64,000 nucleotides of DNA from an uncultured Lachnospiraceae bacterium. GTDB taxonomy: Bacteria; Bacillota; Clostridia; Lachnospirales; Lachnospiraceae. The notes below the pieces were generated by a model, which did no database searches, was not told where the DNA came from, and was given only the letters and a program-made list of their open reading frames with translations. The DNA lies in NCBI GenBank assembly GCA_949740725.1, contig CATJIO010000095.1:22078-86077 (forward strand), given 5' to 3'. Position 1 is the first letter of the stretch. Each line of letters begins with the position of its first letter. A program made the translations under genes and the position numbers. Shown piece by piece: positions 1-64,000 of the stretch.

Positions 1-434
1 CGATTCCAAGGTATATACCTTGTCCGGAAGGGCCGGGGGATCCCAGGAGGAAGGAGTACCCTCTGCAGCTGATCGGCTGGCATACCAGAAGGCGGTGCCA
101 TTCTATCCATGATAATAACCAGTGGATGGAGGAAATTGAAGCGCCAGGCCTTTGGATCCACCCGGAGGATGCAAAGGCGAGGGGGATTTCTGATCAAGAT
201 CTGGTCGAGGTGAAAAATAGCCGGGGTTGTATCCGCATGCCGGCAGTAGTAACCAGAAGAATCCGGCCAGGGGTCGTGGCAATGGCTCAGGGCGGCTGGT
301 ATACGCCAGATAGATGTGGGACGGATATCCGGGGAAGTATTAATGTGCTCACCGATGACGCCTGTCCCACCCCATTGGCAAAAGGGAATCCCCAGCACAC
401 AAATCTGGTGGAAATATGTTTAGCAAAGAGATAA
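1..434 (+). CDS. Molybdopterin oxidoreductase, C-terminal end (5' truncated by window)
   Basis: The frame is open from base 3 to the TAA at 432-434, so the ATG at 126 in the ORF track is internal. The visible ~143 residues include YPLQLIGWHTRRRCHS and continue into GLWIHPEDAKARGI, which is the molybdopterin-dinucleotide-binding C-terminal domain of the DMSO-reductase family. Such enzymes carry bis-MGD and usually a 4Fe-4S cluster in the missing N-terminal part. The substrate (DMSO, TMAO, formate, thiosulfate or other) cannot be read from this end. The next gene starts 18 bases downstream on the same strand, so the gene probably belongs to the same transcript as the ArsC-like and oxidoreductase genes. 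Confidence 0.85.
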   Translation, partial: IPRYIPCPEGPGDPRRKEYPLQLIGWHTRRRCHSIHDNNQWMEEIEAPGLWIHPEDAKARGISDQDLVEVKNSRGCIRMPAVVTRRIRPGVVAMAQGGWYTPDRCGTDIRGSINVLTDDACPTPLAKGNPQHTNLVEICLAKR

Positions 435-452
435 AGGAAAAAGGAGAAAAGG

Positions 453-836
453 ATGATGGAGAAGAAAAAGATCACTGTGTTGTGCTATCAAAAGTGCACT
501 ACCTGCAAGAAAGCGTTAAAATGGTTGGATGACCAGGAGATTCTTTATGAGACGCGACCAATAAAGGAAAAAAATCCAACGAAAGAAGAGTTAAAGGAAT
601 GGTATCAAAAGAGCGGCCTGTCCTTAAAACGATTTTTTAACACCAGTGGAAATTTGTATAAGGAGCAGTCATTAAAGGATAAGCTGCCTCATATGACGGA
701 AGAGGAGCAGCTGGAGCTTTTGGCTACAGATGGAATGTTGGTAAAGCGTCCACTGATCGTGGCGGAGAATGTGATTTTGACCGGCTTTAAAGAAGCTGAG
801 TGGAAGAAGGCTTTTCAGAGAGAGGAAGAAAAATAG
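453..836 (+). CDS. ArsC/Spx-family thioredoxin-fold protein
   Basis: This 127-residue protein has a CTTC redox motif at residues 15-18 (CYQKCTTCKKALKWL) followed by the helix and the EELKEWYQKSGL and RPLIV segments typical of the ArsC/Spx/YffB superfamily. Members are arsenate reductases or thiol-responsive RNA polymerase binders. The YffB-like, uncharacterised branch fits best, since no ars genes adjoin it. The start at 453 has AAGGAGAAAAGG just upstream; a second ATG follows at 456. It sits between a molybdoenzyme and a sulfur or nitrogen redox fusion protein, which suggests a thiol or redox role. I cannot tell arsenate reductase from regulator here. Confidence 0.85.
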   Translation: MMEKKKITVLCYQKCTTCKKALKWLDDQEILYETRPIKEKNPTKEELKEWYQKSGLSLKRFFNTSGNLYKEQSLKDKLPHMTEEEQLELLATDGMLVKRPLIVAENVILTGFKEAEWKKAFQREEEK

Positions 837-859
837 TATACAAATTTAGGAAGGAGAAG

Positions 860-3433
860 ATGATGAAGTATGTAATTCTGGGTGGTGTTGCCGCCGGAAC
901 AAAGGCGGCGGCGAAGCTGAAACGGTGTGATCGGCAGGCCGAGGTAAAGGTATTTACAAAAGGCAAGGATATTTCCTACGCTGGCTGTGGTCTTCCCTAC
1001 TATATCGGAGGGGATATCCCCACCAGAGATGGGCTGATCGTGAATACCCCGGCAAAGTACGCAGGGCTGACGGGAGTGAAAGTTTATACTGGATGTGAAG
1101 CAATAGGGGTAAATCCAGACAATAAGGAAGTAACATTCAAGCGGGTTTCCGGAGATACCTTTACAGAGGACTATGATAAGTTGATTATTGCCACTGGGGC
1201 GGTTCCTTTCGTTCCACCGGTAGAGGGCAGGGAGCTTCCTGGCGTATTCTCTGTGCGTACACCAGAGGATGCGGTGAATATCCGAAAATATATTGAAGAA
1301 AACCACTGCCGCAAGGCTGTGGTTTGCGGCGCAGGCTTTATTGGGCTGGAGGTGGCAGAAAATCTTATGGCCCAGGGGCTGGAGGTGACGGTAATCGATG
1401 CCATGCCTCAGATCATGCCCAATGCCTTTGATTGGGAGATGGCGGATTATGCAAAGCGCCAGTTGAAAAAGGCTGGTATGGGGATATTGACAGCTACAAG
1501 CCTTAAAGGTATTCGGGGAAAAGAGAAGGTAGAGGAAATTTTGACGGATAATGGCAGTCTGGCGGCGGATCTGGCGGTGATGGCCATCGGTGTCCGTCCG
1601 GCCACTGGATTTTTAGATGGATGTGGCCTGGAGATGATGAAAGGGACTATCCTGGTGGATGAGGAACTGCGGACGAATCTCCCGGATATCTATGGGGCAG
1701 GAGACTGCGCCATGGTGAAAAATGCGATAACAGGAAAACCCCAGTGGTCTGCTATGGGTTCCACTGCCAATTTGGCTGCCCGGGCTATGGTAAAGAGAAT
1801 GTACGGGGCAAAAAAGGGATATCAGGGCTGTATGGGCACAGGAGTGGTTCGTCTCCTTCCAGAGCTAAATGGAGGGAGGACAGGATTGACTGAAGCCCAG
1901 GCAAAAGCAGAGGGGTTTGAGACGATTTCAGTGGTATGCGTTCTGGATGACAAGGCTCATTATTATCCTGGGGCTTCCTCCTTTTTGGTAAAGATGACGG
2001 CGGAGAAGGACAGCCGCCGGCTGTTGGGAATCCAGGTGCTGGGGGCCGGCGCGGTAGATAAGATGGTGGATATCGCGGTAACCGGAATCTCTCAGAATAT
2101 GACCGTCGACCAGTTTGACACTATGGATTATGCCTATGCGCCGCCATTCTCCACCGCTATCCATCCTTTTGTCACTGCCTGCTACATACTGGAGAATAAA
2201 ATGGATGGAGTGTTGGAGAGCATGAGCCCGGCAGAGTATGCTGAGGGAGGCGCCGAGGGTTATCAGGTGTTGGATGTCCAGCCGGGACCATCCATTCCCA
2301 ATGCCCACTGGATTGATTTGGCAAAGGTGACCGGGCCGATTGAGGGACTGGAAAAGGATGCAAAGCTTTTGCTGGTCTGTGCTAAGGGAAAAAGAGGATA
2401 TTTCCTCCAGAATCGTCTGAAAGCCTGGGGATATACCCACACACGGGTGTTAGAAGGAGGCGTTACCTTTAATGAGGTAAGGGTTCCCCGGAATGGAACA
2501 AAGCTTTCCCAAGAAGAGATCAAGCGGGTAAAGGGGCTGGGATGTCTCCAGGATAAACGATATGATGATGTGTTTAATGTGCGGGTCATCACAAGAAATG
2601 GAAAGATTACGGCAAAGGAACAACAGCGGATCGCAGAAGCGGCGGAGAAATTCGGTTCAGGAGAAGTGACCATGACGACTCGGCTGACGATGGAGATCCA
2701 GGGAGTTCCCTATGAAAATCTGGATCCGGTTATGATATTTCTCAAGGAGGGAGGACTGGAAACGGGAGGGACTGGATCCAAGGTGCGTCCCATCGTTTCC
2801 TGTAAAGGAACCACTTGCCAGTACGGCCTGATCGATGCATTCGCCTTATCAGAAAAGCTTCATGAATTATACTACAAAGGGTATCACGAAGTTTCCCTGC
2901 CCCACAAGTTTAAAATCGCTGTGGGTGGCTGCCCTAATAATTGTGTCAAGCCAAACCTGAATGATCTGGGTATCATCGGCCAGCGAGCGCCAGAGATGGA
3001 CCGGACAAAGTGCCGGGGCTGTAAGATATGTCAGGTAGAAAAAGCATGTCCTATCCATGTGGCCAAAATGGAAGACGGGAAGCTTACGATTCCTTCCCAT
3101 ATATGCAACCATTGTGGGCGCTGTATAGGAACCTGTCCCTTCGGTGTGGTAAACGAAAGGATCGTAGGGTATCGAGTGTACATTGGCGGTCGTTGGGGTA
3201 AGCAGGCGGCAGAGGGGCGAATGCTGGATAAGCTCTTTATCTCAGAAGAAGAGGTGATTGACCTGACTGAGCGGGTAATCCTGTTCTATCGGGATGAGGG
3301 ACTTTCCGGAGAAAGGCTTGCCGATACCATCGCCCGGCTGGGATTCGATTATGTACAAGATAAGCTGTTAAATAGCAAAATTGATAAAAAAGAAATACTG
3401 AAGAAGACTGTAGTGGGAGGAGCTACCTGTTAG
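860..3433 (+). CDS. Fused FAD-dependent CoA-disulfide-reductase-like / rhodanese / siroheme sulfite-nitrite reductase / 2[4Fe-4S] ferredoxin protein
   Basis: I chose the ATG at 860 because GGAAGGAG lies just upstream; the track start at 800 lies inside the previous gene. The 857 residues contain, in order: an FAD/NAD-binding disulfide reductase module (GGVAAGTKAA at the N-terminus, SYAGCGLPYY with Cys43 as in CoA disulfide reductase, GAGFIGLEVAENL for NAD(P)H) to about residue 445; a rhodanese module at about 465-540 with the loop VCAKGKRG; a siroheme/4Fe-4S reductase half-domain with SCKGTTC at about 647 and GGCPNNC at about 689; and two ferredoxin motifs (CRGCKICQVEKACP, CNHCGRCIGTCP) at about 717-760. 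I infer that electrons from NAD(P)H pass to a sulfur or nitrogen substrate in the cytoplasm. The hairpin at 3506 ends the transcript. Confidence 0.85.
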   Translation: MMKYVILGGVAAGTKAAAKLKRCDRQAEVKVFTKGKDISYAGCGLPYYIGGDIPTRDGLIVNTPAKYAGLTGVKVYTGCEAIGVNPDNKEVTFKRVSGDTFTEDYDKLIIATGAVPFVPPVEGRELPGVFSVRTPEDAVNIRKYIEENHCRKAVVCGAGFIGLEVAENLMAQGLEVTVIDAMPQIMPNAFDWEMADYAKRQLKKAGMGILTATSLKGIRGKEKVEEILTDNGSLAADLAVMAIGVRPATGFLDGCGLEMMKGTILVDEELRTNLPDIYGAGDCAMVKNAITGKPQWSAMGSTANLAARAMVKRMYGAKKGYQGCMGTGVVRLLPELNGGRTGLTEAQAKAEGFETISVVCVLDDKAHYYPGASSFLVKMTAEKDSRRLLGIQVLGAGAVDKMVDIAVTGISQNMTVDQFDTMDYAYAPPFSTAIHPFVTACYILENKMDGVLESMSPAEYAEGGAEGYQVLDVQPGPSIPNAHWIDLAKVTGPIEGLEKDAKLLLVCAKGKRGYFLQNRLKAWGYTHTRVLEGGVTFNEVRVPRNGTKLSQEEIKRVKGLGCLQDKRYDDVFNVRVITRNGKITAKEQQRIAEAAEKFGSGEVTMTTRLTMEIQGVPYENLDPVMIFLKEGGLETGGTGSKVRPIVSCKGTTCQYGLIDAFALSEKLHELYYKGYHEVSLPHKFKIAVGGCPNNCVKPNLNDLGIIGQRAPEMDRTKCRGCKICQVEKACPIHVAKMEDGKLTIPSHICNHCGRCIGTCPFGVVNERIVGYRVYIGGRWGKQAAEGRMLDKLFISEEEVIDLTERVILFYRDEGLSGERLADTIARLGFDYVQDKLLNSKIDKKEILKKTVVGGATC

Positions 3434-3505
3434 TTGTAGTGGAGGTTTCCTTTTATATCAGAGATAATACCCTCGGTGGACAAAGGGTATCATATGAGCA
3501 GTAAT

Positions 3506-3540
3506 CACAAATGCCTCCGGATATTCCGGAGGCATTTGTG
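3506..3540. terminator. Bidirectional terminator hairpin
   Basis: A near-perfect inverted repeat (CACAAATGCCTCCGG, short AT loop, CCGGAGGCATTTGTG) lies between the converging oxidoreductase and sugar-binding-protein genes. A smaller hairpin (ATACCCT/AGGGTAT) precedes it at 3467-3490. No long T-run follows on either strand, but the position and the stem of about 15 bp support termination in both directions. Confidence 0.7.
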
Positions 3541-3555
3541 AAATCAGGGAATGAT

Positions 3556-4653
3556 TTACTGTACAACATCTTTTGTCAAAATGGAAACGCCGGTATCAAT
3601 GTATTCGGGAGCTACAGAGCCGCCATTAATTGCAGTGATAGCAGCATACATTCCTTCATAACCCATAACGTCAGGATTCTGAGCCATGGTGCAGATCAGG
3701 GCACCATCCTTGATCAGCTGAATAACAGCATCAGACTTATCCATACCAGCAGCGATAATGCTATTGCCTTCTTCAGCTACAGCATTGCCAACACCTACAC
3801 AGGAGCCTTCATTTGCACCGAAGAGAGCAACACAGCCCTGGGAGATAAAGTTAGCAGCTGCATCTTTAGACTTGGCTGCATCGCCGTCCGCGTACTGAGT
3901 TTCCAAAATCTCAAAAGCAGTGCCTTCGAAAGCGGAACGGAAGCCCTCGTCACGGTCAACGGTGGAGGTGGTAGCTGCGTTTACGGATACGATACCAATC
4001 TTGCCTTCCTCGATGCCCTTTTCTTTTAATGCAGCCAGAACCTGCTCGCCTGCGGTCTTACCAGCGGAGCGATTGTCGGTTCCTAATCTCTGTACACAGG
4101 GATAGTTGGCAAAGGAGTCTACCTGTACGATCTTAACGCCAGCTTGATCGGCTTCTTCAAGAGCCGCGGTGATGGCATCTGGTCCATTGGCGGAAACCAG
4201 AATCGCGGTAGCGCCGTCGGCAACTGCGTTATTTACACATTCAATCTGCTTTGCGTCATCCTTTACGTCCGGGGCAATCCACTTATACTCACAGCCTAAT
4301 TCCTCTGCTGCTTGCTGGCATCCCTTATCCATATTTACCCAATGCTGATCCATGGAGTCAATGGTAATTAATACTACCTTCTGTCCGGCTCCATCTCCCG
4401 GCTTTGCAATATCGCCAGTTTCTCCGGAAAGCATATCATTTGCGGCTGCAGGAGCCTCTTCCTTCTCTGCTTCGGTTTCCGGGGCTTCCTCCGCCGTGGT
4501 CTCCTCTTTGGCCTCTTCCTTTGCCTCGGTTGCCGCTGCGGTAGTGGTCTCCGTCGGAGCTGCCGTGGTTTCATTGGAGGATGAGGAACAGCCTGCCAAC
4601 AGGGTGGCTGCCATGGCTGCCGCCATCATAAGAGATAATGCTTTTTTCTTCAT
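3556..4653 (-). CDS. Sugar ABC transporter substrate-binding lipoprotein (ribose/galactose type)
   Basis: The start at 4653 (MKKKALSLMM) is preceded by AAAGGAAGG; the longer track start at 4698 has no such site. Residues 1-22 form a lipoprotein signal with the lipobox LLAGC (Cys22). A Ser/Thr/Ala/Glu-rich linker follows to about residue 75, then a type 1 periplasmic-binding fold (VVLITIDSMDQHWVNMDKGC, GATAILVSANGPDAI, KIVQVDSF). It should catch a sugar outside the membrane and deliver it to the permease encoded just upstream on this strand. It is the last gene of the minus-strand operon. The exact sugar cannot be read; the neighbouring AGE-family epimerase suggests a disaccharide or an aldose that is epimerised after entry. 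Confidence 0.9.
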   Translation of the reverse strand: MKKKALSLMMAAAMAATLLAGCSSSSNETTAAPTETTTAAATEAKEEAKEETTAEEAPETEAEKEEAPAAANDMLSGETGDIAKPGDGAGQKVVLITIDSMDQHWVNMDKGCQQAAEELGCEYKWIAPDVKDDAKQIECVNNAVADGATAILVSANGPDAITAALEEADQAGVKIVQVDSFANYPCVQRLGTDNRSAGKTAGEQVLAALKEKGIEEGKIGIVSVNAATTSTVDRDEGFRSAFEGTAFEILETQYADGDAAKSKDAAANFISQGCVALFGANEGSCVGVGNAVAEEGNSIIAAGMDKSDAVIQLIKDGALICTMAQNPDVMGYEGMYAAITAINGGSVAPEYIDTGVSILTKDVVQ

Positions 4654-4729
4654 AATACGATACCTTCCTTTCTTAAACCTTTGTTTTATTAAAAGCATAA
4701 ACTGCTTTTAAACGAAATGTCCATAGGCC

Positions 4730-5746
4730 TCAGGCTGCCTTGTGCTTTTTCGCCTTGCCCTTTCCGGTTCTCACGATTACATCCAGAAGAACCGCTACTA
4801 CAACGATGATACCGATAACAATGTTACGGATAGCTACCGGAGCGCCGGCAAATTGAAGTCCATTCTGGAGAACCCCCCAGATAGCAGCGCCGATGACCGT
4901 TCCCAGCAGGATACCAGATCCGCCTAATGTGGATACACCGCCAATTACCGAGGCAGCTACCGCGTACATTTCATAAGAAGTACCGGCATCCATTGTTCCA
5001 GTACCAGTAGATGCACAGGTAATCAAGCCGGTGATACAGGCACAGAAGGCAGAAACCACGTAAACGTAGATAATGGTACGACTCACATTAACGCCGGACA
5101 GCCTGGCTGCGTCAATATTGCTTCCTGTGGCATAGATATGACGTCCCGTCCGGGTGCGTCCCATAATATAGTTAAAAAATGCCCATACAATAATGGCAAT
5201 CCAGAATGCGCTGAAGATGCCGGCGATCTTTCCACTGTAGAAAAAGGTACGGAAGCCTTTGGCAGCTTCGCCGATGGAATCGGTATTGTAATTACCATTA
5301 ACAATCTGGGCAATACCTCTTGCGATGGTCATGGTTCCCAGAGTGGCGATAAATGGCGGCAACTGGCATTTGGAAACCAGGATACCGTTAATGTATCCCA
5401 CCACCAGACAGCAGATCAGGGTAATCAGCACAGCTACCCAGGGATTCACCCCATGGCACATCAGGGTGGCGCTGATCATACAGCTCATTCCCACCACAGA
5501 ACCAATGGAGAGATCGATATTGCCAGTAAAGAGCACAAAGGACTGCCCTACGCCGGTTAATAGAGTAGGCGCGATCTGGCGCAGCAGATTGGCGATATTA
5601 CGGTAGGTAAAGAAGTTGGGATTGATAAAACCAAACAACATACATAAAACCGCTAAACCAATGGTTACCGTGATTACCTGTCCCATGCCCCGCTGGGATA
5701 AAAATCGCTTTACCGGGCTGAGGTTTTTCTCACTTGCGTTACTCAT
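4730..5746 (-). CDS. Sugar ABC transporter permease (RbsC/XylH type)
   Basis: The start at 5746 (MSNASEKNLS) is chosen because GGAGG lies five bases before it; the track start at 5758 overlaps this ribosome-binding site. The 338-residue product has about nine hydrophobic segments and the family signatures GNIDLSIGSVVGMSC and GGVSTLGGSGILLGTVIGA of the BPD_transp_2 permease family. The C-terminus is Lys-rich, as in many family members. One gene encodes the permease, so a homodimer is expected. It lies between the ATPase and the binding-protein genes, with 76 bases to the latter. Confidence 0.92.
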   Translation of the reverse strand: MSNASEKNLSPVKRFLSQRGMGQVITVTIGLAVLCMLFGFINPNFFTYRNIANLLRQIAPTLLTGVGQSFVLFTGNIDLSIGSVVGMSCMISATLMCHGVNPWVAVLITLICCLVVGYINGILVSKCQLPPFIATLGTMTIARGIAQIVNGNYNTDSIGEAAKGFRTFFYSGKIAGIFSAFWIAIIVWAFFNYIMGRTRTGRHIYATGSNIDAARLSGVNVSRTIIYVYVVSAFCACITGLITCASTGTGTMDAGTSYEMYAVAASVIGGVSTLGGSGILLGTVIGAAIWGVLQNGLQFAGAPVAIRNIVIGIIVVVAVLLDVIVRTGKGKAKKHKAA

Positions 5747-5780
5747 ATTTTCCTCCATATATCAAGCTTTTTGCTAAGAT

Positions 5781-7307
5781 CTATTTTTTCTCAAACTGGG
5801 TTGCCTTGGTTAAGATCTGGTCCTGGGTGGCTTCCCCTGCCATAAATTCTCCGGTAATCCGCCCGTCACACATAACCAGGATCCGGTCACTCATCCCTAA
5901 AACCTCCGGCATTTCCGAGGATACGAACATAACGCCGATACCGCTTTGCTTTAATTGATTCATCAGATTATAGATTTCAACCTTTGCCGCCACGTCGATT
6001 CCTCTGGTAGGTTCGTCAAAGATTACCACACGGGAATCTCTCGCCAGCCACTTAGCTACCACGATCTTTTGCTGATTTCCGCCGGAAAGGCTCCCTGCGT
6101 CTACCTGAGCATTGGGCAGCTTGATTTTTAGAGACTGGACAGACTGATCCACCATCTCCCTTTCCTTTTTCCGGTTCACCGTACCCAGGGGGCCGCTGCT
6201 GAGCATGTCCAGGTTAGGGAGGGCGATATTATCCGAAATACTGAGCCGAGTGCACAGTCCATCCTTCTTCCGGTCCTCTGGCGCGAGAACCAGTCCAGCC
6301 CGAATGGAATCAGAAGGATTATGGATGATTACCTCTTTTCCATCGATAAAGATCTGCCCGCTTTCCTTTGGGTCAATGCCAAAGATGGCCCGTGTGGTTT
6401 CCGTCCGTCCGGCTCCCATAAGCCCGGCGATTCCCACGATCTCCCCTTCATATAATTCTAGGTTTATATTCCGCACCAAAGGTCCGGCATTTAAGTTCTT
6501 TACCTCCAGAATCTTCTTACCCTTTTGACAGGATACATGGGGGAACTTTTCTTTGATTTCATGGCCTACCATATTGGCAATGATCTCATCCATCTTATGA
6601 ATATCGTAAGGCATCTCAGTGATGAAATGTCCGTCCCGCATAATAATTACCCGGTCTACGATGTGCTGCAGCTCTTCAAGACGATGGGATATGTACACAA
6701 TGCCGATTCCGTCTGCTTTCAGCTGATGGATGATTTTAAATAAATCGTCGATTTCCTTGGAGGTCAGGGCCGAGGTAGGCTCGTCCATGATTAGTACCCG
6801 GGCATTTTGAGAAAGAGCCTTTGCAATTTCTACCATCTGTTGCTTGGAGATGGCCAGATCGCTGACCTGTGCCTTGGGGTCAATATCAATATTTAATTTC
6901 TTCAGAATCTCCCTGGTTTCTTCATTCATCCGGTCATTGTCTAACCGTTCCTTTTTGACCAGCTCTCTTCCCAGAAAAATATTTTCTGCCACACTTAAAT
7001 GGGTGCACATATTTAATTCCTGGTGAATAATTGCCACACCAGCATCCTTGGCCTTGTTGGCGTCCCAATCCTTTACCAGTTTGCCAAATAAATGGATCTC
7101 TCCATCATCTCGCTGATAAACACCGGACAAAATCTTCATCAGAGTAGATTTACCAGCTCCATTTTCTCCTAAAAGGGCAAGAACCTCGCCGGAGTAGAGA
7201 TTAAAGCGCACATTATCCAGCGCCTTTACTCCAGGAAACTCTTTCATAATCCCTGTCATTCTTACCAGCTCTTCGCCCGCCGGCGCAGGAGTTCTGTTTT
7301 CTTCCAT
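5781..7307 (-). CDS. Sugar ABC transporter ATP-binding protein (RbsA/MglA type, duplicated)
   Basis: The 508-residue protein begins at 7307 (MEENRTPAPAG), preceded by GGAAGGAG; the upstream ATG at 7325 lies too close to the site. It carries two ABC ATPase halves. The first has an intact Walker A (GENGAGKST), an IxKQQMVEIAKAL signature and the Walker B LIMDEPTSALT. The second has the relaxed P-loop GLMGAGRTE that is normal for this family, plus LSGGNQQK and VVIFDEPTRGID. It therefore powers the neighbouring permease. Compare the adjacent dead homologue at 8729-10177, where all these motifs are lost. Confidence 0.94.
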   Translation of the reverse strand: MEENRTPAPAGEELVRMTGIMKEFPGVKALDNVRFNLYSGEVLALLGENGAGKSTLMKILSGVYQRDDGEIHLFGKLVKDWDANKAKDAGVAIIHQELNMCTHLSVAENIFLGRELVKKERLDNDRMNEETREILKKLNIDIDPKAQVSDLAISKQQMVEIAKALSQNARVLIMDEPTSALTSKEIDDLFKIIHQLKADGIGIVYISHRLEELQHIVDRVIIMRDGHFITEMPYDIHKMDEIIANMVGHEIKEKFPHVSCQKGKKILEVKNLNAGPLVRNINLELYEGEIVGIAGLMGAGRTETTRAIFGIDPKESGQIFIDGKEVIIHNPSDSIRAGLVLAPEDRKKDGLCTRLSISDNIALPNLDMLSSGPLGTVNRKKEREMVDQSVQSLKIKLPNAQVDAGSLSGGNQQKIVVAKWLARDSRVVIFDEPTRGIDVAAKVEIYNLMNQLKQSGIGVMFVSSEMPEVLGMSDRILVMCDGRITGEFMAGEATQDQILTKATQFEKK

Positions 7308-7321
7308 ACCTGCTCCTTCCC

Positions 7322-8629
7322 TCATTGTGGGATATTTTGTAACATGGATTCAATCCGCAGACAGCATTCCATCATGGCCCGATCCGTGTGGTAAATACAT
7401 TTCCACTGATTTCCAGTATCCGGAATAAGTGGTGTGCCATTCCGGCTTAAAAGCTGTCTGGATTCGCCTGCTGTAGGATTATAGAAATAGATCTGATCAA
7501 ATTCCCACAGCTCCATAAACTTTTCCAGATAACGGGCATCTCCCGTTACCTCGTAAGCATCAAAAAATCCGGTAAGGGATTCGAAATTTTGCCACCATTC
7601 CTTATCGGTGACGATCAACCGTCCATCGTGGAGGCCATCCCGATAAATCCCGCCATACTGGTGATCCCAGCCGTTTGCTACCGTATAGTCTGCAAATTTC
7701 CTGGTAAGCTCTCTGGCAGGCGGCTGTCCTAATACCTCATAGGCCCGATTCAACAGCCAGGTCAGCTCAATATTGTGGCCATAGGAGGTGGTGTCCAGTG
7801 GATTTTTATTGGCGCTCTCCGGATCACGGTCATAGTTCCAGGTTCTTCGGATAGAGATGGCAGGCTTTGGCGTAAAGTCGATCTGGAATTGGTTTCTGCC
7901 GCACCAATAGTCATAGTCCACCATGTGGGTTAACACGACAGAGATGATTTCCTCCAGCGCCCGGCGGTGAACCTCTTTGCCGCTGGCCTCGTAAAGGGTG
8001 GTGTAAGCCTCCATAGTATGCATGTGGATATCCAGAGATTTTAAATCTCCACCATATACCCCTGGACTTTCCAGCGTCCAGTCCTCACGGAAATTTTCAA
8101 AGTATCCGCCATACCGGGTATCCGCCGCGTATTTTTTCAGGGCGTCGAAGGTGCGCTCAGCATAATCTAAGCCCCTGGGATCCTTGGTGGCAAGGTAATA
8201 TTCTGCCAACGCATAAATAGCAAAGGTCTGCCCATATACCAGCTTGCCGTTATCCAGCACCAGGCCCTTTCTATCGGTCACCCAGGCCCAGCCGGTGTGC
8301 TCTTTGTCCCAGAAATGGTCAATAAAAAAGGTTACTCCCTGCTCAAGAGCCTGCCTGCAATCCTCTTCCCAGCCATAGCGCTTCGCCAGCCCGTTCCGCA
8401 AAAGAGCGGAAAATCCCCAGATCATCCTGGTCTGAGTCACAATCATCTTATCGGTAGGCGTTAAAACAGCCAGTTTCTTCATGGGATTTCCTTCCCCGTC
8501 AAAGCAAACCAGATAGCCGCCGTATTCTCGGTCAATACCATGAGAAAGCCAGAAAGGAACACTTTTTTTCATAAAGCCTTCCATTTCTGACTGAATAGTT
8601 AACAGTTTTTTTGCTATGTCTTTCTCCAT
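7322..8629 (-). CDS. AGE-family epimerase, cellobiose 2-epimerase-like
   Basis: The 435-residue protein has the (alpha/alpha)6-barrel signatures of the N-acylglucosamine 2-epimerase superfamily: YGHNIELTWLLNRA (compare GHDIE in cellobiose epimerase), a WWQNFESLTG segment, and WKCIYHTDRAMMECC (compare WKCPYHN). These suggest epimerisation or isomerisation of a glucose or mannose unit at C2, in the cytoplasm. Its stop sits 14 bases before the ATPase start, so it is coexpressed with the importer and probably acts on the imported sugar. The start at 8629 has a G-rich site (AAAGGGGG). A good internal promoter at 8669-8696 precedes it. Mannose isomerase or N-acylglucosamine epimerase activity remains possible. 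Confidence 0.85.
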   Translation of the reverse strand: MEKDIAKKLLTIQSEMEGFMKKSVPFWLSHGIDREYGGYLVCFDGEGNPMKKLAVLTPTDKMIVTQTRMIWGFSALLRNGLAKRYGWEEDCRQALEQGVTFFIDHFWDKEHTGWAWVTDRKGLVLDNGKLVYGQTFAIYALAEYYLATKDPRGLDYAERTFDALKKYAADTRYGGYFENFREDWTLESPGVYGGDLKSLDIHMHTMEAYTTLYEASGKEVHRRALEEIISVVLTHMVDYDYWCGRNQFQIDFTPKPAISIRRTWNYDRDPESANKNPLDTTSYGHNIELTWLLNRAYEVLGQPPARELTRKFADYTVANGWDHQYGGIYRDGLHDGRLIVTDKEWWQNFESLTGFFDAYEVTGDARYLEKFMELWEFDQIYFYNPTAGESRQLLSRNGTPLIPDTGNQWKCIYHTDRAMMECCLRIESMLQNIPQ

Positions 8630-8668
8630 TTGCCCGCCCCCTTTTCTGATTTTCTTTAGGCTTTAGAC

Positions 8669-8696
8669 ATTATAGCAGATGAGACATTTTTTGTAA
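8669..8696 (-). promoter_or_regulatory. Internal promoter for epimerase and sugar importer genes
   Basis: Read on the minus strand: TTACAA, 16-bp spacer, then TATAAT preceded by TGC (extended -10). It lies in the 99-bp gap behind the pseudo-ABC gene and ahead of the epimerase. This splits the minus-strand block into a sensing unit (regulator, kinase, dead ATPase) and a transport and metabolism unit. The response regulator may act here, but I cannot identify its site. Confidence 0.7.
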
Positions 8697-8728
8697 GGGG
8701 AGATTATTCAGAATTAGGTAGATATTTT

Positions 8729-10177
8729 TCAGAAGATTCGGCTGATAATCCCATATTCTTCCGGGTGGAGAGAAACGATATTTTGCCCGTTTTTGATGAC
8801 TTCTATCCGGTCTGACAGGTACAGGCAATCCGTAATGTAATTAGTCAAAAGGAGAATGCTAATCCCAGATTCTTTTAGTGCCTTTAACCGTTCCAGAATA
8901 TAATTCCTGCAACGCATATCTCCATAGGCAAAAGGCTTTTTTATAATTAGAATTTTCGGATGAAACAGGCTGATTTTATTGTAGATAAGCCCATATTTTT
9001 CTCTCAAGGTCAGTCCGCCAATATGCCGTTCGTCCACCAATTCCCCGGCTTCCCGGTAGTATTCATTGCGGACACTGTGAAGGAAAGCTGGCTTTAATAT
9101 GCTTTTACGCAGCTTCCGATCCAGGAGGAAACTGAGGTTTTCCAGGTAGGACATTTCCTGAAAAAGGAAGGTCTCTGTAGGATTGTCATCTAGGATAATC
9201 ATGCTCCGATCTAGACAGTCTCCTTTCTGCTTTCGAATATCCCTGCCCTGGCAGAGGATGCTTCCCTCATAATCCGTTTCCAGTCCGGTCAGGATGTCTA
9301 ACAGCTCATCAGTGACCTGATTATCCGAGTCCAGCAGGGTGATACATTCCCCTGGCCCAGCGCTTAAATTTAAGTGCTGGATGGCAATGGAGGAGAGATT
9401 GTCCAGCTGAATAATGGGATCCCCAGCCGCCTGGCAGCGGTATGCCTTATACCCTTCAAAAGAGAGCACGTAAGGGGCAAAGGCGGTCTGATGGAAATCC
9501 TTTTTTTCGAAGATCCGTTTTATCCTGCCGCTGGAAAACAAAGCAATGCGATCACAAATTTCAAACATAATCCAGTGATGATAACAGATGTACAGAGAGG
9601 CTACATTTAGCTTTTTCAGCTTTAAGAGAAACTGATGAAACTTCTCATAGTCTGCCTGGCTAATGATTTTTTCTGGGCTTAAAAAAATAAGAAGGCGGCA
9701 TCCCATCAGGTAAGCCTTGGCGGCCTCTACAATGATCCGTTCCATGGTGGATAACCGAGATACCCGCTGATTTAAATTGATGTCAAAAGAAAGTTCCTGG
9801 AACACCCGAAGGGCCTGTTCCATAAGCACGGTTTCGTTGATTACATACTTTCGAAAGCCTGGACGCATCACAAAAATATTGTCCGCAATGGAGAGATCCT
9901 GGATGAGGGAACTTTTTTCATCAATGGTGTAAACCTTATTTACAGTATAATCGCTGTTTAAATAGCTGTTAACCAGCCGCCCTTCAAAATAGATTCTTCC
10001 AAAATCAATGGGAAGATTTCTGGCAAGAAGCTTTAACAGTTCGCTTTTCTCCCGATCATTGACTGAGACCAGGCCCAGGATTTCTCCTTCACAAATATAA
10101 AAGGAAAAGTTGTCCAGATAAGTAGCGCCGTCTTCCTGCCTTGTCACATTTTCAAATCGCACAATTTCTTTTTTCAT
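8729..10177 (-). CDS. Catalytically dead RbsA-like double ABC protein (putative regulator)
   Basis: The 482-residue protein aligns by eye in layout with RbsA-type tandem ABC ATPases (MKKEIVRFENVTRQEDG, then GEILGL). Every catalytic motif is degraded. The first P-loop reads SVNDREKSELLK instead of GxNGAGKST. The first signature is LSTMERIIVEA and its Walker B LLIFLSPEK has no Asp/Glu. The second P-loop region is LLDSDNQVTDEL, its signature LTLREKYG and its Walker B ILIIKKPF. ATP hydrolysis is therefore very unlikely. It sits 7 bases behind the histidine kinase gene and just ahead of a sugar importer with a normal ATPase. I infer a regulatory or scaffold role, perhaps coupling transporter state to the kinase. 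I know of no proven function for such proteins. Confidence 0.8.
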   Translation of the reverse strand: MKKEIVRFENVTRQEDGATYLDNFSFYICEGEILGLVSVNDREKSELLKLLARNLPIDFGRIYFEGRLVNSYLNSDYTVNKVYTIDEKSSLIQDLSIADNIFVMRPGFRKYVINETVLMEQALRVFQELSFDINLNQRVSRLSTMERIIVEAAKAYLMGCRLLIFLSPEKIISQADYEKFHQFLLKLKKLNVASLYICYHHWIMFEICDRIALFSSGRIKRIFEKKDFHQTAFAPYVLSFEGYKAYRCQAAGDPIIQLDNLSSIAIQHLNLSAGPGECITLLDSDNQVTDELLDILTGLETDYEGSILCQGRDIRKQKGDCLDRSMIILDDNPTETFLFQEMSYLENLSFLLDRKLRKSILKPAFLHSVRNEYYREAGELVDERHIGGLTLREKYGLIYNKISLFHPKILIIKKPFAYGDMRCRNYILERLKALKESGISILLLTNYITDCLYLSDRIEVIKNGQNIVSLHPEEYGIISRIF

Positions 10178-10184
10178 CGTTGGC

Positions 10185-11189
10185 TTAATCCTTAACTACG
10201 GGAAGGGTGATCTCTGCGTCGGTGCCTGCATTTGGCTGGCTGTAGATATAAATTCCATATTCTTCTCCAAAGAGAAGCTTGATTCGGTTATTCACATTGC
10301 GAACAGCAATGCCATTTCTGCTGCTGCCCTCGGATGCATCTTCCAGACGAAGGGAGCGGAGAGTCTCATTGATCTTCTTTACCTGTTCTTTCCCCATACC
10401 GATTCCATCATCGGAAATCATGATAATCAGGTGGCAGTCGGTCATGGTGATCTTTATGGTCAGCTGCCCTGTACCGATCTTCTGCTCAAGGCCGTGATAA
10501 ATAGCATTTTCCACAAGGGGCTGCAGGGTAAGTTTTGGTATCTGACAACGGAGAACCTCATATTCATCATCACAGTCATAGCTGACACTGAATTTTAGCT
10601 TATCACCGAACCGAAATTGCTGAATGTAATAATAATTTTCCACATTTGCCAGCTCCTCCTCCAGGGATACCAGGTTATTTACCTGAGAGATGGTATAGCG
10701 GAAATAGGTAGCTAGAGCTTCGGTCATTTCTGCAATGGTGTCCACTCCTGCGATTACCGCCTCCGCTCTGATCCCCTCCAATGTATTATAGAGAAAATGA
10801 GGATTGATTTGGTTCTGGAGAGCCAGGTATTCTGACTGCTTTTTCGAGGTGCTGATCAGCTTATTCTTGTCCAAAAGGACAAAAAAACGCTGGAACATTG
10901 CCTGCTCTTCTGAGCTTAAAGGATATTCCAGGTTATAAATATCCTCATAGCTATCTCCCTTGGCAAACATAGATTTTATCCGATTATTCAGCATTAGCGG
11001 GCGATAAATTTCCCGGTAACCGTAGTACATTAAAAAGAGGAAAATAACGGTCAACACCGTGGAAAAAATTTTCACTTTAAGGTATGCGCTTTCCTGAATA
11101 AAAATAGCAAGAAGGAGGGCCAACATAAAAATCATGGAGGCGACAGCAAAGTAGCGGATTCGGTTTAAGAGATATCTCTTGTTTCTCAT
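10185..11189 (-). CDS. YesM-type sensor histidine kinase with minimal extracytoplasmic part
   Basis: The start at 11189 (MRNKRYLLNR) overlaps the stop of the upstream response-regulator gene as ATGA; the longer track ORF lies inside that gene. The 334 residues begin with two transmembrane segments (about 10-32 and 38-60) joined by only a few residues, so there is almost no outside sensor domain. A His_kinase domain follows with NQINPHFLYNTLEG, whose His (about residue 130) is the phosphoacceptor, then an HATPase with LQPLVENAIYHGLEQ and ISDDGIGMG. With its partner YesN-like regulator it should control the adjacent sugar genes. The signal probably enters through the membrane or cytoplasm, possibly through the neighbouring dead ABC protein. 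Confidence 0.92.
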   Translation of the reverse strand: MRNKRYLLNRIRYFAVASMIFMLALLLAIFIQESAYLKVKIFSTVLTVIFLFLMYYGYREIYRPLMLNNRIKSMFAKGDSYEDIYNLEYPLSSEEQAMFQRFFVLLDKNKLISTSKKQSEYLALQNQINPHFLYNTLEGIRAEAVIAGVDTIAEMTEALATYFRYTISQVNNLVSLEEELANVENYYYIQQFRFGDKLKFSVSYDCDDEYEVLRCQIPKLTLQPLVENAIYHGLEQKIGTGQLTIKITMTDCHLIIMISDDGIGMGKEQVKKINETLRSLRLEDASEGSSRNGIAVRNVNNRIKLLFGEEYGIYIYSQPNAGTDAEITLPVVKD

Positions 11190-12811
11190 GAGTAGATCTT
11201 CCTGTATTCTCCCGGCTTTAATCCGGTATATTTGATAAAGCACTTGGTAAAGTATTTCACATCCCCATAACCGACTTTTTCGCAGACCAGATGCATTCCA
11301 TCATTGGTAGTAACCAATATTTTTTTTGGGGCTTCCATTCGGGCCGACTGAAGGAATTCCAGGAAAGAGACGCCGGTTTCTTTCTTAAAAAGAGTACTGA
11401 AATAATTGGGGGCAAAGCCTGCCATGGCGCTGACCTCTTCTAAGGTTATGGGCTTTTGATAGTTATCTTGAATATATTGTTTGGCCAGCCGGATAGGTTT
11501 ATTATCCTCAGAGCGTTTTACTTCCACCGCGTTTTTAAAGGAGGTGCAGATGGTATTGGCAAGATGGCTGAATAACCGCTGGATATTGGGACAGTCGTCA
11601 GCCGACTGGTTAAAGGTATCCATGAATTTCTTCTCGTTTTCGATATTTATTTTTTTATTTTTCATGTAGAAGAGGTAAAGGTTGCACACCTCTTTTGACA
11701 GCTGTAGAACCTCATAACCAGTGACCTCGGGAGTCCCTTGAAGCTGCTCCATCAGGCAATAGATTACTGTCCGCATTTCTACTACATTTAAGCTTTCCAA
11801 CGCCCGCTCAAAATCTTTATTAAAGCGATGGAAATCGTCGCTGTTGATAAAATGATCGTTGCGCTGCTGCTGGAAATCAATGGTTTCAATTACCCGCCCA
11901 GTTCCATTGATAATCCGCTGGTGGAGCATAAATCGGGCCTGGGAAAGAGAGGATCGGATTTGATGTCCTCTGTTCCAAGGGGCAGCTTCTCCGACACCGA
12001 TGGTAATTTCAATTTCCTGGATAATGGATTCCAGAGTTTTCAGCGCATCCAGCATCTGGCGGATTCCCCTGCGGACATTTTTCAACGCATCCTCATTGTA
12101 ATTCATTAAAATGTAGGTGGTGGAACATTCCACATAAATTTCATAGTCAAAGCAGTCAGTGGCTAAAAGCTGGGCAGTTAAGTCTGTGGCTTTGTTGGCC
12201 AGAAAAGTGAGATTGCTGTCATCGTGGCCGATATTGTCAAACTTAATTCCGATCACTTGAAATAATCCTTCACGGAAATGGAAGTGATACTGGCTGTTTA
12301 CCACGCTCATGGACTGACTGGTTTCCTGGTGTAAGCTGCTGTAAATAATTTGTGAGATAAAACTGGTGCGAAGCCTGCCGGCGTCATTTTTTAGTACCAG
12401 GCGGACTCGCTCCTCGAAGCTGAGCTGTTCATGCTTTTCTTTATAAATGGCGACGATCTTTATTAAGGTATCCCGCAGTTCTTCTTTGCGGATGGGCTTT
12501 AAGAGATAATTCCGGACGCCATAACGGATGGCAGTCTGAGCGTATTCAAAATGCCGGTATCCACTGATGATGATGATCTCAGTATCTGGGGAATGTTCTT
12601 TTATTCTAGCGATCAGCTCCATGCCGTCGATTCCCGGCATGCGGATATCGGTAATAATAATTTCTGGCTTATGCTCCATGGCCTCTTTGATGGCAGATAA
12701 TCCATTAGAAGCAGTAGCTACTACCTGAAGCCCTAAATTTTCCCAGTCTACCAGCTTTAAAATCAGCTGGCATATTTTTTCTTCATCATCTGCGATTAAA
12801 ACCTTCAGCAT
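11186..12811 (-). CDS. YesN-type response regulator with AraC-family DNA-binding domain
   Basis: The start at 12811 (MLKVLIADDEEKI) has AAAGGA upstream; the track start at 12895 adds a tail unlike receivers. The 541 residues comprise a receiver with the acidic pair DDEE, phosphoacceptor Asp in IIITDIRMPG, a Ser in IISGY and Lys in LLKPI, then a long middle region with a GGDEF-like or regulatory fold that I cannot assign, and a C-terminal AraC HTH (ITLEEVSAMAGFAPNYFSTLFKKETGVSF). It should bind near promoters of the sugar transport genes after phosphorylation by the kinase encoded next, whose start overlaps its stop by 4 bases. Confidence 0.93.
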   Translation of the reverse strand: MLKVLIADDEEKICQLILKLVDWENLGLQVVATASNGLSAIKEAMEHKPEIIITDIRMPGIDGMELIARIKEHSPDTEIIIISGYRHFEYAQTAIRYGVRNYLLKPIRKEELRDTLIKIVAIYKEKHEQLSFEERVRLVLKNDAGRLRTSFISQIIYSSLHQETSQSMSVVNSQYHFHFREGLFQVIGIKFDNIGHDDSNLTFLANKATDLTAQLLATDCFDYEIYVECSTTYILMNYNEDALKNVRRGIRQMLDALKTLESIIQEIEITIGVGEAAPWNRGHQIRSSLSQARFMLHQRIINGTGRVIETIDFQQQRNDHFINSDDFHRFNKDFERALESLNVVEMRTVIYCLMEQLQGTPEVTGYEVLQLSKEVCNLYLFYMKNKKINIENEKKFMDTFNQSADDCPNIQRLFSHLANTICTSFKNAVEVKRSEDNKPIRLAKQYIQDNYQKPITLEEVSAMAGFAPNYFSTLFKKETGVSFLEFLQSARMEAPKKILVTTNDGMHLVCEKVGYGDVKYFTKCFIKYTGLKPGEYRKIYS

Positions 12812-12954
12812 ACCTGTATCCTTTCCGTACCCTTTGCTTCTGTTTGCGGTCAGATGCTCATAACAACAATCTTTTCCTACGTAACAGTTTACCATTTTTA
12901 AAACGCTTTTACCAGAGGTTTACTTTGATATTTCTACACTTCAAAATTATGTAC

Positions 12955-13872
12955 TTACAAGACTAACTCATCCAGGGAGGCAAAACGATACCCCATTTCT
13001 TCCCATTTCGAGAGAAGTTCATCCAGGATCTGTCCGTTAGTCTTGGAGGTGCTGTGGAGGAGAACAATGGCGCCAGGATGGATCCGCCCCAGAAGCTTTT
13101 GGAAGGCTTCCTCTTTAGTGGGCTGTTTATCCTCATACCAGTCCACGTATGCCAGGCTCCAGAAAAAGGTCTGATATCCCATGTCACTTGCCATTTTGAG
13201 ATTTGTTTCGCTGTATTTTCCCTGAGGAGGCCGGTAATACTTTTTCATGGTCTGCCCAGTGGTCTGTTGGAATAAGGATTCCAGATCGGTCAGTTCCTTC
13301 TCAAAGACTTCTTTTCCGGAGATTTTCGACATGTCTGGGTGGTGATAAGTGTGGTTTCCTACATTATGTCCCTCCTCCACCATACGTTTTACCAGATCAG
13401 GGCTGGTTTCCAGATAATTTCCTACTAAGAAAAAGGTGGCAGGAGCATTGTGCTTTTTCAGTGCATCTAGGATTGCGGCGGTATTCCCGTTTTCATACCC
13501 AGCATCGAAGGTTAGATATAGAACCTTATCCTCGGTATCCTCAGCATAATAGGCGTGATACTGCTTGAGATAATCCATAGAAGCATTGGCTACAGGGGGC
13601 TTTCCCTCTTGCTGAAAGCTTAAACCCCAGTTCCCTTCCTGAGAAGCAGGAAGAATGGCATCACCGTCAAGAACCGTCTGGACCTCAGTGGAATCCAGGC
13701 TTTGCCCGGTCAGAGAGGTTACTGCGTAAGCTGCCAGATTCCCAATAACAAAAGAAAAGAGAAATAGTTCTGCAGCAGCAACGGCCCTTTTTAAGCTGCG
13801 TTTATGTTCGATATAGCGGGAAAAACGTCTGGAAAAATAAGAAAGTTTAAAAAAGGGGAAAAAACGGCGCAT
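12955..13872 (-). CDS. pdaA: Polysaccharide deacetylase, PdaA-like (cortex muramic delta-lactam formation)
   Basis: The 305-residue protein has an N-terminal membrane anchor (about residues 30-52) and a NodB deacetylase domain: TFDAGYENG, GNHTYHHPDMS with the metal-binding His pair, YYRPPQGKYS, FFWSLAYVDW and GAIVLLHST. This set is close to B. subtilis PdaA, which removes acetyl groups from muramic acid in spore cortex peptidoglycan. PdaA has TFDNGYENG, so the second metal residue is also lacking there. It acts outside the membrane. A weak AGGA site precedes the start. It lies between the two-component genes and glgB and looks monocistronic. The call supports a spore-forming host. Confidence 0.85.
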   Translation of the reverse strand: MRRFFPFFKLSYFSRRFSRYIEHKRSLKRAVAAAELFLFSFVIGNLAAYAVTSLTGQSLDSTEVQTVLDGDAILPASQEGNWGLSFQQEGKPPVANASMDYLKQYHAYYAEDTEDKVLYLTFDAGYENGNTAAILDALKKHNAPATFFLVGNYLETSPDLVKRMVEEGHNVGNHTYHHPDMSKISGKEVFEKELTDLESLFQQTTGQTMKKYYRPPQGKYSETNLKMASDMGYQTFFWSLAYVDWYEDKQPTKEEAFQKLLGRIHPGAIVLLHSTSKTNGQILDELLSKWEEMGYRFASLDELVL

Positions 13873-13959
13873 AGATCGATGTCCTGATTTTCATAGGTTT
13901 GGTTCATTGTATGTAAACCTGATGGAAATTATGACGACAGAAAGATAGGCAACTGGGCA

Positions 13960-13988
13960 GCCTGCGTCGGTCATAACCCGACGCAGGC
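13960..13988 (-). terminator. Terminator downstream of glgB
   Basis: A perfect 11-bp stem (GCCTGCGTCGG / CCGACGCAGGC) with a 7-base loop lies 38 bases after the glgB stop. The following bases on the minus strand are only moderately T-rich, so strength is uncertain. Confidence 0.65.
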
Positions 13989-14025
13989 GCAGGGCCAGTC
14001 AATGAAATCAAAATAATACGAAGGT

Positions 14026-15927
14026 TTAAAACCGGAATACCGCTGTCCCATAAGGAGGGAGGGGATAAGCCACAGAGTAAGGCTGCCCGTCACATTCTCC
14101 CTGTTCTGCCTTATAGGGAATCCCTTTGGGCAGCATTCCCTCCTGTGAGTTCAGAATCAGGCTATACCGTCCTTTGCATGGAACGCCTACCCGGTAGTCA
14201 GGACGTTCCATGGGGGTGAAGTTAATAACAAAGAGTAAACTCTTTTTATTGGTTTCATCCCGGCGAATAAAGGAGAAGATACTCCGATCTCCGTCATTGG
14301 CATTGATCCATTGGAAGCCGTTCCAGTCATTGTCTTGACGGTAGAGAGCCGGATACTTTTTATATAGGTGGAGAAGATCCTTTACATAGGACTGAAGGGA
14401 ATGGTGCTGGTACTCTTCTGTGAGATACCAATCTAAGGAAACCTTTTCATCCCATTCGTGCCATTGGCCAAAGTCCTGCCCCATAAATAAAAGTTTTTTG
14501 CCTGGATGGCCCATCATGAAAGTGTAGCCACATTTTAAATTGGCAAATTTATCTTCATAGATGCCGGGCATTTTGCTAATCATGGAGCACTTTAAGTGGA
14601 CAACCTCATCGTGAGACAAAACTAAAATATAGTTTTCACTGGTAAAGTAGGTAAGCCCGAAGGTCATCTTATTGTGATTATATTTGCGGAAATACGGATC
14701 CAACTTCATGTATTCCAGGAAATCATGCATCCATCCCATGTTCCATTTGAAGTTGAAGCCAAGTCCATTATCCTCTGGAGTCTTTGTCACATTTGGCCAG
14801 GCGGTGGACTCCTCAGCGATAATGATGGCGCCGGTCTTCCTCCCGTTTAATACACTGTTCAAATGTTTAAAGAACTCAATGGCTTCCAGATTTTCATGCC
14901 CGCCATATTGATTGGGAACCCAGTTTCCAGCGCTTCGACCGTAATCAAGATACAACATAGAGGCCACAGCGTCTACCCGCAGGCCATCCACGTGGAACTG
15001 CTCTACCCAGTAGATGGCATTGGAGATCAGGAAGTTTTTCACTTCATTTTTCTCGTAATCAAATACCTTTGTGCCCCAGTCTGGATGTTCTCCCTTTCGG
15101 GAATCTGCGTACTCGTAGAGAGGCTGACCATCGAAATCAGCCAGGCCGTGGGCGTCCTTGGGGAAATGGGCAGGAACCCAGTCCAGGATAATGCCAATCC
15201 CCTTTTTATGTAGGTAATTGACAAAATACATAAATTCCTTGGGTGTACCGTAGCGGGAGGTGGGGGCAAAATATCCGGTTACCTGGTATCCCCAGGAGCC
15301 GTCAAAGGGATGCTCTGCAATACCTAAAAGTTCCACATGGGTATAGCCCATCTCCTTTACATAATCTGCCAGTTCATGGGCAGCCTCCACATAAGTATAG
15401 ACGCCGTCCTTTTCCTCCCGCTCTTTCTTCTTCCAGGATGCTAAATGAACTTCATAGATGCTCATGGGAGAGGTATAAGGATTCGTCTCTTTCCGCTTAT
15501 TCATCCAGGAAGAATCTCCCCATTTAAAGCCGTCAATGTCTGCGGTAACCGAGGCTGTGCCAGGCCGGTATTCGGAGCTGAAGGCATAGGGGTCTGCCTT
15601 AAACAAAACTTTTCCTGTAGTGGTGGTAATGGCATACTTGTAAAGCTCGCCGTATCCCATGTCCGGGATAAAGATCTCCCAGATGCCGGAGCTTTCCAGC
15701 GGTTTCATGGGATTTGTATCCGGCGACCACTGATTCCGGTCACAGACAAGGCTGACCCCAGCAGCATGGGGAGCCCAAACAGCAAAATACATCCCATGCT
15801 TTCCTCCGAGAGTCTGCTTGTGGGCGCCCAGCTTTTGATAGATTTCGTAGTGGGTGCCATTCCCAAACAGGTAGCGGTCCATCTCAGTGATAAAGCCAAG
15901 CCCTGCTGATTTTTTCTTTTTTGCCAT
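14026..15927 (-). CDS. glgB: 1,4-alpha-glucan branching enzyme GlgB
   Basis: The 633-residue protein has an N-terminal CBM48 domain (MYFAVWAPHAAGVSLVCDRNQW) and a GH13 barrel with HFPKDAHGLADFDG, GLRVDAVASMLYLDYG (nucleophile Asp), IIAEESTAWPNV (acid/base Glu) and LSHDEVVH (third Asp), then a C-terminal beta domain. It introduces alpha-1,6 branches into glycogen in the cytoplasm. The start lies 7 bases after the amylase stop, with the GGGAGG site inside the end of that gene, so translation is probably coupled. The companion genes glgC and glgD lie about 37 kb away at 52.7-55.1 kb. Confidence 0.95.
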   Translation of the reverse strand: MAKKKKSAGLGFITEMDRYLFGNGTHYEIYQKLGAHKQTLGGKHGMYFAVWAPHAAGVSLVCDRNQWSPDTNPMKPLESSGIWEIFIPDMGYGELYKYAITTTTGKVLFKADPYAFSSEYRPGTASVTADIDGFKWGDSSWMNKRKETNPYTSPMSIYEVHLASWKKKEREEKDGVYTYVEAAHELADYVKEMGYTHVELLGIAEHPFDGSWGYQVTGYFAPTSRYGTPKEFMYFVNYLHKKGIGIILDWVPAHFPKDAHGLADFDGQPLYEYADSRKGEHPDWGTKVFDYEKNEVKNFLISNAIYWVEQFHVDGLRVDAVASMLYLDYGRSAGNWVPNQYGGHENLEAIEFFKHLNSVLNGRKTGAIIIAEESTAWPNVTKTPEDNGLGFNFKWNMGWMHDFLEYMKLDPYFRKYNHNKMTFGLTYFTSENYILVLSHDEVVHLKCSMISKMPGIYEDKFANLKCGYTFMMGHPGKKLLFMGQDFGQWHEWDEKVSLDWYLTEEYQHHSLQSYVKDLLHLYKKYPALYRQDNDWNGFQWINANDGDRSIFSFIRRDETNKKSLLFVINFTPMERPDYRVGVPCKGRYSLILNSQEGMLPKGIPYKAEQGECDGQPYSVAYPLPPYGTAVFRF

Positions 15928-15933
15928 AACGCG

Positions 15934-17268
15934 TTATTCCTCCCTTATTTTAAAGACAATTCCCTCATTGCCTTTTAATTTCAGCAAAAGCTTCCCATTT
16001 TCTACCGGAATCTGGCTGCCATCCATCAGATTTTCTGCGGTGGATGCAGAAATAGGAACCGGAATGGATATGGTGGATTCTTTGTCATCGTTATTTACTG
16101 CAGTGAGACAAATGCTGCCTGGCGCTTTTCTGGCAAAGGCGTACTGGCGGTTCGTTAGCAGAAGCTCCTGGTAAATACCATCATGGTACTCTGGATTTTC
16201 TGTATGGATTTTCCCTAAGGCTGCTAGATGATCGGTTAAGGGGCAATGTAGCTGGGAATCCATAGAAGGATTTAACGCAGGGCGCAGAGCCTCATCACTG
16301 ACACGGGTGCGGCTCCCCTCGATTCCCCATTCTCCTCCATAGTAAATGGAAGGAATGCCAGGGAGAGTATACAGACAAGTGTAGATGGGAATCAGATGAT
16401 TTTTGTCCTTCAGCTTGCTGGCAATCCGATCCTCATCGTGATTATCCACAAAGGTGTACAGCTTCCGATGGACAGCCTCCAAGCGCCGTACATTGTGGGC
16501 AATTTCGAAAAAGTTGTGGTCATTAAAGCCGGAATAAAGGCTTTTATGAAGCTCGTAATTGGTTACAGAGTGAAGCACCTCATCATTTACCCAGCGTGCG
16601 TAATCTCCATGGATCACTTCGCCCATCAACCAGAAGTCTTCCTTCATCTGGGAGGTAGCCCGGCGCATTTCTTTCATAAACTCGAAATCCAGAATATTTG
16701 CGCAGTCCAGACGGATACCGTCAATGTTAAACTCCTTTACCCAGAATTGAATCACATCCAAAAGATATGCTTTTACCTGAGGATTCCAGAGATTTAGGCA
16801 GGGAAGCTCGAAATGCCCCTGCCAGGCCTCATACCCAAAGCTGTCTCCCAGAGGAGAATTCCAATCGAAATTTACCCCCTTATACCAATCCTTATAGGGA
16901 GAATCCCAGCGCTTTTCTTGGATATCACGAAATGCAAAAAATTCCCGCCCGGTGTGGTTGAATACCCCGTCCACTACCACTTTTATGTCTGCTTCATGGC
17001 AGAGGGACACAAATGTCCGAAAACTTTGATTATCTCCCAGACGGCGGTCTACCAACTTATAATCCCTGGTATCATAGCCGTGGCTGGAGGACTCAAAAAG
17101 AGGCCCGATATAGATGGCATTGCAGTTCAACCCTTGGATATGAGGGATCCAATGATTTAATTCTTCAAAACCACCGGATACCTCATCGGACCGGTTTTCC
17201 TTGGGAGCGCCGGTCATCCCTAAGGGATACATATGATAAAAAACAGCCTTTTCGTACCAAGTATTCAT
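15934..17268 (-). CDS. GH13 alpha-amylase family glycosidase (cytoplasmic, neopullulanase/maltodextrin type)
   Basis: The start at 17268 (MNTWYEKAVFYH) has GGAGGATATC upstream; the track start at 17373 has not. The 444-residue protein shows GH13 conserved regions: DGVFNHTGREFF, GIRLDCANILDFEF with the nucleophile Asp, WLMGEVIHGDY with the Glu, and FVDNHDEDRI with the third Asp. No signal peptide is seen, so it acts inside the cell, probably on glycogen or maltodextrins. It is cotranscribed with glgB, and the operon pairs an enzyme that builds branches with one that opens alpha-glucan. The precise specificity cannot be read. Confidence 0.92.
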   Translation of the reverse strand: MNTWYEKAVFYHMYPLGMTGAPKENRSDEVSGGFEELNHWIPHIQGLNCNAIYIGPLFESSSHGYDTRDYKLVDRRLGDNQSFRTFVSLCHEADIKVVVDGVFNHTGREFFAFRDIQEKRWDSPYKDWYKGVNFDWNSPLGDSFGYEAWQGHFELPCLNLWNPQVKAYLLDVIQFWVKEFNIDGIRLDCANILDFEFMKEMRRATSQMKEDFWLMGEVIHGDYARWVNDEVLHSVTNYELHKSLYSGFNDHNFFEIAHNVRRLEAVHRKLYTFVDNHDEDRIASKLKDKNHLIPIYTCLYTLPGIPSIYYGGEWGIEGSRTRVSDEALRPALNPSMDSQLHCPLTDHLAALGKIHTENPEYHDGIYQELLLTNRQYAFARKAPGSICLTAVNNDDKESTISIPVPISASTAENLMDGSQIPVENGKLLLKLKGNEGIVFKIREE

Positions 17269-17335
17269 AAATGATATCCTCCTGTATGTCTGTGGTATGG
17301 GTACAGCCATTTCTGTACTTAGGCCGGCTGCAGGC

Positions 17336-17593
17336 CTAATCGATGAGCAGTTCTCCGGGAAATCTGGACTCAACTGCTTTAAAGCGTCTCAGCAAAAACT
17401 GATAGCGCAGCTGCGCCGCGTTGATCTCATAGATATAGCAGTCGATCAACGTAGGATCCACTGCATGCTCAAAGTGATTCCTGGCAGCATCGATCTCCTC
17501 TCTGGTCTGCTCAATTTCATCCCTCAGGCGGACTAAATCTAGCTGGAGAGACTTTGCCGCCTTTTGGCGGGAATTGATGAATAATGTTGGCAT
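17336..17593 (-). CDS. DUF2508 (YaaL-like) small protein
   Basis: The 85-residue protein is Glu/Arg-rich with EIEQTREEIDAARNHFEHAVDPTLIDCYIYEINAAQLRYQFLL, a pattern typical of DUF2508, which forms helices and has no known function. In bacilli the family sits beside recR and bofA; here it precedes the amylase-glgB pair by 67 bases, which is an unusual setting. The start at 17593 has AGAAAGGAAGAG upstream. It probably shares the transcript of the glucan genes. Confidence 0.8.
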   Translation of the reverse strand: MPTLFINSRQKAAKSLQLDLVRLRDEIEQTREEIDAARNHFEHAVDPTLIDCYIYEINAAQLRYQFLLRRFKAVESRFPGELLID

Positions 17594-17701
17594 AATACTC
17601 TTCCTTTCTGATTATGAATTGTGAATATTCCTTTAAGGTTCTATGGAGACGAAAACAAGAACAACAAAGGATAGGAAAAGTATGCCTAAAAAATGGCAAA
17701 T

Positions 17702-18031
17702 TTATGCATTAGTCAAGATATTCTCCAGCAGAAATCCCAAATGCATTAGCACGCGGGTAGAATCAGCAATGGTTAAGTAGTAATAATTGGCGGTTCCCTC
17801 CTGCCGTGCGTTTACAAGGCCCGCGTCCTTTAAAATCTTTAGATGGTGAGACACAGCAGGCCTGGAAAGATGGGTCCTTTCCGTAAGCTGATTTACGTTT
17901 AAACCATGGGAGTCAAAAGGCTTGTGCCCAGTCAGGGCCTCAATGATGGTCAGCCGTGTCTCGTCGCCCAAGGCGATAAACAGGGGCATACACTGACGGA
18001 ATGCCTGTTTTAATTCTTCCGTGGATGTCAA
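17702..18031 (-). CDS. ArsR-family transcriptional repressor (TTG start)
   Basis: The 109-residue protein is an ArsR winged helix: ALGDETRLTIIEAL, then LNVNQLTERTHLSRPAVSHHLKILKDAGLVNARQEGTANYYYLT. The start is TTG at 18031, placed 8 bases after GGAGGAG; no ATG or GTG fits as well. Cys metal-site residues of the classic ELCVCDL motif are absent, so metal sensing is unlikely. A good promoter lies upstream on the same strand and an AT-rich inverted repeat overlaps its start of transcription, which suggests autorepression. Targets are unknown; the Tad pilus operon starts divergently about 290 bases away. Confidence 0.9.
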   Translation of the reverse strand: MTSTEELKQAFRQCMPLFIALGDETRLTIIEALTGHKPFDSHGLNVNQLTERTHLSRPAVSHHLKILKDAGLVNARQEGTANYYYLTIADSTRVLMHLGFLLENILTNA

Positions 18032-18085
18032 TGCAGGTTCTCCTCCTTTTCCTACAGCTGGCCATAAAACTTGTGAAGTAAATTG

Positions 18086-18101
18086 GTTTAAAAATTTAAA
18101 C
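18086..18101. promoter_or_regulatory. Putative autoregulatory operator of the ArsR-family gene
   Basis: GTTTAAA, two bases, TTTAAAC: a 7-bp inverted repeat located just downstream of the -10 box of the ArsR gene promoter, about where transcription begins. The position is typical for an autorepressor operator. The binding itself is inference. Confidence 0.5.
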
Positions 18102-18108
18102 TAAAAGT

Positions 18109-18137
18109 ATTTTATCATGGAATCATTGTGCAGTCAA
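18109..18137 (-). promoter_or_regulatory. Promoter of the ArsR-family gene
   Basis: On the minus strand: TTGACT, 17-bp spacer, TAAAAT, with TG one base before the -10. It sits about 80 bases before the TTG start and is followed by the operator-like repeat. Confidence 0.7.
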
Positions 18138-18235
18138 TGGATTCAATATAGAATTTGAACCAAAAAAACTGTGAAAATAGACAAAAACCAGTGGATAGTG
18201 AATATTGTATACATGTAAAAAATTGTAAAAAATAA

Positions 18236-18264
18236 TTGACAAATCATAAAAACTGTGAGATAAT
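18236..18264 (+). promoter_or_regulatory. Promoter of the Tad pilus operon
   Basis: TTGACA, 17-bp spacer, GATAAT: near-consensus housekeeping promoter 55 bases before the first pilus gene. Ten closely packed or overlapping genes follow to 28829 with no clear terminator, so it may drive the whole locus. Confidence 0.8.
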
Positions 18265-18318
18265 CAAAACATCAAATGGAAATATTATCCAGTACCTGTC
18301 GGAAAGGACAGGGAAAAT

Positions 18319-18861
18319 ATGGATCATTCTATGATTATGCTGCGTTGGTGCAGCCTGATAATCTGCCTTGCTGCGGCAGGCCTTTGGGATATAACGGCCA
18401 GGCGGATTCCAAATCGGTGGATAGGCTTTTGGTATCTCTTCGGTTTCGGTGTGTATGCCTGCAGCGGTTGGCTGGCGGCCTTCGGATATCTGGTCCGAAG
18501 TGCTGTGGCAGTCAGCTTATTCTTTCTATTATTTCTTTTCCGCATGATGGGAGCAGGAGATGTGAAATGCATGGCTCTGATCTGCGGCTATCTAGGGATT
18601 CCGGATGGCTTTTGGGTAATTGCATCCGGGATGGTAATCGGAGCCCTCTGGTCTCTTTGGAAATTGCTTCATGGCTTGGCAGGAGAGCGGATCGGGTATC
18701 TATATGCCTACTTCAGGCAGGTATTTCAGGAAAAACGAATCATTGCATATTATGTGCCGGAACGGGATGGAAGGAAGGTGACGCTACCCTTGGCTTTTTG
18801 CCTCTTTTTTGGGCTGGTATGTGTAGGTTTATGGAAATATTGGAATATGTGCAGACAGTAA
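18319..18861 (+). CDS. Prepilin peptidase, A24 family (first of two in the locus)
   Basis: The 180-residue membrane protein has the two Asp sites of the GxGD aspartyl peptidases: one in AAGLWDITARRIPNRWIG and one in MMGAGDVKCMALICGYLG, with about six hydrophobic segments. It lacks the N-terminal methylase domain of PilD, like TadV/CpaA. It should cleave the leader of the Flp pilin and of TadE-like pseudopilins at the inner face of the membrane. The overlapping track ORF 18276-18905 is in another frame and lacks this pattern. The start has an AGGG-type site. A second A24 peptidase lies at 26459. Confidence 0.9.
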   Translation: MDHSMIMLRWCSLIICLAAAGLWDITARRIPNRWIGFWYLFGFGVYACSGWLAAFGYLVRSAVAVSLFFLLFLFRMMGAGDVKCMALICGYLGIPDGFWVIASGMVIGALWSLWKLLHGLAGERIGYLYAYFRQVFQEKRIIAYYVPERDGRKVTLPLAFCLFFGLVCVGLWKYWNMCRQ

Positions 18862-18922
18862 AGCTGTCGGATGCCGCCTGCAGAAAGGTTAATGAAAATG
18901 TTTAATGGTGAGAAGAATTATT

Positions 18923-18949
18923 GCCTGAGGAGATAGATAGCGCTCAGGC
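18923..18949 (+). promoter_or_regulatory. Hairpin upstream of the TadZ-like gene
   Basis: GCCTGAG and CTCAGGC form a 7-bp stem 5 bases before the AAAGGAGG of the next gene. It might tune translation or mRNA processing between the peptidase and the assembly genes. Nothing else is seen in this 109-base gap. Confidence 0.35.
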
Positions 18950-18970
18950 GTAAAGGAGGCAGTGTACTGG

Positions 18971-19978
18971 ATGAAGACAAGAATTATGGCAGTGTTTGAT
19001 GTGGATCCTTATTATGCAGATCGATTTGCCGAGGCGGCGAATCAGAGGGAACGAGTGCCCTTCACGGTGATGGCATTTACCAGCATAGAAAGGCTGAAGG
19101 ATTTTGCCCGGGAGAATTCCATCGAGATCTTATTGGTGGATGCAGGAATGGAGGAGGAGATTCGAGGGATACAGACGGGGCAGGTGGTACTTTTATCCGA
19201 TGGAGAAGTGGTATCTGGTCCGGAAGGGAAGCCCAGTGTCTATAAATATCAGTCAGCGGATCATATTATCCGGGAGGTAATGGCATGTTACTGCACCAGG
19301 CCCGCACTGCCTTCGGCCGCGGCTTTGGGAAATAAGGGCACGCTGATCGGGGTGTACTCGCCAGTAAACCGCTGCCTGAAAACTTCCTTTGCCCTGACCT
19401 TGGGTCAGATTCTGGCTAAGGATGGACGGGTTCTGTACCTGAGCCTGGAGGATTGCTCTGGATTTCGAAAAATTATGGGACAGTCTGGCCCAGGGGATTT
19501 TTCTGATGTGATCTATTATTTCAGCCAGGGAGGATGTAACTGGGCGAGATTAAAATCTCTGGTTTACAGCTGGGATAATCTGGATTATATCCTGCCAGTT
19601 CGTTACCCGGAGGATCTGTGCCAGATCTCGTCAGAGGATATGGCGAGGCTGCTAAATCAGCTGTCTGGAGAGGGGATTTATGAGGTGATCGTGGTAGATC
19701 TGGGCCAGTTTGGAAAAAAGGCAGTGGATGTGTTGGAGGAGTGTAGCGGGATTTATATGCCGGTAAAGCAGGACTGGGTCTCTGCTGCGAAGGTTCAGGA
19801 GTTTGAAGAGTATGTGCAAGCATCAGGCCATGGCAGCCTTTTGGAAAAAATCCAGAAATTAAAGCTTCCCTATCACAGCAGTTTTGGAGGTCAGAAAAAT
19901 TATTTGGAGCAGTTACTGTGGGGAGAGCTGGGGGACTATGTAAGGCAGCTTTTGAGAGGAAGACAAATATGGAGCTAA
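18971..19978 (+). CDS. TadZ/CpaE-like pilus localisation ATPase homologue
   Basis: I take the ATG at 18971, since the GTG at 18962 is only two bases from GGAGG. The 335 residues hold an N-terminal receiver-like domain without phosphorylation motif (MAVFDVDPYYADRFAEAA) and a MinD-like domain. The P-loop is replaced by GVYSPVNRCLKTSFALTLG, retaining the K-T pair but not the glycines. Such altered sites are common in clostridial TadZ relatives. TadZ proteins place the Tad apparatus at a pole or site on the membrane. It ends 10 bases inside the cpaF gene, which shows tight cotranslation. Confidence 0.85.
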   Translation: MKTRIMAVFDVDPYYADRFAEAANQRERVPFTVMAFTSIERLKDFARENSIEILLVDAGMEEEIRGIQTGQVVLLSDGEVVSGPEGKPSVYKYQSADHIIREVMACYCTRPALPSAAALGNKGTLIGVYSPVNRCLKTSFALTLGQILAKDGRVLYLSLEDCSGFRKIMGQSGPGDFSDVIYYFSQGGCNWARLKSLVYSWDNLDYILPVRYPEDLCQISSEDMARLLNQLSGEGIYEVIVVDLGQFGKKAVDVLEECSGIYMPVKQDWVSAAKVQEFEEYVQASGHGSLLEKIQKLKLPYHSSFGGQKNYLEQLLWGELGDYVRQLLRGRQIWS

Positions 19979-21270
19979 AGGAAAAAAATGTGGAGGCAAT
20001 GGAAGAGGGACAGGGTGAAGCCTCTACGCCTGGATCCCTGCGCTGTCTGATACAGAAACGGATTATGAAGGAGTTACAGACTCGGAGGAGCATCAGCGAT
20101 GAGGAGCTGTGGGAGTTGATTGACCGGGAGGTTATGGAGGCGGGGAAGGAGAGCTTTGTTCCTCTGAAGGAGAAGATGGATCTGCGGATCCGGCTGTTTG
20201 ATTCCTTCCGCCGCCTAGGTATCCTTCAGGAGCTGGTAGATGATTCCCAAGTGACAGAGATTATGGTAAATGGTCGGGAACAGATATTCATAGAGCGGAA
20301 TGGACAGGTGATACGGTGGGATAAATCCTTTGACAGTGAGGAGCAGCTGGAGGATCTGATTCAGCAGATTGTGAGCCGAGTAAACCGGATGGTGAATGTG
20401 TCCTCTCCTATCGCAGATGCTAGGCTGGAGGACGGTTCAAGAGTCCATGTGGTTCTTCCACCTATTGCCCTGGATGGGCCGGCAGTGACTATCCGGAAGT
20501 TCCCTGAGCCCATTACTATCGAAAAATTGATTCAGTATCAGTCATTGACAATAGAGGCGGCAGAATTTTTAAAAATGCTGGTGGCCTCTGGATACAATAT
20601 CTTTATCAGCGGAGGGACCAACTCAGGAAAGAGCACTTTTTTAAACGCATTATCTGCATTTATCCCCGAGGAGGAGCGGGTGATTACTATCGAGGATTCT
20701 GCAGAGCTGCAGATTCAGCAGGTTCCTAATCTTGTCCGATTAGAAACCAGGAATGCCAATGGAGAGGGAGAGGGTGCAGTGAGTATCCGGGATTTAATCC
20801 GGGCGGCGCTTCGGATGAATCCAGACCGGATTATTGTGGGAGAGGTTCGATCGGGGGAGGCGTTTGATTTGTTAACGGCCTTTAATACCGGACACAGCGG
20901 CATGGGGACTGGTCATGCCAATAGTCCCATAGATATGTTGTCCAGATTAGAATCCATGGTGTTGATGGCAGCAGAGCTGCCTCTAGCGGCCATACGATGC
21001 CAGATCTGTGCGGCGATTGATATTATCGTCCAGCTGGGACGGCTGAGGGATCGGAGTAGGCGGGTATTGAGCATTGCGGAGATAACTGGGATCTCCCATA
21101 ATGAAATCCAGCTGCATCCGCTATTTTTATTTCAGGAGGAGGCGAAGGGCGATGAAGAAGAGGAAAAGGGATCATACACCCAAAAGCAGGGCCGGGTGGA
21201 GGGATCGCTGGTTCCAGTGGGACAGATTACCAGGAGGGAAAAGCTCCAGGCTGCAGGCTACCAATTATGA
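19969..21270 (+). CDS. cpaF: Tad pilus assembly ATPase (TadA/CpaF)
   Basis: The start at 19969 (MELKEKNVEAMEE) has AGAGGAAG upstream and overlaps the end of the previous gene. The 433-residue secretion ATPase shows QVTEIMVNGREQIFIERNG, Walker A GGTNSGKSTF, the Asp box ITIEDSAELQ, and Walker B-like RIIVGEVRSGEAFD with HAN in GTGHANSP. It is a cytoplasmic hexameric motor that powers pilin extraction and assembly with the two T2SSF membrane proteins. The C-terminal segment GRVEGSLVPVG to the stop is conserved in form, so its long overlap with the next gene looks real. Confidence 0.95.
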   Translation: MELKEKNVEAMEEGQGEASTPGSLRCLIQKRIMKELQTRRSISDEELWELIDREVMEAGKESFVPLKEKMDLRIRLFDSFRRLGILQELVDDSQVTEIMVNGREQIFIERNGQVIRWDKSFDSEEQLEDLIQQIVSRVNRMVNVSSPIADARLEDGSRVHVVLPPIALDGPAVTIRKFPEPITIEKLIQYQSLTIEAAEFLKMLVASGYNIFISGGTNSGKSTFLNALSAFIPEEERVITIEDSAELQIQQVPNLVRLETRNANGEGEGAVSIRDLIRAALRMNPDRIIVGEVRSGEAFDLLTAFNTGHSGMGTGHANSPIDMLSRLESMVLMAAELPLAAIRCQICAAIDIIVQLGRLRDRSRRVLSIAEITGISHNEIQLHPLFLFQEEAKGDEEEEKGSYTQKQGRVEGSLVPVGQITRREKLQAAGYQL

Positions 21271-21997
21271 GGTGTACCAGCTCACCTTTTCCGAATGGTG
21301 CATCTATGGTGGGTTAGGGGCGGCAGCCTGCGGGATGGTATCCTATACCTTTTACCGAAGTGCGATGGTATTTCTTTTGCTACTTCCTCTGGGGCTGGGA
21401 TATCCTCTCATTCGGAGGAGAACGCTCCAGGAGGAGAGGCGGTTCCGGCTGAATCAGCAGTTTAAGGAGGGGATACTCATTCTGGCGGCGAACTTAAGCG
21501 CGGGGTATTCTATTGAGAATGCTTTGGCCAACAGCGGACAGGAACTGGATCTGCTTTATGGCAGTGGAGGGATGATTAACCATGAGTTTTCTGGGATGGT
21601 CAGGCAGCTTCAGATGAACCGGACAGTAGAGCAGGTATTTTTTGACTTCGCGGATCGGAGCGGACTAGAGGATGTTAAAAATTTTGCCCAGGTGCTGAAA
21701 GCGGCTAAGAGGAGCGGCGGAGACTTAGTTGCCATAATTAATCACACTGCTGGGGTGATCCGGGATAAGGCCCAGGTAAAGGAAGAGATCGTGAATATGA
21801 CTGCGGCAAAGAAATTAGAACAGAAAATCATGAATGTAATCCCATTTTTCCTAATTTTATATATCGATCAGGCTTCGCCAGGTTTTTTCGGGATGATGTA
21901 TGAAACCGGGATGGGAAGAGTTCTTATGACTATTTGTCTGGGGGTGTATGGATTTGCATTGTGGCTGTCAAAAGGGATCCTTAATATTCCAGTTTAA
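21152..21997 (+). CDS. TadB-like T2SSF-domain membrane protein (long overlap with cpaF)
   Basis: The best start is the ATG at 21152 (MKKRKRDHTPKSR), preceded by GGAGGAGGCGAAGGG, giving 281 residues and a 119-base overlap with cpaF in another frame. A GTG at 21272 just after the cpaF stop would give a shorter protein that begins at VYQLTFSEW, but it has no good ribosome-binding site. Two hydrophobic segments follow, then a cytoplasmic T2SSF domain (FKEGILILAANLSAGYSIENAL, AKRSGGDLVAIINHTAGVI) and two C-terminal membrane segments. It forms the platform for CpaF. The next gene encodes the second platform protein. Confidence 0.88.
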   Translation: MKKRKRDHTPKSRAGWRDRWFQWDRLPGGKSSRLQATNYEVYQLTFSEWCIYGGLGAAACGMVSYTFYRSAMVFLLLLPLGLGYPLIRRRTLQEERRFRLNQQFKEGILILAANLSAGYSIENALANSGQELDLLYGSGGMINHEFSGMVRQLQMNRTVEQVFFDFADRSGLEDVKNFAQVLKAAKRSGGDLVAIINHTAGVIRDKAQVKEEIVNMTAAKKLEQKIMNVIPFFLILYIDQASPGFFGMMYETGMGRVLMTICLGVYGFALWLSKGILNIPV

Positions 21998-22019
21998 AGG
22001 AAAGAAGGTACAGATTCAA

Positions 22020-23228
22020 ATGGCAGAGCTTCTATGTATCTTTGGGGGTGTGATTCTATTTCTTTTTATGGAATCAGCATACAGAAAAGCGCCAATCGCC
22101 GATGGATATGTGCCCCGAAATACGTATGGCCAGGGGGAGGAGACCGTTAAAGTTATGGTCAGAGGGCTGGAAGAGGAGGGAAAGGAGCTGGAGATCCAGT
22201 TTCAGGTAAAAGAGAGGCAGTACACCAGGGAGCAAGCACAGGCAGCGATGGAAGACCTTGCAGAGCGGTTGAGGGAAATAATTCTGGGAGAGAATCCGGA
22301 TTTATCCCATATACAAGAAAAGCTAAATCTGGTATCCAGGGACGAGCAGACTGGATTTCGCATCCGCTACAGCTGGGGGGAGGCAGACTGGATCGGGTAT
22401 GATGGTACGGTATACGGAGAAAGGGCAGATCCCGAGAAGGGATATCCATTTACCATTAAGGCAGATATTTCGGACGGCCTGGGAATGATTAGAAGCATTG
22501 AGATTCCCTTAAGAATATTTCCGCCGAATCGGTCACGGGAAGAGGAGGAGAGGAGGGGGTTTGCGGAGGAGATTGCCCGCCGTGAAGAGGAGAGCCGCCT
22601 GGATGAGGGATTTTATCTGCCGGGAGAGTACCAGGGGAGGGTGGTGACCTACCGTCAGAAGGGAGGCAGGGATCATATATGGCTGTTGGCGCTGGGGATA
22701 TTGCTGGCAACCCTTCTTCATGCCAGGGGAAAGGAAGAGATAAGGCAGCAGAAGAAAAAGCGGGAGCGGATGCTCCTATTAGACTATTCTGGCCTGGTGT
22801 CCAAGTTGCAGATTTTTTTAGGTGCCGGGATGACGGTGCGGACAGCCTGGGAGAGGATTGTCCTGGATTACCAGGAGGGGAGGGAAAAGGGCGGGGAGGA
22901 ACGGCCAGTCTACGAGGAAATGCTTCAGACCTATTATCAGATCCAGAGCGGTGTGGCAGAAGGAAAGGCTTACGAAGAATTTGGCCGGCGATGTATGCTG
23001 CAGCCCTACTGGAAGCTGGCTGGGCTGTTAGAACAAAACCGAAAGACAGGAACGAAAAATCTTCGCTTTTTACTCCAGACAGAGATGGCGGATGCCTTTG
23101 AGCAGAGGAAGAATCTGGCCAGGCGTCAGGGAGAGGAGGCGGCCACGAAACTTTTGATCCCGCTGTTTCTGATGCTAGGGATTGTGATGGTAATTGTGGT
23201 GGTTCCGGCGTTTTTAACATTTTATTAG
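22020..23228 (+). CDS. TadC-like T2SSF-domain protein with an extra N-terminal extracytoplasmic domain
   Basis: I start at 22020 (MAELLCIFGG), with AAGAAGG upstream; the track start at 21948 overlaps the previous gene. The 402 residues begin with a membrane segment (2-20), then a charged region of about 200 residues (VKVMVRGLEEEGKELEIQFQ) likely outside the cell, a second membrane segment (HIWLLALGILLATLLHAR), a T2SSF-like cytoplasmic part (YSGLVSKLQIFLGAGMTVRTAW) and a final membrane segment. Typical TadC proteins lack the first domain. Its role could be contact with the pilus or wall. The family assignment of the C-terminal half is good, the outer domain is unassigned. Confidence 0.8.
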   Translation: MAELLCIFGGVILFLFMESAYRKAPIADGYVPRNTYGQGEETVKVMVRGLEEEGKELEIQFQVKERQYTREQAQAAMEDLAERLREIILGENPDLSHIQEKLNLVSRDEQTGFRIRYSWGEADWIGYDGTVYGERADPEKGYPFTIKADISDGLGMIRSIEIPLRIFPPNRSREEEERRGFAEEIARREEESRLDEGFYLPGEYQGRVVTYRQKGGRDHIWLLALGILLATLLHARGKEEIRQQKKKRERMLLLDYSGLVSKLQIFLGAGMTVRTAWERIVLDYQEGREKGGEERPVYEEMLQTYYQIQSGVAEGKAYEEFGRRCMLQPYWKLAGLLEQNRKTGTKNLRFLLQTEMADAFEQRKNLARRQGEEAATKLLIPLFLMLGIVMVIVVVPAFLTFY

Positions 23229-23281
23229 GTGTGGAGCCAGAAGGAAGTGATTATATTTTTAAGAAAGGAAAGGACGTAAAA

Positions 23282-23497
23282 ATGGCAGGGACGAGTCAAG
23301 AATGGATTCAGAAAGCGGAGAAAGGAAAGAAATGGATAAAAAGATTCTTTCTGGAAGAGGATGGAATCGGCGTAATCGAAGTTGTGCTGATATTGGTGGT
23401 ATTGATCGGCTTGGTGATTATCTTTAAGAAGCAGATAACAAACCTATTAAATAGCATTTTCCAGGAGATTAACAGTCAGTCAAAGGAAGTTTATTAG
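23282..23497 (+). CDS. Flp-family type IVb pilin
   Basis: The start at 23282 (MAGTSQEW) has AAAGGA upstream, while the track start at 23231 lacks one. The 71-residue protein has a short basic leader and the class III prepilin site EEDGIGVIEVVLILVV: cleavage after the first Gly would put Glu at position +5 and leave a small hydrophobic pilin. It is the expected main subunit of the Tad fibre and substrate of the A24 peptidases encoded at both sides. Only one pilin gene is seen in the locus. Confidence 0.88.
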   Translation: MAGTSQEWIQKAEKGKKWIKRFFLEEDGIGVIEVVLILVVLIGLVIIFKKQITNLLNSIFQEINSQSKEVY

Positions 23498-23553
23498 AGG
23501 AAAAAAGATCAAGAGGACTTATCACGAGAGAAAGGATCGCAAGAGAAAACAAG

Positions 23554-25470
23554 ATGGACAAATCAACATGGAGTGGACAGATATCCGTATTTTTAAGCTT
23601 AATCCTGATCTGTGTCTGTAGCTTGATTTGTGCGCTGCTGGAATCAGCCAGGACATCGGGGGCCAGATGCTACCTGCAAACTGCGGTTCACTCCTCCATG
23701 GATTCTCTGTTCAGCCAGTATCATAGAGGGCTTTGGGAACAGTATCGGATCTTTGGTCTGGAGTATGAAAAGGAGGAGGATGCTGCACAGGAGTTTTCTG
23801 CGTTTCTTGAGGCTTATCTGGATCAGGAAAACTGGTATCCCTTTCAGCTGGAGCAATGTGAGGTGACCGATCGGAAGGTGCTGACAGCGGATTCTGGGAA
23901 GTACATTAAGAGGGAAATCCTGGACTATATGAAATATGGGATCTGGACCAAAGAATGGAGCGCAGACTCTGCCGGAGAGATGGTGAAAAGCCTTACAGAG
24001 GCCAGCCAGGTTTCTGATATGACCCGCTCTATGGAGGTTCAGACAAAGGATGCCTGGAAACTGGAGCGAGCCTTAGAAAAGCTAAATAGCTGCCTGGAGG
24101 ATCAGAACTATCGGAGAGATCAGGCAGCCGCGCTTCTGGAGGAGGAGAATGGAAGCGGATTTTGCAGTCAAGGGGAAGGGTTAATCAGGAAGCTTAGGGA
24201 AACGCCGGGTTTGATTACAGCCTATGAAAGACAGGCGGATGAATTAGGAAGGACATTGGAGCAGCTAAGAGAGAAATATCAGGAGAAGGCTCCGGATTTT
24301 AGCAGCGGTGTACAGGATTTTTACCAGTCAGAGTTATCCCAGTATGAGGCATATACCAGTAAGGATGGGGAGAGACGACAGCAGATAACCGGACTGGCAG
24401 AAGCGGCGGAAAACAGAATTACCTTAGTTCAGTCCGTGATGGAAGAGGCAGAAGCTGTGGAAGAATATATCGCAAACTGGGAGCCAGAAGAAGAGGGGGA
24501 TGAGCTGGATACCAGCGCCCTCTGGGCTCCAGTTCAGGCTCATTTCGCACAATATGGTCCCCTATCCCTTCCCTTCCAGGCAGGAGTGAAGGATAAGGAG
24601 AAGGAAGGCCTTTTAAACCGGCTTCGGGAGATGGCGGATCAGGGAATCCTTTCTCTCGTTCTGCCCAAGGGAGGGCTGGTGTCAGAAAAGCGAATGGATA
24701 TCAACAAAAGTCCTTCTCACCGGATTTCCTTCCATGAGGGAGGCGTGGGCATTTTGGAGCATGCCATTATTGCAGAGTACGGGCAAGTATTTTTCCGCCA
24801 TTTCTGTGATCCGGGGGAGGAAAGGGCCGCCTATGAGATAGAATATTTGCTCTTTGGCAGGGAAAGTGACAAGGAGAATCTGACACAGACAGTGGAGTTG
24901 CTTTTGGCAGTCCGGGAAGGAATGAACCTGATCCACATAATGAGGGATAGCGAAAAGAGAGGACAGGCAGAGGCATTGGCAATATCTGTGACGGGTACTT
25001 TCGGATTGGCGCCTTTGATTACCATTACAAAGTTCTTGATTATGGGGGTATGGGCCTTTGGGGAAGCTGTGGCGGATATTAAGACGCTGCTTAAAGGAGG
25101 TAAGATTCCGGTTATCAAGGGAAATGAGGACTGGACGCTGAGCCTGGAGCGTCTGATGGAGTTTGCGTCGAGCGGGGTATTGGAGGATGCAAAGAGCAGG
25201 GAAAGCGGGTTGAATTACCAACAATATTTGACGATATTTATGTTTACCCGGCCTGGGACCCAGCTCCTTTACCGGATGATGGATGTGATGGAGTGGAATC
25301 TGGCGGAAAGGCAGAAAGGCTTTCAAATTTCTGATTGTGTTTACCGGGTGGATATCCGGTCCAAACTTTGTGGAAAACATGTCTACTTTTCACTGGGAAT
25401 GTTGAAAAGTGTAACTGGCGGTGATGGTATAAGGTATTCGGTGGAGGCAGAGGCATCAAAAGCGTATTAA
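23554..25470 (+). CDS. DUF5702-like large Tad-locus protein
   Basis: The 638-residue protein begins with GQISVFLSLILICVCSLICALLESAR, a pilin-like or TadG-like membrane N-terminus, then a long region with heptad patterns (residues about 150-320: ALEKLNSCLEDQ, RQADELGRTLEQL) and a second hydrophobic stretch at about 480-510. Its layout matches clostridial DUF5702 proteins coded in Tad loci, likely minor or adaptor subunits outside the membrane. The ribosome-binding site is weak. It lies between the pilin and the TadE-like gene, 16 bases from the latter. The function is unproven. Confidence 0.75.
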   Translation: MDKSTWSGQISVFLSLILICVCSLICALLESARTSGARCYLQTAVHSSMDSLFSQYHRGLWEQYRIFGLEYEKEEDAAQEFSAFLEAYLDQENWYPFQLEQCEVTDRKVLTADSGKYIKREILDYMKYGIWTKEWSADSAGEMVKSLTEASQVSDMTRSMEVQTKDAWKLERALEKLNSCLEDQNYRRDQAAALLEEENGSGFCSQGEGLIRKLRETPGLITAYERQADELGRTLEQLREKYQEKAPDFSSGVQDFYQSELSQYEAYTSKDGERRQQITGLAEAAENRITLVQSVMEEAEAVEEYIANWEPEEEGDELDTSALWAPVQAHFAQYGPLSLPFQAGVKDKEKEGLLNRLREMADQGILSLVLPKGGLVSEKRMDINKSPSHRISFHEGGVGILEHAIIAEYGQVFFRHFCDPGEERAAYEIEYLLFGRESDKENLTQTVELLLAVREGMNLIHIMRDSEKRGQAEALAISVTGTFGLAPLITITKFLIMGVWAFGEAVADIKTLLKGGKIPVIKGNEDWTLSLERLMEFASSGVLEDAKSRESGLNYQQYLTIFMFTRPGTQLLYRMMDVMEWNLAERQKGFQISDCVYRVDIRSKLCGKHVYFSLGMLKSVTGGDGIRYSVEAEASKAY

Positions 25471-25485
25471 AGGAGGTAAAGGCTC

Positions 25486-26445
25486 ATGCCCTTTTTTCGA
25501 CATATCCAGGAAGAAGTGAAAAATAATAAGAAAAAAACAAATAAAAATACTCTCCAAGTACGAAGCTCTAAAATCATAAATAATTTCCAAAAAGATAATG
25601 AAGAAAAAAGGGTGTGGGCCTTTACCTCCTGGATAGAGGCTTATCCTGCCGCAGTTTCTGTGGAAGCAGCACTGTCACTGTCGATCTTTATTTTTGCTAT
25701 GGTTTGTATGATGTTTCCTTTTCGTATGATGGAACGGCAGAGACAGGTACAGGCGTCTCTTGAATCGGTGAATGAATCATTGTGTCAGTATGCATATCTA
25801 GAGTATATGCTTTCCCATGGCGAGGAGCTTCCCTCAGAAGAAGGAGACTGGAAAACGGATCTCCTTTTGGGGCTGGCGCATAGCGCTGCCGCTGCCGTTG
25901 CCGGGCGCAGGGCAGAGGAAATGTTTTCGAAAAGGGGGATAGAACGGCTTTCCTACAGTGCATCTTCTTTTTTAGAAGATGGGGAAACCATCGATTTCCA
26001 TGCAGATTATCAGATGACTCTTCCCTTTTCTATACTGAATTTGCCTTCTCTCTCTTTTTCCTCCGCGAGTATTCGGCGCGCCTGGATAGGAAGAGAGGGG
26101 CTTAACCGGGAGGAAGGGAACCAGACAGGAGTTGATGATGAGATTGTCTACATAGGTAAAACCTCTACCAGGTACCATCGGTCTAGGGATTGCCATTATC
26201 TATCCAATCAATTACAGACGGTTTCTCTTGACTCCATTTCTGCCTTTCGAAATCAAAGCGGAGGTAAGTATTACCCTTGTGCCGTTTGCAGCCGTTACGG
26301 ATCTCAGGATGGGAGTGTCTTAATTATGAGAAACGGAAGCCGGTATCATACTGACCCGGCATGCCAGGCGATTGCTGCATACGTACAGGCGGTAAAGCTT
26401 TCTGAGGTAAAGCATTTGGGAGGATGTTCTTACTGCTGCAAATAA
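25486..26445 (+). CDS. TadE-like protein with duplicated C-terminal Cys/His motif
   Basis: The 319-residue protein has a Lys/Asn-rich N-terminus (AT-rich codons, unlike its neighbours), then a TadE-like membrane segment (AAVSVEAALSLSIFIFAMVCMMFPF, starting with E near its head). The C-terminus holds two related units: TRYHRSRDCHYLSNQ with YYPCAVC, and SRYHTDPACQAIAAY with GGCSYCC. Each has a YH-x-C and a C-x-x-C, resembling metal or zinc ribbon motifs. They would lie outside the membrane after insertion. GGAGG precedes the ATG. I do not know a name for this repeat protein. Confidence 0.72.
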   Translation: MPFFRHIQEEVKNNKKKTNKNTLQVRSSKIINNFQKDNEEKRVWAFTSWIEAYPAAVSVEAALSLSIFIFAMVCMMFPFRMMERQRQVQASLESVNESLCQYAYLEYMLSHGEELPSEEGDWKTDLLLGLAHSAAAAVAGRRAEEMFSKRGIERLSYSASSFLEDGETIDFHADYQMTLPFSILNLPSLSFSSASIRRAWIGREGLNREEGNQTGVDDEIVYIGKTSTRYHRSRDCHYLSNQLQTVSLDSISAFRNQSGGKYYPCAVCSRYGSQDGSVLIMRNGSRYHTDPACQAIAAYVQAVKLSEVKHLGGCSYCCK

Positions 26446-26458
26446 GGAGGGAAATAGG

Positions 26459-26935
26459 ATGTGCTTTCTTTTATATGTGATAATGGCTGCCTGGCAGGAT
26501 GGAAAAAGCCAGAGGATATCCGGCTGGCTGTTGCTGTTTTTCTTTGTGCATTTTTTCGTCTCTCAGATTTGCTGGAAAGTATTGGGAGAGGATAGTGGAA
26601 GCTATCCCCAATCCCTGTGGTTTCACGGGATGGAAGTAGATGTATCACCCTGGTATCTTTTGGCAGGCAGTATGATCGGGATTTTATTGCTTTTGATTAG
26701 CCGTTTATCTGATGGCGCTCTTGGATCGGGAGACGGATTATTCTTTTTGATTACGGGGCTTTACTTGGGATTTTGGAAAAATTTATTTTTATTTTGTTCC
26801 GCATTGATTTTGTGTAGCATGTTTGGTTTGATTTATGTGGTTGCTGGCAGTGTTCAGGGAAAAGATTACCGGAAAAAGGCACTCCCCTTTTTGCTATTTG
26901 CCCTTCCAGCAGGGATTTTTCTGGTGTGTATATAA
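26459..26935 (+). CDS. Second prepilin peptidase, A24 family
   Basis: The 158-residue membrane protein has the Asp pair of the GxGD peptidases: AAWQDGKSQRISGW and ALGSGDGLFFLITGLYLGFW. Both required residues are intact. It differs from the peptidase at 18319, which suggests separate substrates, such as the Flp pilin and TadE-like pseudopilins. GGAGGG precedes the start. It is placed after the TadE-like gene with 13 bases between. Confidence 0.85.
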   Translation: MCFLLYVIMAAWQDGKSQRISGWLLLFFFVHFFVSQICWKVLGEDSGSYPQSLWFHGMEVDVSPWYLLAGSMIGILLLLISRLSDGALGSGDGLFFLITGLYLGFWKNLFLFCSALILCSMFGLIYVVAGSVQGKDYRKKALPFLLFALPAGIFLVCI

Positions 26936-26947
26936 GGGGGTATAGCG

Positions 26948-27391
26948 TTGAGAAGAAAGAAAAGGAATGGGGAAGGCTATTCAGGAAGCTATACCATCGA
27001 AATGGCCTGGATTATGGCGGTATTTTGTTTTGTTATGGTCGTCTTGGTTCAACAGGCATACCGGCTTCACGATGAGGCGAAAAGTGGGATGAATCTGTTG
27101 GAGGCGGCGGAACTTGTACGCCATGATGAGGACGGAAAAAGGGATGAAATTCTGAAGGAAGTAAAACAGCGATATGGCTTGTTGCTTTCCACAAAACATC
27201 TGCAGATTAGTGTAGATCAGGAAGGAAGCCGGGTAAGAATCCGTGCAAGCGGTCAAAGGAAGAACGGGCCATGGAGTCTGGAAATCACAGAAAAGCGGTA
27301 TGAGCCAGAGGAATTTTTAAGGAAAATTGCAGCACTGAAGCAGTTGGAGGAACGGAATGAAGGTTCAATACAAGAGGGAGATGCGCCATAA
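26948..27391 (+). CDS. TadE-like pseudopilin (TTG start)
   Basis: The 147-residue protein starts at TTG 26948, with AAGGGGG upstream; no ATG lies near. It shows a basic leader and GYSGSYTIEMAWIMAVFCFVMVVLVQQ, a pilin-like site with Glu close after the likely cut, then an extracytoplasmic part of about 100 residues. It is likely processed by one of the A24 peptidases and acts as a minor pilin. It overlaps the FHA gene by 35 bases. The exact family is uncertain. Confidence 0.75.
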   Translation: MRRKKRNGEGYSGSYTIEMAWIMAVFCFVMVVLVQQAYRLHDEAKSGMNLLEAAELVRHDEDGKRDEILKEVKQRYGLLLSTKHLQISVDQEGSRVRIRASGQRKNGPWSLEITEKRYEPEEFLRKIAALKQLEERNEGSIQEGDAP

Positions 27392-28829
27392 TTATTTAAT
27401 TTTAAATGCGCTGGAGGAGAATTTAGAAAGCTTTGAGATTCGGATGCTTACCTGCAATTCTATCGAAGGAATCCTACACTTTCGGGTGAAGAGAGGGGAG
27501 GAGTATCATCAATATTATTACGAGATTACGTCCAAACAGCCGTTGAGCCGGCTGCTGGAGCTGAAAGAAATTCGGAGAGAAGAGCTGGGAAAACTAATTA
27601 CTGGGATTGGGATTGCCTTAAATCACATGGAGGAATATCTCCTCCAAGAATCGAATGTACTTTTAGAACCGGAGTTTATTTACATTGATCCAGATACCTA
27701 TCAGGTATGGCTGTGCTATGTTCCGGGGTATCAGGGAGATTTCCCGGCATCCATGGGAAAGCTTCTCCATTTCCTTCTAAAAAAGGCAGATCATCAGGAC
27801 AATGATACGGTGGTTTTGGCATATCGGTTGTATCAGGAAAGCCAAAGAGATTATTTTGGTATTGAGGATTTGCTCCGTGCGGTGAAGGAGAGCCAGAAAG
27901 GAGAAGATCGAGGCCAAAAGGAGGAAATAGATCAAAATCTAAAATTGAAACAACATTTAACAAAAAGTAAAGAGGGACAAGAGGCAGCTAGGGAGACGAA
28001 TTATAGAGTGGTCAGCCAGGGAAGAGCGGATATTCTTTTGGAAAAGGGGGAGTTAAGTTCAGGATATAGTCCGCTGCTTCCAGAGGAACAAGAAATACAG
28101 AATGAAGGAAGAGAAAAAAAGAGGAGAAAAAAGGGACGGAAAGAGATGAAGTTTGCAGTAGGTTTGCTTGCAGGCTTTCTCCTGTTTGTGCCCTTAGGAA
28201 TATGGCTCTTTCTAGGCTATGCAGGACTGGAATTGTATGGGACGGAGATTGCAGCTGCGGACGGAGCCGCCACGGTGATTTTTTTCGTATTCCTGATATG
28301 GGGGAAAAGGAAAGAGGAAAAATCCAGGATAGAGCCCCGATCTCAGTGGTACATGACATTTGAAGAGGAGAGGGATAAAGGGGAAGAGGGCCAGGAAATC
28401 TGGGATGGCAAGAAGAATAGCGAAGTTAGCCAGGGTGCTCCGTGGCTGGAGGAAGGGATAGAGGAGCCAGTGGATTTGTCTATGGGTGAAGAGATAGGAA
28501 ATACCATCCTTCTGGCGGAGATAGATGGATCAGCAAGCACGAGCCACCTTCTCAAAAGTCTGGATCCTTCTGTGGAGGATATTCCAATTTTGTACTTTCC
28601 TTTTATCATTGGAAAGCAGGAGGGGATTGTGGACTATGTTTTGAAAAAGGACACGATCAGCCGCCTTCATGTGCGGCTGGATATGGAGGAAAAGGGGTGT
28701 CTGATTACTGACTTGAATTCCTCCAACGGGACCAGTATTTCCGGGCGGGGATTAGAGGCAAATGAATCCTGTCTAATTTGCAGCGGAGATAAAATTCAGA
28801 TTGCTGATCTTTCATTCGTCTTTTATTGA
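27357..28829 (+). CDS. DUF6382-like membrane protein with C-terminal FHA domain
   Basis: The 490-residue protein has an N-terminal domain (YLILNALEENLESFEIRML, GLRELLITGI-like core) as in clostridial DUF6382 proteins, a charged linker, a membrane hairpin at about 262-318 and a forkhead-associated domain at about 410-490 (SRLHVRLDMEEKGCLITDL with NSSNGT). FHA domains bind phosphothreonine, and a Ser/Thr kinase is encoded 9 kb downstream. It closes the Tad operon, so it may link pilus assembly to phosphorylation. GGAGG is seen before the ATG at 27357. Confidence 0.82.
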   Translation: MKVQYKREMRHNYLILNALEENLESFEIRMLTCNSIEGILHFRVKRGEEYHQYYYEITSKQPLSRLLELKEIRREELGKLITGIGIALNHMEEYLLQESNVLLEPEFIYIDPDTYQVWLCYVPGYQGDFPASMGKLLHFLLKKADHQDNDTVVLAYRLYQESQRDYFGIEDLLRAVKESQKGEDRGQKEEIDQNLKLKQHLTKSKEGQEAARETNYRVVSQGRADILLEKGELSSGYSPLLPEEQEIQNEGREKKRRKKGRKEMKFAVGLLAGFLLFVPLGIWLFLGYAGLELYGTEIAAADGAATVIFFVFLIWGKRKEEKSRIEPRSQWYMTFEEERDKGEEGQEIWDGKKNSEVSQGAPWLEEGIEEPVDLSMGEEIGNTILLAEIDGSASTSHLLKSLDPSVEDIPILYFPFIIGKQEGIVDYVLKKDTISRLHVRLDMEEKGCLITDLNSSNGTSISGRGLEANESCLICSGDKIQIADLSFVFY

Positions 28830-28876
28830 CAATATTTTCAGGCAAGGAACTTTCTTTGAATTTTTTCGCAGAGGAC

Positions 28877-28905
28877 TTAACAAGATTTCTAGTTTGTGGT
28901 AAAAT
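28877..28905 (+). promoter_or_regulatory. Promoter of rhomboid-HIT-sigma operon
   Basis: TTAACA, 17-bp spacer, TAAAAT in the 108-base gap after the FHA gene. It indicates a separate unit for the three following genes. A TATAAT at 28913 is present but too close to the ribosome-binding site. Confidence 0.6.
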
Positions 28906-28937
28906 AACTTTATATAATGTAAGGAGTGCCGCTGCTT

Positions 28938-29543
28938 ATGGAAAGAAGGCAGAAGGAAGCATATGTGACCTTAGGCATTATTGCTGTGAATGTGATTTAT
29001 TTTCTTTATCTGGATATAGCCGGTTCATCAGAGGACGTGAGCTATATGCTGGAGCATGGGGCAATGTATACACCCTATGTCCTGGAAGGAGAATGGTTTC
29101 GCATTCTTTTGGCGGTGTTTATGCACTTTGGGATTCGCCATCTGGTGGGAAATATGCTGATTCTTTTTTTATTAGGGACGCATCTGGAAAAAGCATTTGG
29201 AAAAATGAAATACCTGCTTTTTTATCTGGGATGTGGGTGCGGTGCGAATCTGGTGTCCGTTTGCTATGACCTTTTTCTGGAAACAAATGCAAGGGTTCCT
29301 ATGAATACTGTTTCTGCCGGAGCCTCTGGAGCCATTTTTGGGGTATCCGGAGGCTTACTCTTTGTTGTGCTTGCAAATAAGGGAAGACTGGATGATTTAA
29401 GCACCAGACAAGTGATGATCATGATGATTTTTTCTCTGTGCATCGGATTTCAAAGCGCAGATACTGATAATCTGGCTCATATTTCTGGTGCGGTGATTGG
29501 ATTTTTGCTTGCCATGATACTTTATCGGGGGAATCGATCGTAG
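28938..29543 (+). CDS. Rhomboid-family intramembrane serine protease
   Basis: I use the ATG at 28938, 11 bases after AAGGAG; the GTG at 28926 overlaps that site. The 201 residues contain about six membrane segments, the catalytic Ser in GASGAIFGVSGG and the catalytic His in AHISGAVIGF, and HLVGNMLILFLLG for the first helix. It cuts membrane proteins within the bilayer. Its natural substrates are unknown. It is followed after 29 bases by a HIT-family gene and then an ECF sigma factor. I see no anti-sigma substrate directly beside it. The track ORF 28826-29269 is a shadow. Confidence 0.9.
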   Translation: MERRQKEAYVTLGIIAVNVIYFLYLDIAGSSEDVSYMLEHGAMYTPYVLEGEWFRILLAVFMHFGIRHLVGNMLILFLLGTHLEKAFGKMKYLLFYLGCGCGANLVSVCYDLFLETNARVPMNTVSAGASGAIFGVSGGLLFVVLANKGRLDDLSTRQVMIMMIFSLCIGFQSADTDNLAHISGAVIGFLLAMILYRGNRS

Positions 29544-29572
29544 GGAAGGGACATGGAAAGGAGGAAGGCAGT

Positions 29573-29989
29573 ATGATTGATGAAAATTGTATTTTCTGCA
29601 AAATTGCGAATGGAAACATACCATCCGCAACGGTGTACGAGGATGACCAATTCCGTGCTATCTTAGATATGGGACCAGCATCAAAGGGACATACGTTGAT
29701 TTTACCTAAGGCGCATTTTAAGGATGTCTGTGAATTAGAAGCACCATATGCTTCCAGAGTTTTACAGCTGGGCGGCCGGATTGGAAAGGCGATGAAAGCG
29801 GCTTTGGGCTGTTCCGGTTTTAATCTGGTTCAGAATAATGGGGCTTCTGCCGGCCAGACTGTGTTGCATTTCCATATGCATGTCATACCCCGCTATGACG
29901 GGGAGGCTCCCATTGTTACCTGGAATCCAGGTAGTGTAGAACCAGAGGAAATGAAAGAGACAGCAAGTCGGATCCATGCAAAACTGTAA
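29573..29989 (+). CDS. HIT-family nucleotide-binding protein
   Basis: The 138-residue protein begins CIFCKIANG and carries the histidine triad HFHMHVIP. Such proteins hydrolyse adenosine phosphoramidates or related nucleotides in the cytoplasm. The domain is complete and of usual length. GGAGGAAGG precedes the start. It is placed between the rhomboid and the sigma gene in an apparent operon. Confidence 0.94.
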   Translation: MIDENCIFCKIANGNIPSATVYEDDQFRAILDMGPASKGHTLILPKAHFKDVCELEAPYASRVLQLGGRIGKAMKAALGCSGFNLVQNNGASAGQTVLHFHMHVIPRYDGEAPIVTWNPGSVEPEEMKETASRIHAKL

Positions 29990-30011
29990 TTCTTCAAGGC
30001 AGGAGAGAATT

Positions 30012-30542
30012 ATGCAGCAAGATATTAATGGTTTGTTGCAGGCCATTTATGATGAATATCAAAAACCTCTTCGGATCTTGGCCATTGATTTTGGAATTCC
30101 GGTAAGGGATGCAGATGACGTTGTACAGGAAACCATCATATCTTACTATGAGCATTATCCTTTAGATTGGATGCCGGGCCCCATGCGGTCGATGCTGGTA
30201 AAGATTCTCAGAAATAAAAGCATTGATTATCTGAGAAAAAGCCAGAAAGAAAAGCTGATGCTAGAGTCTATGGAGTATCACCGGCAGCAGGAGATAAATC
30301 TCAGGTGCAGCCAGGATTTATTCGATCAGATTACCAATAAGGAAGTCTATTATGATGTAAATCAGGCTTTTGGGCAGCTTTCAAAGGATTTGCGAGCAGC
30401 GGCAAGGATGCAGTTGGTTGAGGGAATGATGAACAAAGATGTCGCAAAGCAGCTGGGGATATCATCAGTTGCCTGCCGGGCAAGAGTTTCAAGAGCCAGA
30501 AAAATCTTAAGACAGTTATTGGGGCCTAAATATGGGCTGTGA
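30012..30542 (+). CDS. ECF-type RNA polymerase sigma factor
   Basis: The start at 30012 (MQQDINGLLQ) has GGAGAG upstream; the track start at 29976 is inside the HIT gene. The 176 residues show region 2 (VRDADDVVQETIISYYEHYP, ILRNKSIDYLRKSQ) and region 4 (MMNKDVAKQLGISSVACRARVSRARKIL). No anti-sigma gene follows; a murG gene converges. A membrane protein with an anti-sigma-like build lies 1.4 kb away at 31907. I cannot identify target promoters. Confidence 0.88.
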   Translation: MQQDINGLLQAIYDEYQKPLRILAIDFGIPVRDADDVVQETIISYYEHYPLDWMPGPMRSMLVKILRNKSIDYLRKSQKEKLMLESMEYHRQQEINLRCSQDLFDQITNKEVYYDVNQAFGQLSKDLRAAARMQLVEGMMNKDVAKQLGISSVACRARVSRARKILRQLLGPKYGL

Positions 30543-30588
30543 TTATCTGTCCACTTAAGGCCCCGGATCTATTTTCCAGCAGTTTATT

Positions 30589-31656
30589 TTATTTTTCCGT
30601 ACAGGCGCGGATTAGGGAAAGGATTGCCTCGATGGCATGGTTTAGCTCGGTTCCCTCCATCGCATGGATATAGGTTCGCCGGTTTTCGTAGAGCTTTTTG
30701 ATTTCCTGATAAAGGGATTCATCGGTCAGCGATTCCTCTTCCAGGACTGCGCTGAATCCCTGCTTTTGGAAGGATTTTGCATTTAAAATCTGATCTCCAC
30801 GACTGGCAGCAGCAGAAAGGGGAATCAGGAGATTTGGCTTCCGCAGGGCCAGCAGTTCACAGATAGAATTTGCACCTGCTCGGGAAATTACGATATCCGC
30901 AGCAGCGAAGAGATGCTTTAATGGTTTGTCAACATATTCATACTGTACATATCCCGGTGTGCCAATCAAGGAATCATCCAAATGCTCCTTTCCACAGATA
31001 TGTATTATCTGAAAGGTTTCCAGGAGGCGGGGGAGGATGCTTCGCACAGCAGTATTTACTTTCACAGAGCCCAGGCTGCCACCGATGATTAAAATCACTG
31101 GGCGGTCAGGACTGAGATGGGTATACTGAAGGCCAGAGAGTCGATCGCCTTGTAACAGTTCTTCACGAATGGGCGAACCGGTGAGAACGGCCTTGTCCTC
31201 AGGAAGATAGGAAAGTGTTTCTGGAAAATTACAGCATACATTTCTGGCAGAAGGAATACATATTTTATTGGCCAGGCCGGGTGTAATGTCCGATTCATGG
31301 ATAATGGTGGGAACCTTGTAATGCTTTGCGGCTAGAACCACGGGAACGGCGACAAAACCTCCCTTGGAAAAAACCACATCCGGTTTAAAGGTTTTGATAA
31401 GCTTTAATGCTTCCATATATCCCTTCACTACCCGAAATGGATCCGAAAAATTTTTAACATCAAAGTAACGGCGTAGTTTTCCTGAGGAAATCCCCTGATA
31501 GGGAATGCCGACTCCTTCTATCAGCTTTTTTTCAATACCCTGATAGGAACCTACATAAAGGATTTCATATCCCTGCTCTTTTAAGGAAGGGAGCAGGGCC
31601 AGATTCGGGGTAACATGGCCGGCAGTGCCACCGCCGGTTAACATAATTTTTTTCAT
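30589..31656 (-). CDS. murG: UDP-GlcNAc-undecaprenoyl-pyrophosphoryl-MurNAc transferase MurG
   Basis: The 355-residue protein has MLTGGGTAGHVTPNLAL, SKGGFVAVPVVLAA, IIHESDITPGLANK, IIGGSLGS and SRAGANSICELLAL, all MurG hallmarks. It makes lipid II at the inner face of the membrane. It stands alone, outside any division and cell wall cluster; clostridia may have an extra copy, so whether this is the only one is unknown. AAGGAAAT precedes the ATG, and a promoter-like pair lies at 31689-31719. Confidence 0.93.
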   Translation of the reverse strand: MKKIMLTGGGTAGHVTPNLALLPSLKEQGYEILYVGSYQGIEKKLIEGVGIPYQGISSGKLRRYFDVKNFSDPFRVVKGYMEALKLIKTFKPDVVFSKGGFVAVPVVLAAKHYKVPTIIHESDITPGLANKICIPSARNVCCNFPETLSYLPEDKAVLTGSPIREELLQGDRLSGLQYTHLSPDRPVILIIGGSLGSVKVNTAVRSILPRLLETFQIIHICGKEHLDDSLIGTPGYVQYEYVDKPLKHLFAAADIVISRAGANSICELLALRKPNLLIPLSAAASRGDQILNAKSFQKQGFSAVLEEESLTDESLYQEIKKLYENRRTYIHAMEGTELNHAIEAILSLIRACTEK

Positions 31657-31688
31657 ATTTCCTTGACCTCCAGAAGTAACCTTATAGT

Positions 31689-31719
31689 ATTATAGTAATG
31701 CTTCAAATGAAAATGTCAA
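31689..31719 (-). promoter_or_regulatory. Possible promoter of murG
   Basis: TTGACA and TATAAT on the minus strand, with a longer than usual 19-bp spacer. It fits the position before murG. Confidence 0.5.
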
Positions 31720-31756
31720 CCCTGAAAGAATGGAAACGTTAGAGGAACTGTTTAAG

Positions 31757-31889
31757 GTTACTGTTCACGGCCAGAATTCTGCGAGGTATTCCTTGTGAGT
31801 GAAATCCGCGGACGGCAGCGCCAAAATAGGCAGAATGACCATTTTGTGTGTATATTGGTTGCTGTGAACGGCGGGCCGTGAACAGTAAC
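31757..31889. repeat. 133-bp element bounded by perfect 16-bp inverted repeats
   Basis: GTTACTGTTCACGGCC at the left and GGCCGTGAACAGTAAC at the right are exact reverse complements. The inside is not coding on either strand beyond short shadow ORFs. It ends 17 bases before the GTG of the membrane-protein gene. It looks like a MITE or other intergenic repeat, or a long RNA hairpin in the leader. I see no clear target-site duplication and no second copy in the window. Confidence 0.6.
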
Positions 31890-31906
31890 TGTAAGGAAGG
31901 TGTAAC

Positions 31907-32872
31907 GTGGATAGGAATAGAACTGGCTCTGATGCACAAAAGGATCAATCAATTGAGCAACTAATCAAAGAGGCCTATGGCCTGAATGCCAGGCAGCTGG
32001 AAAAGCAAATGGAGTGGGCTATGGGGACAGCAGAGTCAGGTTCTCTCCTAAAAGGAATGCCCATCCCAGAGGCACCGGAAAATGAATTTCGCATTATCAT
32101 GGCAAAGATGGCGGCCCGAGGGATCACCCCTAAAGTTATGGCAGATTTTGACGAGGAAACCCGGAGGGCAATGCAGCGGGAGGATTATCTGGACACTACC
32201 CCGATACTGCCCCACCAGAGAGCAGAATGGGAAAAAACCAATCGGAATCCGGTGGCGGATGTGAAAGAATATCTGGAATTAAAGAAGAAGCGCTTTAGGA
32301 AAGTAGTCCGGATGGCAGAGGCAGTAGCTGCTTGCGCGCTGTTGGTGATGGCGGTCATTCTCGTGCCCAGGATTGATGCGATTGCAAAGAAAAATTATAA
32401 ATATGAGGCCAGGGTAGAGAGTGGAGAAAAAGGGACTATCATTTGGAATAACCAAGAAAATGTTATTTATAATGCAGGTGATTTAGAAGAGGCATATGCT
32501 AAAATCAAGGAAACTTTGGGTGATCCAATATTGAAGTTAACGTTCATGCCTGAGGGAATGGTGTTTTCTGAATTAGAAATTAAAGCTGGTTATGCTAGGA
32601 TGGAATTTGCTTATGCAGGGAATTCGGTTCATATGTTTGAGATGCTTTATCGAAAAGATGGAGCGGGTGCACATAAAACAGATTGTCAAGCAGATATATT
32701 TGTTACAAATGAATGGATCGAGAAAGAAATACCAATTCAGAAAAACAAGCTAGATAAGGGAAAATATGAATATTGCGCTTATATTGAGTTTAATAGTGCT
32801 TATTATGTTCTTGAAGGTATAATGGGTGAAAAAGATTTTGTTAATCTTATAAAGAATCTTGTGTTAGAATAG
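31907..32872 (+). CDS. Membrane protein of anti-sigma-like architecture, DUF4367-like (GTG start)
   Basis: The start is GTG at 31907, 6 bases after AAGGAAGG. The 321 residues have a cytoplasmic N-terminal part of about 130 residues (QSIEQLIKEAYGLNARQLEK, a charged helical region), one membrane segment (about 140-158, ACALLVMAVILVP) and an outer part (YNAGDLEEAYAKIKE, FMPEGMVFSELEI) that resembles DUF4367 domains of anti-sigma-like proteins. The second half is clearly AT-richer than the first. The nearby ECF sigma factor is on the same strand but is separated by murG. No function is proven. Confidence 0.6.
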   Translation: MDRNRTGSDAQKDQSIEQLIKEAYGLNARQLEKQMEWAMGTAESGSLLKGMPIPEAPENEFRIIMAKMAARGITPKVMADFDEETRRAMQREDYLDTTPILPHQRAEWEKTNRNPVADVKEYLELKKKRFRKVVRMAEAVAACALLVMAVILVPRIDAIAKKNYKYEARVESGEKGTIIWNNQENVIYNAGDLEEAYAKIKETLGDPILKLTFMPEGMVFSELEIKAGYARMEFAYAGNSVHMFEMLYRKDGAGAHKTDCQADIFVTNEWIEKEIPIQKNKLDKGKYEYCAYIEFNSAYYVLEGIMGEKDFVNLIKNLVLE

Positions 32873-32888
32873 TGTAAATGAGGTAAAA

Positions 32889-33428
32889 ATGAAGAAAATA
32901 TTTAAATTGTTTTTATTGACAGTGATTGGGAGTTTATTTTTTGGGATAACCATATTAGCAGATGATGAGGGATGGGACCAGAACATAAAAAGTATTCAAT
33001 TTTATAGAAAAACAGAGTTATTACCCCCAGATATTAAGCACTCTGTTGGGTATGGGGATATTACAAGAGGAAATTATCTTGCCAGTTCTGAGCTACATAT
33101 TTCAAACGAAGGATATGGTTCAATTGGAATTTTGGGTAGCACATTATGCCATGTGCCAGTGAAAAAGATTCGTATGGCTATTTATCTAGATCGTTGGGAT
33201 GAGACTCAAGAAAGGTGGATACAAGTAGATTATTATAATTTTACTTATGAAGATAAAGAAGAAAAGAAGGATTTAACAGCAGTAACAGAGGCCTTTAGTG
33301 TTATCGGCCTTCCTACCGGCTGCTATTACCGCCTAAGAAGTTTCAACTGCGTATGGCCTTTCTCAGGCGGTTCTGAGATGCAGGGGCCGGTGACGGATGG
33401 AATTTTAATTACCGACGGTGCAGTATAA
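32889..33428 (+). CDS. Small secreted protein, DUF6147-like
   Basis: The 179-residue protein has an N-terminal signal (KIFKLFLLTVIGSLFFGITILADD) and a beta-rich outer part with HVPVKKIRMAIYLDRWD and an RLRSFNCVW segment near the C-terminus. It resembles DUF6147 by memory, without certainty. Most of the gene is AT-rich; the last 100 bases return to the local composition. It follows the membrane protein by 16 bases with a weak AGG-type site, so the two are coexpressed and may work together outside the membrane. A strong terminator follows. Confidence 0.65.
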   Translation: MKKIFKLFLLTVIGSLFFGITILADDEGWDQNIKSIQFYRKTELLPPDIKHSVGYGDITRGNYLASSELHISNEGYGSIGILGSTLCHVPVKKIRMAIYLDRWDETQERWIQVDYYNFTYEDKEEKKDLTAVTEAFSVIGLPTGCYYRLRSFNCVWPFSGGSEMQGPVTDGILITDGAV

Positions 33429-33450
33429 AAATCAAATAGGTTATCCATTT

Positions 33451-33503
33451 AAGCCATAAGCCCAAGCGCTTCAAGCCGCTCGGGCTTATGGCTTTTCTTC
33501 TAT
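33451..33503 (+). terminator. Rho-independent terminator
   Basis: AAGCCATAAGCCC pairs with GGGCTTATGGCTT to form an 18-bp stem with one mismatch, loop TTCAAGCC, followed by TTTTCTTC. It ends the two-gene unit at 31907-33428. Confidence 0.88.
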
Positions 33504-33586
33504 TTCTCAATTTCATTCATAATCTATATGTCTGCAACATATACATGTTATTAAAGTCATAAAGTACAAGGACAAGGAGAGAGACG

Positions 33587-34846
33587 ATGGACGAGATACG
33601 CTATTTGATATCAGATGCCTCGAAAAAGGTCGATGTAGAAACCCATGTCCTGCGGTATTGGGAAGAAGAACTGGGGCTTTCGATTCCGAGAAACGAGATG
33701 GGTCATAGATATTACACAGAGTTTCATATCCGTTTATTTTGTCAGGTGAAGGAATTGAAGGATAAGGGATACCAGCTGAAGGCCATTAAAAATGCGTTGC
33801 AGCAGGTAATGAACCGAAACCAGGAGGTTGTGGAGACAGAGGATGTGCTGGAGCGGGACATTACGAGAACATTGGAGAAAAACCCTAGATTGGGAGTACT
33901 ATACCGGATCTCGGTGGACAAGCCTGCCGCCTCTGTTACAAAGGCCGTGATAGAAGAACAGATCGGCCCGAGAAGTCTGTCTGGGCCAACAATTACGAAT
34001 ATGTCCGACTACAGTCGTTTAGAGGAGAAGAGGAATCAAGAGGATTCTCTTCAGAAAGTAGAAAAGGAAGAAATCCTGGAAAGAGGAGAAAAGGATGGGC
34101 GAACAGATATGAAGAGTCGAAGAAAAGATCGAAAAAAGCCTTCTGCCTGGGAGAGAAGGAATGGAATTGTTGCAAATGCGAAGGACAAAACAATGGCCAG
34201 GGAGGCCAAAGTAGCGGCAGAGAGAGCGGGTGAAGAGCGTCAGGAGCTAAAGGGAGATATCTTAGAAAAAGTATTCGAGACCACATCCATAGACAGAACA
34301 GAGGAAATAACCGGAAATCAAAGCGCGGAACAGACAGAGGACAGAATAGGGATGGGAAACTGGGCAGAACTTGCCACAGAAGCAACAGCCCAGACCAGGA
34401 CGGAAAATAGGGCAGAAGACATAGCAAAAAACAGAGAAGAAAAAGGGGAGGAAAACCGGATAGAGGATTTAACTCAGCAGGGGGAATCAAAGGAGATGAC
34501 CGCCCTTGCTGTGTCTAAAGGGGAGACATCGGCAGAGCTGACGATGATGACACCGGAAGAGAAGATGGAGCGGTTTCAGCTGATCATGAACCACATAATT
34601 GGTCAGGCACTAGAAGCAAATAATGAGAAGCTGAGCCAGGAGATTAGCGGACTGGTAAACCAAAAGATCGCGGAGGACTTAGAGGATTTAATGCGGATCA
34701 GAGATGAACGGGAGGAGGAACGATTCCGCCAGCTGGACGAAACGATCCGCAGCTGCCAGCGCATGAGTCAGGGAAAAGCAGAGGCGGCAGCTACGAAAGT
34801 CCCGTTTTTAAAACGGAAAAGCTTTGGGAGGGGAGGAAGACTTTGA
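33587..34846 (+). CDS. MerR-like HTH protein with long charged region and C-terminal coiled coil
   Basis: The 419-residue protein has an N-terminal MerR-type winged helix (YLISDASKKVDVETHVLRYWEEELGL, RYYTEFHIRLFCQVKELKDKGYQL), then about 220 residues rich in Glu, Arg, Lys and Thr with little order, then a coiled coil (LSQEISGLVNQKIAEDLEDLMRIRDEREEE) and a basic tail (FLKRKSFGRGGRL). The layout recalls chromosome-anchoring or scaffold proteins such as RacA more than a small-molecule regulator. AAGGAGAGAG precedes the start. The middle region might vary between strains. Confidence 0.75.
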   Translation: MDEIRYLISDASKKVDVETHVLRYWEEELGLSIPRNEMGHRYYTEFHIRLFCQVKELKDKGYQLKAIKNALQQVMNRNQEVVETEDVLERDITRTLEKNPRLGVLYRISVDKPAASVTKAVIEEQIGPRSLSGPTITNMSDYSRLEEKRNQEDSLQKVEKEEILERGEKDGRTDMKSRRKDRKKPSAWERRNGIVANAKDKTMAREAKVAAERAGEERQELKGDILEKVFETTSIDRTEEITGNQSAEQTEDRIGMGNWAELATEATAQTRTENRAEDIAKNREEKGEENRIEDLTQQGESKEMTALAVSKGETSAELTMMTPEEKMERFQLIMNHIIGQALEANNEKLSQEISGLVNQKIAEDLEDLMRIRDEREEERFRQLDETIRSCQRMSQGKAEAAATKVPFLKRKSFGRGGRL

Positions 34847-34877
34847 ATCAGAAGTTGCGGCTATTGTGGCGCTTGAC

Positions 34878-35594
34878 CTATTTTTTGCAGGCATCCACAA
34901 AGGCCTGAAATAGATTCCTGGCGCAGGAGTCGGTTTCCCACAGATATTCGGGGTGCCATTGTACTCCGACAAGGAAGGGATAATCCGGTAGCTCGATTTC
35001 CTCCACAATGCCGTCGGAGGCTACGCCGCCTGGGATCAGCCCTGGAGCAAGATTTCGGATTGCCTGGTGATGGCAACTGTTAACCTGAATGGAAGTGTCA
35101 TCTCCAAAAGAGGCCAGGAGAGTATTCTTTTTTACATCCACATGGTGGGAGGGATGCCGGTAGTGAAGGGGCTGAGTATGAGCGATAGGAAAGGCAGAGC
35201 GATACTGGCTGTCAATATCCTGATAAATATCACCGCCTAGCCCGATATTCAGCATCTGTGCACCGCGGCAGATACCTAAAATAGGCTTTTTTTGTTCCAT
35301 GGCAATGGAGAGTAAAGTTAATTCCATCTGGTCCCGTTTCACCGAAATGGGGCCACAGTTTTTATGGGTTTCTTCACCCCAGAGAAAGGGATGGGGATCC
35401 GGCCCTCCGGTAAAAAGAAATCCCTGGCATAGAGAGGAAAGCTGCGTCAAATCCTCCTTTGATGCCTCCAAAGGCAAAATTAAGGAGAGGGCTCCGGCCG
35501 CCTCTAATGCTCGGATATAGGTAGGACGCATGGAGACATCATCATTTTCTGTGTTGTGGGAAGGGGTTAGGCCGATAACAGGTTTTTTCATCAT
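34878..35594 (-). CDS. Class I glutamine amidotransferase-like hydrolase (peptidase C26, PuuD-like)
   Basis: The 238-residue protein has the nucleophile elbow GICRGAQMLNIGLGGDIYQD and VQWHPEYLWETDS with the catalytic His and Glu. It resembles gamma-glutamyl-GABA hydrolase and related enzymes that cleave gamma-glutamyl amides in the cytoplasm. No polyamine genes adjoin it, so substrate is open. GAGG precedes the tandem ATGs at 35594. It is convergent with the MerR-like gene. Confidence 0.9.
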   Translation of the reverse strand: MMKKPVIGLTPSHNTENDDVSMRPTYIRALEAAGALSLILPLEASKEDLTQLSSLCQGFLFTGGPDPHPFLWGEETHKNCGPISVKRDQMELTLLSIAMEQKKPILGICRGAQMLNIGLGGDIYQDIDSQYRSAFPIAHTQPLHYRHPSHHVDVKKNTLLASFGDDTSIQVNSCHHQAIRNLAPGLIPGGVASDGIVEEIELPDYPFLVGVQWHPEYLWETDSCARNLFQAFVDACKK

Positions 35595-35659
35595 TGATTA
35601 CCTCGTTTTTATTTTATGGTATGGGATTGGATTGCTCTATCAGAACAGAAGATTGCCAA

Positions 35660-35690
35660 ACAAAAATGCCTCTTCCATTTGGAAGAGGCA
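35660..35690 (-). terminator. Terminator of the ferredoxin gene
   Basis: On the minus strand a TGCCTCTTCC/GGAAGAGGCA stem with a 4-base loop is followed by TTTTTGTTTG. It lies 18 bases after the ferredoxin stop. Confidence 0.88.
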
Positions 35691-35707
35691 CTTATGTAAG
35701 ATAAAGA

Positions 35708-35878
35708 TCAACCTTCCTCGATTGCGCCAGTAGGACATGCGCCTGCACAGGTGCCACAGCTAATGCAAGTATCAGCGTCGATAACATACTTGCCGTCACC
35801 CTCTGCGATTGCGCTTACTGGACATTCGCCAGCACAAGTACCACAGCTAACACAAGAATCGTTAATTACGTATGCCAT
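35708..35878 (-). CDS. 2[4Fe-4S] ferredoxin (56 aa, absent from ORF track)
   Basis: The 56-residue product MAYVINDSCVSCGTCAGECP contains two CxxCxxCxxxCP motifs (CVSCGTCAGECP and CISCGTCAGACP) separated as in clostridial ferredoxins. It carries low-potential electrons in the cytoplasm. GGAGG precedes the ATG at 35878, a promoter lies at 35915-35943 and a terminator at 35660-35690, so it is a single-gene unit. It was too short for the track cut-off. Confidence 0.95.
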   Translation of the reverse strand: MAYVINDSCVSCGTCAGECPVSAIAEGDGKYVIDADTCISCGTCAGACPTGAIEEG

Positions 35879-35914
35879 GATAATTTCCTCCTTTATACTA
35901 TAAGATTTGAGTCT

Positions 35915-35943
35915 ATTCTATAATAAAATCAGGAATTATTCAA
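35915..35943 (-). promoter_or_regulatory. Promoter of the ferredoxin gene
   Basis: TTGAAT, 17-bp spacer, TAGAAT on the minus strand, about 40 bases before the start codon. Confidence 0.6.
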
Positions 35944-36036
35944 GTGGAAAATGGTGGAGTACTGTACAAATATCAAAACAAAATGCCACGGTTTATACCT
36001 TTGTGGGGCGGTGAACCACAACAAGAAAATTCCTCC

Positions 36037-36065
36037 TTGTCAAAATCATTAAATGGTATTATAGT
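36037..36065 (+). promoter_or_regulatory. Promoter of the DUF1858 gene
   Basis: TTGTCA, 17-bp spacer, TATAGT; an alternative extended -10 (TGGTATTAT) overlaps it. Either would start transcription about 30 bases before the coding sequence. Confidence 0.55.
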
Positions 36066-36099
36066 GGTAGTAGTATATGGATAAAGGAGGAAATGTAAG

Positions 36100-36300
36100 A
36101 TGCAGATCACAAAGGATATGTTAATTGGTGAATTGGTCCAGATGCATGAATCTGTAGCACCGATGCTAATGCGGGCAGGGATGCACTGCCTTGGCTGTCC
36201 GTCGGCTCAGTCAGAAAGCCTGGAGGAGGCATGTATGGTTCATGGCATTGATTGCGATACATTAGTTGCCAATATGAATGAGGTTCTGGCTGCGTTTTAA
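36100..36300 (+). CDS. DUF1858 domain protein
   Basis: The 66-residue protein ([38 protein letters not shown]) matches the small DUF1858 fold, with the CLGC cysteine pair and the LEEAC helix. Proteins of this kind are often found near redox or hybrid-cluster proteins; the function is unknown. GGAGG precedes the ATG. It forms its own unit between promoter and terminator, next to the ferredoxin gene in divergent order. Confidence 0.85.
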
Positions 36301-36352
36301 TTCCATCTGAGGATGTAACGGAAAATTTAACGCAAGATTGAAAATTGAAAAC

Positions 36353-36395
36353 AAAAGGCCATTCTGCCAGGTATTGTCTGGAAGAATGGCTTTTT
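36353..36395. terminator. Bidirectional terminator between DUF1858 and mecA genes
   Basis: AAAAGGCCATTCTGCCAG and CTGGAAGAATGGCTTTTT form a long stem with one bulge and a 7-base loop. A T-run follows on the plus strand and the A-run before it serves the minus strand. Confidence 0.85.
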
Positions 36396-36400
36396 GCAGT

Positions 36401-37168
36401 CTAAAATTGTGCAAGAGCCTGAATAGCGTGTTTGGGAATCACAGCATCATAGTGCTCTGCATAATATGCCTCTGTGGCGTAGTCGTGATGAATTTTCGTG
36501 CCGTATTCAGCAAGGATATTGCAGACCTTGCTGAATTCCAGACTCTCGTTCTTGCGCCGGATCAGCAAATAATACTGGCCGGAATGGGGATTTTTATAGA
36601 GAATACTTTCCCCGTCAAAGGCAGGCTCGACCACTTTTGCTGCATCCGAAGTCTGATCCAGTGAGGAGAAGATGAAAATACGCACTTGTTCGGCTGAGGC
36701 TGGTTCAGATGGTTCTTTCGCGCTTTCTGCAGGCAGGCCGGATAACTGGGGATTTTCACCTTGGCTGGTGGACAAAAGGGTAACATTTTCTGAAGTGGTT
36801 TTCTGGTACTGGAGCAGGCTTTCCGCACCTTCCAGCAGCTCATTGGTGAGGCTATTTAATAAATTGTCTTCATCCTCAGACATAGGGGAGAACTTGGCAA
36901 AACGAGTGTCTAATTCTTCTGGATCCTCGATTTTCGTAATGACCAGCATAACGCTTTCGCTGGATAGAGGGATAGCCTCTACCATCAGGGGAATATCGTC
37001 TGCCTCAAAGCCGACTTCGCTGGAAGCCTTCTGGATCATTTCCCGAAATAGATTTTTGGCCTTATCGGTGCCATAGGCCAGTTCGGTTAAGTTTAAATTG
37101 CGAGTGCTTAAATCGATGTTATTTAATGTACAGCGGATTTGATTTTCATTGATTCGCTCAATTTTCAT
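36401..37168 (-). CDS. mecA: MecA-like ClpCP adaptor protein
   Basis: The 255-residue protein begins MKIERINENQIRCTLNNIDL and has ELAYGTDKAKNLFREMIQKAS, then an acidic linker and a C-terminal domain starting near VRIFIFSSLDQ. This is the two-domain MecA/YpbH layout: the N-terminal part picks substrates and the C-terminal part binds ClpC for proteolysis. It is somewhat longer than the B. subtilis protein, mainly in the linker. AGGAAG precedes the start. It stands alone. Confidence 0.9.
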   Translation of the reverse strand: MKIERINENQIRCTLNNIDLSTRNLNLTELAYGTDKAKNLFREMIQKASSEVGFEADDIPLMVEAIPLSSESVMLVITKIEDPEELDTRFAKFSPMSEDEDNLLNSLTNELLEGAESLLQYQKTTSENVTLLSTSQGENPQLSGLPAESAKEPSEPASAEQVRIFIFSSLDQTSDAAKVVEPAFDGESILYKNPHSGQYYLLIRRKNESLEFSKVCNILAEYGTKIHHDYATEAYYAEHYDAVIPKHAIQALAQF

Positions 37169-37312
37169 TTAGAATCACTTCCTATCCTGGAAATTTTTGT
37201 ATATCCTGAAAGTAGATATTTTTCTTCACTCTATAATATACTATACTATATCACAAAATAGCAATTCTTATGAAAAAATTTTAGAAAATCGTAAGAGATT
37301 TAAAATTAACTA

Positions 37313-37341
37313 TTGTAAAATCCTGACAGATATAGTAAAAT
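37313..37341 (+). promoter_or_regulatory. Promoter of the kinase gene
   Basis: TTGTAA, 17-bp spacer, TAAAAT. Transcription would begin near 37348, giving a leader of about 30 bases that holds GGAGAAGGAGG before the start region at 37378. This short leader leaves little space for any other start. Confidence 0.65.
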
Positions 37342-37377
37342 ATTCCCATGAGATGATACCGGAGAAGGAGGAAGCGT

Positions 37378-38805
37378 ATAAGCAATACTATTTTATCCGG
37401 GAAATATCAGTTATGCCAGATCATCGGCAGAGGAAGAACTGGCACGGTATATCTAGCCTGGCACAAAGAGCTGGAAGAATACCGGGCAGTGAAGGTGGTA
37501 GATAAAGACAGCATTCAGTATGACACCTTCCGGAAGGAAGCGCTGCTGTTAAAGGAGCTTCACCATCCCTGCATTCCCATTGTCTATGACATTGAGGAGG
37601 ATGAGTTACACGGTTATCTGGTTGAGGAATATCTTCAAGGCGATTCTTTCGAATCCCTGGTAAAACGCCAGGGACCTCTGGCCCGCTGCACCGTACTAAA
37701 GTACGCGATTCAACTATGCGGCGTGGTAAAATACCTGCATTCTGCAGGGACAGAACCCATATTACATTTAGATTTACAGCCAAAAAATCTTTTAGTTTGC
37801 CATGAAAAGGTAAAGTTGGTGGACTTTGGACAGGCGTCCGGATGTTTACAGGCCAATCAGGCCAGACAGCGATTTGGAACAGTTGGTTTTGCGGCTCCGG
37901 AGCAGTATGACTGCAATTTGGAATTAGACGAGCGCACAGATATTTATGCCATTGGTGGGTTAATTCTTTATCTGGCAACCGGAAAGGAGCCTGGCGGCAT
38001 TTCCCCTGCCGTTCTAGGCAATATGCTGTGGAGCCGTGAAGCTGGACGGATTATTGCCGCGTGTCTGGAGCCAAGAAAGGAAGAACGATATCCATCAGTG
38101 AGCCAGCTTATGGAGGATTTAAATCATTTGTGGGAAAAGCCGGTATCATCTCTTGTTGTGACTGTACATGGATTGGAGCCATGTATTGGTACAACCCATA
38201 TCAGTCTGGCGCTGTGTTCTTATTTGTGGAGCAGGGGTATCCCTAATCTATATGAGGAATGCCATAATTCTCGTCATATCCGGTGTTTGATGGAGGCTCT
38301 AAAGCGCGAAGTGGATTCTTTCGGGATCTTTCCAGCTTTTGGGTGTATGTTAAAGCCCTACCATGGCAGACAAATCGGTTTCCAGGAAAGTGATTATCCA
38401 ATAAGGATCCAGGATTGGGGAATTGTCCATGAGGCTTTCCCTTCAGCTGCTTTAAAGGAAGGGGAGAAGGATCCCCTTGATATCTCCTTGCTAGTAGTGG
38501 GAGGCAAATGGTGGAACCGTCCGCTTCCCCAGGATATTGCAGGAAAAAGGAGCCGAATCATCCTGTATAATTTTTCTGATAGGAGAATTGGAATCCGAAG
38601 TGTAGTTAACGGAAAGGAGAGCATTTCCCTTCGCGTGCCTCTTTTTGGAAATCCCTTTCATCCGGATAAGGAAGTACAGGAGTGGCTTGGATTTTTGTGG
38701 GACAGGATAGAGAGGAGTCAGGCTGAAGGGGGGAAAGCCGGCAAGGCGAGGAGAGAGGGGATGTGGGATTATGTAAAGAGGAAATGGAGTTATAGAACGT
38801 GGTAG
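37378..38805 (+). CDS. Ser/Thr protein kinase with C-terminal ATPase-like domain; apparent AUA start
   Basis: The track starts at GTG 37489, which would drop the glycine-rich loop. In frame upstream lie SGKYQLCQIIGRGRTGTVYLAW and AVKVVD with the ATP-binding Lys. The frame opens after a TGA at 37354 and has no ATG, GTG or TTG before 37489. An ATA at 37378 stands 6 bases after GGAGG, so it is my start. The kinase has HLDLQPKNLLV, VDFGQAS and FAAPEQYD, to about residue 255. The other half (about 265-475) resembles a MinD/CpaE-type ATPase (VVTVHGLEPCIGTTHISLALCSYL) with no P-loop Lys. It may phosphorylate FHA-bound or pilus proteins. A base error (ATG read as ATA) is possible. Confidence 0.82.
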   Translation: MSNTILSGKYQLCQIIGRGRTGTVYLAWHKELEEYRAVKVVDKDSIQYDTFRKEALLLKELHHPCIPIVYDIEEDELHGYLVEEYLQGDSFESLVKRQGPLARCTVLKYAIQLCGVVKYLHSAGTEPILHLDLQPKNLLVCHEKVKLVDFGQASGCLQANQARQRFGTVGFAAPEQYDCNLELDERTDIYAIGGLILYLATGKEPGGISPAVLGNMLWSREAGRIIAACLEPRKEERYPSVSQLMEDLNHLWEKPVSSLVVTVHGLEPCIGTTHISLALCSYLWSRGIPNLYEECHNSRHIRCLMEALKREVDSFGIFPAFGCMLKPYHGRQIGFQESDYPIRIQDWGIVHEAFPSAALKEGEKDPLDISLLVVGGKWWNRPLPQDIAGKRSRIILYNFSDRRIGIRSVVNGKESISLRVPLFGNPFHPDKEVQEWLGFLWDRIERSQAEGGKAGKARREGMWDYVKRKWSYRTW

Positions 38806-39380
38806 CAGCGAAAGGGATACAGACTGCCGGCATTACAGGAGCTGGCCCGGGGTGCGGCGTCACCCATTTTACCATATTGATGGCAAATTATCTGGCAGGG
38901 ATGGAGCTGGAGAAGACCGCGGTACTGGAGTGGAATCAGAGTAGCGCCTTCAGAGAAATGGCTCTTGTCTGCACTGGAAGTGAGGCGGATAAGGGGCCAA
39001 TAACCATTTTGGAGGTAGATTATTTTCCAAATAGCGGGCCAGAGGATCTGGAGCTTTGCCTGCACAAAGGGTATGAGAATATTTTAATTGATTTTGGGAG
39101 AATGGGCGATGCTCCTGCTCTGGAATTTCTCCAGTGTGGCAGGAAGTTTTTTCTTGGTGCGCTAAATGAGTGGAAAATCCGAAATTTACTGAGTCGAAAG
39201 GATCGAATGGTAAGAGGAAGCTGGACCTTTCTGGCGGCCTTTGGAGGGAAGGAGGCGAGGAAAGAGCTACAAAGGCGGTTCAGATTCACCTTCGAGCAGA
39301 TTCCCTATTCTCCAGATGCATTTTTCATCGAAAGGGATATGGCAGTTTTTTTAAAAAGGATTTGGAAAGAGCAGGGGTGA
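38799..39380 (+). CDS. ParA/MinD-like protein with degenerate P-loop (GTG start)
   Basis: The 193-residue protein starts at GTG 38799 with GGAG upstream and overlaps the kinase stop by 7 bases. It begins GIQTAGITGAGPGCGVTHFTILMANYLAG, a P-loop-like turn in which the Lys of GKTT is replaced. LIDFGRMGDAPALEF resembles a Walker B-like region. It mirrors the C-terminal half of the kinase, so the two may form a heteromer. It is translationally coupled to the kinase. ATP binding would need testing. Confidence 0.7.
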   Translation: MVAAKGIQTAGITGAGPGCGVTHFTILMANYLAGMELEKTAVLEWNQSSAFREMALVCTGSEADKGPITILEVDYFPNSGPEDLELCLHKGYENILIDFGRMGDAPALEFLQCGRKFFLGALNEWKIRNLLSRKDRMVRGSWTFLAAFGGKEARKELQRRFRFTFEQIPYSPDAFFIERDMAVFLKRIWKEQG

Positions 39381-39407
39381 AGGTATGATGTTAAAAAGGA
39401 AATTAAT

Positions 39408-39533
39408 ATGTCACAATATGAATCCTCCTTGCTATTGCTCTGGAAGCATCATTTTCCCAGCTCGGACGAAAGGTTAACGATGAGAATGGAGGAACGGTAT
39501 GGGAAGGGACAGACGAAGGCACAAAATTTTTAA
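39408..39533 (+). CDS. Possible small ORF (41 aa)
   Basis: ATG at 39408 with AAGGAAATTAAT upstream encodes MSQYESSLLLLWKHHFPSSD and ends at 39533, inside the next gene in another frame. The good ribosome-binding site and the neat fit in a 118-base gap support it, but size and lack of a known family keep confidence low. Confidence 0.3.
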   Translation: MSQYESSLLLLWKHHFPSSDERLTMRMEERYGKGQTKAQNF

Positions 39534-39876
39534 GGACCAGCATGCCTATGTCAATCGGCTGAGAAATTATCGGGATAATGGGATCCCTATCTTTATCGAT
39601 GGCAAGATTAGCTGGAAGGAACAGGATTGGTATAAAATTTTCGAGGTCCGTGAGGATGGGGGAGTATACATGGCAGATTATGTCAACTCAGAGAGAGGGA
39701 ATTTGTCAGAAATTCACTTTGATCTGGTTTATCTGGACATCGAAGTTCACCAGGCCTGGGAAAATCAAAAGCGTTTAGAGGAGACTGTCCGCAGGGCGCA
39801 GATGCAGCACTACAAGTCCGTATTACAGCAATTCCAAAGGGAAACAAAGGAGGAGGGGGAAGAAAGCGAACCATAA
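39499..39876 (+). CDS. Conserved-looking small protein of unknown function
   Basis: The 125-residue protein is hydrophilic: NRLRNYRDNGIPIFIDGKISW, DLVYLDIEVHQAWENQKRLEE, then a Gln/Glu-rich helical tail. No membrane segment or motif is seen. GGAGGAAC precedes the ATG at 39499. It lies just behind the kinase unit and may share its transcript. I do not recognise it. Confidence 0.6.
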   Translation: MGRDRRRHKIFKDQHAYVNRLRNYRDNGIPIFIDGKISWKEQDWYKIFEVREDGGVYMADYVNSERGNLSEIHFDLVYLDIEVHQAWENQKRLEETVRRAQMQHYKSVLQQFQRETKEEGEESEP

Positions 39877-39964
39877 AATGAATTCAGGAAGGAGGCGAAG
39901 CCATTTCAGCCTATGGAATTCAACTAAGAAATAATAAAAAAATCCTCTCCTCGGCTGTGATATG

Positions 39965-39973
39965 TGGTATACT
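39965..39973 (+). promoter_or_regulatory. Extended -10 promoter of the GH18 gene
   Basis: TGGTATACT forms an extended -10 box; no good -35 is seen. It lies about 70 bases before the start codon. Confidence 0.45.
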
Positions 39974-40043
39974 GTTCACAAAGCTATATGATCATGTGTC
40001 ATGAAAAGCAACATAAAACGCCAAACGGAGGACATAACAAATC

Positions 40044-41699
40044 ATGAAAAAAGTAGTTCCAATCTTGTTAATCATCGGACTTTTTCTCTGCGGCTTGATC
40101 GGATATCTGGGGTTTACCGCCTATGAGAAATATTCTCCTTCAAAGCAGCCATCCGATTTGGAAAGCTATTACCAGGCATCCGGCAAGTCCAGCGCAGTTT
40201 TTTTGGATGATGAATACCAGGAGGTGCAGGCAGTCCTCCGAAATAATCAGACATATTTTCCGATTACCTGGGTGAATAAAAATCTTAATGAACGATTTTA
40301 CTGGGATTCCAATGAACTTTTGCTGATCTATACGCTGCCGGAATCCATTTTATCTATGGATGTAAACACAAAGGGAGACAGCGGTTTTGCTGTACTGCTG
40401 AATGAAGGAGAGGAGCAGTATATTTCTTCTGAGCTTTTGACTAAATACACCGATGTGCGGATCAATGTATATCAGGACGGCCCAGCGGTACGAACTTTTG
40501 TGGATACAAAGTGGGAGCCGGAGACATGGAATATTCTGGAGAAGGGCGGCTCCATCCGGGAGAAGGGCGGCATTAAAAGCCCAGTGGTAGTAAAGGAGCC
40601 AGAAGGCGCGCAAGTAAAGGTGATCGAGTCTATGGAGCGGTGGGCAAAGGTGCGGACCGAGGACGGACATGTGGGCTATATCGAGAAGCGCCGTTTGGGC
40701 CAGGAAGAGGGGATGACCTACATTAGTACCTTCCAGGCGCCGGTGTACACCAATATTTCTATGGAACAGAAAGTTTGTCTCGCCTGGCATCAGGTGACCA
40801 GCGTGGACGGGAATAAGACGATTCAGCGGCTGTTGCAAAATACTCGGGGAATTAATGTGATCGCGCCAACCTGGTATTCTTTAACGGACAATGACGGAAA
40901 TTTTACCTCTTTGGCGGATCCTTCCTATGTAGAGTATCTTCATCAGCAGGGAATCCAGGTTTGGGCGCTGATTGATAATTTTAGCTCAGATGTGCAGACG
41001 GAAATTCTGCTTTCCAGGACATCCACCCGCCAAAAGCTGATCGACAGTCTGATGCAGGAAGCAGAGAACTGCGGGTTTGATGGATTGAATCTGGACTTTG
41101 AAAGCCTGAAGGATACGGCAGGACCCCACTACATCCAGCTTATCCGGGAACTGTCTGTAGCCTGCCGCAAGCGACATCTTATTTTGTCTGTAGACAATTA
41201 CGTTCCGGCCAGCTACAATTCCTTCTACAACCGGAAGGAACAGGGAATTGTGGCGGATTATTTGATTATCATGGGTTATGACGAGCATTATGCGGGAGGG
41301 GAGGCCGGGCCGGTGGCATCCTACACCTACGTGGAAAGTGGCATCGAGGATACCTTAAAGGAGGTTCCCAAGGAGAAAATAATTAACGCCATTCCCTTCT
41401 ACACTAGGGTCTGGACAGAGGATAAGGATGGCCAGGTGACCTCAGAGGCTTTGGGAATCGCAGATGCCAAGGCCTGGGTGAAAGCGAATCGGGTATCCAT
41501 ATATTGGCAGGAGGAATCCGGCCTGTATTATGGTGAGCTTTCTGGTAAGGAGGAGAGAAAGGAAATCTGGCTGGAGGAGGAGAAATCCATCGGGCTGAAA
41601 ATGAATCTGATCCGAGATCATGGGTTGGCTGGGGTAGCCTGCTGGAAGCTGGGTTTTGAACCAGCGGATATCTGGGATATTGTTAAAGTGAATGATTAG
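40044..41699 (+). CDS. GH18 glycosidase with copper-amine-oxidase-like N-terminal and SH3-like domains
   Basis: The 551-residue protein has a signal anchor (VVPILLIIGLFLCGLIGYLGF), an N-terminal part with beta strands as in stalk domains, an SH3b-like region (VKVIESMERWAKVRTEDGHVGYIEKR), and a GH18 barrel with GFDGLNLDFESL (DxxDxE, catalytic Glu present), IIMGYDEHYAGGEAGPVAS and AGVACWKLGFE. It resembles spore-peptidoglycan hydrolases such as YdhD or SleL rather than chitinases. It should act on cell wall or cortex outside the membrane. GGAGG precedes the start. The next two genes are also surface enzymes on the same strand. Confidence 0.9.
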   Translation: MKKVVPILLIIGLFLCGLIGYLGFTAYEKYSPSKQPSDLESYYQASGKSSAVFLDDEYQEVQAVLRNNQTYFPITWVNKNLNERFYWDSNELLLIYTLPESILSMDVNTKGDSGFAVLLNEGEEQYISSELLTKYTDVRINVYQDGPAVRTFVDTKWEPETWNILEKGGSIREKGGIKSPVVVKEPEGAQVKVIESMERWAKVRTEDGHVGYIEKRRLGQEEGMTYISTFQAPVYTNISMEQKVCLAWHQVTSVDGNKTIQRLLQNTRGINVIAPTWYSLTDNDGNFTSLADPSYVEYLHQQGIQVWALIDNFSSDVQTEILLSRTSTRQKLIDSLMQEAENCGFDGLNLDFESLKDTAGPHYIQLIRELSVACRKRHLILSVDNYVPASYNSFYNRKEQGIVADYLIIMGYDEHYAGGEAGPVASYTYVESGIEDTLKEVPKEKIINAIPFYTRVWTEDKDGQVTSEALGIADAKAWVKANRVSIYWQEESGLYYGELSGKEERKEIWLEEEKSIGLKMNLIRDHGLAGVACWKLGFEPADIWDIVKVND

Positions 41700-41764
41700 C
41701 AGCTTTGCAGATGAGAGATCAAGGGCCGGCAAAAGCGGCTTTTAGCGGGAAAGGAGCATTGGCC

Positions 41765-43228
41765 ATGGCGAAAGAGAAGGGACGGGACTGGAAGCAATGC
41801 CTGCTGTATATAGGCTTGATTTTAGGCCTGCTGAGCGCTGGCTGCAGTAAACGGGAGTCAGAGATCGCAGCTCCGACGGTTGGATCCAAGGCAGAGCTTC
41901 CTACGGAATCTGAGGAGATAAAAAACACAGAACCCATTCAGGAAACGATAGAGCCTTTTCCAGAGCAGGAGACTGCCGATTCCCCGATGATGGAGGTGAT
42001 TCCCGGACATAAGATCCTGATTGCTACGGATATCCATTATCTGTCCCGCCAGCTGACGGATTTGGGGAGCGGTTTTCGCTATATGGTGGAGCACGGGGAT
42101 GGAAAGGTAATGAATTACATATGGGAGATCACCGAAGCTTTTGTCCAGGAAGTTATTCGGGAAAAGCCGGAGATTTTAATTCTTTGCGGGGACTTAAGCC
42201 TGAACGGGGAGCTTGAAAGCCACCAAGAGCTGGCAGAATATTTAGAAGAAATCGAGTCGCACGGGATTCCTGTGGCGGTGATACCGGGAAACCATGATAT
42301 CAATAATCCACAGGCATCTCAGTTTTCTGGTGAGGAGCGTCTGCCAGCCAGAATGACCACGCCGGAGCAATTTTGCCAAATTTACCGCCAGTTTGGCTAT
42401 GATGAGGCCATCAGCCGGGATCCGGAATCTCTGAGTTATGTTTATCCCATCAGCGATAATCTCTGGGGGCTGATGCTGGATAGCTGCCAGTATCAGAGCG
42501 GGTACTATGTAGGCGGAATGATCGACACGGGGACGTATGACTGGATCGAGGAGCAACTGGACGCCGCAACTGAGGCAGAGGTAATGCTTCTTCCAGTGAG
42601 TCACCACAATCTATTAGAGGAAAGTCAGATATATGAGGATGACTGCACCATTGAGCATAGCGAGCGGCTGATTGAGCTGCTTCTGGGATGGGGGGCTCCG
42701 CTGTATTTGAGCGGGCATCTCCACGTACAGCATTTTATGAACAGTGACAGGGAGTGGGGCGGCAACAGCGGAATTGATGAGATCGTCACCAGCTCTTTAG
42801 CGACGCCTCCCTGCCAGTATGGCGTGCTATATTTTCAGGATGAAGGGAATTTTCGGTATCATACCCAAATTTTGGACATGGATGCCTGGGCGAGAGCAAC
42901 GAATCAGACGGACATTTGCCTTTTGGAGTTTTCCAATTACCGCGTGCCGTTTCTGGAAAATGTGTTTTATAATCAAGCGCACGATCAGCTGGAAAAGATG
43001 AAGGAGCTTGGGTTTACCGATACCCAGATGGGGCGTATGTCCCAGGTCTATGCCAAAGCAAATTGCTATTACTATTGGGGCCGCGCGGTTGAGATTGCAG
43101 AGCAGTTAAAAGAAAGCAGAGAATATAAATTGTGGAGCGAATACGCGACAGACAGTATGCAGGCCGTGTATTTGGATTATATTTTGGAAGAGGCTGTGGT
43201 AGATTATAATTTCCTGGAAAGAGAATAG
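41765..43228 (+). CDS. Metallophosphoesterase lipoprotein
   Basis: The start at 41765 (MAKEKGRDWKQC) has AAAGGAG upstream; the TTG at 41705 does not. A lipoprotein signal ends at LLSAGC (Cys27). The 487-residue product has the calcineurin-like motif set: ATDIHYLS, CGDLSLNGE, GNHDINN, VSHHN and SGHLHVQH. It likely hydrolyses a phosphoester outside the membrane, with two metal ions. The substrate is unknown. The final helical part (about 100 residues) is unique. It may be cotranscribed with the GH18 and amidase genes. Confidence 0.88.
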   Translation: MAKEKGRDWKQCLLYIGLILGLLSAGCSKRESEIAAPTVGSKAELPTESEEIKNTEPIQETIEPFPEQETADSPMMEVIPGHKILIATDIHYLSRQLTDLGSGFRYMVEHGDGKVMNYIWEITEAFVQEVIREKPEILILCGDLSLNGELESHQELAEYLEEIESHGIPVAVIPGNHDINNPQASQFSGEERLPARMTTPEQFCQIYRQFGYDEAISRDPESLSYVYPISDNLWGLMLDSCQYQSGYYVGGMIDTGTYDWIEEQLDAATEAEVMLLPVSHHNLLEESQIYEDDCTIEHSERLIELLLGWGAPLYLSGHLHVQHFMNSDREWGGNSGIDEIVTSSLATPPCQYGVLYFQDEGNFRYHTQILDMDAWARATNQTDICLLEFSNYRVPFLENVFYNQAHDQLEKMKELGFTDTQMGRMSQVYAKANCYYYWGRAVEIAEQLKESREYKLWSEYATDSMQAVYLDYILEEAVVDYNFLERE

Positions 43229-43277
43229 CCGGGAGAAATGCCGCATAAAGTGAAAAAAAGAGCATTGGCGGCAGTGG

Positions 43278-44072
43278 ATGAAGGGTATATTTTGGAATTG
43301 TGTCCTGGGAATATTTCTTCTGGCAGTGGTAACGGCTGTATCCCTTCACATGGGACAGCTGGATAAGACAACAGGAGTATTTTCCGGGGAAGGGAGCCTG
43401 ATTCAGGGGATCCGGACAATTTTTTCACTAGATGGGGGAAAGGGCGGAGTCGGGGCAGGAGGAAAGGATGAGGGATTCAGAGCAGTGGTTGTTTTGGATG
43501 CCGGGCATGGTGGCGTAGATCCTGGAAAGGTGGGAGTGGACGGACAACTGGAAAAGGAGATCAATTTAGCCATTGTTGAGAAACTAAAGGATTATCTGGA
43601 GGCGAATGACATTAAAGTGATCTTGACCAGAAAAGATGACAGTGGATTGTATCGCGCAGGAGATAAGAATAAAAAGTCTGCAGATATGAAGAAGCGGATT
43701 GAGATTATCAATGGGGCAAAGGCAGATGTTATGGTAAGTATCCATCAGAACAGCTACCATCAGCCGGAGATCGCAGGGGCCCAGGTCTTCTATTATCAGA
43801 GCTCTCAGGAGGGGAAGAAGTTTGCCCAGATTATGCAGAAGCGGTTTGATTACTGTCTGGGGGAAAAGAATACGCGTCAGGCCAAGGCGAATGGGAATTA
43901 TTATCTCCTATCCCACTCTAAGCCAGTCTCCATCATCGTGGAGGCCGGGTTCCTATCTAATGGGAAGGAGGCGGCAAGACTTGAGTCTGAGGAGTATCAG
44001 GATAAAATCGCCTGGACTGTGGCTATGGGAATTATACAGTATCTGAATCAAAAAGAGATGGGGCACACCTGA
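43278..44072 (+). CDS. N-acetylmuramoyl-L-alanine amidase (CwlD-like, Amidase_3)
   Basis: The 264-residue protein has an N-terminal membrane anchor and one Amidase_3 domain: VVLDAGHGGVDPGKVG, EKEINLAIVEKL, the zinc-binding Glu and His sites, SIHQNSYHQPEIAGAQVFYY and IIVEAGFLSNGKE. It removes the peptide from muramic acid outside the membrane. Single-domain, membrane-anchored forms like this include CwlD, which works with PdaA in cortex delta-lactam formation; pdaA is also in this window. The ribosome-binding site is weak. A terminator overlaps its last codons. Confidence 0.9.
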   Translation: MKGIFWNCVLGIFLLAVVTAVSLHMGQLDKTTGVFSGEGSLIQGIRTIFSLDGGKGGVGAGGKDEGFRAVVVLDAGHGGVDPGKVGVDGQLEKEINLAIVEKLKDYLEANDIKVILTRKDDSGLYRAGDKNKKSADMKKRIEIINGAKADVMVSIHQNSYHQPEIAGAQVFYYQSSQEGKKFAQIMQKRFDYCLGEKNTRQAKANGNYYLLSHSKPVSIIVEAGFLSNGKEAARLESEEYQDKIAWTVAMGIIQYLNQKEMGHT

Positions 44073-44100
44073 ATAGGTCAAAGGTGCCCCATCTCTTCTT
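44053..44100. terminator. Terminator after the amidase gene, shared with the TSCPD gene
   Basis: AAGAGATGGGGCAC and GTGCCCCATCTCTT form a 14-bp stem with a nested ACCT/AGGT stem in the loop; TTCTTTGTC follows. It starts inside the last codons of the amidase and can serve the convergent TSCPD gene. Confidence 0.85.
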
Positions 44101-44127
44101 TGTCAAAGGAGCCGATGGGATGTCTCA

Positions 44128-44373
44128 CTATGCTTTTGCTTTATATTCTCTCAGTGCCTTGGCCAGCTGATCTGGACAAGAAGTGGGCCGCGGCCCGCAC
44201 TGAATTCCTTCCAGCCTGGCAATGGCATCATCGATGTCCATCCCCTCGATCAGACGGGCAACCCCTTGGGTATTTCCGGCACAGCCGCCCACAAAGGTGA
44301 CATTGGTCAGCTTATTATCCTTTACCTCAAAGTGGATGGAACGGGAGCAGACTCCCTGGGTTTTAAAATCCAT
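44128..44373 (-). CDS. TSCPD domain protein (TIGR03905-like)
   Basis: The 81-residue protein reads GVCSRSIHFEVKDNKLTNV, GGCAGNTQGVARLIEGM and CGPRPTSCPDQLAKAL. The terminal TSCPD motif and Cys spacing match a small family related to the C-terminal part of some B12-dependent ribonucleotide reductases. It may bind metal or help redox folding; function unknown. GAGGAGG precedes the ATG at 44373. Confidence 0.88.
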   Translation of the reverse strand: MDFKTQGVCSRSIHFEVKDNKLTNVTFVGGCAGNTQGVARLIEGMDIDDAIARLEGIQCGPRPTSCPDQLAKALREYKAKA

Positions 44374-44447
44374 ATGATTTCCTCCTCGCTTTTCTCGCTG
44401 CTATTTGCCGTAGCCAATATGCAGGTAAAATAACAGCATTATGAATA

Positions 44448-44475
44448 AGTATAATAGATTGAAAAAGATTGTCAA
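44448..44475 (-). promoter_or_regulatory. Promoter of the TSCPD gene
   Basis: TTGACA, 16-bp spacer, TATACT on the minus strand. It overlaps the divergent promoter of the nucleosidase gene. Confidence 0.75.
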
Positions 44476-44487
44476 GACCTTTATAAT
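44459..44487 (+). promoter_or_regulatory. Promoter of the nucleosidase gene
   Basis: TTGAAA, 17-bp spacer, TATAAT, 55 bases before the start at 44542. It overlaps the opposing TSCPD promoter, so the two should compete for polymerase. Confidence 0.75.
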
Positions 44488-44541
44488 GGATAAGAATAAA
44501 GGGTATCATCAATGAAATATTATGGCACAGGAGGGAATATT

Positions 44542-45234
44542 ATGTTAGGAATTATCGGAGCCATGAGCGAAGAGGTGGCAAAGATTAAAGAATGCTTAGC
44601 CGATGTCGCAGTGGAGATAAAGGCAGGAATGGAATTTTACCAGGGCCGACTGGGGAATAAACCAGTGGTGGTGGTGCGCTCCGGCATTGGCAAGGTAAAT
44701 GCGGCGTTGTGTACCCAAATTTTGGCAGACTGCTACCATGTAGAGGGAATCATTAATACGGGGATTGCAGGCTCGCTTCGGGCAGAGATTAACATCGGGG
44801 ATATCGTCCTATCTACAGACGCGCTGCAGCATGATATAGACGCCACCGACTTTGGCTATCCGGTGGGGCAAATTCCTCAGATGGAGTGCTTCTCCTTTCC
44901 CACTGATGAGAAGCTCCGCAGTCTGGCGGAATCCTGCTGCCATCTGGTGAATCCAGACATCCAAACCTATTCCGGCCGGGTGGTAAGTGGTGATCAGTTT
45001 ATTTCCAGTAAGGAGAAGAAGCAGTGGCTGGCGGATACCTTCCAGGGATATTGTACAGAGATGGAAGGAGCGGCCATTGCCCAGGCCGCCTGGCTGAACC
45101 AGATTCCGGTATTGATTGTCCGGGCGATCTCGGATAAGGCGGACGATAGTGCGAATGTGGATTATGAGATTTTTGAGAAAGCAGCGATTGCCCATTCTGT
45201 GAACCTTCTTCTGGAGATGATTAAGTGCTTTTAA
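44542..45234 (+). CDS. mtnN: 5'-methylthioadenosine/S-adenosylhomocysteine nucleosidase
   Basis: The start at 44542 (MLGIIGAMSEEV) has GGAGGG upstream. The 230 residues contain VVVRSGIGKVNAAL, INTGIAGSLRAEINIGDIVLS, GRVVSGDQFISS, and TEMEGAAIAQAAW with the substrate-binding Glu, and IRAISDKADD with the catalytic Asp. It cleaves adenine from MTA and SAH in the cytoplasm, for methionine salvage and methyl cycle upkeep. It is full length and seems to be a single gene unit. Confidence 0.95.
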   Translation: MLGIIGAMSEEVAKIKECLADVAVEIKAGMEFYQGRLGNKPVVVVRSGIGKVNAALCTQILADCYHVEGIINTGIAGSLRAEINIGDIVLSTDALQHDIDATDFGYPVGQIPQMECFSFPTDEKLRSLAESCCHLVNPDIQTYSGRVVSGDQFISSKEKKQWLADTFQGYCTEMEGAAIAQAAWLNQIPVLIVRAISDKADDSANVDYEIFEKAAIAHSVNLLLEMIKCF

Positions 45235-45416
45235 CTTGGCGCCAGTGCACTTTACATGCGATTCCAGGAGGAATTTGACGAACGATTCTGAGCTTTCCCA
45301 TCTTCCCAAATAGAAGACAGGCGATTATAATGGATACTATCAGGTGCAATTAAGAATCGTGTTCAGATACAAGCAGAGAAAACACGAAAGAAGCACCGGA
45401 AGAAAGGGGAGCGAAT

Positions 45417-46373
45417 ATGCTGGAATTTTTACAGACAGGTAAAGCAATTTACGCTTTAGCTGCAGTATGCCTGATTGGTATGTTAAGTAAACTGGCAGCG
45501 AGTAACCTCTACAAAGGATTAATTAAAGAAACCGGAAACATGATGCTTACGAAGAATAAATGGCTGCGGGAGCTAAAACAGCGGGCCGAAGATACATATC
45601 GATTAAACCAGGGTTTAGCCAATACCCAGGTATTTGTGGAAAAACAGATCTATGAGGCCAGGATGGGCATGTTTACGCCAGAAGGGTGGAGCAGTTTTTC
45701 TAATCAGCTTACGGCACTTTGCTTTCTCCTAGGTGGGGCGGCTGCATTTCTGGCATACTGGTATCGCTGTGATTCGTATTATATTGTACTGTACAGCGCC
45801 ATGGGCGTGCTGTCAGGGGTATTTAACATCATGGTAGATTACGGTGCAGGGCTTTCGGACAAGCGTCAAAGACTCAGTGTTGGGATTCAGGATTATCTGG
45901 AAAATGTTCTCTGGAAACGTCTTGGCCGTGACCGTCTCCCGGAAACTGGAGAGGAAAAGGATGTGATAGAGCTGAATTCTGCTGCTTCTGCCAAAGAACC
46001 GGTCCGAGTTCTCAGAGGGAGAAAAAGGGAAGAGGCCGCTCTTCACGGAAAGAACAACTCTTCTGGAGAGCGGGCTCGCGGAGGCCAGGAGAATGGCCCT
46101 GCACCAGCCAGAAATCTCCGGGAAAATGCGAACATTAAGCGGGGACGAGCCCAGACAGATGGAGAAGAGGGTGAGAAGAATGACGAGGCCTTAAGCCAGC
46201 TACGGAAAAGCTTGGAGCAGGCTGCCGCTGGCCGGAGCCAGCCGTCCAAGATTGCGGAAAAGGCGGGTGTCCGCTCTCCTGGAGAATTGACTGCAGGGGA
46301 GAACTGGATGAAAGATCTAAAGCCAGAGGAGATCAAGGTGCTGGGAGAAATTATCCGAGAATATTTAGGATAG
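45417..46373 (+). CDS. Membrane protein of unknown function with charged C-terminal region
   Basis: The 318-residue protein has a first membrane segment (IYALAAVCLIGMLSKLAAS), a helical stretch (KWLRELKQRAEDTYRLNQ), two membrane segments at about 98-140 (LTALCFLLGGAAAFLAYWY and IVLYSAMGVLSGVFNIMVDY) and a C-terminal disordered, charged tail of about 150 residues ending in KDLKPEEIKVLGEIIREYLG. No catalytic motif is seen. GGGGAG precedes the ATG. The start and end look real, and a terminator follows. I do not recognise a named family. Confidence 0.75.
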   Translation: MLEFLQTGKAIYALAAVCLIGMLSKLAASNLYKGLIKETGNMMLTKNKWLRELKQRAEDTYRLNQGLANTQVFVEKQIYEARMGMFTPEGWSSFSNQLTALCFLLGGAAAFLAYWYRCDSYYIVLYSAMGVLSGVFNIMVDYGAGLSDKRQRLSVGIQDYLENVLWKRLGRDRLPETGEEKDVIELNSAASAKEPVRVLRGRKREEAALHGKNNSSGERARGGQENGPAPARNLRENANIKRGRAQTDGEEGEKNDEALSQLRKSLEQAAAGRSQPSKIAEKAGVRSPGELTAGENWMKDLKPEEIKVLGEIIREYLG

Positions 46374-46417
46374 AATAGAAAATCAGCCGGTTTGCTGCCG
46401 GCTGATTTTCTATTCTA
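46371..46417. terminator. Bidirectional terminator
   Basis: A perfect 20-bp stem (TAGAATAGAAAATCAGCCGG and its complement) around a 7-base loop lies between converging genes, with A- and T-runs inside its arms. It starts at the stop codon of the membrane-protein gene. Confidence 0.9.
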
Positions 46418-46427
46418 ATACATAATG

Positions 46428-46694
46428 CTACTCTTCAATCACCTGGATTTCCAGATAATCAAAGGGAATTTCTTCTACAAAATTATCACTGGAAAACCTG
46501 GTTTTATCGTGACGCTGAAATGCGTGGATATTAGAATCCAGCCAAAGGGGCTGGCTCAGATCAAACTGATAGCAGATCTCTTCTAATGCGCCAAAAACCA
46601 TCTGAGTCCGGGACATGGAGTAGTCCGTCATACAGATGACCTTGTCTTTGATCAGATGGTTGTCCTTCCAGATTTTTCCCCACATACGAAACAT
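46428..46694 (-). CDS. Small conserved-looking protein of unknown function
   Basis: The start at 46694 (MFRMWGKIWKDN) has GGAGG upstream; the track start at 46739 has not. The 88-residue product is soluble, with MSRTQMVFGALEEICYQFDLSQPLW and FVEEIPFDYLEIQVIEE. It has a tidy promoter and terminator. I know no function. Confidence 0.75.
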   Translation of the reverse strand: MFRMWGKIWKDNHLIKDKVICMTDYSMSRTQMVFGALEEICYQFDLSQPLWLDSNIHAFQRHDKTRFSSDNFVEEIPFDYLEIQVIEE

Positions 46695-46769
46695 ATCTGA
46701 CCTCCTTCTTATGCAATATGCCGCCTCCTTCGGAAACATAAGTAAAGACCAGGAGGAGGGAATGCATTT

Positions 46770-46798
46770 AGTATATCGGATTTTGAGAAGAAAGTAAA
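46770..46798 (-). promoter_or_regulatory. Promoter of the small unknown gene
   Basis: TTTACT, 17-bp spacer, TATACT on the minus strand, about 75 bases before the ATG. Confidence 0.5.
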
Positions 46799-46815
46799 GA
46801 AGCTTTGGCTTCCTC

Positions 46816-46844
46816 TTGTATTTTAGGGAAAAATGGAATATAAT
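46816..46844 (+). promoter_or_regulatory. Promoter of the coiled-coil membrane protein gene
   Basis: TTGTAT, 17-bp spacer, TATAAT on the plus strand, about 90 bases before the start at 46936. Confidence 0.6.
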
Positions 46845-46935
46845 TTTAATCAGTTGATGTGGAAGAGCGTAGAAGGAACAGAAGAGATCGATTTTGGGAA
46901 GTACAGCACTCTGAGATACAAAGGAGGATAGCGGT

Positions 46936-48045
46936 ATGACGCAGCCAATTACAGATCATGCAGCTTTCTTGGGACAAGCGAGACAGTCTGTGGAGGACTT
47001 AAACCAGCTCAAAAGGGATTACAGCCAGATGGAATTGGAGGCTAAGCAGTCAAGACGGCAGCTGGAGGCGGAGAAAAAGGCTGTTGAGGATTTGATTTCC
47101 ATCACAGTAAAAAAGCGGAGGGATGAGATCAATGTCAGCTATGATAAGCAGATCACAAAGGGACAGGATCAGCTGAAGAAAGCAAGAGGAAAGCGAGAGA
47201 AGGCGAAAAATCAGGGGATTCGAGATCGAATCGCAGAGGAGACCGCTGGATTTCGTGAGGAGAATTGCCAGCTGAAGGTAAAAATCCGTTCCTTGTTCCA
47301 AAAGGAGCGGATCCCTGCATTCTGCTCTAGAGGCTGGTATTATTCCCTATATATGCCTAGGACGTTTAAGGAAATCGGAACCCTGCTTCTAATGGTGCTT
47401 TTCTTTTTTGCGGCGCTTCCCTGGGGAATTTATCTGCTGATTCCAGCGCTGCAGCGTCGCAGCTGGATGCTGGTAGTGATCTACTTGGCAGATATCTTTC
47501 TGGTAGGAGGACTTTACCTGATGGTAGGCAACCGCACGAAGTTAGGGCACTTGGAGACGATCCGGCAGGGGAGGCAGATACGGGATACGATTCATTCGAA
47601 CCAGAAAAAGATTCGCATGATTACCAATTCCATCCGCCGGGATCGGAATGAGGCGATTTACAATTTAGAGAAATACGACGATGAGATTTCCAGGATTGTC
47701 CAGCAGCTGGCAGAGCTTACAGGAAAGAAGCAGGAGGCGTTGAATACCTTTAACACGGTCACCCAGACGATCATCTGCGACGAGATTACCAGCAATAGCA
47801 AGAAAAAAATCGACGCGCTGAATGAGCAGTATGAGGCAGCTGAGGGGAAGCGGAGCCATCTGGAGCATCAGATTCGGCAGCAGTCGTTGGAAATTACTGA
47901 TAAGTATGAGATATATGTGGGAAAAGAGTTTATGCAGCCGGATAAACTGACTGAGCTGGCCCGGCTGATCCGCTCCAAGCAGGCGGCAAATATCAGCGAG
48001 GCGATATCGGTCTATAAAGCCGGAAAACAACAAAATATTCGATAA
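46936..48045 (+). CDS. Coiled-coil membrane protein of unknown function
   Basis: The 369-residue protein has an N-terminal coiled coil (about 15-110, DYSQMELEAKQSRRQLEAEKK), two membrane segments at about 148-172 and 180-198 (LLLMVLFFFAALPWGIYLLIP, LVVIYLADIFLVGGLYLMV) and a second coiled coil (about 205-335). No enzyme motif is seen. This layout, two coils joined by a membrane hairpin, also occurs in the YhaN-like ATPase encoded next to it in the opposite direction. GGAGG precedes the ATG. I infer a membrane scaffold. Confidence 0.7.
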   Translation: MTQPITDHAAFLGQARQSVEDLNQLKRDYSQMELEAKQSRRQLEAEKKAVEDLISITVKKRRDEINVSYDKQITKGQDQLKKARGKREKAKNQGIRDRIAEETAGFREENCQLKVKIRSLFQKERIPAFCSRGWYYSLYMPRTFKEIGTLLLMVLFFFAALPWGIYLLIPALQRRSWMLVVIYLADIFLVGGLYLMVGNRTKLGHLETIRQGRQIRDTIHSNQKKIRMITNSIRRDRNEAIYNLEKYDDEISRIVQQLAELTGKKQEALNTFNTVTQTIICDEITSNSKKKIDALNEQYEAAEGKRSHLEHQIRQQSLEITDKYEIYVGKEFMQPDKLTELARLIRSKQAANISEAISVYKAGKQQNIR

Positions 48046-48046
48046 T

Positions 48047-48095
48047 AAAAGGTGGTATCCTTTTGCCAGACGGCATTTGGGATTCCACCTTCTAT
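48047..48095. terminator. Terminator between converging genes
   Basis: AAGGTGG-ATCC and GGATTCCACCTT form an interrupted stem with a longer loop, followed by TCTATTGTTC. It lies between the membrane protein and the YhaN-like gene. It is less sure than the others. Confidence 0.55.
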
Positions 48096-48109
48096 TGTTC
48101 TTGGGCAGA

Positions 48110-49999
48110 CTAAATAGTAATCAGATGATATGGGATTTGATTTGCAGTCAGCATCTGGGATTCCCTCTTATGGCAGGTGAACATAATGATCTGTCCGTTA
48201 AAGGCGGACATCAGCCAGCGCAGGGCTGTTTTCAACCGGTCATCGTCATAGAGGACGAAGCTATCATCAAAAACTAAAGGCATCCGCTCCAGGCCGCTTT
48301 GAATCAGCTTGGCAGACGCCAGACGCAGGGCCAAATAAACTTGATCCATGGTGCCAGAGCTAACTTGTTCTACGGGAACCAGCTTGGTTTTTGTGTTCAT
48401 AAAAATATTCAGATTTTCATCAATACTCATGCTGGAGTAGATGCCGCCAGTGATGCCACTGATTAAGGAAGAGGCCTCTTTATTCAGATATAGGCCAAAG
48501 GAATCACGTATAGAGGTGGTCAACTCCGTCATGGTCTCCTGCGCCAGATCAATGGCGGCGATTTCCTGGGAAATGCGATCGTTTTCTGCCAGTACCTCTT
48601 TTAGTCCTTCGGCCTGGGTTTTACAGCTGGCCAGGTGTTCCAGCTTTTTTTCCAGTTCCCATTGAAGCTTTTGCTGCTTTTCAATCTCCACGCCAAAACT
48701 GCTCTGCTGCTTTTTCAAGAGCTCCATCTGCTCGGTCAGACGGGTGAGATTTTCCTGGGAAAGGATCAACGCCTGATTTAATCGTTTAAACTCCTCCATA
48801 CGTGCAAGAAAGGCATTCATAGCATTCTCATCCACAGATTCATCGCCCAGATGCCGGGAAAAAATTTCCTGGAGAAGCTTTAAGCAGTAGTCCATATCTT
48901 TCTGATAGCTTTTGTTTTTTATTAAGATCAAGCACCCGGCGATGATGAGAAGAAGGGCCAGCATAAATAAAAAGATAGAAGGTAGGTATGGTCCTTCAAC
49001 CATCCAATCAGGCTGGAGGCGGGAGAAAAGAAGATGAATGGGCTTCCAGTTGGAAACCATCAGAATCATAAAAACAGCGCCGCCTATGGTGGAAAGGATT
49101 CCTAAAACCAAAGAGAGAATGGCCAGGGTCCCTCGGGACTTTTTTTGACAGTGCGTTTTAGCCTGGGTATAATCGGCGTAGATCTTTTTCCCATGATCTT
49201 CATAGGTCTGAATAGAGGCCTCATCGGTAAACTGATTAGATTCCAGCACCTGATGCCCTCTTGCCACCTTTTGAAGAAGCGCCTCCCGATCCTTTTGTAT
49301 TTGGTCAAGCTCTCTTTTCGCCGCCGCCTTTTTCTCCTGGTATTCGGTGAGATGATTTTCATACTCCGGGGTAGAAATCTCCCGCTCTATATTTCGGATA
49401 TCCCCCAGGAGAGAAGTATAGCTTCTGGCGGCCTCGGGGACCATCTGTCGTTCTAACTCCTTCCGCTGGGACTTTAAGAAGGCAGAAGCCTTGGTAATAT
49501 TTAAGGCCATGTTCCCGGTGGTATTCATATTGGCGATATAATTTTTCAGCTCCGTCACCATGCCGCCGTCAGTGGCGCTTTTTAGCTGTCCGATGCTGAT
49601 GGTATTTACATAGGCGGTTTCACTTAAGCCACATAAGATCTGATCCATTAATGCCCGGGTGGGCTCTACCTCCTGCCCCAGGGTTTCATCAATAATAGCA
49701 AATTCCCGGCTATTCTGGAAATTCCGCTCAATGCGGTAGATGTGTCCAGCAGATTCTAAGCGGATGCGTCCTTCATAGCCACCCTTTAAATCCCAGGGTT
49801 TGTACTTGCTGAATTGGTCGGATCTGGCGGCCCGCCCTCTCTGCCGCTCCATTCCAAAGAGCATACTGCGGATAAAGGAGTGGAGGGTCGATTTCCCGGC
49901 TTCGTTTTTTCCATAAATCACATTTAACCCATCCTGAAAAGAGATAGAGCAGTCATGGAACTTTCCGAAACCGTTGATATACAAATCTAGAAGTTTCAT
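48110..49999 (-). CDS. YhaN-like SMC/RecF-type ATPase with central membrane hairpin
   Basis: The 629-residue protein starts GFGKFHDCSISFQDGLNVIYGKNEAGKSTLHSF (Walker A) and ends with VSSGTMDQVYLALRLASAKL (ABC signature) and MPLVFDDSFVLYDDDR (Walker B). The middle has coils and two membrane segments (about 300-330, 345-365). This fits YhaN/AAA_27 rather than soluble SbcC. Its partner is the SbcD-like nuclease gene directly upstream on this strand; AAAGGAG lies inside its end. The pair may process DNA ends near the membrane. The protein is shorter than B. subtilis YhaN. Confidence 0.85.
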   Translation of the reverse strand: MKLLDLYINGFGKFHDCSISFQDGLNVIYGKNEAGKSTLHSFIRSMLFGMERQRGRAARSDQFSKYKPWDLKGGYEGRIRLESAGHIYRIERNFQNSREFAIIDETLGQEVEPTRALMDQILCGLSETAYVNTISIGQLKSATDGGMVTELKNYIANMNTTGNMALNITKASAFLKSQRKELERQMVPEAARSYTSLLGDIRNIEREISTPEYENHLTEYQEKKAAAKRELDQIQKDREALLQKVARGHQVLESNQFTDEASIQTYEDHGKKIYADYTQAKTHCQKKSRGTLAILSLVLGILSTIGGAVFMILMVSNWKPIHLLFSRLQPDWMVEGPYLPSIFLFMLALLLIIAGCLILIKNKSYQKDMDYCLKLLQEIFSRHLGDESVDENAMNAFLARMEEFKRLNQALILSQENLTRLTEQMELLKKQQSSFGVEIEKQQKLQWELEKKLEHLASCKTQAEGLKEVLAENDRISQEIAAIDLAQETMTELTTSIRDSFGLYLNKEASSLISGITGGIYSSMSIDENLNIFMNTKTKLVPVEQVSSGTMDQVYLALRLASAKLIQSGLERMPLVFDDSFVLYDDDRLKTALRWLMSAFNGQIIMFTCHKRESQMLTANQIPYHLITI

Positions 50000-50002
50000 G
50001 GT

Positions 50003-51073
50003 TTAGCTCCTTTCGTCCTTTGTCTGAATTAATGCGTTGATTCCATAGTATAATGCTTTCTTTTCTACATCACTCATCTTTTCCTTCTGAAGGGTACGGA
50101 TATAAAAACCGATCATATCGCTGGGATGCTCGGCGAAAAGCTGGGCAAAGTCGTATTGGGGCTCAGAGTCGTCCTTAATTTGAGCAATGCGGAAGCGGGA
50201 TTCCAGTATATCCAAATCAAAGGAAATATCTGGATCTCGCATTCCCCGGATAAAAAAGCGGTAAATATGCTGTAAGCCCCGCCGCTGGATTTCCTGGGAA
50301 ATGCGGGAGGCTAACTCAGTATTGGTTGTTTTCGGTGTGACATTTACCGCCAAGGAGATATATTGGGACTGGCACAGGGGATGAAATTCCAGAGCGGTTA
50401 CTTCCCGGGTGACTGGATGAATCTCCCCAATAAAAACGCCGTGAGCTCCGGTTTCTGTTTTATCCAGGGGCTCTAAGGAACCACAGTAAGCGGCCCGCCG
50501 TTCCAGGATGGTCTGGGGCTTGTGAATATGCCCAAGGGCAATGTAGGAAAAGGGGCAGGAAGCAAGGTGATTCTTATCCATAGGCAGGTGGGTATTATCA
50601 CCACCATGAGCTAAGAGGATTTGGATCCGGCCGTTGTCCGGAATATCGATGTGATCCAGCCGTGGATCGGTGATCTCCGGCGTATAGTAGCTGAATCCGT
50701 AGACCTCTGTATTGCAGTCAGAAAAGACAACTGAGTCCAGTGTTTCATTCATAAAGAAGGTAACATTGGGACACCAGGTAAAGCTCATCAGAGCAGAATT
50801 TGCCCGAATGCGGTCATGGTTTCCGGCGATCAGTACCACGTGAACCGATGGGATGGTGGAAAAGAGATAATTCACCTCTTTTAAGTCTCTGGCTAGAGGC
50901 TGACGATGAAATAAATCTCCTGCGATAAAAAGGAAATCCACCTCCCGTTCCCTGGCCAGCCGGATGACTTCCTCAAAGGTTTCTTTAATGGCCTGGGAGC
51001 GTTCCCGGGACCAGGGCTTGTCGCTGTCCGGACTCATGCCCCAATGAATATCACCTGTGTGTATAAACTTCAT
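50003..51073 (-). CDS. SbcD/YhaO-like metallophosphatase (DNA repair exonuclease family)
   Basis: The start at 51073 (MKFIHTGDIHWG) has GGGAG upstream; the track start at 51136 lies in the asnS end. The 356 residues show GDIHWG, IAGDLFH, AGNHDRI, LLAHGG and LGHIHKPQ, the calcineurin-like motifs of Mre11/SbcD/YhaO. It should be the nuclease partner of the YhaN-like ATPase. It follows asnS by 19 bases. Confidence 0.9.
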   Translation of the reverse strand: MKFIHTGDIHWGMSPDSDKPWSRERSQAIKETFEEVIRLAREREVDFLFIAGDLFHRQPLARDLKEVNYLFSTIPSVHVVLIAGNHDRIRANSALMSFTWCPNVTFFMNETLDSVVFSDCNTEVYGFSYYTPEITDPRLDHIDIPDNGRIQILLAHGGDNTHLPMDKNHLASCPFSYIALGHIHKPQTILERRAAYCGSLEPLDKTETGAHGVFIGEIHPVTREVTALEFHPLCQSQYISLAVNVTPKTTNTELASRISQEIQRRGLQHIYRFFIRGMRDPDISFDLDILESRFRIAQIKDDSEPQYDFAQLFAEHPSDMIGFYIRTLQKEKMSDVEKKALYYGINALIQTKDERS

Positions 51074-51092
51074 AAAGTTTCTCCCTGTTCCT

Positions 51093-52484
51093 TTACAGTT
51101 CGCAGTTGTTAACGGTTCTTGGGAAGGGGATGACATCGCGGATATTTCCCATGCCGGTGAGGTACATCACGCACCGTTCAAAGCCTAAGCCAAAGCCAGA
51201 GTGGCGCGCAGAACCGTATTTCCTCAAGTCAAGGTAGAAGTCATAGTCCTCCTTCTTTAAGCCCAGTTCATCCATACGGGCGGTCAGCTTCCCATAGTCG
51301 TCCTCTCTCTGGCTGCCGCCGATAATTTCCCCAATTCCGGGAACCAGACAGTCCATGGCGGCCACGGTCTTCCCGTCATCGTTCATCTTCATGTAGAAAG
51401 CCTTAATTTCTTTCGGATAATCCGTGACAAAAACTGGGCGTTTAAAAATTTCCTCGGTGAGACAGCGTTCATGTTCAGTCTGTAGATCGCATCCCCAGAA
51501 TACCTTATAGTCAAATTTTTCATTATGTTGTTCCAGAAGGCGGATTGCCTCAGTGTAAGTAACTCGTCCAAACTGGGAGCTTAGCACATGGTTTTATCGG
51601 TCTAAAAGTCCCTTGTCCACAAACTGGTTAAAGAAATTCATCTCCTCCGGCGCATGTTCCAGCACATACTGAATCACATGCTTTAACATGCCCTCCGCCA
51701 TGGCCATATTATCGTCTAGGTCGGCGAATGCCATTTCCGGCTCGATCATCCAGAATTCTGCTGCGTGGCGGGTGGTATTGGAATTTTCCGCCCGGAAGGT
51801 GGGGCCGAAGGTGTAAATATTCCGGAAAGCCAAAGCGTAGGTTTCACCATTCAACTGGCCGCTTACGGTCAGGTTTGTGGGTTTACCAAAGAAATCCTGA
51901 GAAAAGTCAGGCGTTCCCTCAGGCGTTTTCGGGATGTTATTGATGTCCATGGTAGTCACCTGAAACATTTCCCCGGCGCCCTCACAGTCGCTTCCAGTAA
52001 TAATCGGAGTGTGGACATAGACAAAGCCCTGCTCCTGGAAATATTGATGAATGGCATAGGCGATGAGGGAACGAACCCGGAATACCGCCTGGAAAGTATT
52101 GGTCCTGGGACGAAGATGGGAAATGGTTCGCAGGTATTCAAAGGAGTGGCGTTTTTTCTGCAAGGGATAGTCTGGAGCGGAAATACCTTCCACAGTTACC
52201 TGGGATGCCTGGATTTCAAAGGGCTGCTTGGCCTGGGGCGTAGGGGTAAGGATCCCCTTTACAATCACCGCAGAGCCTACCCCAAGCTTTGCGATTTCTG
52301 CAAAGTTCTCCATAGTATCGTGGTATACAATCTGGATTGGGTCGAAAAAGGTTCCATCGCTTACGATCAGAAATCCGAAGGCTTTGGAATCCCGGTTGCT
52401 GCGTACCCATCCTCCGATGGAAACCTCTTTGTCAAAGTAATCCTCTCTTTGCTGATAAAGCTCTTTTATCGTTGTTAAGTTCAT
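51093..52484 (-). pseudogene. asnS: Asparaginyl-tRNA synthetase interrupted by an in-frame TAA
   Basis: Reading on from 52484, 296 residues match AsnRS: OB-fold ([19 protein letters not shown]), motif 2 ([15 protein letters not shown]). They end in VDKGLLDR, then TAA at 51594-51596, and the same frame continues [20 protein letters not shown] to motif 3 ([15 protein letters not shown]) and a stop at 51093. The whole is 464 codons, which is normal AsnRS length, so the only fault is one codon. A Leu TTA changed to TAA would explain it. A truncated protein lacks motif 3 and would not work. A base-call error, a real null allele (with Asn-tRNA made by GatCAB) or suppression are the options. The promoter lies at 52537-52565. 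Confidence 0.9.
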
Positions 52485-52536
52485 AATTATCGGTCTCCTT
52501 TTGTTTTCTTGATTTTTTTGGAGCTCTTTCGTACAA

Positions 52537-52565
52537 ATTATACTTTATTTTTTTCAGGGATTCAA
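52537..52565 (-). promoter_or_regulatory. Promoter of asnS
   Basis: TTGAAT, 17-bp spacer, TATAAT on the minus strand, about 50 bases before the asnS ATG. The leader is too short for a T-box riboswitch. Confidence 0.7.
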
Positions 52566-52658
52566 GGCCTGACCAGATATTTCGCAGCCAGATATCTGGT
52601 ATGGGGCGAAATATGTTGAACTATGCACAAATAAGGGTAATTTTAGAAAAAAATTTTG

Positions 52659-52687
52659 TTCACTATTTATGGGTTGTGTGATATAAT
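52659..52687 (+). promoter_or_regulatory. Promoter of glgC-glgD
   Basis: TTCACT, 17-bp spacer, TATAAT preceded by TGA (extended -10). It lies 37 bases before the GTG start of glgC. Confidence 0.7.
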
Positions 52688-52723
52688 TAGAGATAACAAA
52701 ATATTACAGCAAGAGGTGATTAC

Positions 52724-53998
52724 GTGATTAAAAAAGAAATGATTGCCATGCTTTTAGCTGGCGGCCAAGGAAGCCGTCTGGGAGTGCTGACGGCGAAGGT
52801 AGCGAAACCAGCAGTATCCTTTGGAGGGAAGTACCGCATTATCGACTTCCCGCTAAGCAACTGTATTAATTCTGGTGTAGATACCGTTGGCGTTTTGACA
52901 CAATATCAGCCTTTACGTTTAAATACCCATATCGGAATTGGCATTCCTTGGGATTTAGACCGTAATGTAGGCGGCGTTACCATTCTTCCCCCTTACGAGA
53001 AGAGCAAGGGAAGCGATTGGTACACAGGTACAGCGAATGCGATTTACCAAAATCTGGAATACATGGAAAACTATAATCCGGATTATGTTTTAATCCTGTC
53101 AGGCGATCACATTTATAAGATGGATTATGAAGTGATGCTGGATTACCATAAGGCCAATAGCGCTGACATCACCATTGCCGCCATGCCGGTTTCTATTGAG
53201 GAGGCAAGCCGCTTTGGAATTGTTATTACTGATGACTCCAACCGGATTCTGGAGTTTGAGGAAAAGCCGCCGGTTCCCAGAAGTAATTTAGCTTCTATGG
53301 GAATTTATATCTTTAGCTGGCCGGTGCTTAAGGAAGCGCTGATCAAGATGAAGGATGAACCAGGGTGTGATTTCGGTAAACACATTATCCCCTATTGCCA
53401 TGGGAAGGGTGATCGGGTATTTGCCTACGAGTATAATGGATACTGGAAAGATGTGGGGACCCTTGGCTCTTATTGGGAAGCCAATATGGAGCTGATTGAT
53501 ATTATTCCTGAATTCAACCTGTATGAGGAATACTGGAGGATCTATACCAAGAGTGATATTATCCCGCCCCAGTACATTTCTGGCGAAGCCCGGATCGAGA
53601 AAAGCATCATCGGCGAGGGAAGCGAGATCTACGGGGAAGTGGCTAACTCTGTGATCGGCGCAGGCGTTGTCATCGAAAGAGGCGCAATAGTTCGGGATTC
53701 CATCATTATGCAGGGCTGCCGAATTGGCCGGGATGTAAAGGTGACCAAGGCGATTTTGGCGGAAGATGTGCAGGTGGGAGACGGCACAGAGTTGGGAGTC
53801 GGGGAGTATGCCAACAGCACCTATAATCCCAAAGTATATCAGTTCGACCTGGTAACCATTGGAGAACACTCGGTGATTCCGGAGCATGTCAAAGTAGGAA
53901 AGAATACAGCGATTTCCGGAGTAACTCTCCCGGAGGATTATCCGGATGGTCTGCTGGCCAGCGGCGATTACATAGTAAAGGCAGGTGGCATAAGATGA
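52724..53998 (+). CDS. glgC: Glucose-1-phosphate adenylyltransferase GlgC (GTG start)
   Basis: The 424-residue protein starts at GTG 52724, after AAGAGGTG. It has [31 protein letters not shown] (nucleotide-binding loop and Lys), [21 protein letters not shown], and a C-terminal left-handed beta-helix with hexapeptide repeats. It makes ADP-glucose for glycogen. It overlaps glgD as ATGA, so the two subunits are made together. The branching enzyme is 37 kb away. No glycogen synthase is seen in the window. Confidence 0.96.
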
Positions 53999-55116
53999 GG
54001 GCAATCGGTATCGTATTAGCAGGCGGAAACAGTAAGCGGATGAAGGAGCTTTCCAATAAGCGGGCGATTTCAGCTATGCCGGTAGCAGGGAGTTACCGAA
54101 GTATTGATTTTGCATTGAGCAATATGACCAATTCTCACATCCAGAATGTGGCGGTATTTACTCAGTATAATTCCCGCTCCTTAAACTTGCATCTAAGTTC
54201 TTCCAAGTGGTGGGACTTTGGACGAAAGCAAGGCGGGCTATTCGTATTTACCCCCACCATTACTGCAGAGAGTAGTGACTGGTACAGGGGAACGGCAGAT
54301 GCGCTGTATCAAAATCTAAACTTTTTAAAGACCAGTCACGAGCCCTATGTAGTGATCGCTGCCGGCGATGGGGTGTATAAGTTGGATTACAATAAAGTGT
54401 TGGAGTACCACATTGAGAAAAAGGCTGATATCACCGTGGTCTGCAAGGATATGCGGGAGGGGGAGGATGTGACCCGCTTCGGTTGTGTCAAAGTAAATGA
54501 GGACGGGCGGATTATCGAATTTGAGGAGAAGCCCATGGTATCAGATGCCAACACTATTTCTTGCGGTATTTATGTGATTCGCAGACGTCAGCTGATCGAA
54601 CTGATCGAGCGCTGCGCGGCAGAGGATCGATATGACTTTGTAAAGGACATCTTGGTACGTTATAAGAACTTAAAGCGGATCTATGCGTACAAGATGGAGG
54701 GATACTGGAGCAATATCGCTTCGGTTGAGTCTTATTATGAGACCAATATGGACTTTTTAAAACCAGAGGTTCGGGATTATTTCTTTAAGCAATATCCAGA
54801 TGTTTACTCCAAGATTGATGATCTGCCTCCGGCCAAGTACAACCCTGGAGCAGTGGTGAAAAACAGCCTGATTTCCAGCGGATCCATCATCAACGGCACG
54901 GTGGAAAATTCTGTACTCTTTAAAAAAGTATATATTGGAAATAATTGTATCATCAAAAATTCAATTATTTTAAATGATGTTTATATCGGCGACAATACGG
55001 TCATTGAAAACTGTATCGTAGAAAGTCGCGATACCATTAGGGCGAATACCACACATATCGGAACAGAAGATAAAATTAAAATTGTCTTAGAGAAAAACGA
55101 GAGATACACCGTATAA
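53995..55116 (+). CDS. glgD: GlgD, glucose-1-phosphate adenylyltransferase-like regulatory subunit
   Basis: The 373-residue protein has the nucleotidyltransferase fold but a changed loop ([31 protein letters not shown]) and [13 protein letters not shown] where GlgC has SGDH. This pattern is known for GlgD, which has little activity alone and adjusts GlgC in Firmicutes. The C-terminal beta-helix shows [24 protein letters not shown] overlap with glgC gives tight coupling. Confidence 0.94.
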
Positions 55117-55145
55117 AAGACCAGTGTAAGCGGAGGGGTTTTATT

Positions 55146-55427
55146 ATGCAGATAACAGATGTAAGAGTAAGACGAATTGAGAAAGAAGGGAAGATGAAAG
55201 CCATCGTATCTATCACGTTGGACAACGAATTCGTCATTCATGATATTAAAGTGATAGAGGGGGAGAAGGGATTGTTCATCGCTATGCCCAGCCGTAAGGC
55301 GGCGGACGGCGAGTACCGGGATATCGCCCATCCCATTAATTCCGGAACCAGAGACATGATTCAGCAGGTGATTTTAGATAAATACGAATATACCCTGCTA
55401 GAGACTGCAGAGGAAGCTGCAGAATAA
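55146..55427 (+). CDS. spoVG: SpoVG
   Basis: The 93-residue protein ([47 protein letters not shown]) is a typical SpoVG, an RNA- and DNA-binding regulator linked to septation, sporulation and exoprotein control. It lies 29 bases after glgD on the same strand and ends in a strong terminator, so it may ride the glgCD transcript. GGAGGGG precedes the ATG. Confidence 0.96.
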
Positions 55428-55448
55428 AAAGAATACAATATCATGTAA

Positions 55449-55498
55449 GGCTGCTGTACTCAGAGAAGGGTACAGCAGCTTTAAAAAAAATTTTTTCT
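55449..55498 (+). terminator. Terminator after spoVG
   Basis: GGCTGCTGTAC and GTACAGCAGC(TTT) form a 10-11-bp stem with a 9-base loop. A/T-runs follow (TTTAAAAAAAATTTTTTC). Confidence 0.85.
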
Positions 55499-55516
55499 TT
55501 TATCGCCCTGGTGTAT

Positions 55517-55544
55517 TTGCAAAAACCAAATATCGGTATATAAT
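55517..55544 (+). promoter_or_regulatory. Promoter of the LytTR gene
   Basis: TTGCAA, 16-bp spacer, TATAAT, about 25 bases before the start at 55569. Confidence 0.6.
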
Positions 55545-55568
55545 CAGTTAGGGAGGTAGAGGGGAATT

Positions 55569-56309
55569 ATGAAAGTTGCAGTTTGTGATGATGACCGCTT
55601 TGCGCTGGAGCGAGTGGTAGGTATGATTCGCGGAATGGACATTGTGAAACTCTGCGATGTTTATCAAAATGTTCCTGACCTGGTAAAGGCAGTAAAGAAT
55701 AAAAAGCATTACGATATCGTTGTGATGAATATTGGTGGTGGATCCGGCTTTGACGGAATTAATGGGGCAAGGCGGCTGGGAGAACTGGATGCGGACACGA
55801 AGATTATTTATATGACCAGATACACAGAGAAGTATGTTCAGGAGATTTTTTTAAGCCCTGCCAATCTAAGCGGTTTTCTTGTAAAGCCGGTAGATGAGGA
55901 GATGCTGAAAAAAAACCTGCAGAAAGTAATGGAAACCAGAGCCAGACCGGAGAATCAAAAAATGGAGATTACTTATAGACATCAGGTGGTATCGATACCA
56001 TACGATGATATCCTTTATCTGGAGAGTATGGGGCACTTGGTGGTTGCCCATACCAAGAAGGGGGATTACCGCTCCTATGACCGGCTGGAGAAGGTAAAGG
56101 AGCGGCTCCCAGGAAATTTTGTCCATTGCCATAAGAGCTATGTGGTAAATATGGACTGTATTCAACGGATTGATAAAAACAGGATATTCCTGATAAACAG
56201 CAAAGAGCTGCCCATCAGTAAGTCCCGGTATGGGGAAACTAGAGAGCGGTATTCCCTGTATACAGAGCAGCTGCTGCTGGCTTTAAAGAATGGAGGCCAT
56301 TCCTTTTAA
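55569..56309 (+). CDS. LytTR-type response regulator with Asn at the phosphorylation site
   Basis: The 246-residue protein has a receiver domain (CDDDRFALERV, YMTRYTEKYV, LVKPVDEEML) and a C-terminal LytTR DNA-binding domain (ILYLESMGHLVVAHTKKGDYR, FVHCHKSYVVNMDCIQRI). Where a phospho-acceptor Asp is expected, at residue 54, the sequence reads DIVVMNIGGG with an Asn (codon AAT at 55728). No histidine kinase adjoins it. It is therefore likely phosphorylation-independent, or controlled by another input. GGGAGG precedes the ATG. Its 3' end overlaps the converging oxidoreductase gene by 27 bases. Confidence 0.9.
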   Translation: MKVAVCDDDRFALERVVGMIRGMDIVKLCDVYQNVPDLVKAVKNKKHYDIVVMNIGGGSGFDGINGARRLGELDADTKIIYMTRYTEKYVQEIFLSPANLSGFLVKPVDEEMLKKNLQKVMETRARPENQKMEITYRHQVVSIPYDDILYLESMGHLVVAHTKKGDYRSYDRLEKVKERLPGNFVHCHKSYVVNMDCIQRIDKNRIFLINSKELPISKSRYGETRERYSLYTEQLLLALKNGGHSF

Positions 56310-57698
56310 AATGCTTCTGGCTACGCTGATACCATTGGCAGAGGCCTGCTGTAAGCCGCGGGTTACGGAGGCGCCGTCGCCGATGGCCCGGAGACCGCGG
56401 ACGCTGGTCTCAAAGTCACGATCCACCACAACTTTATTTGAGTAGAATTTTACTTCCACTCCATAAAGAAGCGTTTCATCGCTGGCGATGCCGGGGGTCA
56501 CTTTGTCCAGGGCCAGGAGCATCTCCTTGATATCTACCATAATTCGGTGGGGAAGTACCAGGGACAGATCTCCGGGAACCGCGTCTTTTAAGGTAGGAAT
56601 CAGATTATTGCGGCAAAGACGTTCTTCCGTGGTGCGGCGACCCCGCTGGAAGTCTCCAAAGGTCTGAACCAGGATCCGGCCGTCGCAGAGCATATTGCTC
56701 AGCCGGGCAATGTGCTTTCCGTATTCGATAGGCGTTTTAAAGGGCTTGGTAAAGTTTTTGGACACCAACAGAGCGAAATTTGTATTATTAGTTTTAAATT
56801 CTTTGGACTTATATGCATGCCCGTTCCCTACAGCCAGTCCATCCTCGTAGTATTCTGTGGCCACCTCACCAGAAGGATTAGTACAGAAGGTTCGCACCTT
56901 ATCATCGAAAGTGGGAGTGTAGTAGACCAGCTTCGCCTCATAGAGATTTTTATTTAGGAATTCCATGATCTCATCCCGGACTTCCACCCGGACACCGATA
57001 TCCACCGTGCCTACCTGGGTTTCTATGCCGTGGTTCCTGCAGATATGGGAGAACCAGTCTGAGCCTTCCCGGCCAATGGCAGAAACCACCTGGGAAGAGT
57101 AATAGGTTTCATCCTGGCTGGTTACCACGCCTTTAACCTGAGAATCTTCGATAAGGATATCCTTCACCATGGTGTTAAACTTCATGGTAATGTTTTGCTG
57201 GAGCAGGTGATCCTGAAGGCGGGTATAGATTTTATATCCTTCCTCGGTTCCAAGATGACGGATAGGGCATTCAATCAGCTTTAAATTAGCGCCGATGGCC
57301 TTGCGGCGGATCTCTTGAATTTCCGCCTGTTTGTCTATGCCGTATACATTCGTATCCGCGCCAAATTTCAGGTAAATATTGTCTGATTCCTGGATTAGGG
57401 TCTTTGCTTCTTCATAGCCCAGAATCTCCGGAAGATGTCCGCCCACATCAGGAGAGAGGGACAGCTTTCCGTCGGAAAAGGCTCCGGCTCCGGCGAAACC
57501 GGTAGTGATGGAGCAGGGCTGGCAGCCGACGCAAGATCTGGTGGTACGCTTAGGGCAGACCCGTTTTTCAATGGGGCGGCCTTTTTCAATCATTAAGATG
57601 TTTAGATCTGGCTTTTTCTGGATTAATTCATAGGCGCAGAAGATGCCGGAGGGTCCGGCGCCGATGATAATTACATCGTAGCAATTTTTGTGGTTCAT
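56283..57698 (-). CDS. FAD-dependent dehydrogenase (COG2509-like)
   Basis: The start at 57698 (MNHKNCYDVIIIG) has AGGGGG upstream; the track start at 57800 lies before it without support. The 471 residues have the FAD site IIIGAGPSGIFCAYEL, then CPKRTTRSCVGCQPCSITTGFAGAGAFSDGKL with clustered cysteines and the C-terminal GDGASVTRGLQQASANGI. It resembles uncharacterised FAD dehydrogenases of the geranylgeranyl-reductase or BaiN kind. The substrate is unknown. It is convergent with the LytTR gene. Confidence 0.85.
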   Translation of the reverse strand: MNHKNCYDVIIIGAGPSGIFCAYELIQKKPDLNILMIEKGRPIEKRVCPKRTTRSCVGCQPCSITTGFAGAGAFSDGKLSLSPDVGGHLPEILGYEEAKTLIQESDNIYLKFGADTNVYGIDKQAEIQEIRRKAIGANLKLIECPIRHLGTEEGYKIYTRLQDHLLQQNITMKFNTMVKDILIEDSQVKGVVTSQDETYYSSQVVSAIGREGSDWFSHICRNHGIETQVGTVDIGVRVEVRDEIMEFLNKNLYEAKLVYYTPTFDDKVRTFCTNPSGEVATEYYEDGLAVGNGHAYKSKEFKTNNTNFALLVSKNFTKPFKTPIEYGKHIARLSNMLCDGRILVQTFGDFQRGRRTTEERLCRNNLIPTLKDAVPGDLSLVLPHRIMVDIKEMLLALDKVTPGIASDETLLYGVEVKFYSNKVVVDRDFETSVRGLRAIGDGASVTRGLQQASANGISVARSILKGMASIL

Positions 57699-57870
57699 AA
57701 GGCATACCCCCTGTGAAAAGATTTGCAAAGAAATACCAGCATACAAAAATAGAAGCTTATAGTCAACTATTTTCGGCAGCTGGTAGAAACGTTCAACCAA
57801 TTATGAACTTATATAAGCAAGACAATTAAAGTCTATCATAGAAAAATGGAAATGACAAGGGGAAAACCAT

Positions 57871-57899
57871 TTGATTTTTTCGAAAATTAGGGATATAAT
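57871..57899 (+). promoter_or_regulatory. Promoter of pth-mfd
   Basis: TTGATT, 17-bp spacer, TATAAT in the divergent gap with the oxidoreductase gene. Transcription would start near 57906, just before a compact hairpin. Confidence 0.7.
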
Positions 57900-57913
57900 A
57901 AAGCAAAAACACA

Positions 57914-57934
57914 CCCGGCATGATTCATGCCGGG
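57914..57934 (+). promoter_or_regulatory. Hairpin at the 5' end of the pth-mfd transcript
   Basis: CCCGGCATG and CATGCCGGG form a tight stem in the first 30 bases of the leader. No T-run follows, so it is more likely an mRNA-stabilising or regulatory hairpin than a terminator. Confidence 0.45.
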
Positions 57935-57968
57935 CTGTTGTAGTGTAGAATGGAAGGTCAGGTTTACG

Positions 57969-58547
57969 ATGTATTTGATTGCAGGTTTAGGTAATCCCAC
58001 AAAAGAATATGAAAGAACCCGCCATAATGCGGGTTTTGACACGATTGATACCCTGGCGGATAAACATGGCATCACGGTAGCTGAGAGGAAGCACAGGGCT
58101 CTATGCGGCAAGGGGATGGTGGGAGGTGAAAGGGTTTTGCTCATGAAGCCCCAGACCTTTATGAACTTAAGTGGGGAGAGCATTCGGGATGCCGCGGATT
58201 TCTACAAGATTGAGCCGCCGCAGATAATGATTATCTATGATGATATTAGTCTGGAGGTGGGGCAGCTACGGATTCGCACAAAGGGCAGCGCCGGGGGGCA
58301 TAATGGGATTAAGAGTATTATCTCCCATTTAAAGTCCCAGGAGTTTCTCAGGATCAAGATTGGCGTAGGGGCGAAGCCTGATCGGATGGATCTGGCGGAT
58401 TATGTGCTGAGCCGGTTTTCCCAGACAGACCGGGCGGTGATGGAGGATGCTTTTCAGTCTGCGGCAGAGGCAGTGGAGCTGATGATTACCGAGGGGGCAG
58501 AAGCGGCAATGAATCAGTATAATCGGAAAAATAGGGGGAGTATATGA
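57969..58547 (+). CDS. pth: Peptidyl-tRNA hydrolase
   Basis: I start at 57969 (MYLIAGLGNPTKEYERTRHN), with GGAAGGTCAGG upstream; the track start at 57927 covers the leader hairpin. The 192 residues have the catalytic His in RTRHNAGF, MKPQTFMNLSGES, IYDDISLEVG and GSAGGHNGIKSI. It recycles peptidyl-tRNA. The TGA overlaps the ATG of mfd (ATGA), so they are coupled. Confidence 0.96.
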   Translation: MYLIAGLGNPTKEYERTRHNAGFDTIDTLADKHGITVAERKHRALCGKGMVGGERVLLMKPQTFMNLSGESIRDAADFYKIEPPQIMIIYDDISLEVGQLRIRTKGSAGGHNGIKSIISHLKSQEFLRIKIGVGAKPDRMDLADYVLSRFSQTDRAVMEDAFQSAAEAVELMITEGAEAAMNQYNRKNRGSI

Positions 58548-61500
58548 ATCATCCGTTGATGGAACTGGAAGAATATGAAAATTTGTCGCAAATCCTGGAA
58601 AAAAAGAAGGGCCCAGTTCAGGCTACCGGAACGCTGGATTCCCAAAAGGTTCACTTAATGTATCATCTGGGCAAAAGGTATCCGTGGAAGCTGGTGGTTA
58701 CCTATGATGAAACCCGGGCCAAGGAAATCTATGATGATTTCTGCAATTTTACCCGGCAGGTATGGCTGTATCCGGCTAAGGATCTTTTGTTTTATACTGC
58801 GGATATTCATGGAAATATGATGACCCGTCAGCGGATCCAGGTGCAGAGGGCATTGATGGAAGAAAGCGGCGGTGTTGTGGTAACGACCCTGGACGGATTG
58901 ATGGATCACCTTCCTTCTCCGGAGCAGATTGCATCCCATGTGATTCAGGTGAAAAACGGTCAGAAGCTTGACCTGGACAGGTTGAAAAGAGATCTGATTG
59001 GACTGGGATATGAGCGTGTGGTTCAGGTAGACGGGATGGGAAAGTTTTCTATCCGGGGTGGGATCCTGGATCTGTTCCCATTGACTGAGGAAACTCCGGT
59101 GCGAATCGAGATGTGGGATGATGAAGTGGATTCTATCCGTAGTTTCGACCTGGAAAGCCAGAGATCCCTAGAGTCCTTGGAGGAGGTAACCCTTTATCCA
59201 GCCCAGGAAGTGGTGCTGGATGAGAACCAGCTTCAGGATGGGATTAGGCGCTTAAAGGAGGAGGCCAGGGAAAGTGAACAGATTTTTCGAAAAAATGGCC
59301 AGATTGAGGAAGGACATAGGATTCTCACCTTAATTCAAGAGTTCGTGGACGGTCTGGAGGAAAACTGGAAGATTGGAAATTTAGACGGATATATGGACTA
59401 TTTCTGCCAGGATACCGTGTCTTTTATCCAATATTTCCTGAAAGAGGAAAGCCTTATTTTCTTGGATGAGCCGCCCAGGTTACAGGAAAAGGGGCAGGCG
59501 GTGGAGACGGAATTTCGAGAGAGTATGAGCCAGCGGCTGGAAAAGGGATATCTTCTAGCTGGCCAGACTCGACTTTTGTACCCGGCAAAGGAGATCATGG
59601 CCCTGCTCCAGACTCAGCGGACAGTATATCTCACCAGCCTGAATCAGCGCCTGGCTGGACTTACCGTAAATGGCCAGTTTGCCTTTACGGTTAAGAATGT
59701 AAACTCTTATCAAAACAGTTTTGATATGCTGATTAAGGATTTGACCAAGTGGAAAAGAGAAGGATACCGGGTTGTTCTTCTTTCGGCGTCCCGAACCAGA
59801 GCCAGTCGCCTGGCCAGCGATCTGCGGGAGTATGATCTTCACGCCTACTGCCCAGATTCGCTGATTAGGGCGGAAAGCCATGAGCGGAGTGACATGCAGG
59901 AGAATGAGCAACTGCGGGTAAAGCCGGGGGAAATCCTGGTGGTTTACGGGAACCTTCATAAAGGTTTTGAATACCCTATGCTCAAGTATGTAATTATCAC
60001 AGAAAGCGATATGTTTGGCGCGGAGAAGAAAAAGAGGAAGCGGAAAAAGTCCTCTTATGAAGGGAAGAAAATTGCAAGCTTCTCCGAGCTGACTGTGGGT
60101 GATTATGTGGTCCATGAGGATCATGGATTGGGTATATACCAGGGAATCGAGAAGGTAGAGCGGGATCGGGTGGTTAAGGATTACATTAAAATTGAATACG
60201 GGGATGGAGGAAAACTTTACATCCCGGCTACCCGTCTTGACCGGATCCAGAAGTACGCTGGCTCTGAGGCGAAGCGTCCCAAGCTAAATAAACTGGGAGG
60301 GACAGAATGGAAAAAAACTAAGACAAAGGTAAAGGGAGCAGTTCAGCAGATCGCCAAAGAGCTGGTAGAGCTGTACGCTGCCCGCCAGTCGGATTCCGGA
60401 TTCCAGTATGGTCCAGACACAGTGTGGCAAAGGGAGTTCGAGGAGCTGTTTCCCTATGAGGAGACGGATGACCAGCTGGAGGCCATCGAGGCCACCAAGT
60501 TGGACATGGAGAGCCGAAAGATCATGGACCGCCTGGTGTGCGGCGATGTGGGGTACGGTAAAACGGAGATTGCCTTGCGGGCAGCATTTAAAGCTGTACA
60601 GGAGAGCAAGCAGGTGGTATATCTGGTTCCCACGACGATCCTGGCCCAACAACATTATAATACCTTCATACAGCGGATGAAGGATTTCCCGGTGCGGGTA
60701 GATATGCTCTCCCGGTTCCGCTCCAGGCTCCAGCAGCAGAAGACATTGGAGGATCTGAAGAAAGGGCTGGTGGATGTGGTGATCGGAACCCACCGGGTAC
60801 TTTCCAAGGATGTAGAGTTTAAGGATCTGGGACTTTTGATTATCGATGAGGAACAACGTTTCGGCGTGACCCATAAGGAGAAGATCAAAAAGCTGAAGGA
60901 AAATGTGGACGTCTTAACCTTAACCGCGACCCCCATCCCCCGGACCCTTCACATGAGCCTGGTGGGAATCCGGGATATGAGTGTGCTGGAGGAACCGCCT
61001 GTGGATCGGGTTCCCATACAAACCTATGTAATGGAATACAACGAGGAGATGGTGCGGGAGGCCATTAACCGGGAGTTAGCCAGGAATGGGCAGGTCTACT
61101 ATGTTTATAACCGGGTGGAGCATATTGATGAGCTGGCAGGGCGAATCCAGGCTCTGGTGCCAGAAGCGGTGGTAACCTTTGCTCATGGACAGATGAGCGA
61201 GCGGGAGCTGGAGCGGATCATGGCAGATTTTATTAATGGGGAGATCGATGTGTTAGTATCGACGACGATCATTGAAACCGGGCTGGATATTCCCAACGCC
61301 AATACCATGATTATCCATGATGCAGACCGGATGGGGCTTTCTCAGCTTTACCAGCTTCGGGGCAGAGTAGGACGGTCCAGCCGCACCGCCTACGCATTTT
61401 TAATGTATAAGCGAGACAAGGTATTAAAGGAGGAGGCAGAAAAACGTCTCCAGGCTATTCGGGAATTTACCGAGCTAGGATCTGGCATTAAGATTGCCAT

Positions 61501-62110
61501 GCGGGATCTGGAGATCCGTGGGGCAGGTAATGTATTAGGGGCAGAGCAACACGGCCACATGGACGCGGTAGGATATGATCTGTATTGTAAGCTGTTAAAT
61601 CAGGCGGTTCTCACGCTTAAGGGAAAGCTTCCTCAGGATGAGCTGGACTTCGAGACTGTGGTGGAGTGCGATATCGACGCCTACATCCCAGCCTATTATA
61701 TTAAAAATGAATATTTAAAACTGGACATCTATAAACGGATTTCTACTATCGAAACTGAGGAAGAGGAAATCGATATGCAGGACGAGCTGATTGACCGGTT
61801 TGGTGAGATGCCAAAGCCGGTGGAAAACCTTCTGACGATTGCCAGTATCAAGGCGATGGCCCACCAGGTCTATATTACAGAAGTGTTGATCAACCGGCAG
61901 GAATTTCGCCTGACACTATTTCCTAAGGCTAGGTTAAACCCGGAAGGAATTGCAAAGGTAGTAGAGCATTACCAGGGCAGGTTAACGGTCACTGCCAAAG
62001 AGGCGCCAGTATTGTCCTATCTGGATCGGAAACGAAATACCACCTGTCTGCCAGTGATTGACCAGGTGCGGAGTGTACTGCGAGAGCTGCTTCCTTATCG
62101 GAATACTTAG
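58544..62110 (+). CDS. mfd: Transcription-repair coupling factor Mfd
   Basis: The 1188-residue protein contains, in order, a UvrB-like N-terminal module (ILDLFPLTEETPVRIEMWDDEVDSIRSF), a CarD-like RNA polymerase-interaction domain (TVGDYVVHEDHGLGIYQG), a helicase core with CGDVGYGKTEIALRAA, IIDEEQRFGV, TATPIPRTLHMSL and QLRGRVGRSSR, and the C-terminal TRCF domain. It releases stalled polymerase and recruits UvrA. It is complete and of usual size. AGGGGGAG precedes the start, inside the end of pth. Confidence 0.97.
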   Translation: MNHPLMELEEYENLSQILEKKKGPVQATGTLDSQKVHLMYHLGKRYPWKLVVTYDETRAKEIYDDFCNFTRQVWLYPAKDLLFYTADIHGNMMTRQRIQVQRALMEESGGVVVTTLDGLMDHLPSPEQIASHVIQVKNGQKLDLDRLKRDLIGLGYERVVQVDGMGKFSIRGGILDLFPLTEETPVRIEMWDDEVDSIRSFDLESQRSLESLEEVTLYPAQEVVLDENQLQDGIRRLKEEARESEQIFRKNGQIEEGHRILTLIQEFVDGLEENWKIGNLDGYMDYFCQDTVSFIQYFLKEESLIFLDEPPRLQEKGQAVETEFRESMSQRLEKGYLLAGQTRLLYPAKEIMALLQTQRTVYLTSLNQRLAGLTVNGQFAFTVKNVNSYQNSFDMLIKDLTKWKREGYRVVLLSASRTRASRLASDLREYDLHAYCPDSLIRAESHERSDMQENEQLRVKPGEILVVYGNLHKGFEYPMLKYVIITESDMFGAEKKKRKRKKSSYEGKKIASFSELTVGDYVVHEDHGLGIYQGIEKVERDRVVKDYIKIEYGDGGKLYIPATRLDRIQKYAGSEAKRPKLNKLGGTEWKKTKTKVKGAVQQIAKELVELYAARQSDSGFQYGPDTVWQREFEELFPYEETDDQLEAIEATKLDMESRKIMDRLVCGDVGYGKTEIALRAAFKAVQESKQVVYLVPTTILAQQHYNTFIQRMKDFPVRVDMLSRFRSRLQQQKTLEDLKKGLVDVVIGTHRVLSKDVEFKDLGLLIIDEEQRFGVTHKEKIKKLKENVDVLTLTATPIPRTLHMSLVGIRDMSVLEEPPVDRVPIQTYVMEYNEEMVREAINRELARNGQVYYVYNRVEHIDELAGRIQALVPEAVVTFAHGQMSERELERIMADFINGEIDVLVSTTIIETGLDIPNANTMIIHDADRMGLSQLYQLRGRVGRSSRTAYAFLMYKRDKVLKEEAEKRLQAIREFTELGSGIKIAMRDLEIRGAGNVLGAEQHGHMDAVGYDLYCKLLNQAVLTLKGKLPQDELDFETVVECDIDAYIPAYYIKNEYLKLDIYKRISTIETEEEEIDMQDELIDRFGEMPKPVENLLTIASIKAMAHQVYITEVLINRQEFRLTLFPKARLNPEGIAKVVEHYQGRLTVTAKEAPVLSYLDRKRNTTCLPVIDQVRSVLRELLPYRNT

Positions 62111-62118
62111 ATAGCTTT

Positions 62119-62152
62119 CCCCCTGTTCCAGGGATAACCCTGGAGCAGGGGG
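62119..62152. terminator. Hairpin after mfd
   Basis: CCCCCTGTTCCAGGG and CCCTGGAGCAGGGGG form a nearly perfect 15-bp stem with a 4-base loop, 8 bases after the mfd stop. No T-run follows on the plus strand. It is the likely end of the pth-mfd transcript. Confidence 0.7.
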
Positions 62153-62241
62153 AGAGGAAAAATATTGAAAAATGCACAAATTCTTTGGTAAAAACCCCTC
62201 TCTTTTCTACGGAGGAAAACCCCCAACACAGGAAAAAACCG

Positions 62242-62270
62242 TTGACTTTTGTATGCTGATCGAATATAAT
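62242..62270 (+). promoter_or_regulatory. Promoter of adhE
   Basis: TTGACT, 17-bp spacer, TATAAT, about 110 bases before the adhE start. The Rex-like palindrome lies just downstream. Confidence 0.85.
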
Positions 62271-62284
62271 TAAATCGTTAAAAA

Positions 62285-62310
62285 AATAACGTTAATATAT
62301 TAACGTTATT
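62285..62310. promoter_or_regulatory. Rex-type operator in the adhE leader
   Basis: A perfect 26-bp palindrome with the core GTTAATATATTAAC, matching the known Rex pattern GTTAA-N4-TTAAC. It lies right after the start of transcription, so bound Rex would block polymerase. Rex releases at high NADH, which would open adhE for reoxidation. The binding is inferred. Confidence 0.7.
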
Positions 62311-62379
62311 AAATTAACAATAACCAAAAGAGTAGTTATCAACACAAACAATAAATAAAAAAGCAGGAGGAGAAAAGAG

Positions 62380-64000
62380 ATGGCAACAAAATCCAACGAA
62401 GCAGTAGCAGCACCAGAAAAGAATCTCATTGATAATGTGGATGCACTGCAGGCACGCATGAAAGAGATGCGCAAGGCACAGAAGATTTTTGCTACCTACA
62501 CCCAGGAGCAGGTGGACAAAATCTTTTTTGCGGCAGCTATGGCGGCAAATAAGGCAAGGATCCCCTTGGCGAAGATGGCGGTGAAGGAAACAGGCATGGG
62601 TATTGTGGAGGACAAGGTAATAAAGAATCATTACGCTGCCGAGTATATTTACAATGCCTACAGGGATACAAAGACTTGTGGTGTTGTTGAGGAGGATGCT
62701 GCTTACGGCATCAAGAAGATTGCAGAGCCTATCGGCCTGGTGGCGGCGGTTATTCCTACAACTAATCCTACATCCACAGCGATTTTTAAAGCACTGATCT
62801 GCCTAAAGACTAGAAATGCGATTATCTTTAGCCCACATCCCCGCGCCAAGGGCTGTACCATTGAGGCGGCAAAGATTGTGTTAGATGCGGCAGTTGCTGC
62901 AGGTGCGCCGGAGAATATCATCAGCTGGATCGATGTTCCCAGCCTGGAACTGACCAATGAGGTCATGCGGGACGCGGACATTATCCTGGCAACAGGAGGC
63001 CCTGGCATGGTAAAGGCAGCCTATTCCTCCGGCAAGCCGGCATTAGGCGTGGGGGCAGGAAACACCCCGGTAATTATTGATGATACGGCGGATATTAAGC
63101 TGGCGGTAAACTCGGTTATTCATTCTAAGACCTTTGATAACGGTATGATCTGTGCATCTGAGCAGTCGGTAACCGTGGTTGGGGATATTTACAACCAGGT
63201 TAAGGAAGAATTCCAGTACAGGGGCTGCTATTTCTTAAAGGAAGATGAGCTGGACAAGGTTCGCCACACCATCTTGATTAATGGGGCATTAAATGCTAAA
63301 ATTGTAGGACAGTCTGCATACACTATCGCTAAGCTGGCAGGGGTGACCGTTCCGGAGTCTACAAAGATCCTTATCGGTGAGGTAGAGTCTGTAGATATTT
63401 CCGAAGAGTTTGCCCACGAGAAGCTGTCCCCAGTGCTGGCTATGTACCATGCGGTAGATTTTGACGAGGCTATTGCCAAGGCAGAGCGTCTGGTGGCAGA
63501 TGGCGGCTACGGCCACACTGCTTCTTTATATATCCATCCCGCACAGAAAGAAAAGATCATGAAGCATGCAGAGGCGATGAAGACCTGCCGTATCGTGATC
63601 AATACACCTTCCTCCCACGGCGGAATCGGCGATCTTTACAACTTTAAGTTAACTCCCTCTCTTACCTTGGGATGCGGCTCCTGGGGCGGAAATTCTGTTT
63701 CAGAAAACGTAGGGGTAAAGCATCTGTTAAATATTAAGACTGTGGCGGAGAGGAGAGAGAATATGCTGTGGTTCAGAGCGCCTCAGAAGGTATACTTTAA
63801 GAAGGGCTGTATGCCGGTGGCTTTAGACGAATTAGGAACCGTAATGGGCAAGAAAAAGTGTTTTATTGTTACGGACTCCTTCTTGTATAAAAATGGTTAT
63901 GTGAAGCCCATTGAAGAGAAACTGGATCAAATGGGAATCCAGCACACTTGCTTCTTTGAAGTAGCGCCGGATCCGAACTTATCTTCTGCTATGGCAGGCG
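62380..64000 (+). CDS. adhE: Bifunctional aldehyde-alcohol dehydrogenase AdhE (3' truncated by window)
   Basis: The open frame runs from ATG 62380, after AGGAGGAG, past the end of the window without a stop, which is why the track omits it. The 540 visible residues include the CoA-acylating aldehyde dehydrogenase part with PIGLVAAVIPTTNPTSTAIF, GNTPVIIDDTADI and the catalytic Cys in NGMICASEQS, and the beginning of the iron-type alcohol dehydrogenase (KKCFIVTDSFLY). It turns acetyl-CoA into ethanol with two NADH. It is a full AdhE so far; no break is seen. Confidence 0.95.
   Translation, partial: MATKSNEAVAAPEKNLIDNVDALQARMKEMRKAQKIFATYTQEQVDKIFFAAAMAANKARIPLAKMAVKETGMGIVEDKVIKNHYAAEYIYNAYRDTKTCGVVEEDAAYGIKKIAEPIGLVAAVIPTTNPTSTAIFKALICLKTRNAIIFSPHPRAKGCTIEAAKIVLDAAVAAGAPENIISWIDVPSLELTNEVMRDADIILATGGPGMVKAAYSSGKPALGVGAGNTPVIIDDTADIKLAVNSVIHSKTFDNGMICASEQSVTVVGDIYNQVKEEFQYRGCYFLKEDELDKVRHTILINGALNAKIVGQSAYTIAKLAGVTVPESTKILIGEVESVDISEEFAHEKLSPVLAMYHAVDFDEAIAKAERLVADGGYGHTASLYIHPAQKEKIMKHAEAMKTCRIVINTPSSHGGIGDLYNFKLTPSLTLGCGSWGGNSVSENVGVKHLLNIKTVAERRENMLWFRAPQKVYFKKGCMPVALDELGTVMGKKKCFIVTDSFLYKNGYVKPIEEKLDQMGIQHTCFFEVAPDPNLSSAMAG

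Follow-up and report, generated by a model that had tools for sequence, protein, structure and literature searches.

A catalytically dead RbsA-like tandem ATPase encoded beside a sensorless YesM-type kinase is conserved in Lachnospiraceae and other Bacillota and may serve in signalling

The window, by which we mean the whole 64,000-nucleotide stretch of DNA analysed here, carries on its minus strand a two-component system, a gene for a tandem ABC ATPase that we call pseudo-RbsA, and a sugar importer operon:

11186..12895, minus strand: YesN-type response regulator with an AraC DNA-binding domain (domain match)
10185..11243, minus strand: YesM/LytS-type histidine kinase (PF06580 and HATPase_c) with two transmembrane (TM) helices and no extracytoplasmic domain
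8729..10177, minus strand: pseudo-RbsA, a tandem ABC ATPase without working ATP sites (482 aa, ATG start, intact open reading frame)
7322..8629, minus strand: AGE-family (N-acylglucosamine 2-epimerase/cellobiose 2-epimerase-like) enzyme, the first gene of the importer operon
5781..7325, minus strand: intact RbsA-type tandem ATPase of the importer
4730..5758, minus strand: RbsC-type permease, the proposed docking partner
3556..4698, minus strand: RbsB-type sugar-binding lipoprotein

With a PF06580 kinase and an AraC-type response regulator, the first two genes meet the make-up of a YesM/YesN (LytS-type) two-component system. The kinase is likely to start at the ATG at 11189, which gives a protein of 334 aa, and the true start of the regulator is probably inside the 11186..12895 frame; a relative with 92% identity begins ~28 codons later.

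The best named matches of pseudo-RbsA are the RbsA/XylG/AraG-type tandem ATPases, at 124.8 bits against a curated cut-off of 699, and the Pfam ABC_tran family matches its first half only. Using the intact RbsA of the same locus as a reference, we located the remains of the catalytic motifs and two segments that have been kept:

10040..10066, minus strand: former P-loop 1, SVNDREKSE, residues 38-46 (alignment to intact RbsA)
9872..9895, minus strand: groove segment retained in NBD1, LSIADNIF, residues 95-102; N100 is invariant, as it is in intact RbsA
9671..9688, minus strand: former Walker B1, IFLSPE, residues 164-169
9302..9331, minus strand: former P-loop 2, DSDNQVTDEL, residues 283-292
9134..9154, minus strand: kept groove segment of NBD2, MSYLENL, residues 342-348, with N347 invariant
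8927..8947, minus strand: former Walker B2, IIKKPFA, residues 411-417

In the first half, P-loop 1 has changed from GENGAGKST to SVNDREKSE, with all three glycines lost and only a K-S pair left, the signature reads LSTMERI, and Walker B1 has changed from MDEP to FLSP. In the second half, P-loop 2 has gone from GLMGAGRTET to DSDNQVTDEL, the signature from LSGGNQQK to LTLREKYG, and Walker B2 from FDEP to IKKP. Nothing is thus left of P-loop 2, of either signature or of either Walker B acid pair, while the P-loop 1 lysine is retained, and the residues used for hydrolysis by CUT2 (RbsA) ATPases (Walker A/B, signature and H-loop) are missing. A sequence-only reading of this locus had described both P-loops, both signatures and both Walker B acids as lost; all of these motifs are indeed damaged, but the lysine-serine pair of P-loop 1 has survived. 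The same reading held that the RbsA-like tandem layout was retained, which is borne out by profile matches to the tandem ABC architecture of CUT2 importer ATPases and by AlphaFold2, where a single-chain prediction from 23 homologues gave two ABC domains (mean pLDDT 86, pTM 0.77) that align to the solved DppD/OppD tandem ATPases across both halves with a TM-score of 0.70-0.74. It had also placed an intact RbsA-like ATPase one gene further on, and this is the gene at 5781-7325, beyond that of the AGE-family epimerase.

Pseudo-RbsA belongs to a conserved, undecayed Bacillota family, of which we collected 49 full-length homologues, none with working ATP sites. Homologues were found in 22 of 299 genomes of a family sample and in 36 of 397 when searched with a profile, as well as in other families of the phylum and in one Erysipelotrichaceae record; searching genome contigs with a single protein recovered few relatives and profile searches performed much better. 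Within the 49 proteins the aspartate of Walker B2 is never present and its glutamate only three times, both signatures and P-loop 2 are missing in nearly all, and the P-loop 1 lysine is retained in 21. A near-normal P-loop 1 (GLSGAGKT/S) persists in the pseudo-ATPases of L112, L114 and L115, as expected since these are early-branching. In contrast, all 46 intact RbsA proteins encoded in these loci retain essentially all catalytic residues, and over the 34 near-invariant RbsA catalytic columns the pseudo-ATPases retain a mean of 20% of residues. L116 was left out of the pseudo-ATPase count, having scored as a normal RbsA, and L117 starts within the pseudo-ATPase gene at a contig edge.

A maximum-likelihood tree places the pseudo-ATPases outside the clade of the 46 intact RbsA proteins, all on one side of a branch with a support of 100, and they span several Bacillota families, although this tree was built with a quick method and contains some long branches. 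The family also has near-invariant residues of its own that are not found in RbsA (E4, R7, Y399 and P407), and all listed homologues are open frames except two, which have one stop each in the aligned stretch. Compared with the 92%-identical relative, which likewise has no working ATP sites, dN/dS was 0.040 for pseudo-RbsA, 0.035 for the kinase, 0.040 for the regulator and 0.025 for RbsA. Because this relative is equally dead, because dN/dS is this low and because 49 homologues lack working sites, the state of pseudo-RbsA cannot be put down to chance or decay. The claim that selection has kept a non-hydrolytic copy is upheld by the same figures; intact motifs in close relatives or frequent frameshifts would have refuted it, and we instead found relatives without working motifs and open frames under purifying selection.

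Conservation within the family is not evenly spread. Groove segments that come directly after each Q-loop are conserved above the rest of the protein (p=5e-5), and the asparagines N100 and N347 in these (A)(E/D)N segments are kept in every pseudo-ATPase. From general knowledge of ABC importers, and without a structure of the proposed complex, we take these segments to be near the groove that receives the coupling helix of the permease. The P-loop columns fall at the 43rd-46th percentile of conservation, at or below the family average. We also considered whether the former catalytic columns are the fastest evolving, which was not supported as they are merely average (p=0.13).

The kinase of the window has a loop of 4-8 residues between its two TM helices, and AlphaFold2 predicted helices at residues 2-49 and 54-95 with a 4-residue turn between. 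Likewise, the paired kinases of other loci are ~347 aa with two TM helices a few residues apart and a phosphoacceptor near residue 134, and the usual YesM extracytoplasmic sensor domain is absent from these proteins, which have a helical hairpin only. Ten PF06580 kinases are encoded in the genome of the window, and the other nine measure 496-662 aa and carry an extended segment between membrane helices, ahead of the last TM helix, where the paired one has a loop of 8 residues between its two. Rare paired kinases have one or no membrane helix; that of L132 (minus strand, from 1486) is 283 aa without a TM helix in the whole open frame, and its gene lies ~50 bp after that of the regulator and is followed by the pseudo-ATPase. 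The kinase frame of L134 (minus strand, from 1471) opens with HflX-like GTPase sequence, which is either a fusion or a contig-edge artefact. Because the paired kinase has no sensing domain, another protein must provide its input; the pseudo-ATPase is its sole constant neighbour besides the regulator. We regard the missing ectodomain as the strongest hint that the pseudo-ATPase supplies this input.

The sequence-only reading had suggested counting how often such proteins stand beside YesM/YesN genes, and the outcome was clear. A histidine kinase gene lies directly upstream of the pseudo-ATPase in 49/49 loci with a readable upstream gene (among them L039, where the kinase frame is broken), most often with an overlap of 4 bp, and the response regulator is next in 47/50 loci (L063 and L039 counted via tblastn). 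L063 was rejected as an exception to this pairing; antisense frames had masked its kinase and RbsA, and tblastn located both in place. Conversely, when the kinases nearest to the family profile were collected from 100 genomes, 29 of 30 had a pseudo-ATPase directly downstream, and the same was true for 18 of the 19 that had not been used in building the profile, with the most divergent of these pseudo-ATPases being assigned by a pseudo profile score above the RbsA score and not by catalytic motifs. L147 is the only one of the 30 close sensorless kinases without an adjoining pseudo-ATPase. The sensorless kinase and the pseudo-ATPase therefore form a near-obligate pair.

Most pseudo-ATPase loci also have an intact RbsA-RbsC-RbsB importer, with RbsA and RbsC within ~10 kb in 43/50. 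In L051 the gene order is regulator, kinase, pseudo-ATPase, RbsB and RbsC, with no orthologous RbsA within 20 kb. A second RbsC lies directly 3' of the pseudo gene in L110. No importer was seen in the 20 kb examined around L049, and L112 has a binding protein only and no full importer; the partner in these two loci may be encoded elsewhere or be different. That pseudo-RbsA might serve an importer without an ATPase of its own was ruled out for the window by the intact RbsA at 5781-7325, although this seems to be the situation in L051. RbsB-type lipoproteins of 611-627 aa were found at L033:640-2523, L045:3907-5781, L047:13512-15347 and L098 (plus strand, from 4616), that of L033 having two near-identical sugar-binding domains in tandem in one protein. 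In L112 and L115, AraC-type regulators of 774-816 aa follow the binding-protein gene, adjoining the set of regulator, kinase, pseudo-ATPase and binding protein, and their long C-terminal part looks glycosidase-like.

Using tree distances from 32 loci, pseudo-ATPase distances correlated with those of the regulator (Spearman 0.90), the kinase (0.84) and the permease (0.71). The correlation with the permease remained after accounting for regulator and kinase (partial 0.49, permutation p 0.002), whereas that between kinase and permease (0.55) fell to a partial value of 0.10 after all other proteins. Statistically, the pseudo-ATPase is thus the bridge between kinase/regulator and permease; the correlations are nevertheless modest and owe something to common ancestry and to linkage of the genes, which limits their weight.

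De novo motif discovery across loci returned AATnnCCCCCTAATTCnAAAGATnnnCCCCTT, two half-sites 21 bp apart and ~20 bp before a -10 box, and in the window a site of this kind occupies the gap between the pseudo-ATPase and the importer operon:

8695..8726, minus strand: operator-like site AATATCTACCTAATTCTGAATAATCTCCCCTT, tandem half-sites 21 bp apart, putative regulator binding site
8669..8697, minus strand: importer operon promoter, -35 CTTACA, 17 bp, extended -10 TATAAT (8674-8669) with TG before

A model trained without the window scored 29.6 bits at 8695-8726, with a runner-up of 15.4 in the 64 kb, and a relaxed pattern occurred once in the 3.34-Mb genome, compared with no occurrence of a reversed control. 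In 16/26 held-out loci, the top match (up to 20 kb) immediately preceded importer or sugar genes and was correctly oriented. The -35 CTTACA overlaps the second half-site, and two helix turns between half-sites overlapping a -35 box fit AraC-type activation; that the YesN-type regulator binds this site is inferred. A second strong match in L037 (15212-15243, 37.5 bits) stands before a gene for a 576-aa protein that lies immediately upstream of that for the regulator, which suggests further regulon members. Neither this kind of site before the importer nor the missing kinase ectodomain had featured in the sequence-only reading.

We lean, without being firm, towards a three-component sensor in which pseudo-RbsA on RbsC relays the substrate-bound state to the kinase and sugar genes are switched on. 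This rests on what was observed: the ATP sites are lost and the fold is conserved, the kinase has no sensor and is near-obligately paired with the pseudo-ATPase, selection is purifying, and a shared site precedes the importer. In this model a YesMN-type signalling system has pseudo-RbsA as a third part that it cannot do without, and the kinase, with its short membrane hairpin, would by itself be blind to the outside. Having kept the tandem shape and the permease-facing side, and presumably without normal ATP binding or hydrolysis, pseudo-RbsA would take the position of the working RbsA on RbsC, giving a transporter-shaped complex that could accept sugar-loaded RbsB and could not pump. The shape change induced by binding would pass through pseudo-RbsA to the kinase, and the phosphorylated AraC-type regulator would then bind the tandem operator and turn on the epimerase-RbsACB operon. 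Docking on RbsC and contact with the kinase are inferred, with no complex model and no experiment behind them, as are the sign of the response, binding of the regulator to the site and the identity of the sugar. The earlier proposal that the pseudo-ATPase is a signal path for a YesMN-like system has gained strong support, with its docking on permease or kinase still an inference.

The main rival to this three-component model is that the pseudo-ATPase is a soluble cytoplasmic sensor, whose remodelled pockets bind a metabolite such as a sugar phosphate or nucleotide and which acts on the kinase without contacting the permease. The protein does track kinase and regulator more tightly than permease, early-branching members retain a near-normal P-loop 1, one paired kinase has no TM helix and no importer is near L049. 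However, the former nucleotide pockets have not been conserved as a new pocket while the groove has been kept, the association with permease distance persists beyond kinase and regulator, and a permease lies near the pseudo gene in L051 and L110, so we consider a soluble sensor rather unlikely. Residual, atypical ATP binding by a slow or nucleotide-sensing ATPase subunit could draw on the same features of P-loop 1, namely the lysine in 21/49 and most of the loop in L112-L115, yet nearly all members have lost P-loop 2, both signatures and the acids of Walker B2, and the window protein has no P-loop glycine at all, making this a very weak candidate.

The RbsA-like shape, the retained groove residues and the presence of an importer in most loci are what would be seen if pseudo-RbsA were a transport brake, competing with RbsA for the permease and lowering uptake, its position in the operon only ensuring co-regulation. 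We think this improbable, if slightly less so than residual ATP binding, as it leaves unexplained the absence of the kinase ectodomain, the near-obligate pairing in both directions and loci without an intact RbsA such as L051. A functionless, decaying rbsA duplicate would account for the loss of all catalytic motifs, but open frames in nearly all members, new near-invariant residues and a clade across several Bacillota families count against it, and with dN/dS and conservation across 49 members contradicting it we rejected decay as practically inconceivable.

The nearest precedent for the three-component model is PstSCAB-PhoU-PhoR of E. coli, in which a kinase without a periplasmic sensor reads the state of an ABC importer and PstB variants locked in one conformation still signal without transporting (PMC5775613). 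Both systems combine a kinase without an outside sensor domain with an ABC importer; however, in Pst the signalling ATPase is a working importer subunit and PhoU the adaptor, whereas here a separate dead tandem ATPase accompanies a YesM/LytS-type kinase. In BceRS-BceAB, widespread in Bacillota, an intramembrane-sensing kinase depends on a neighbouring ABC transporter (PMC3023708, PMC6978683), and like BceS the window kinase has two TM helices with a very short loop, but there the transporter, BceAB, is active, bears a large extracellular loop and is itself the sensor, with no pseudo-ATPase, and here a PF06580 kinase stands beside an RbsABC-type importer. A third protein also gives sugar input to the two-component system controlling an ABC sugar importer in the XylFII-LytS/CuaDSR systems of clostridia (PMC10384115), although that binding protein contacts a kinase ectodomain of ~270 residues, in contrast to the cytoplasmic dead ATPase and missing ectodomain here. 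With RbsA and other CUT2 tandem ATPases, pseudo-RbsA shares ancestry, tandem fold and groove asparagines, and unlike them it has no catalytic motifs, forms a separate clade and has a kinase as its constant genetic partner. Open-licence full text yielded no account of a pseudo-ATPase that serves a two-component system, subscription papers and preprints being outside this scope. We class the system as a variant of transporter-coupled sensing, with reasonable odds that the pseudo-ATPase receptor represents a separate, new class.

Transporters with a second role in sensing are known, but we found none in which a pseudo-ATPase is retained for the sole purpose of letting a kinase read a permease. 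We regard it as evenly balanced whether a dead importer ATPase has here been turned into a dedicated signalling subunit, forming a non-pumping receptor for a blind kinase in an undescribed three-component class that is widespread in Lachnospiraceae and other Bacillota. If true, this would explain the signal source of ectodomain-less YesM-type kinases and provide a spotting rule (a short PF06580 kinase whose next gene is RbsA-like but lacks Walker motifs), and genes of this kind annotated as sugar ATPases would be regulators. Signalling would also have been separated from pumping naturally, so that the reading of transporter conformation by a kinase would become testable.
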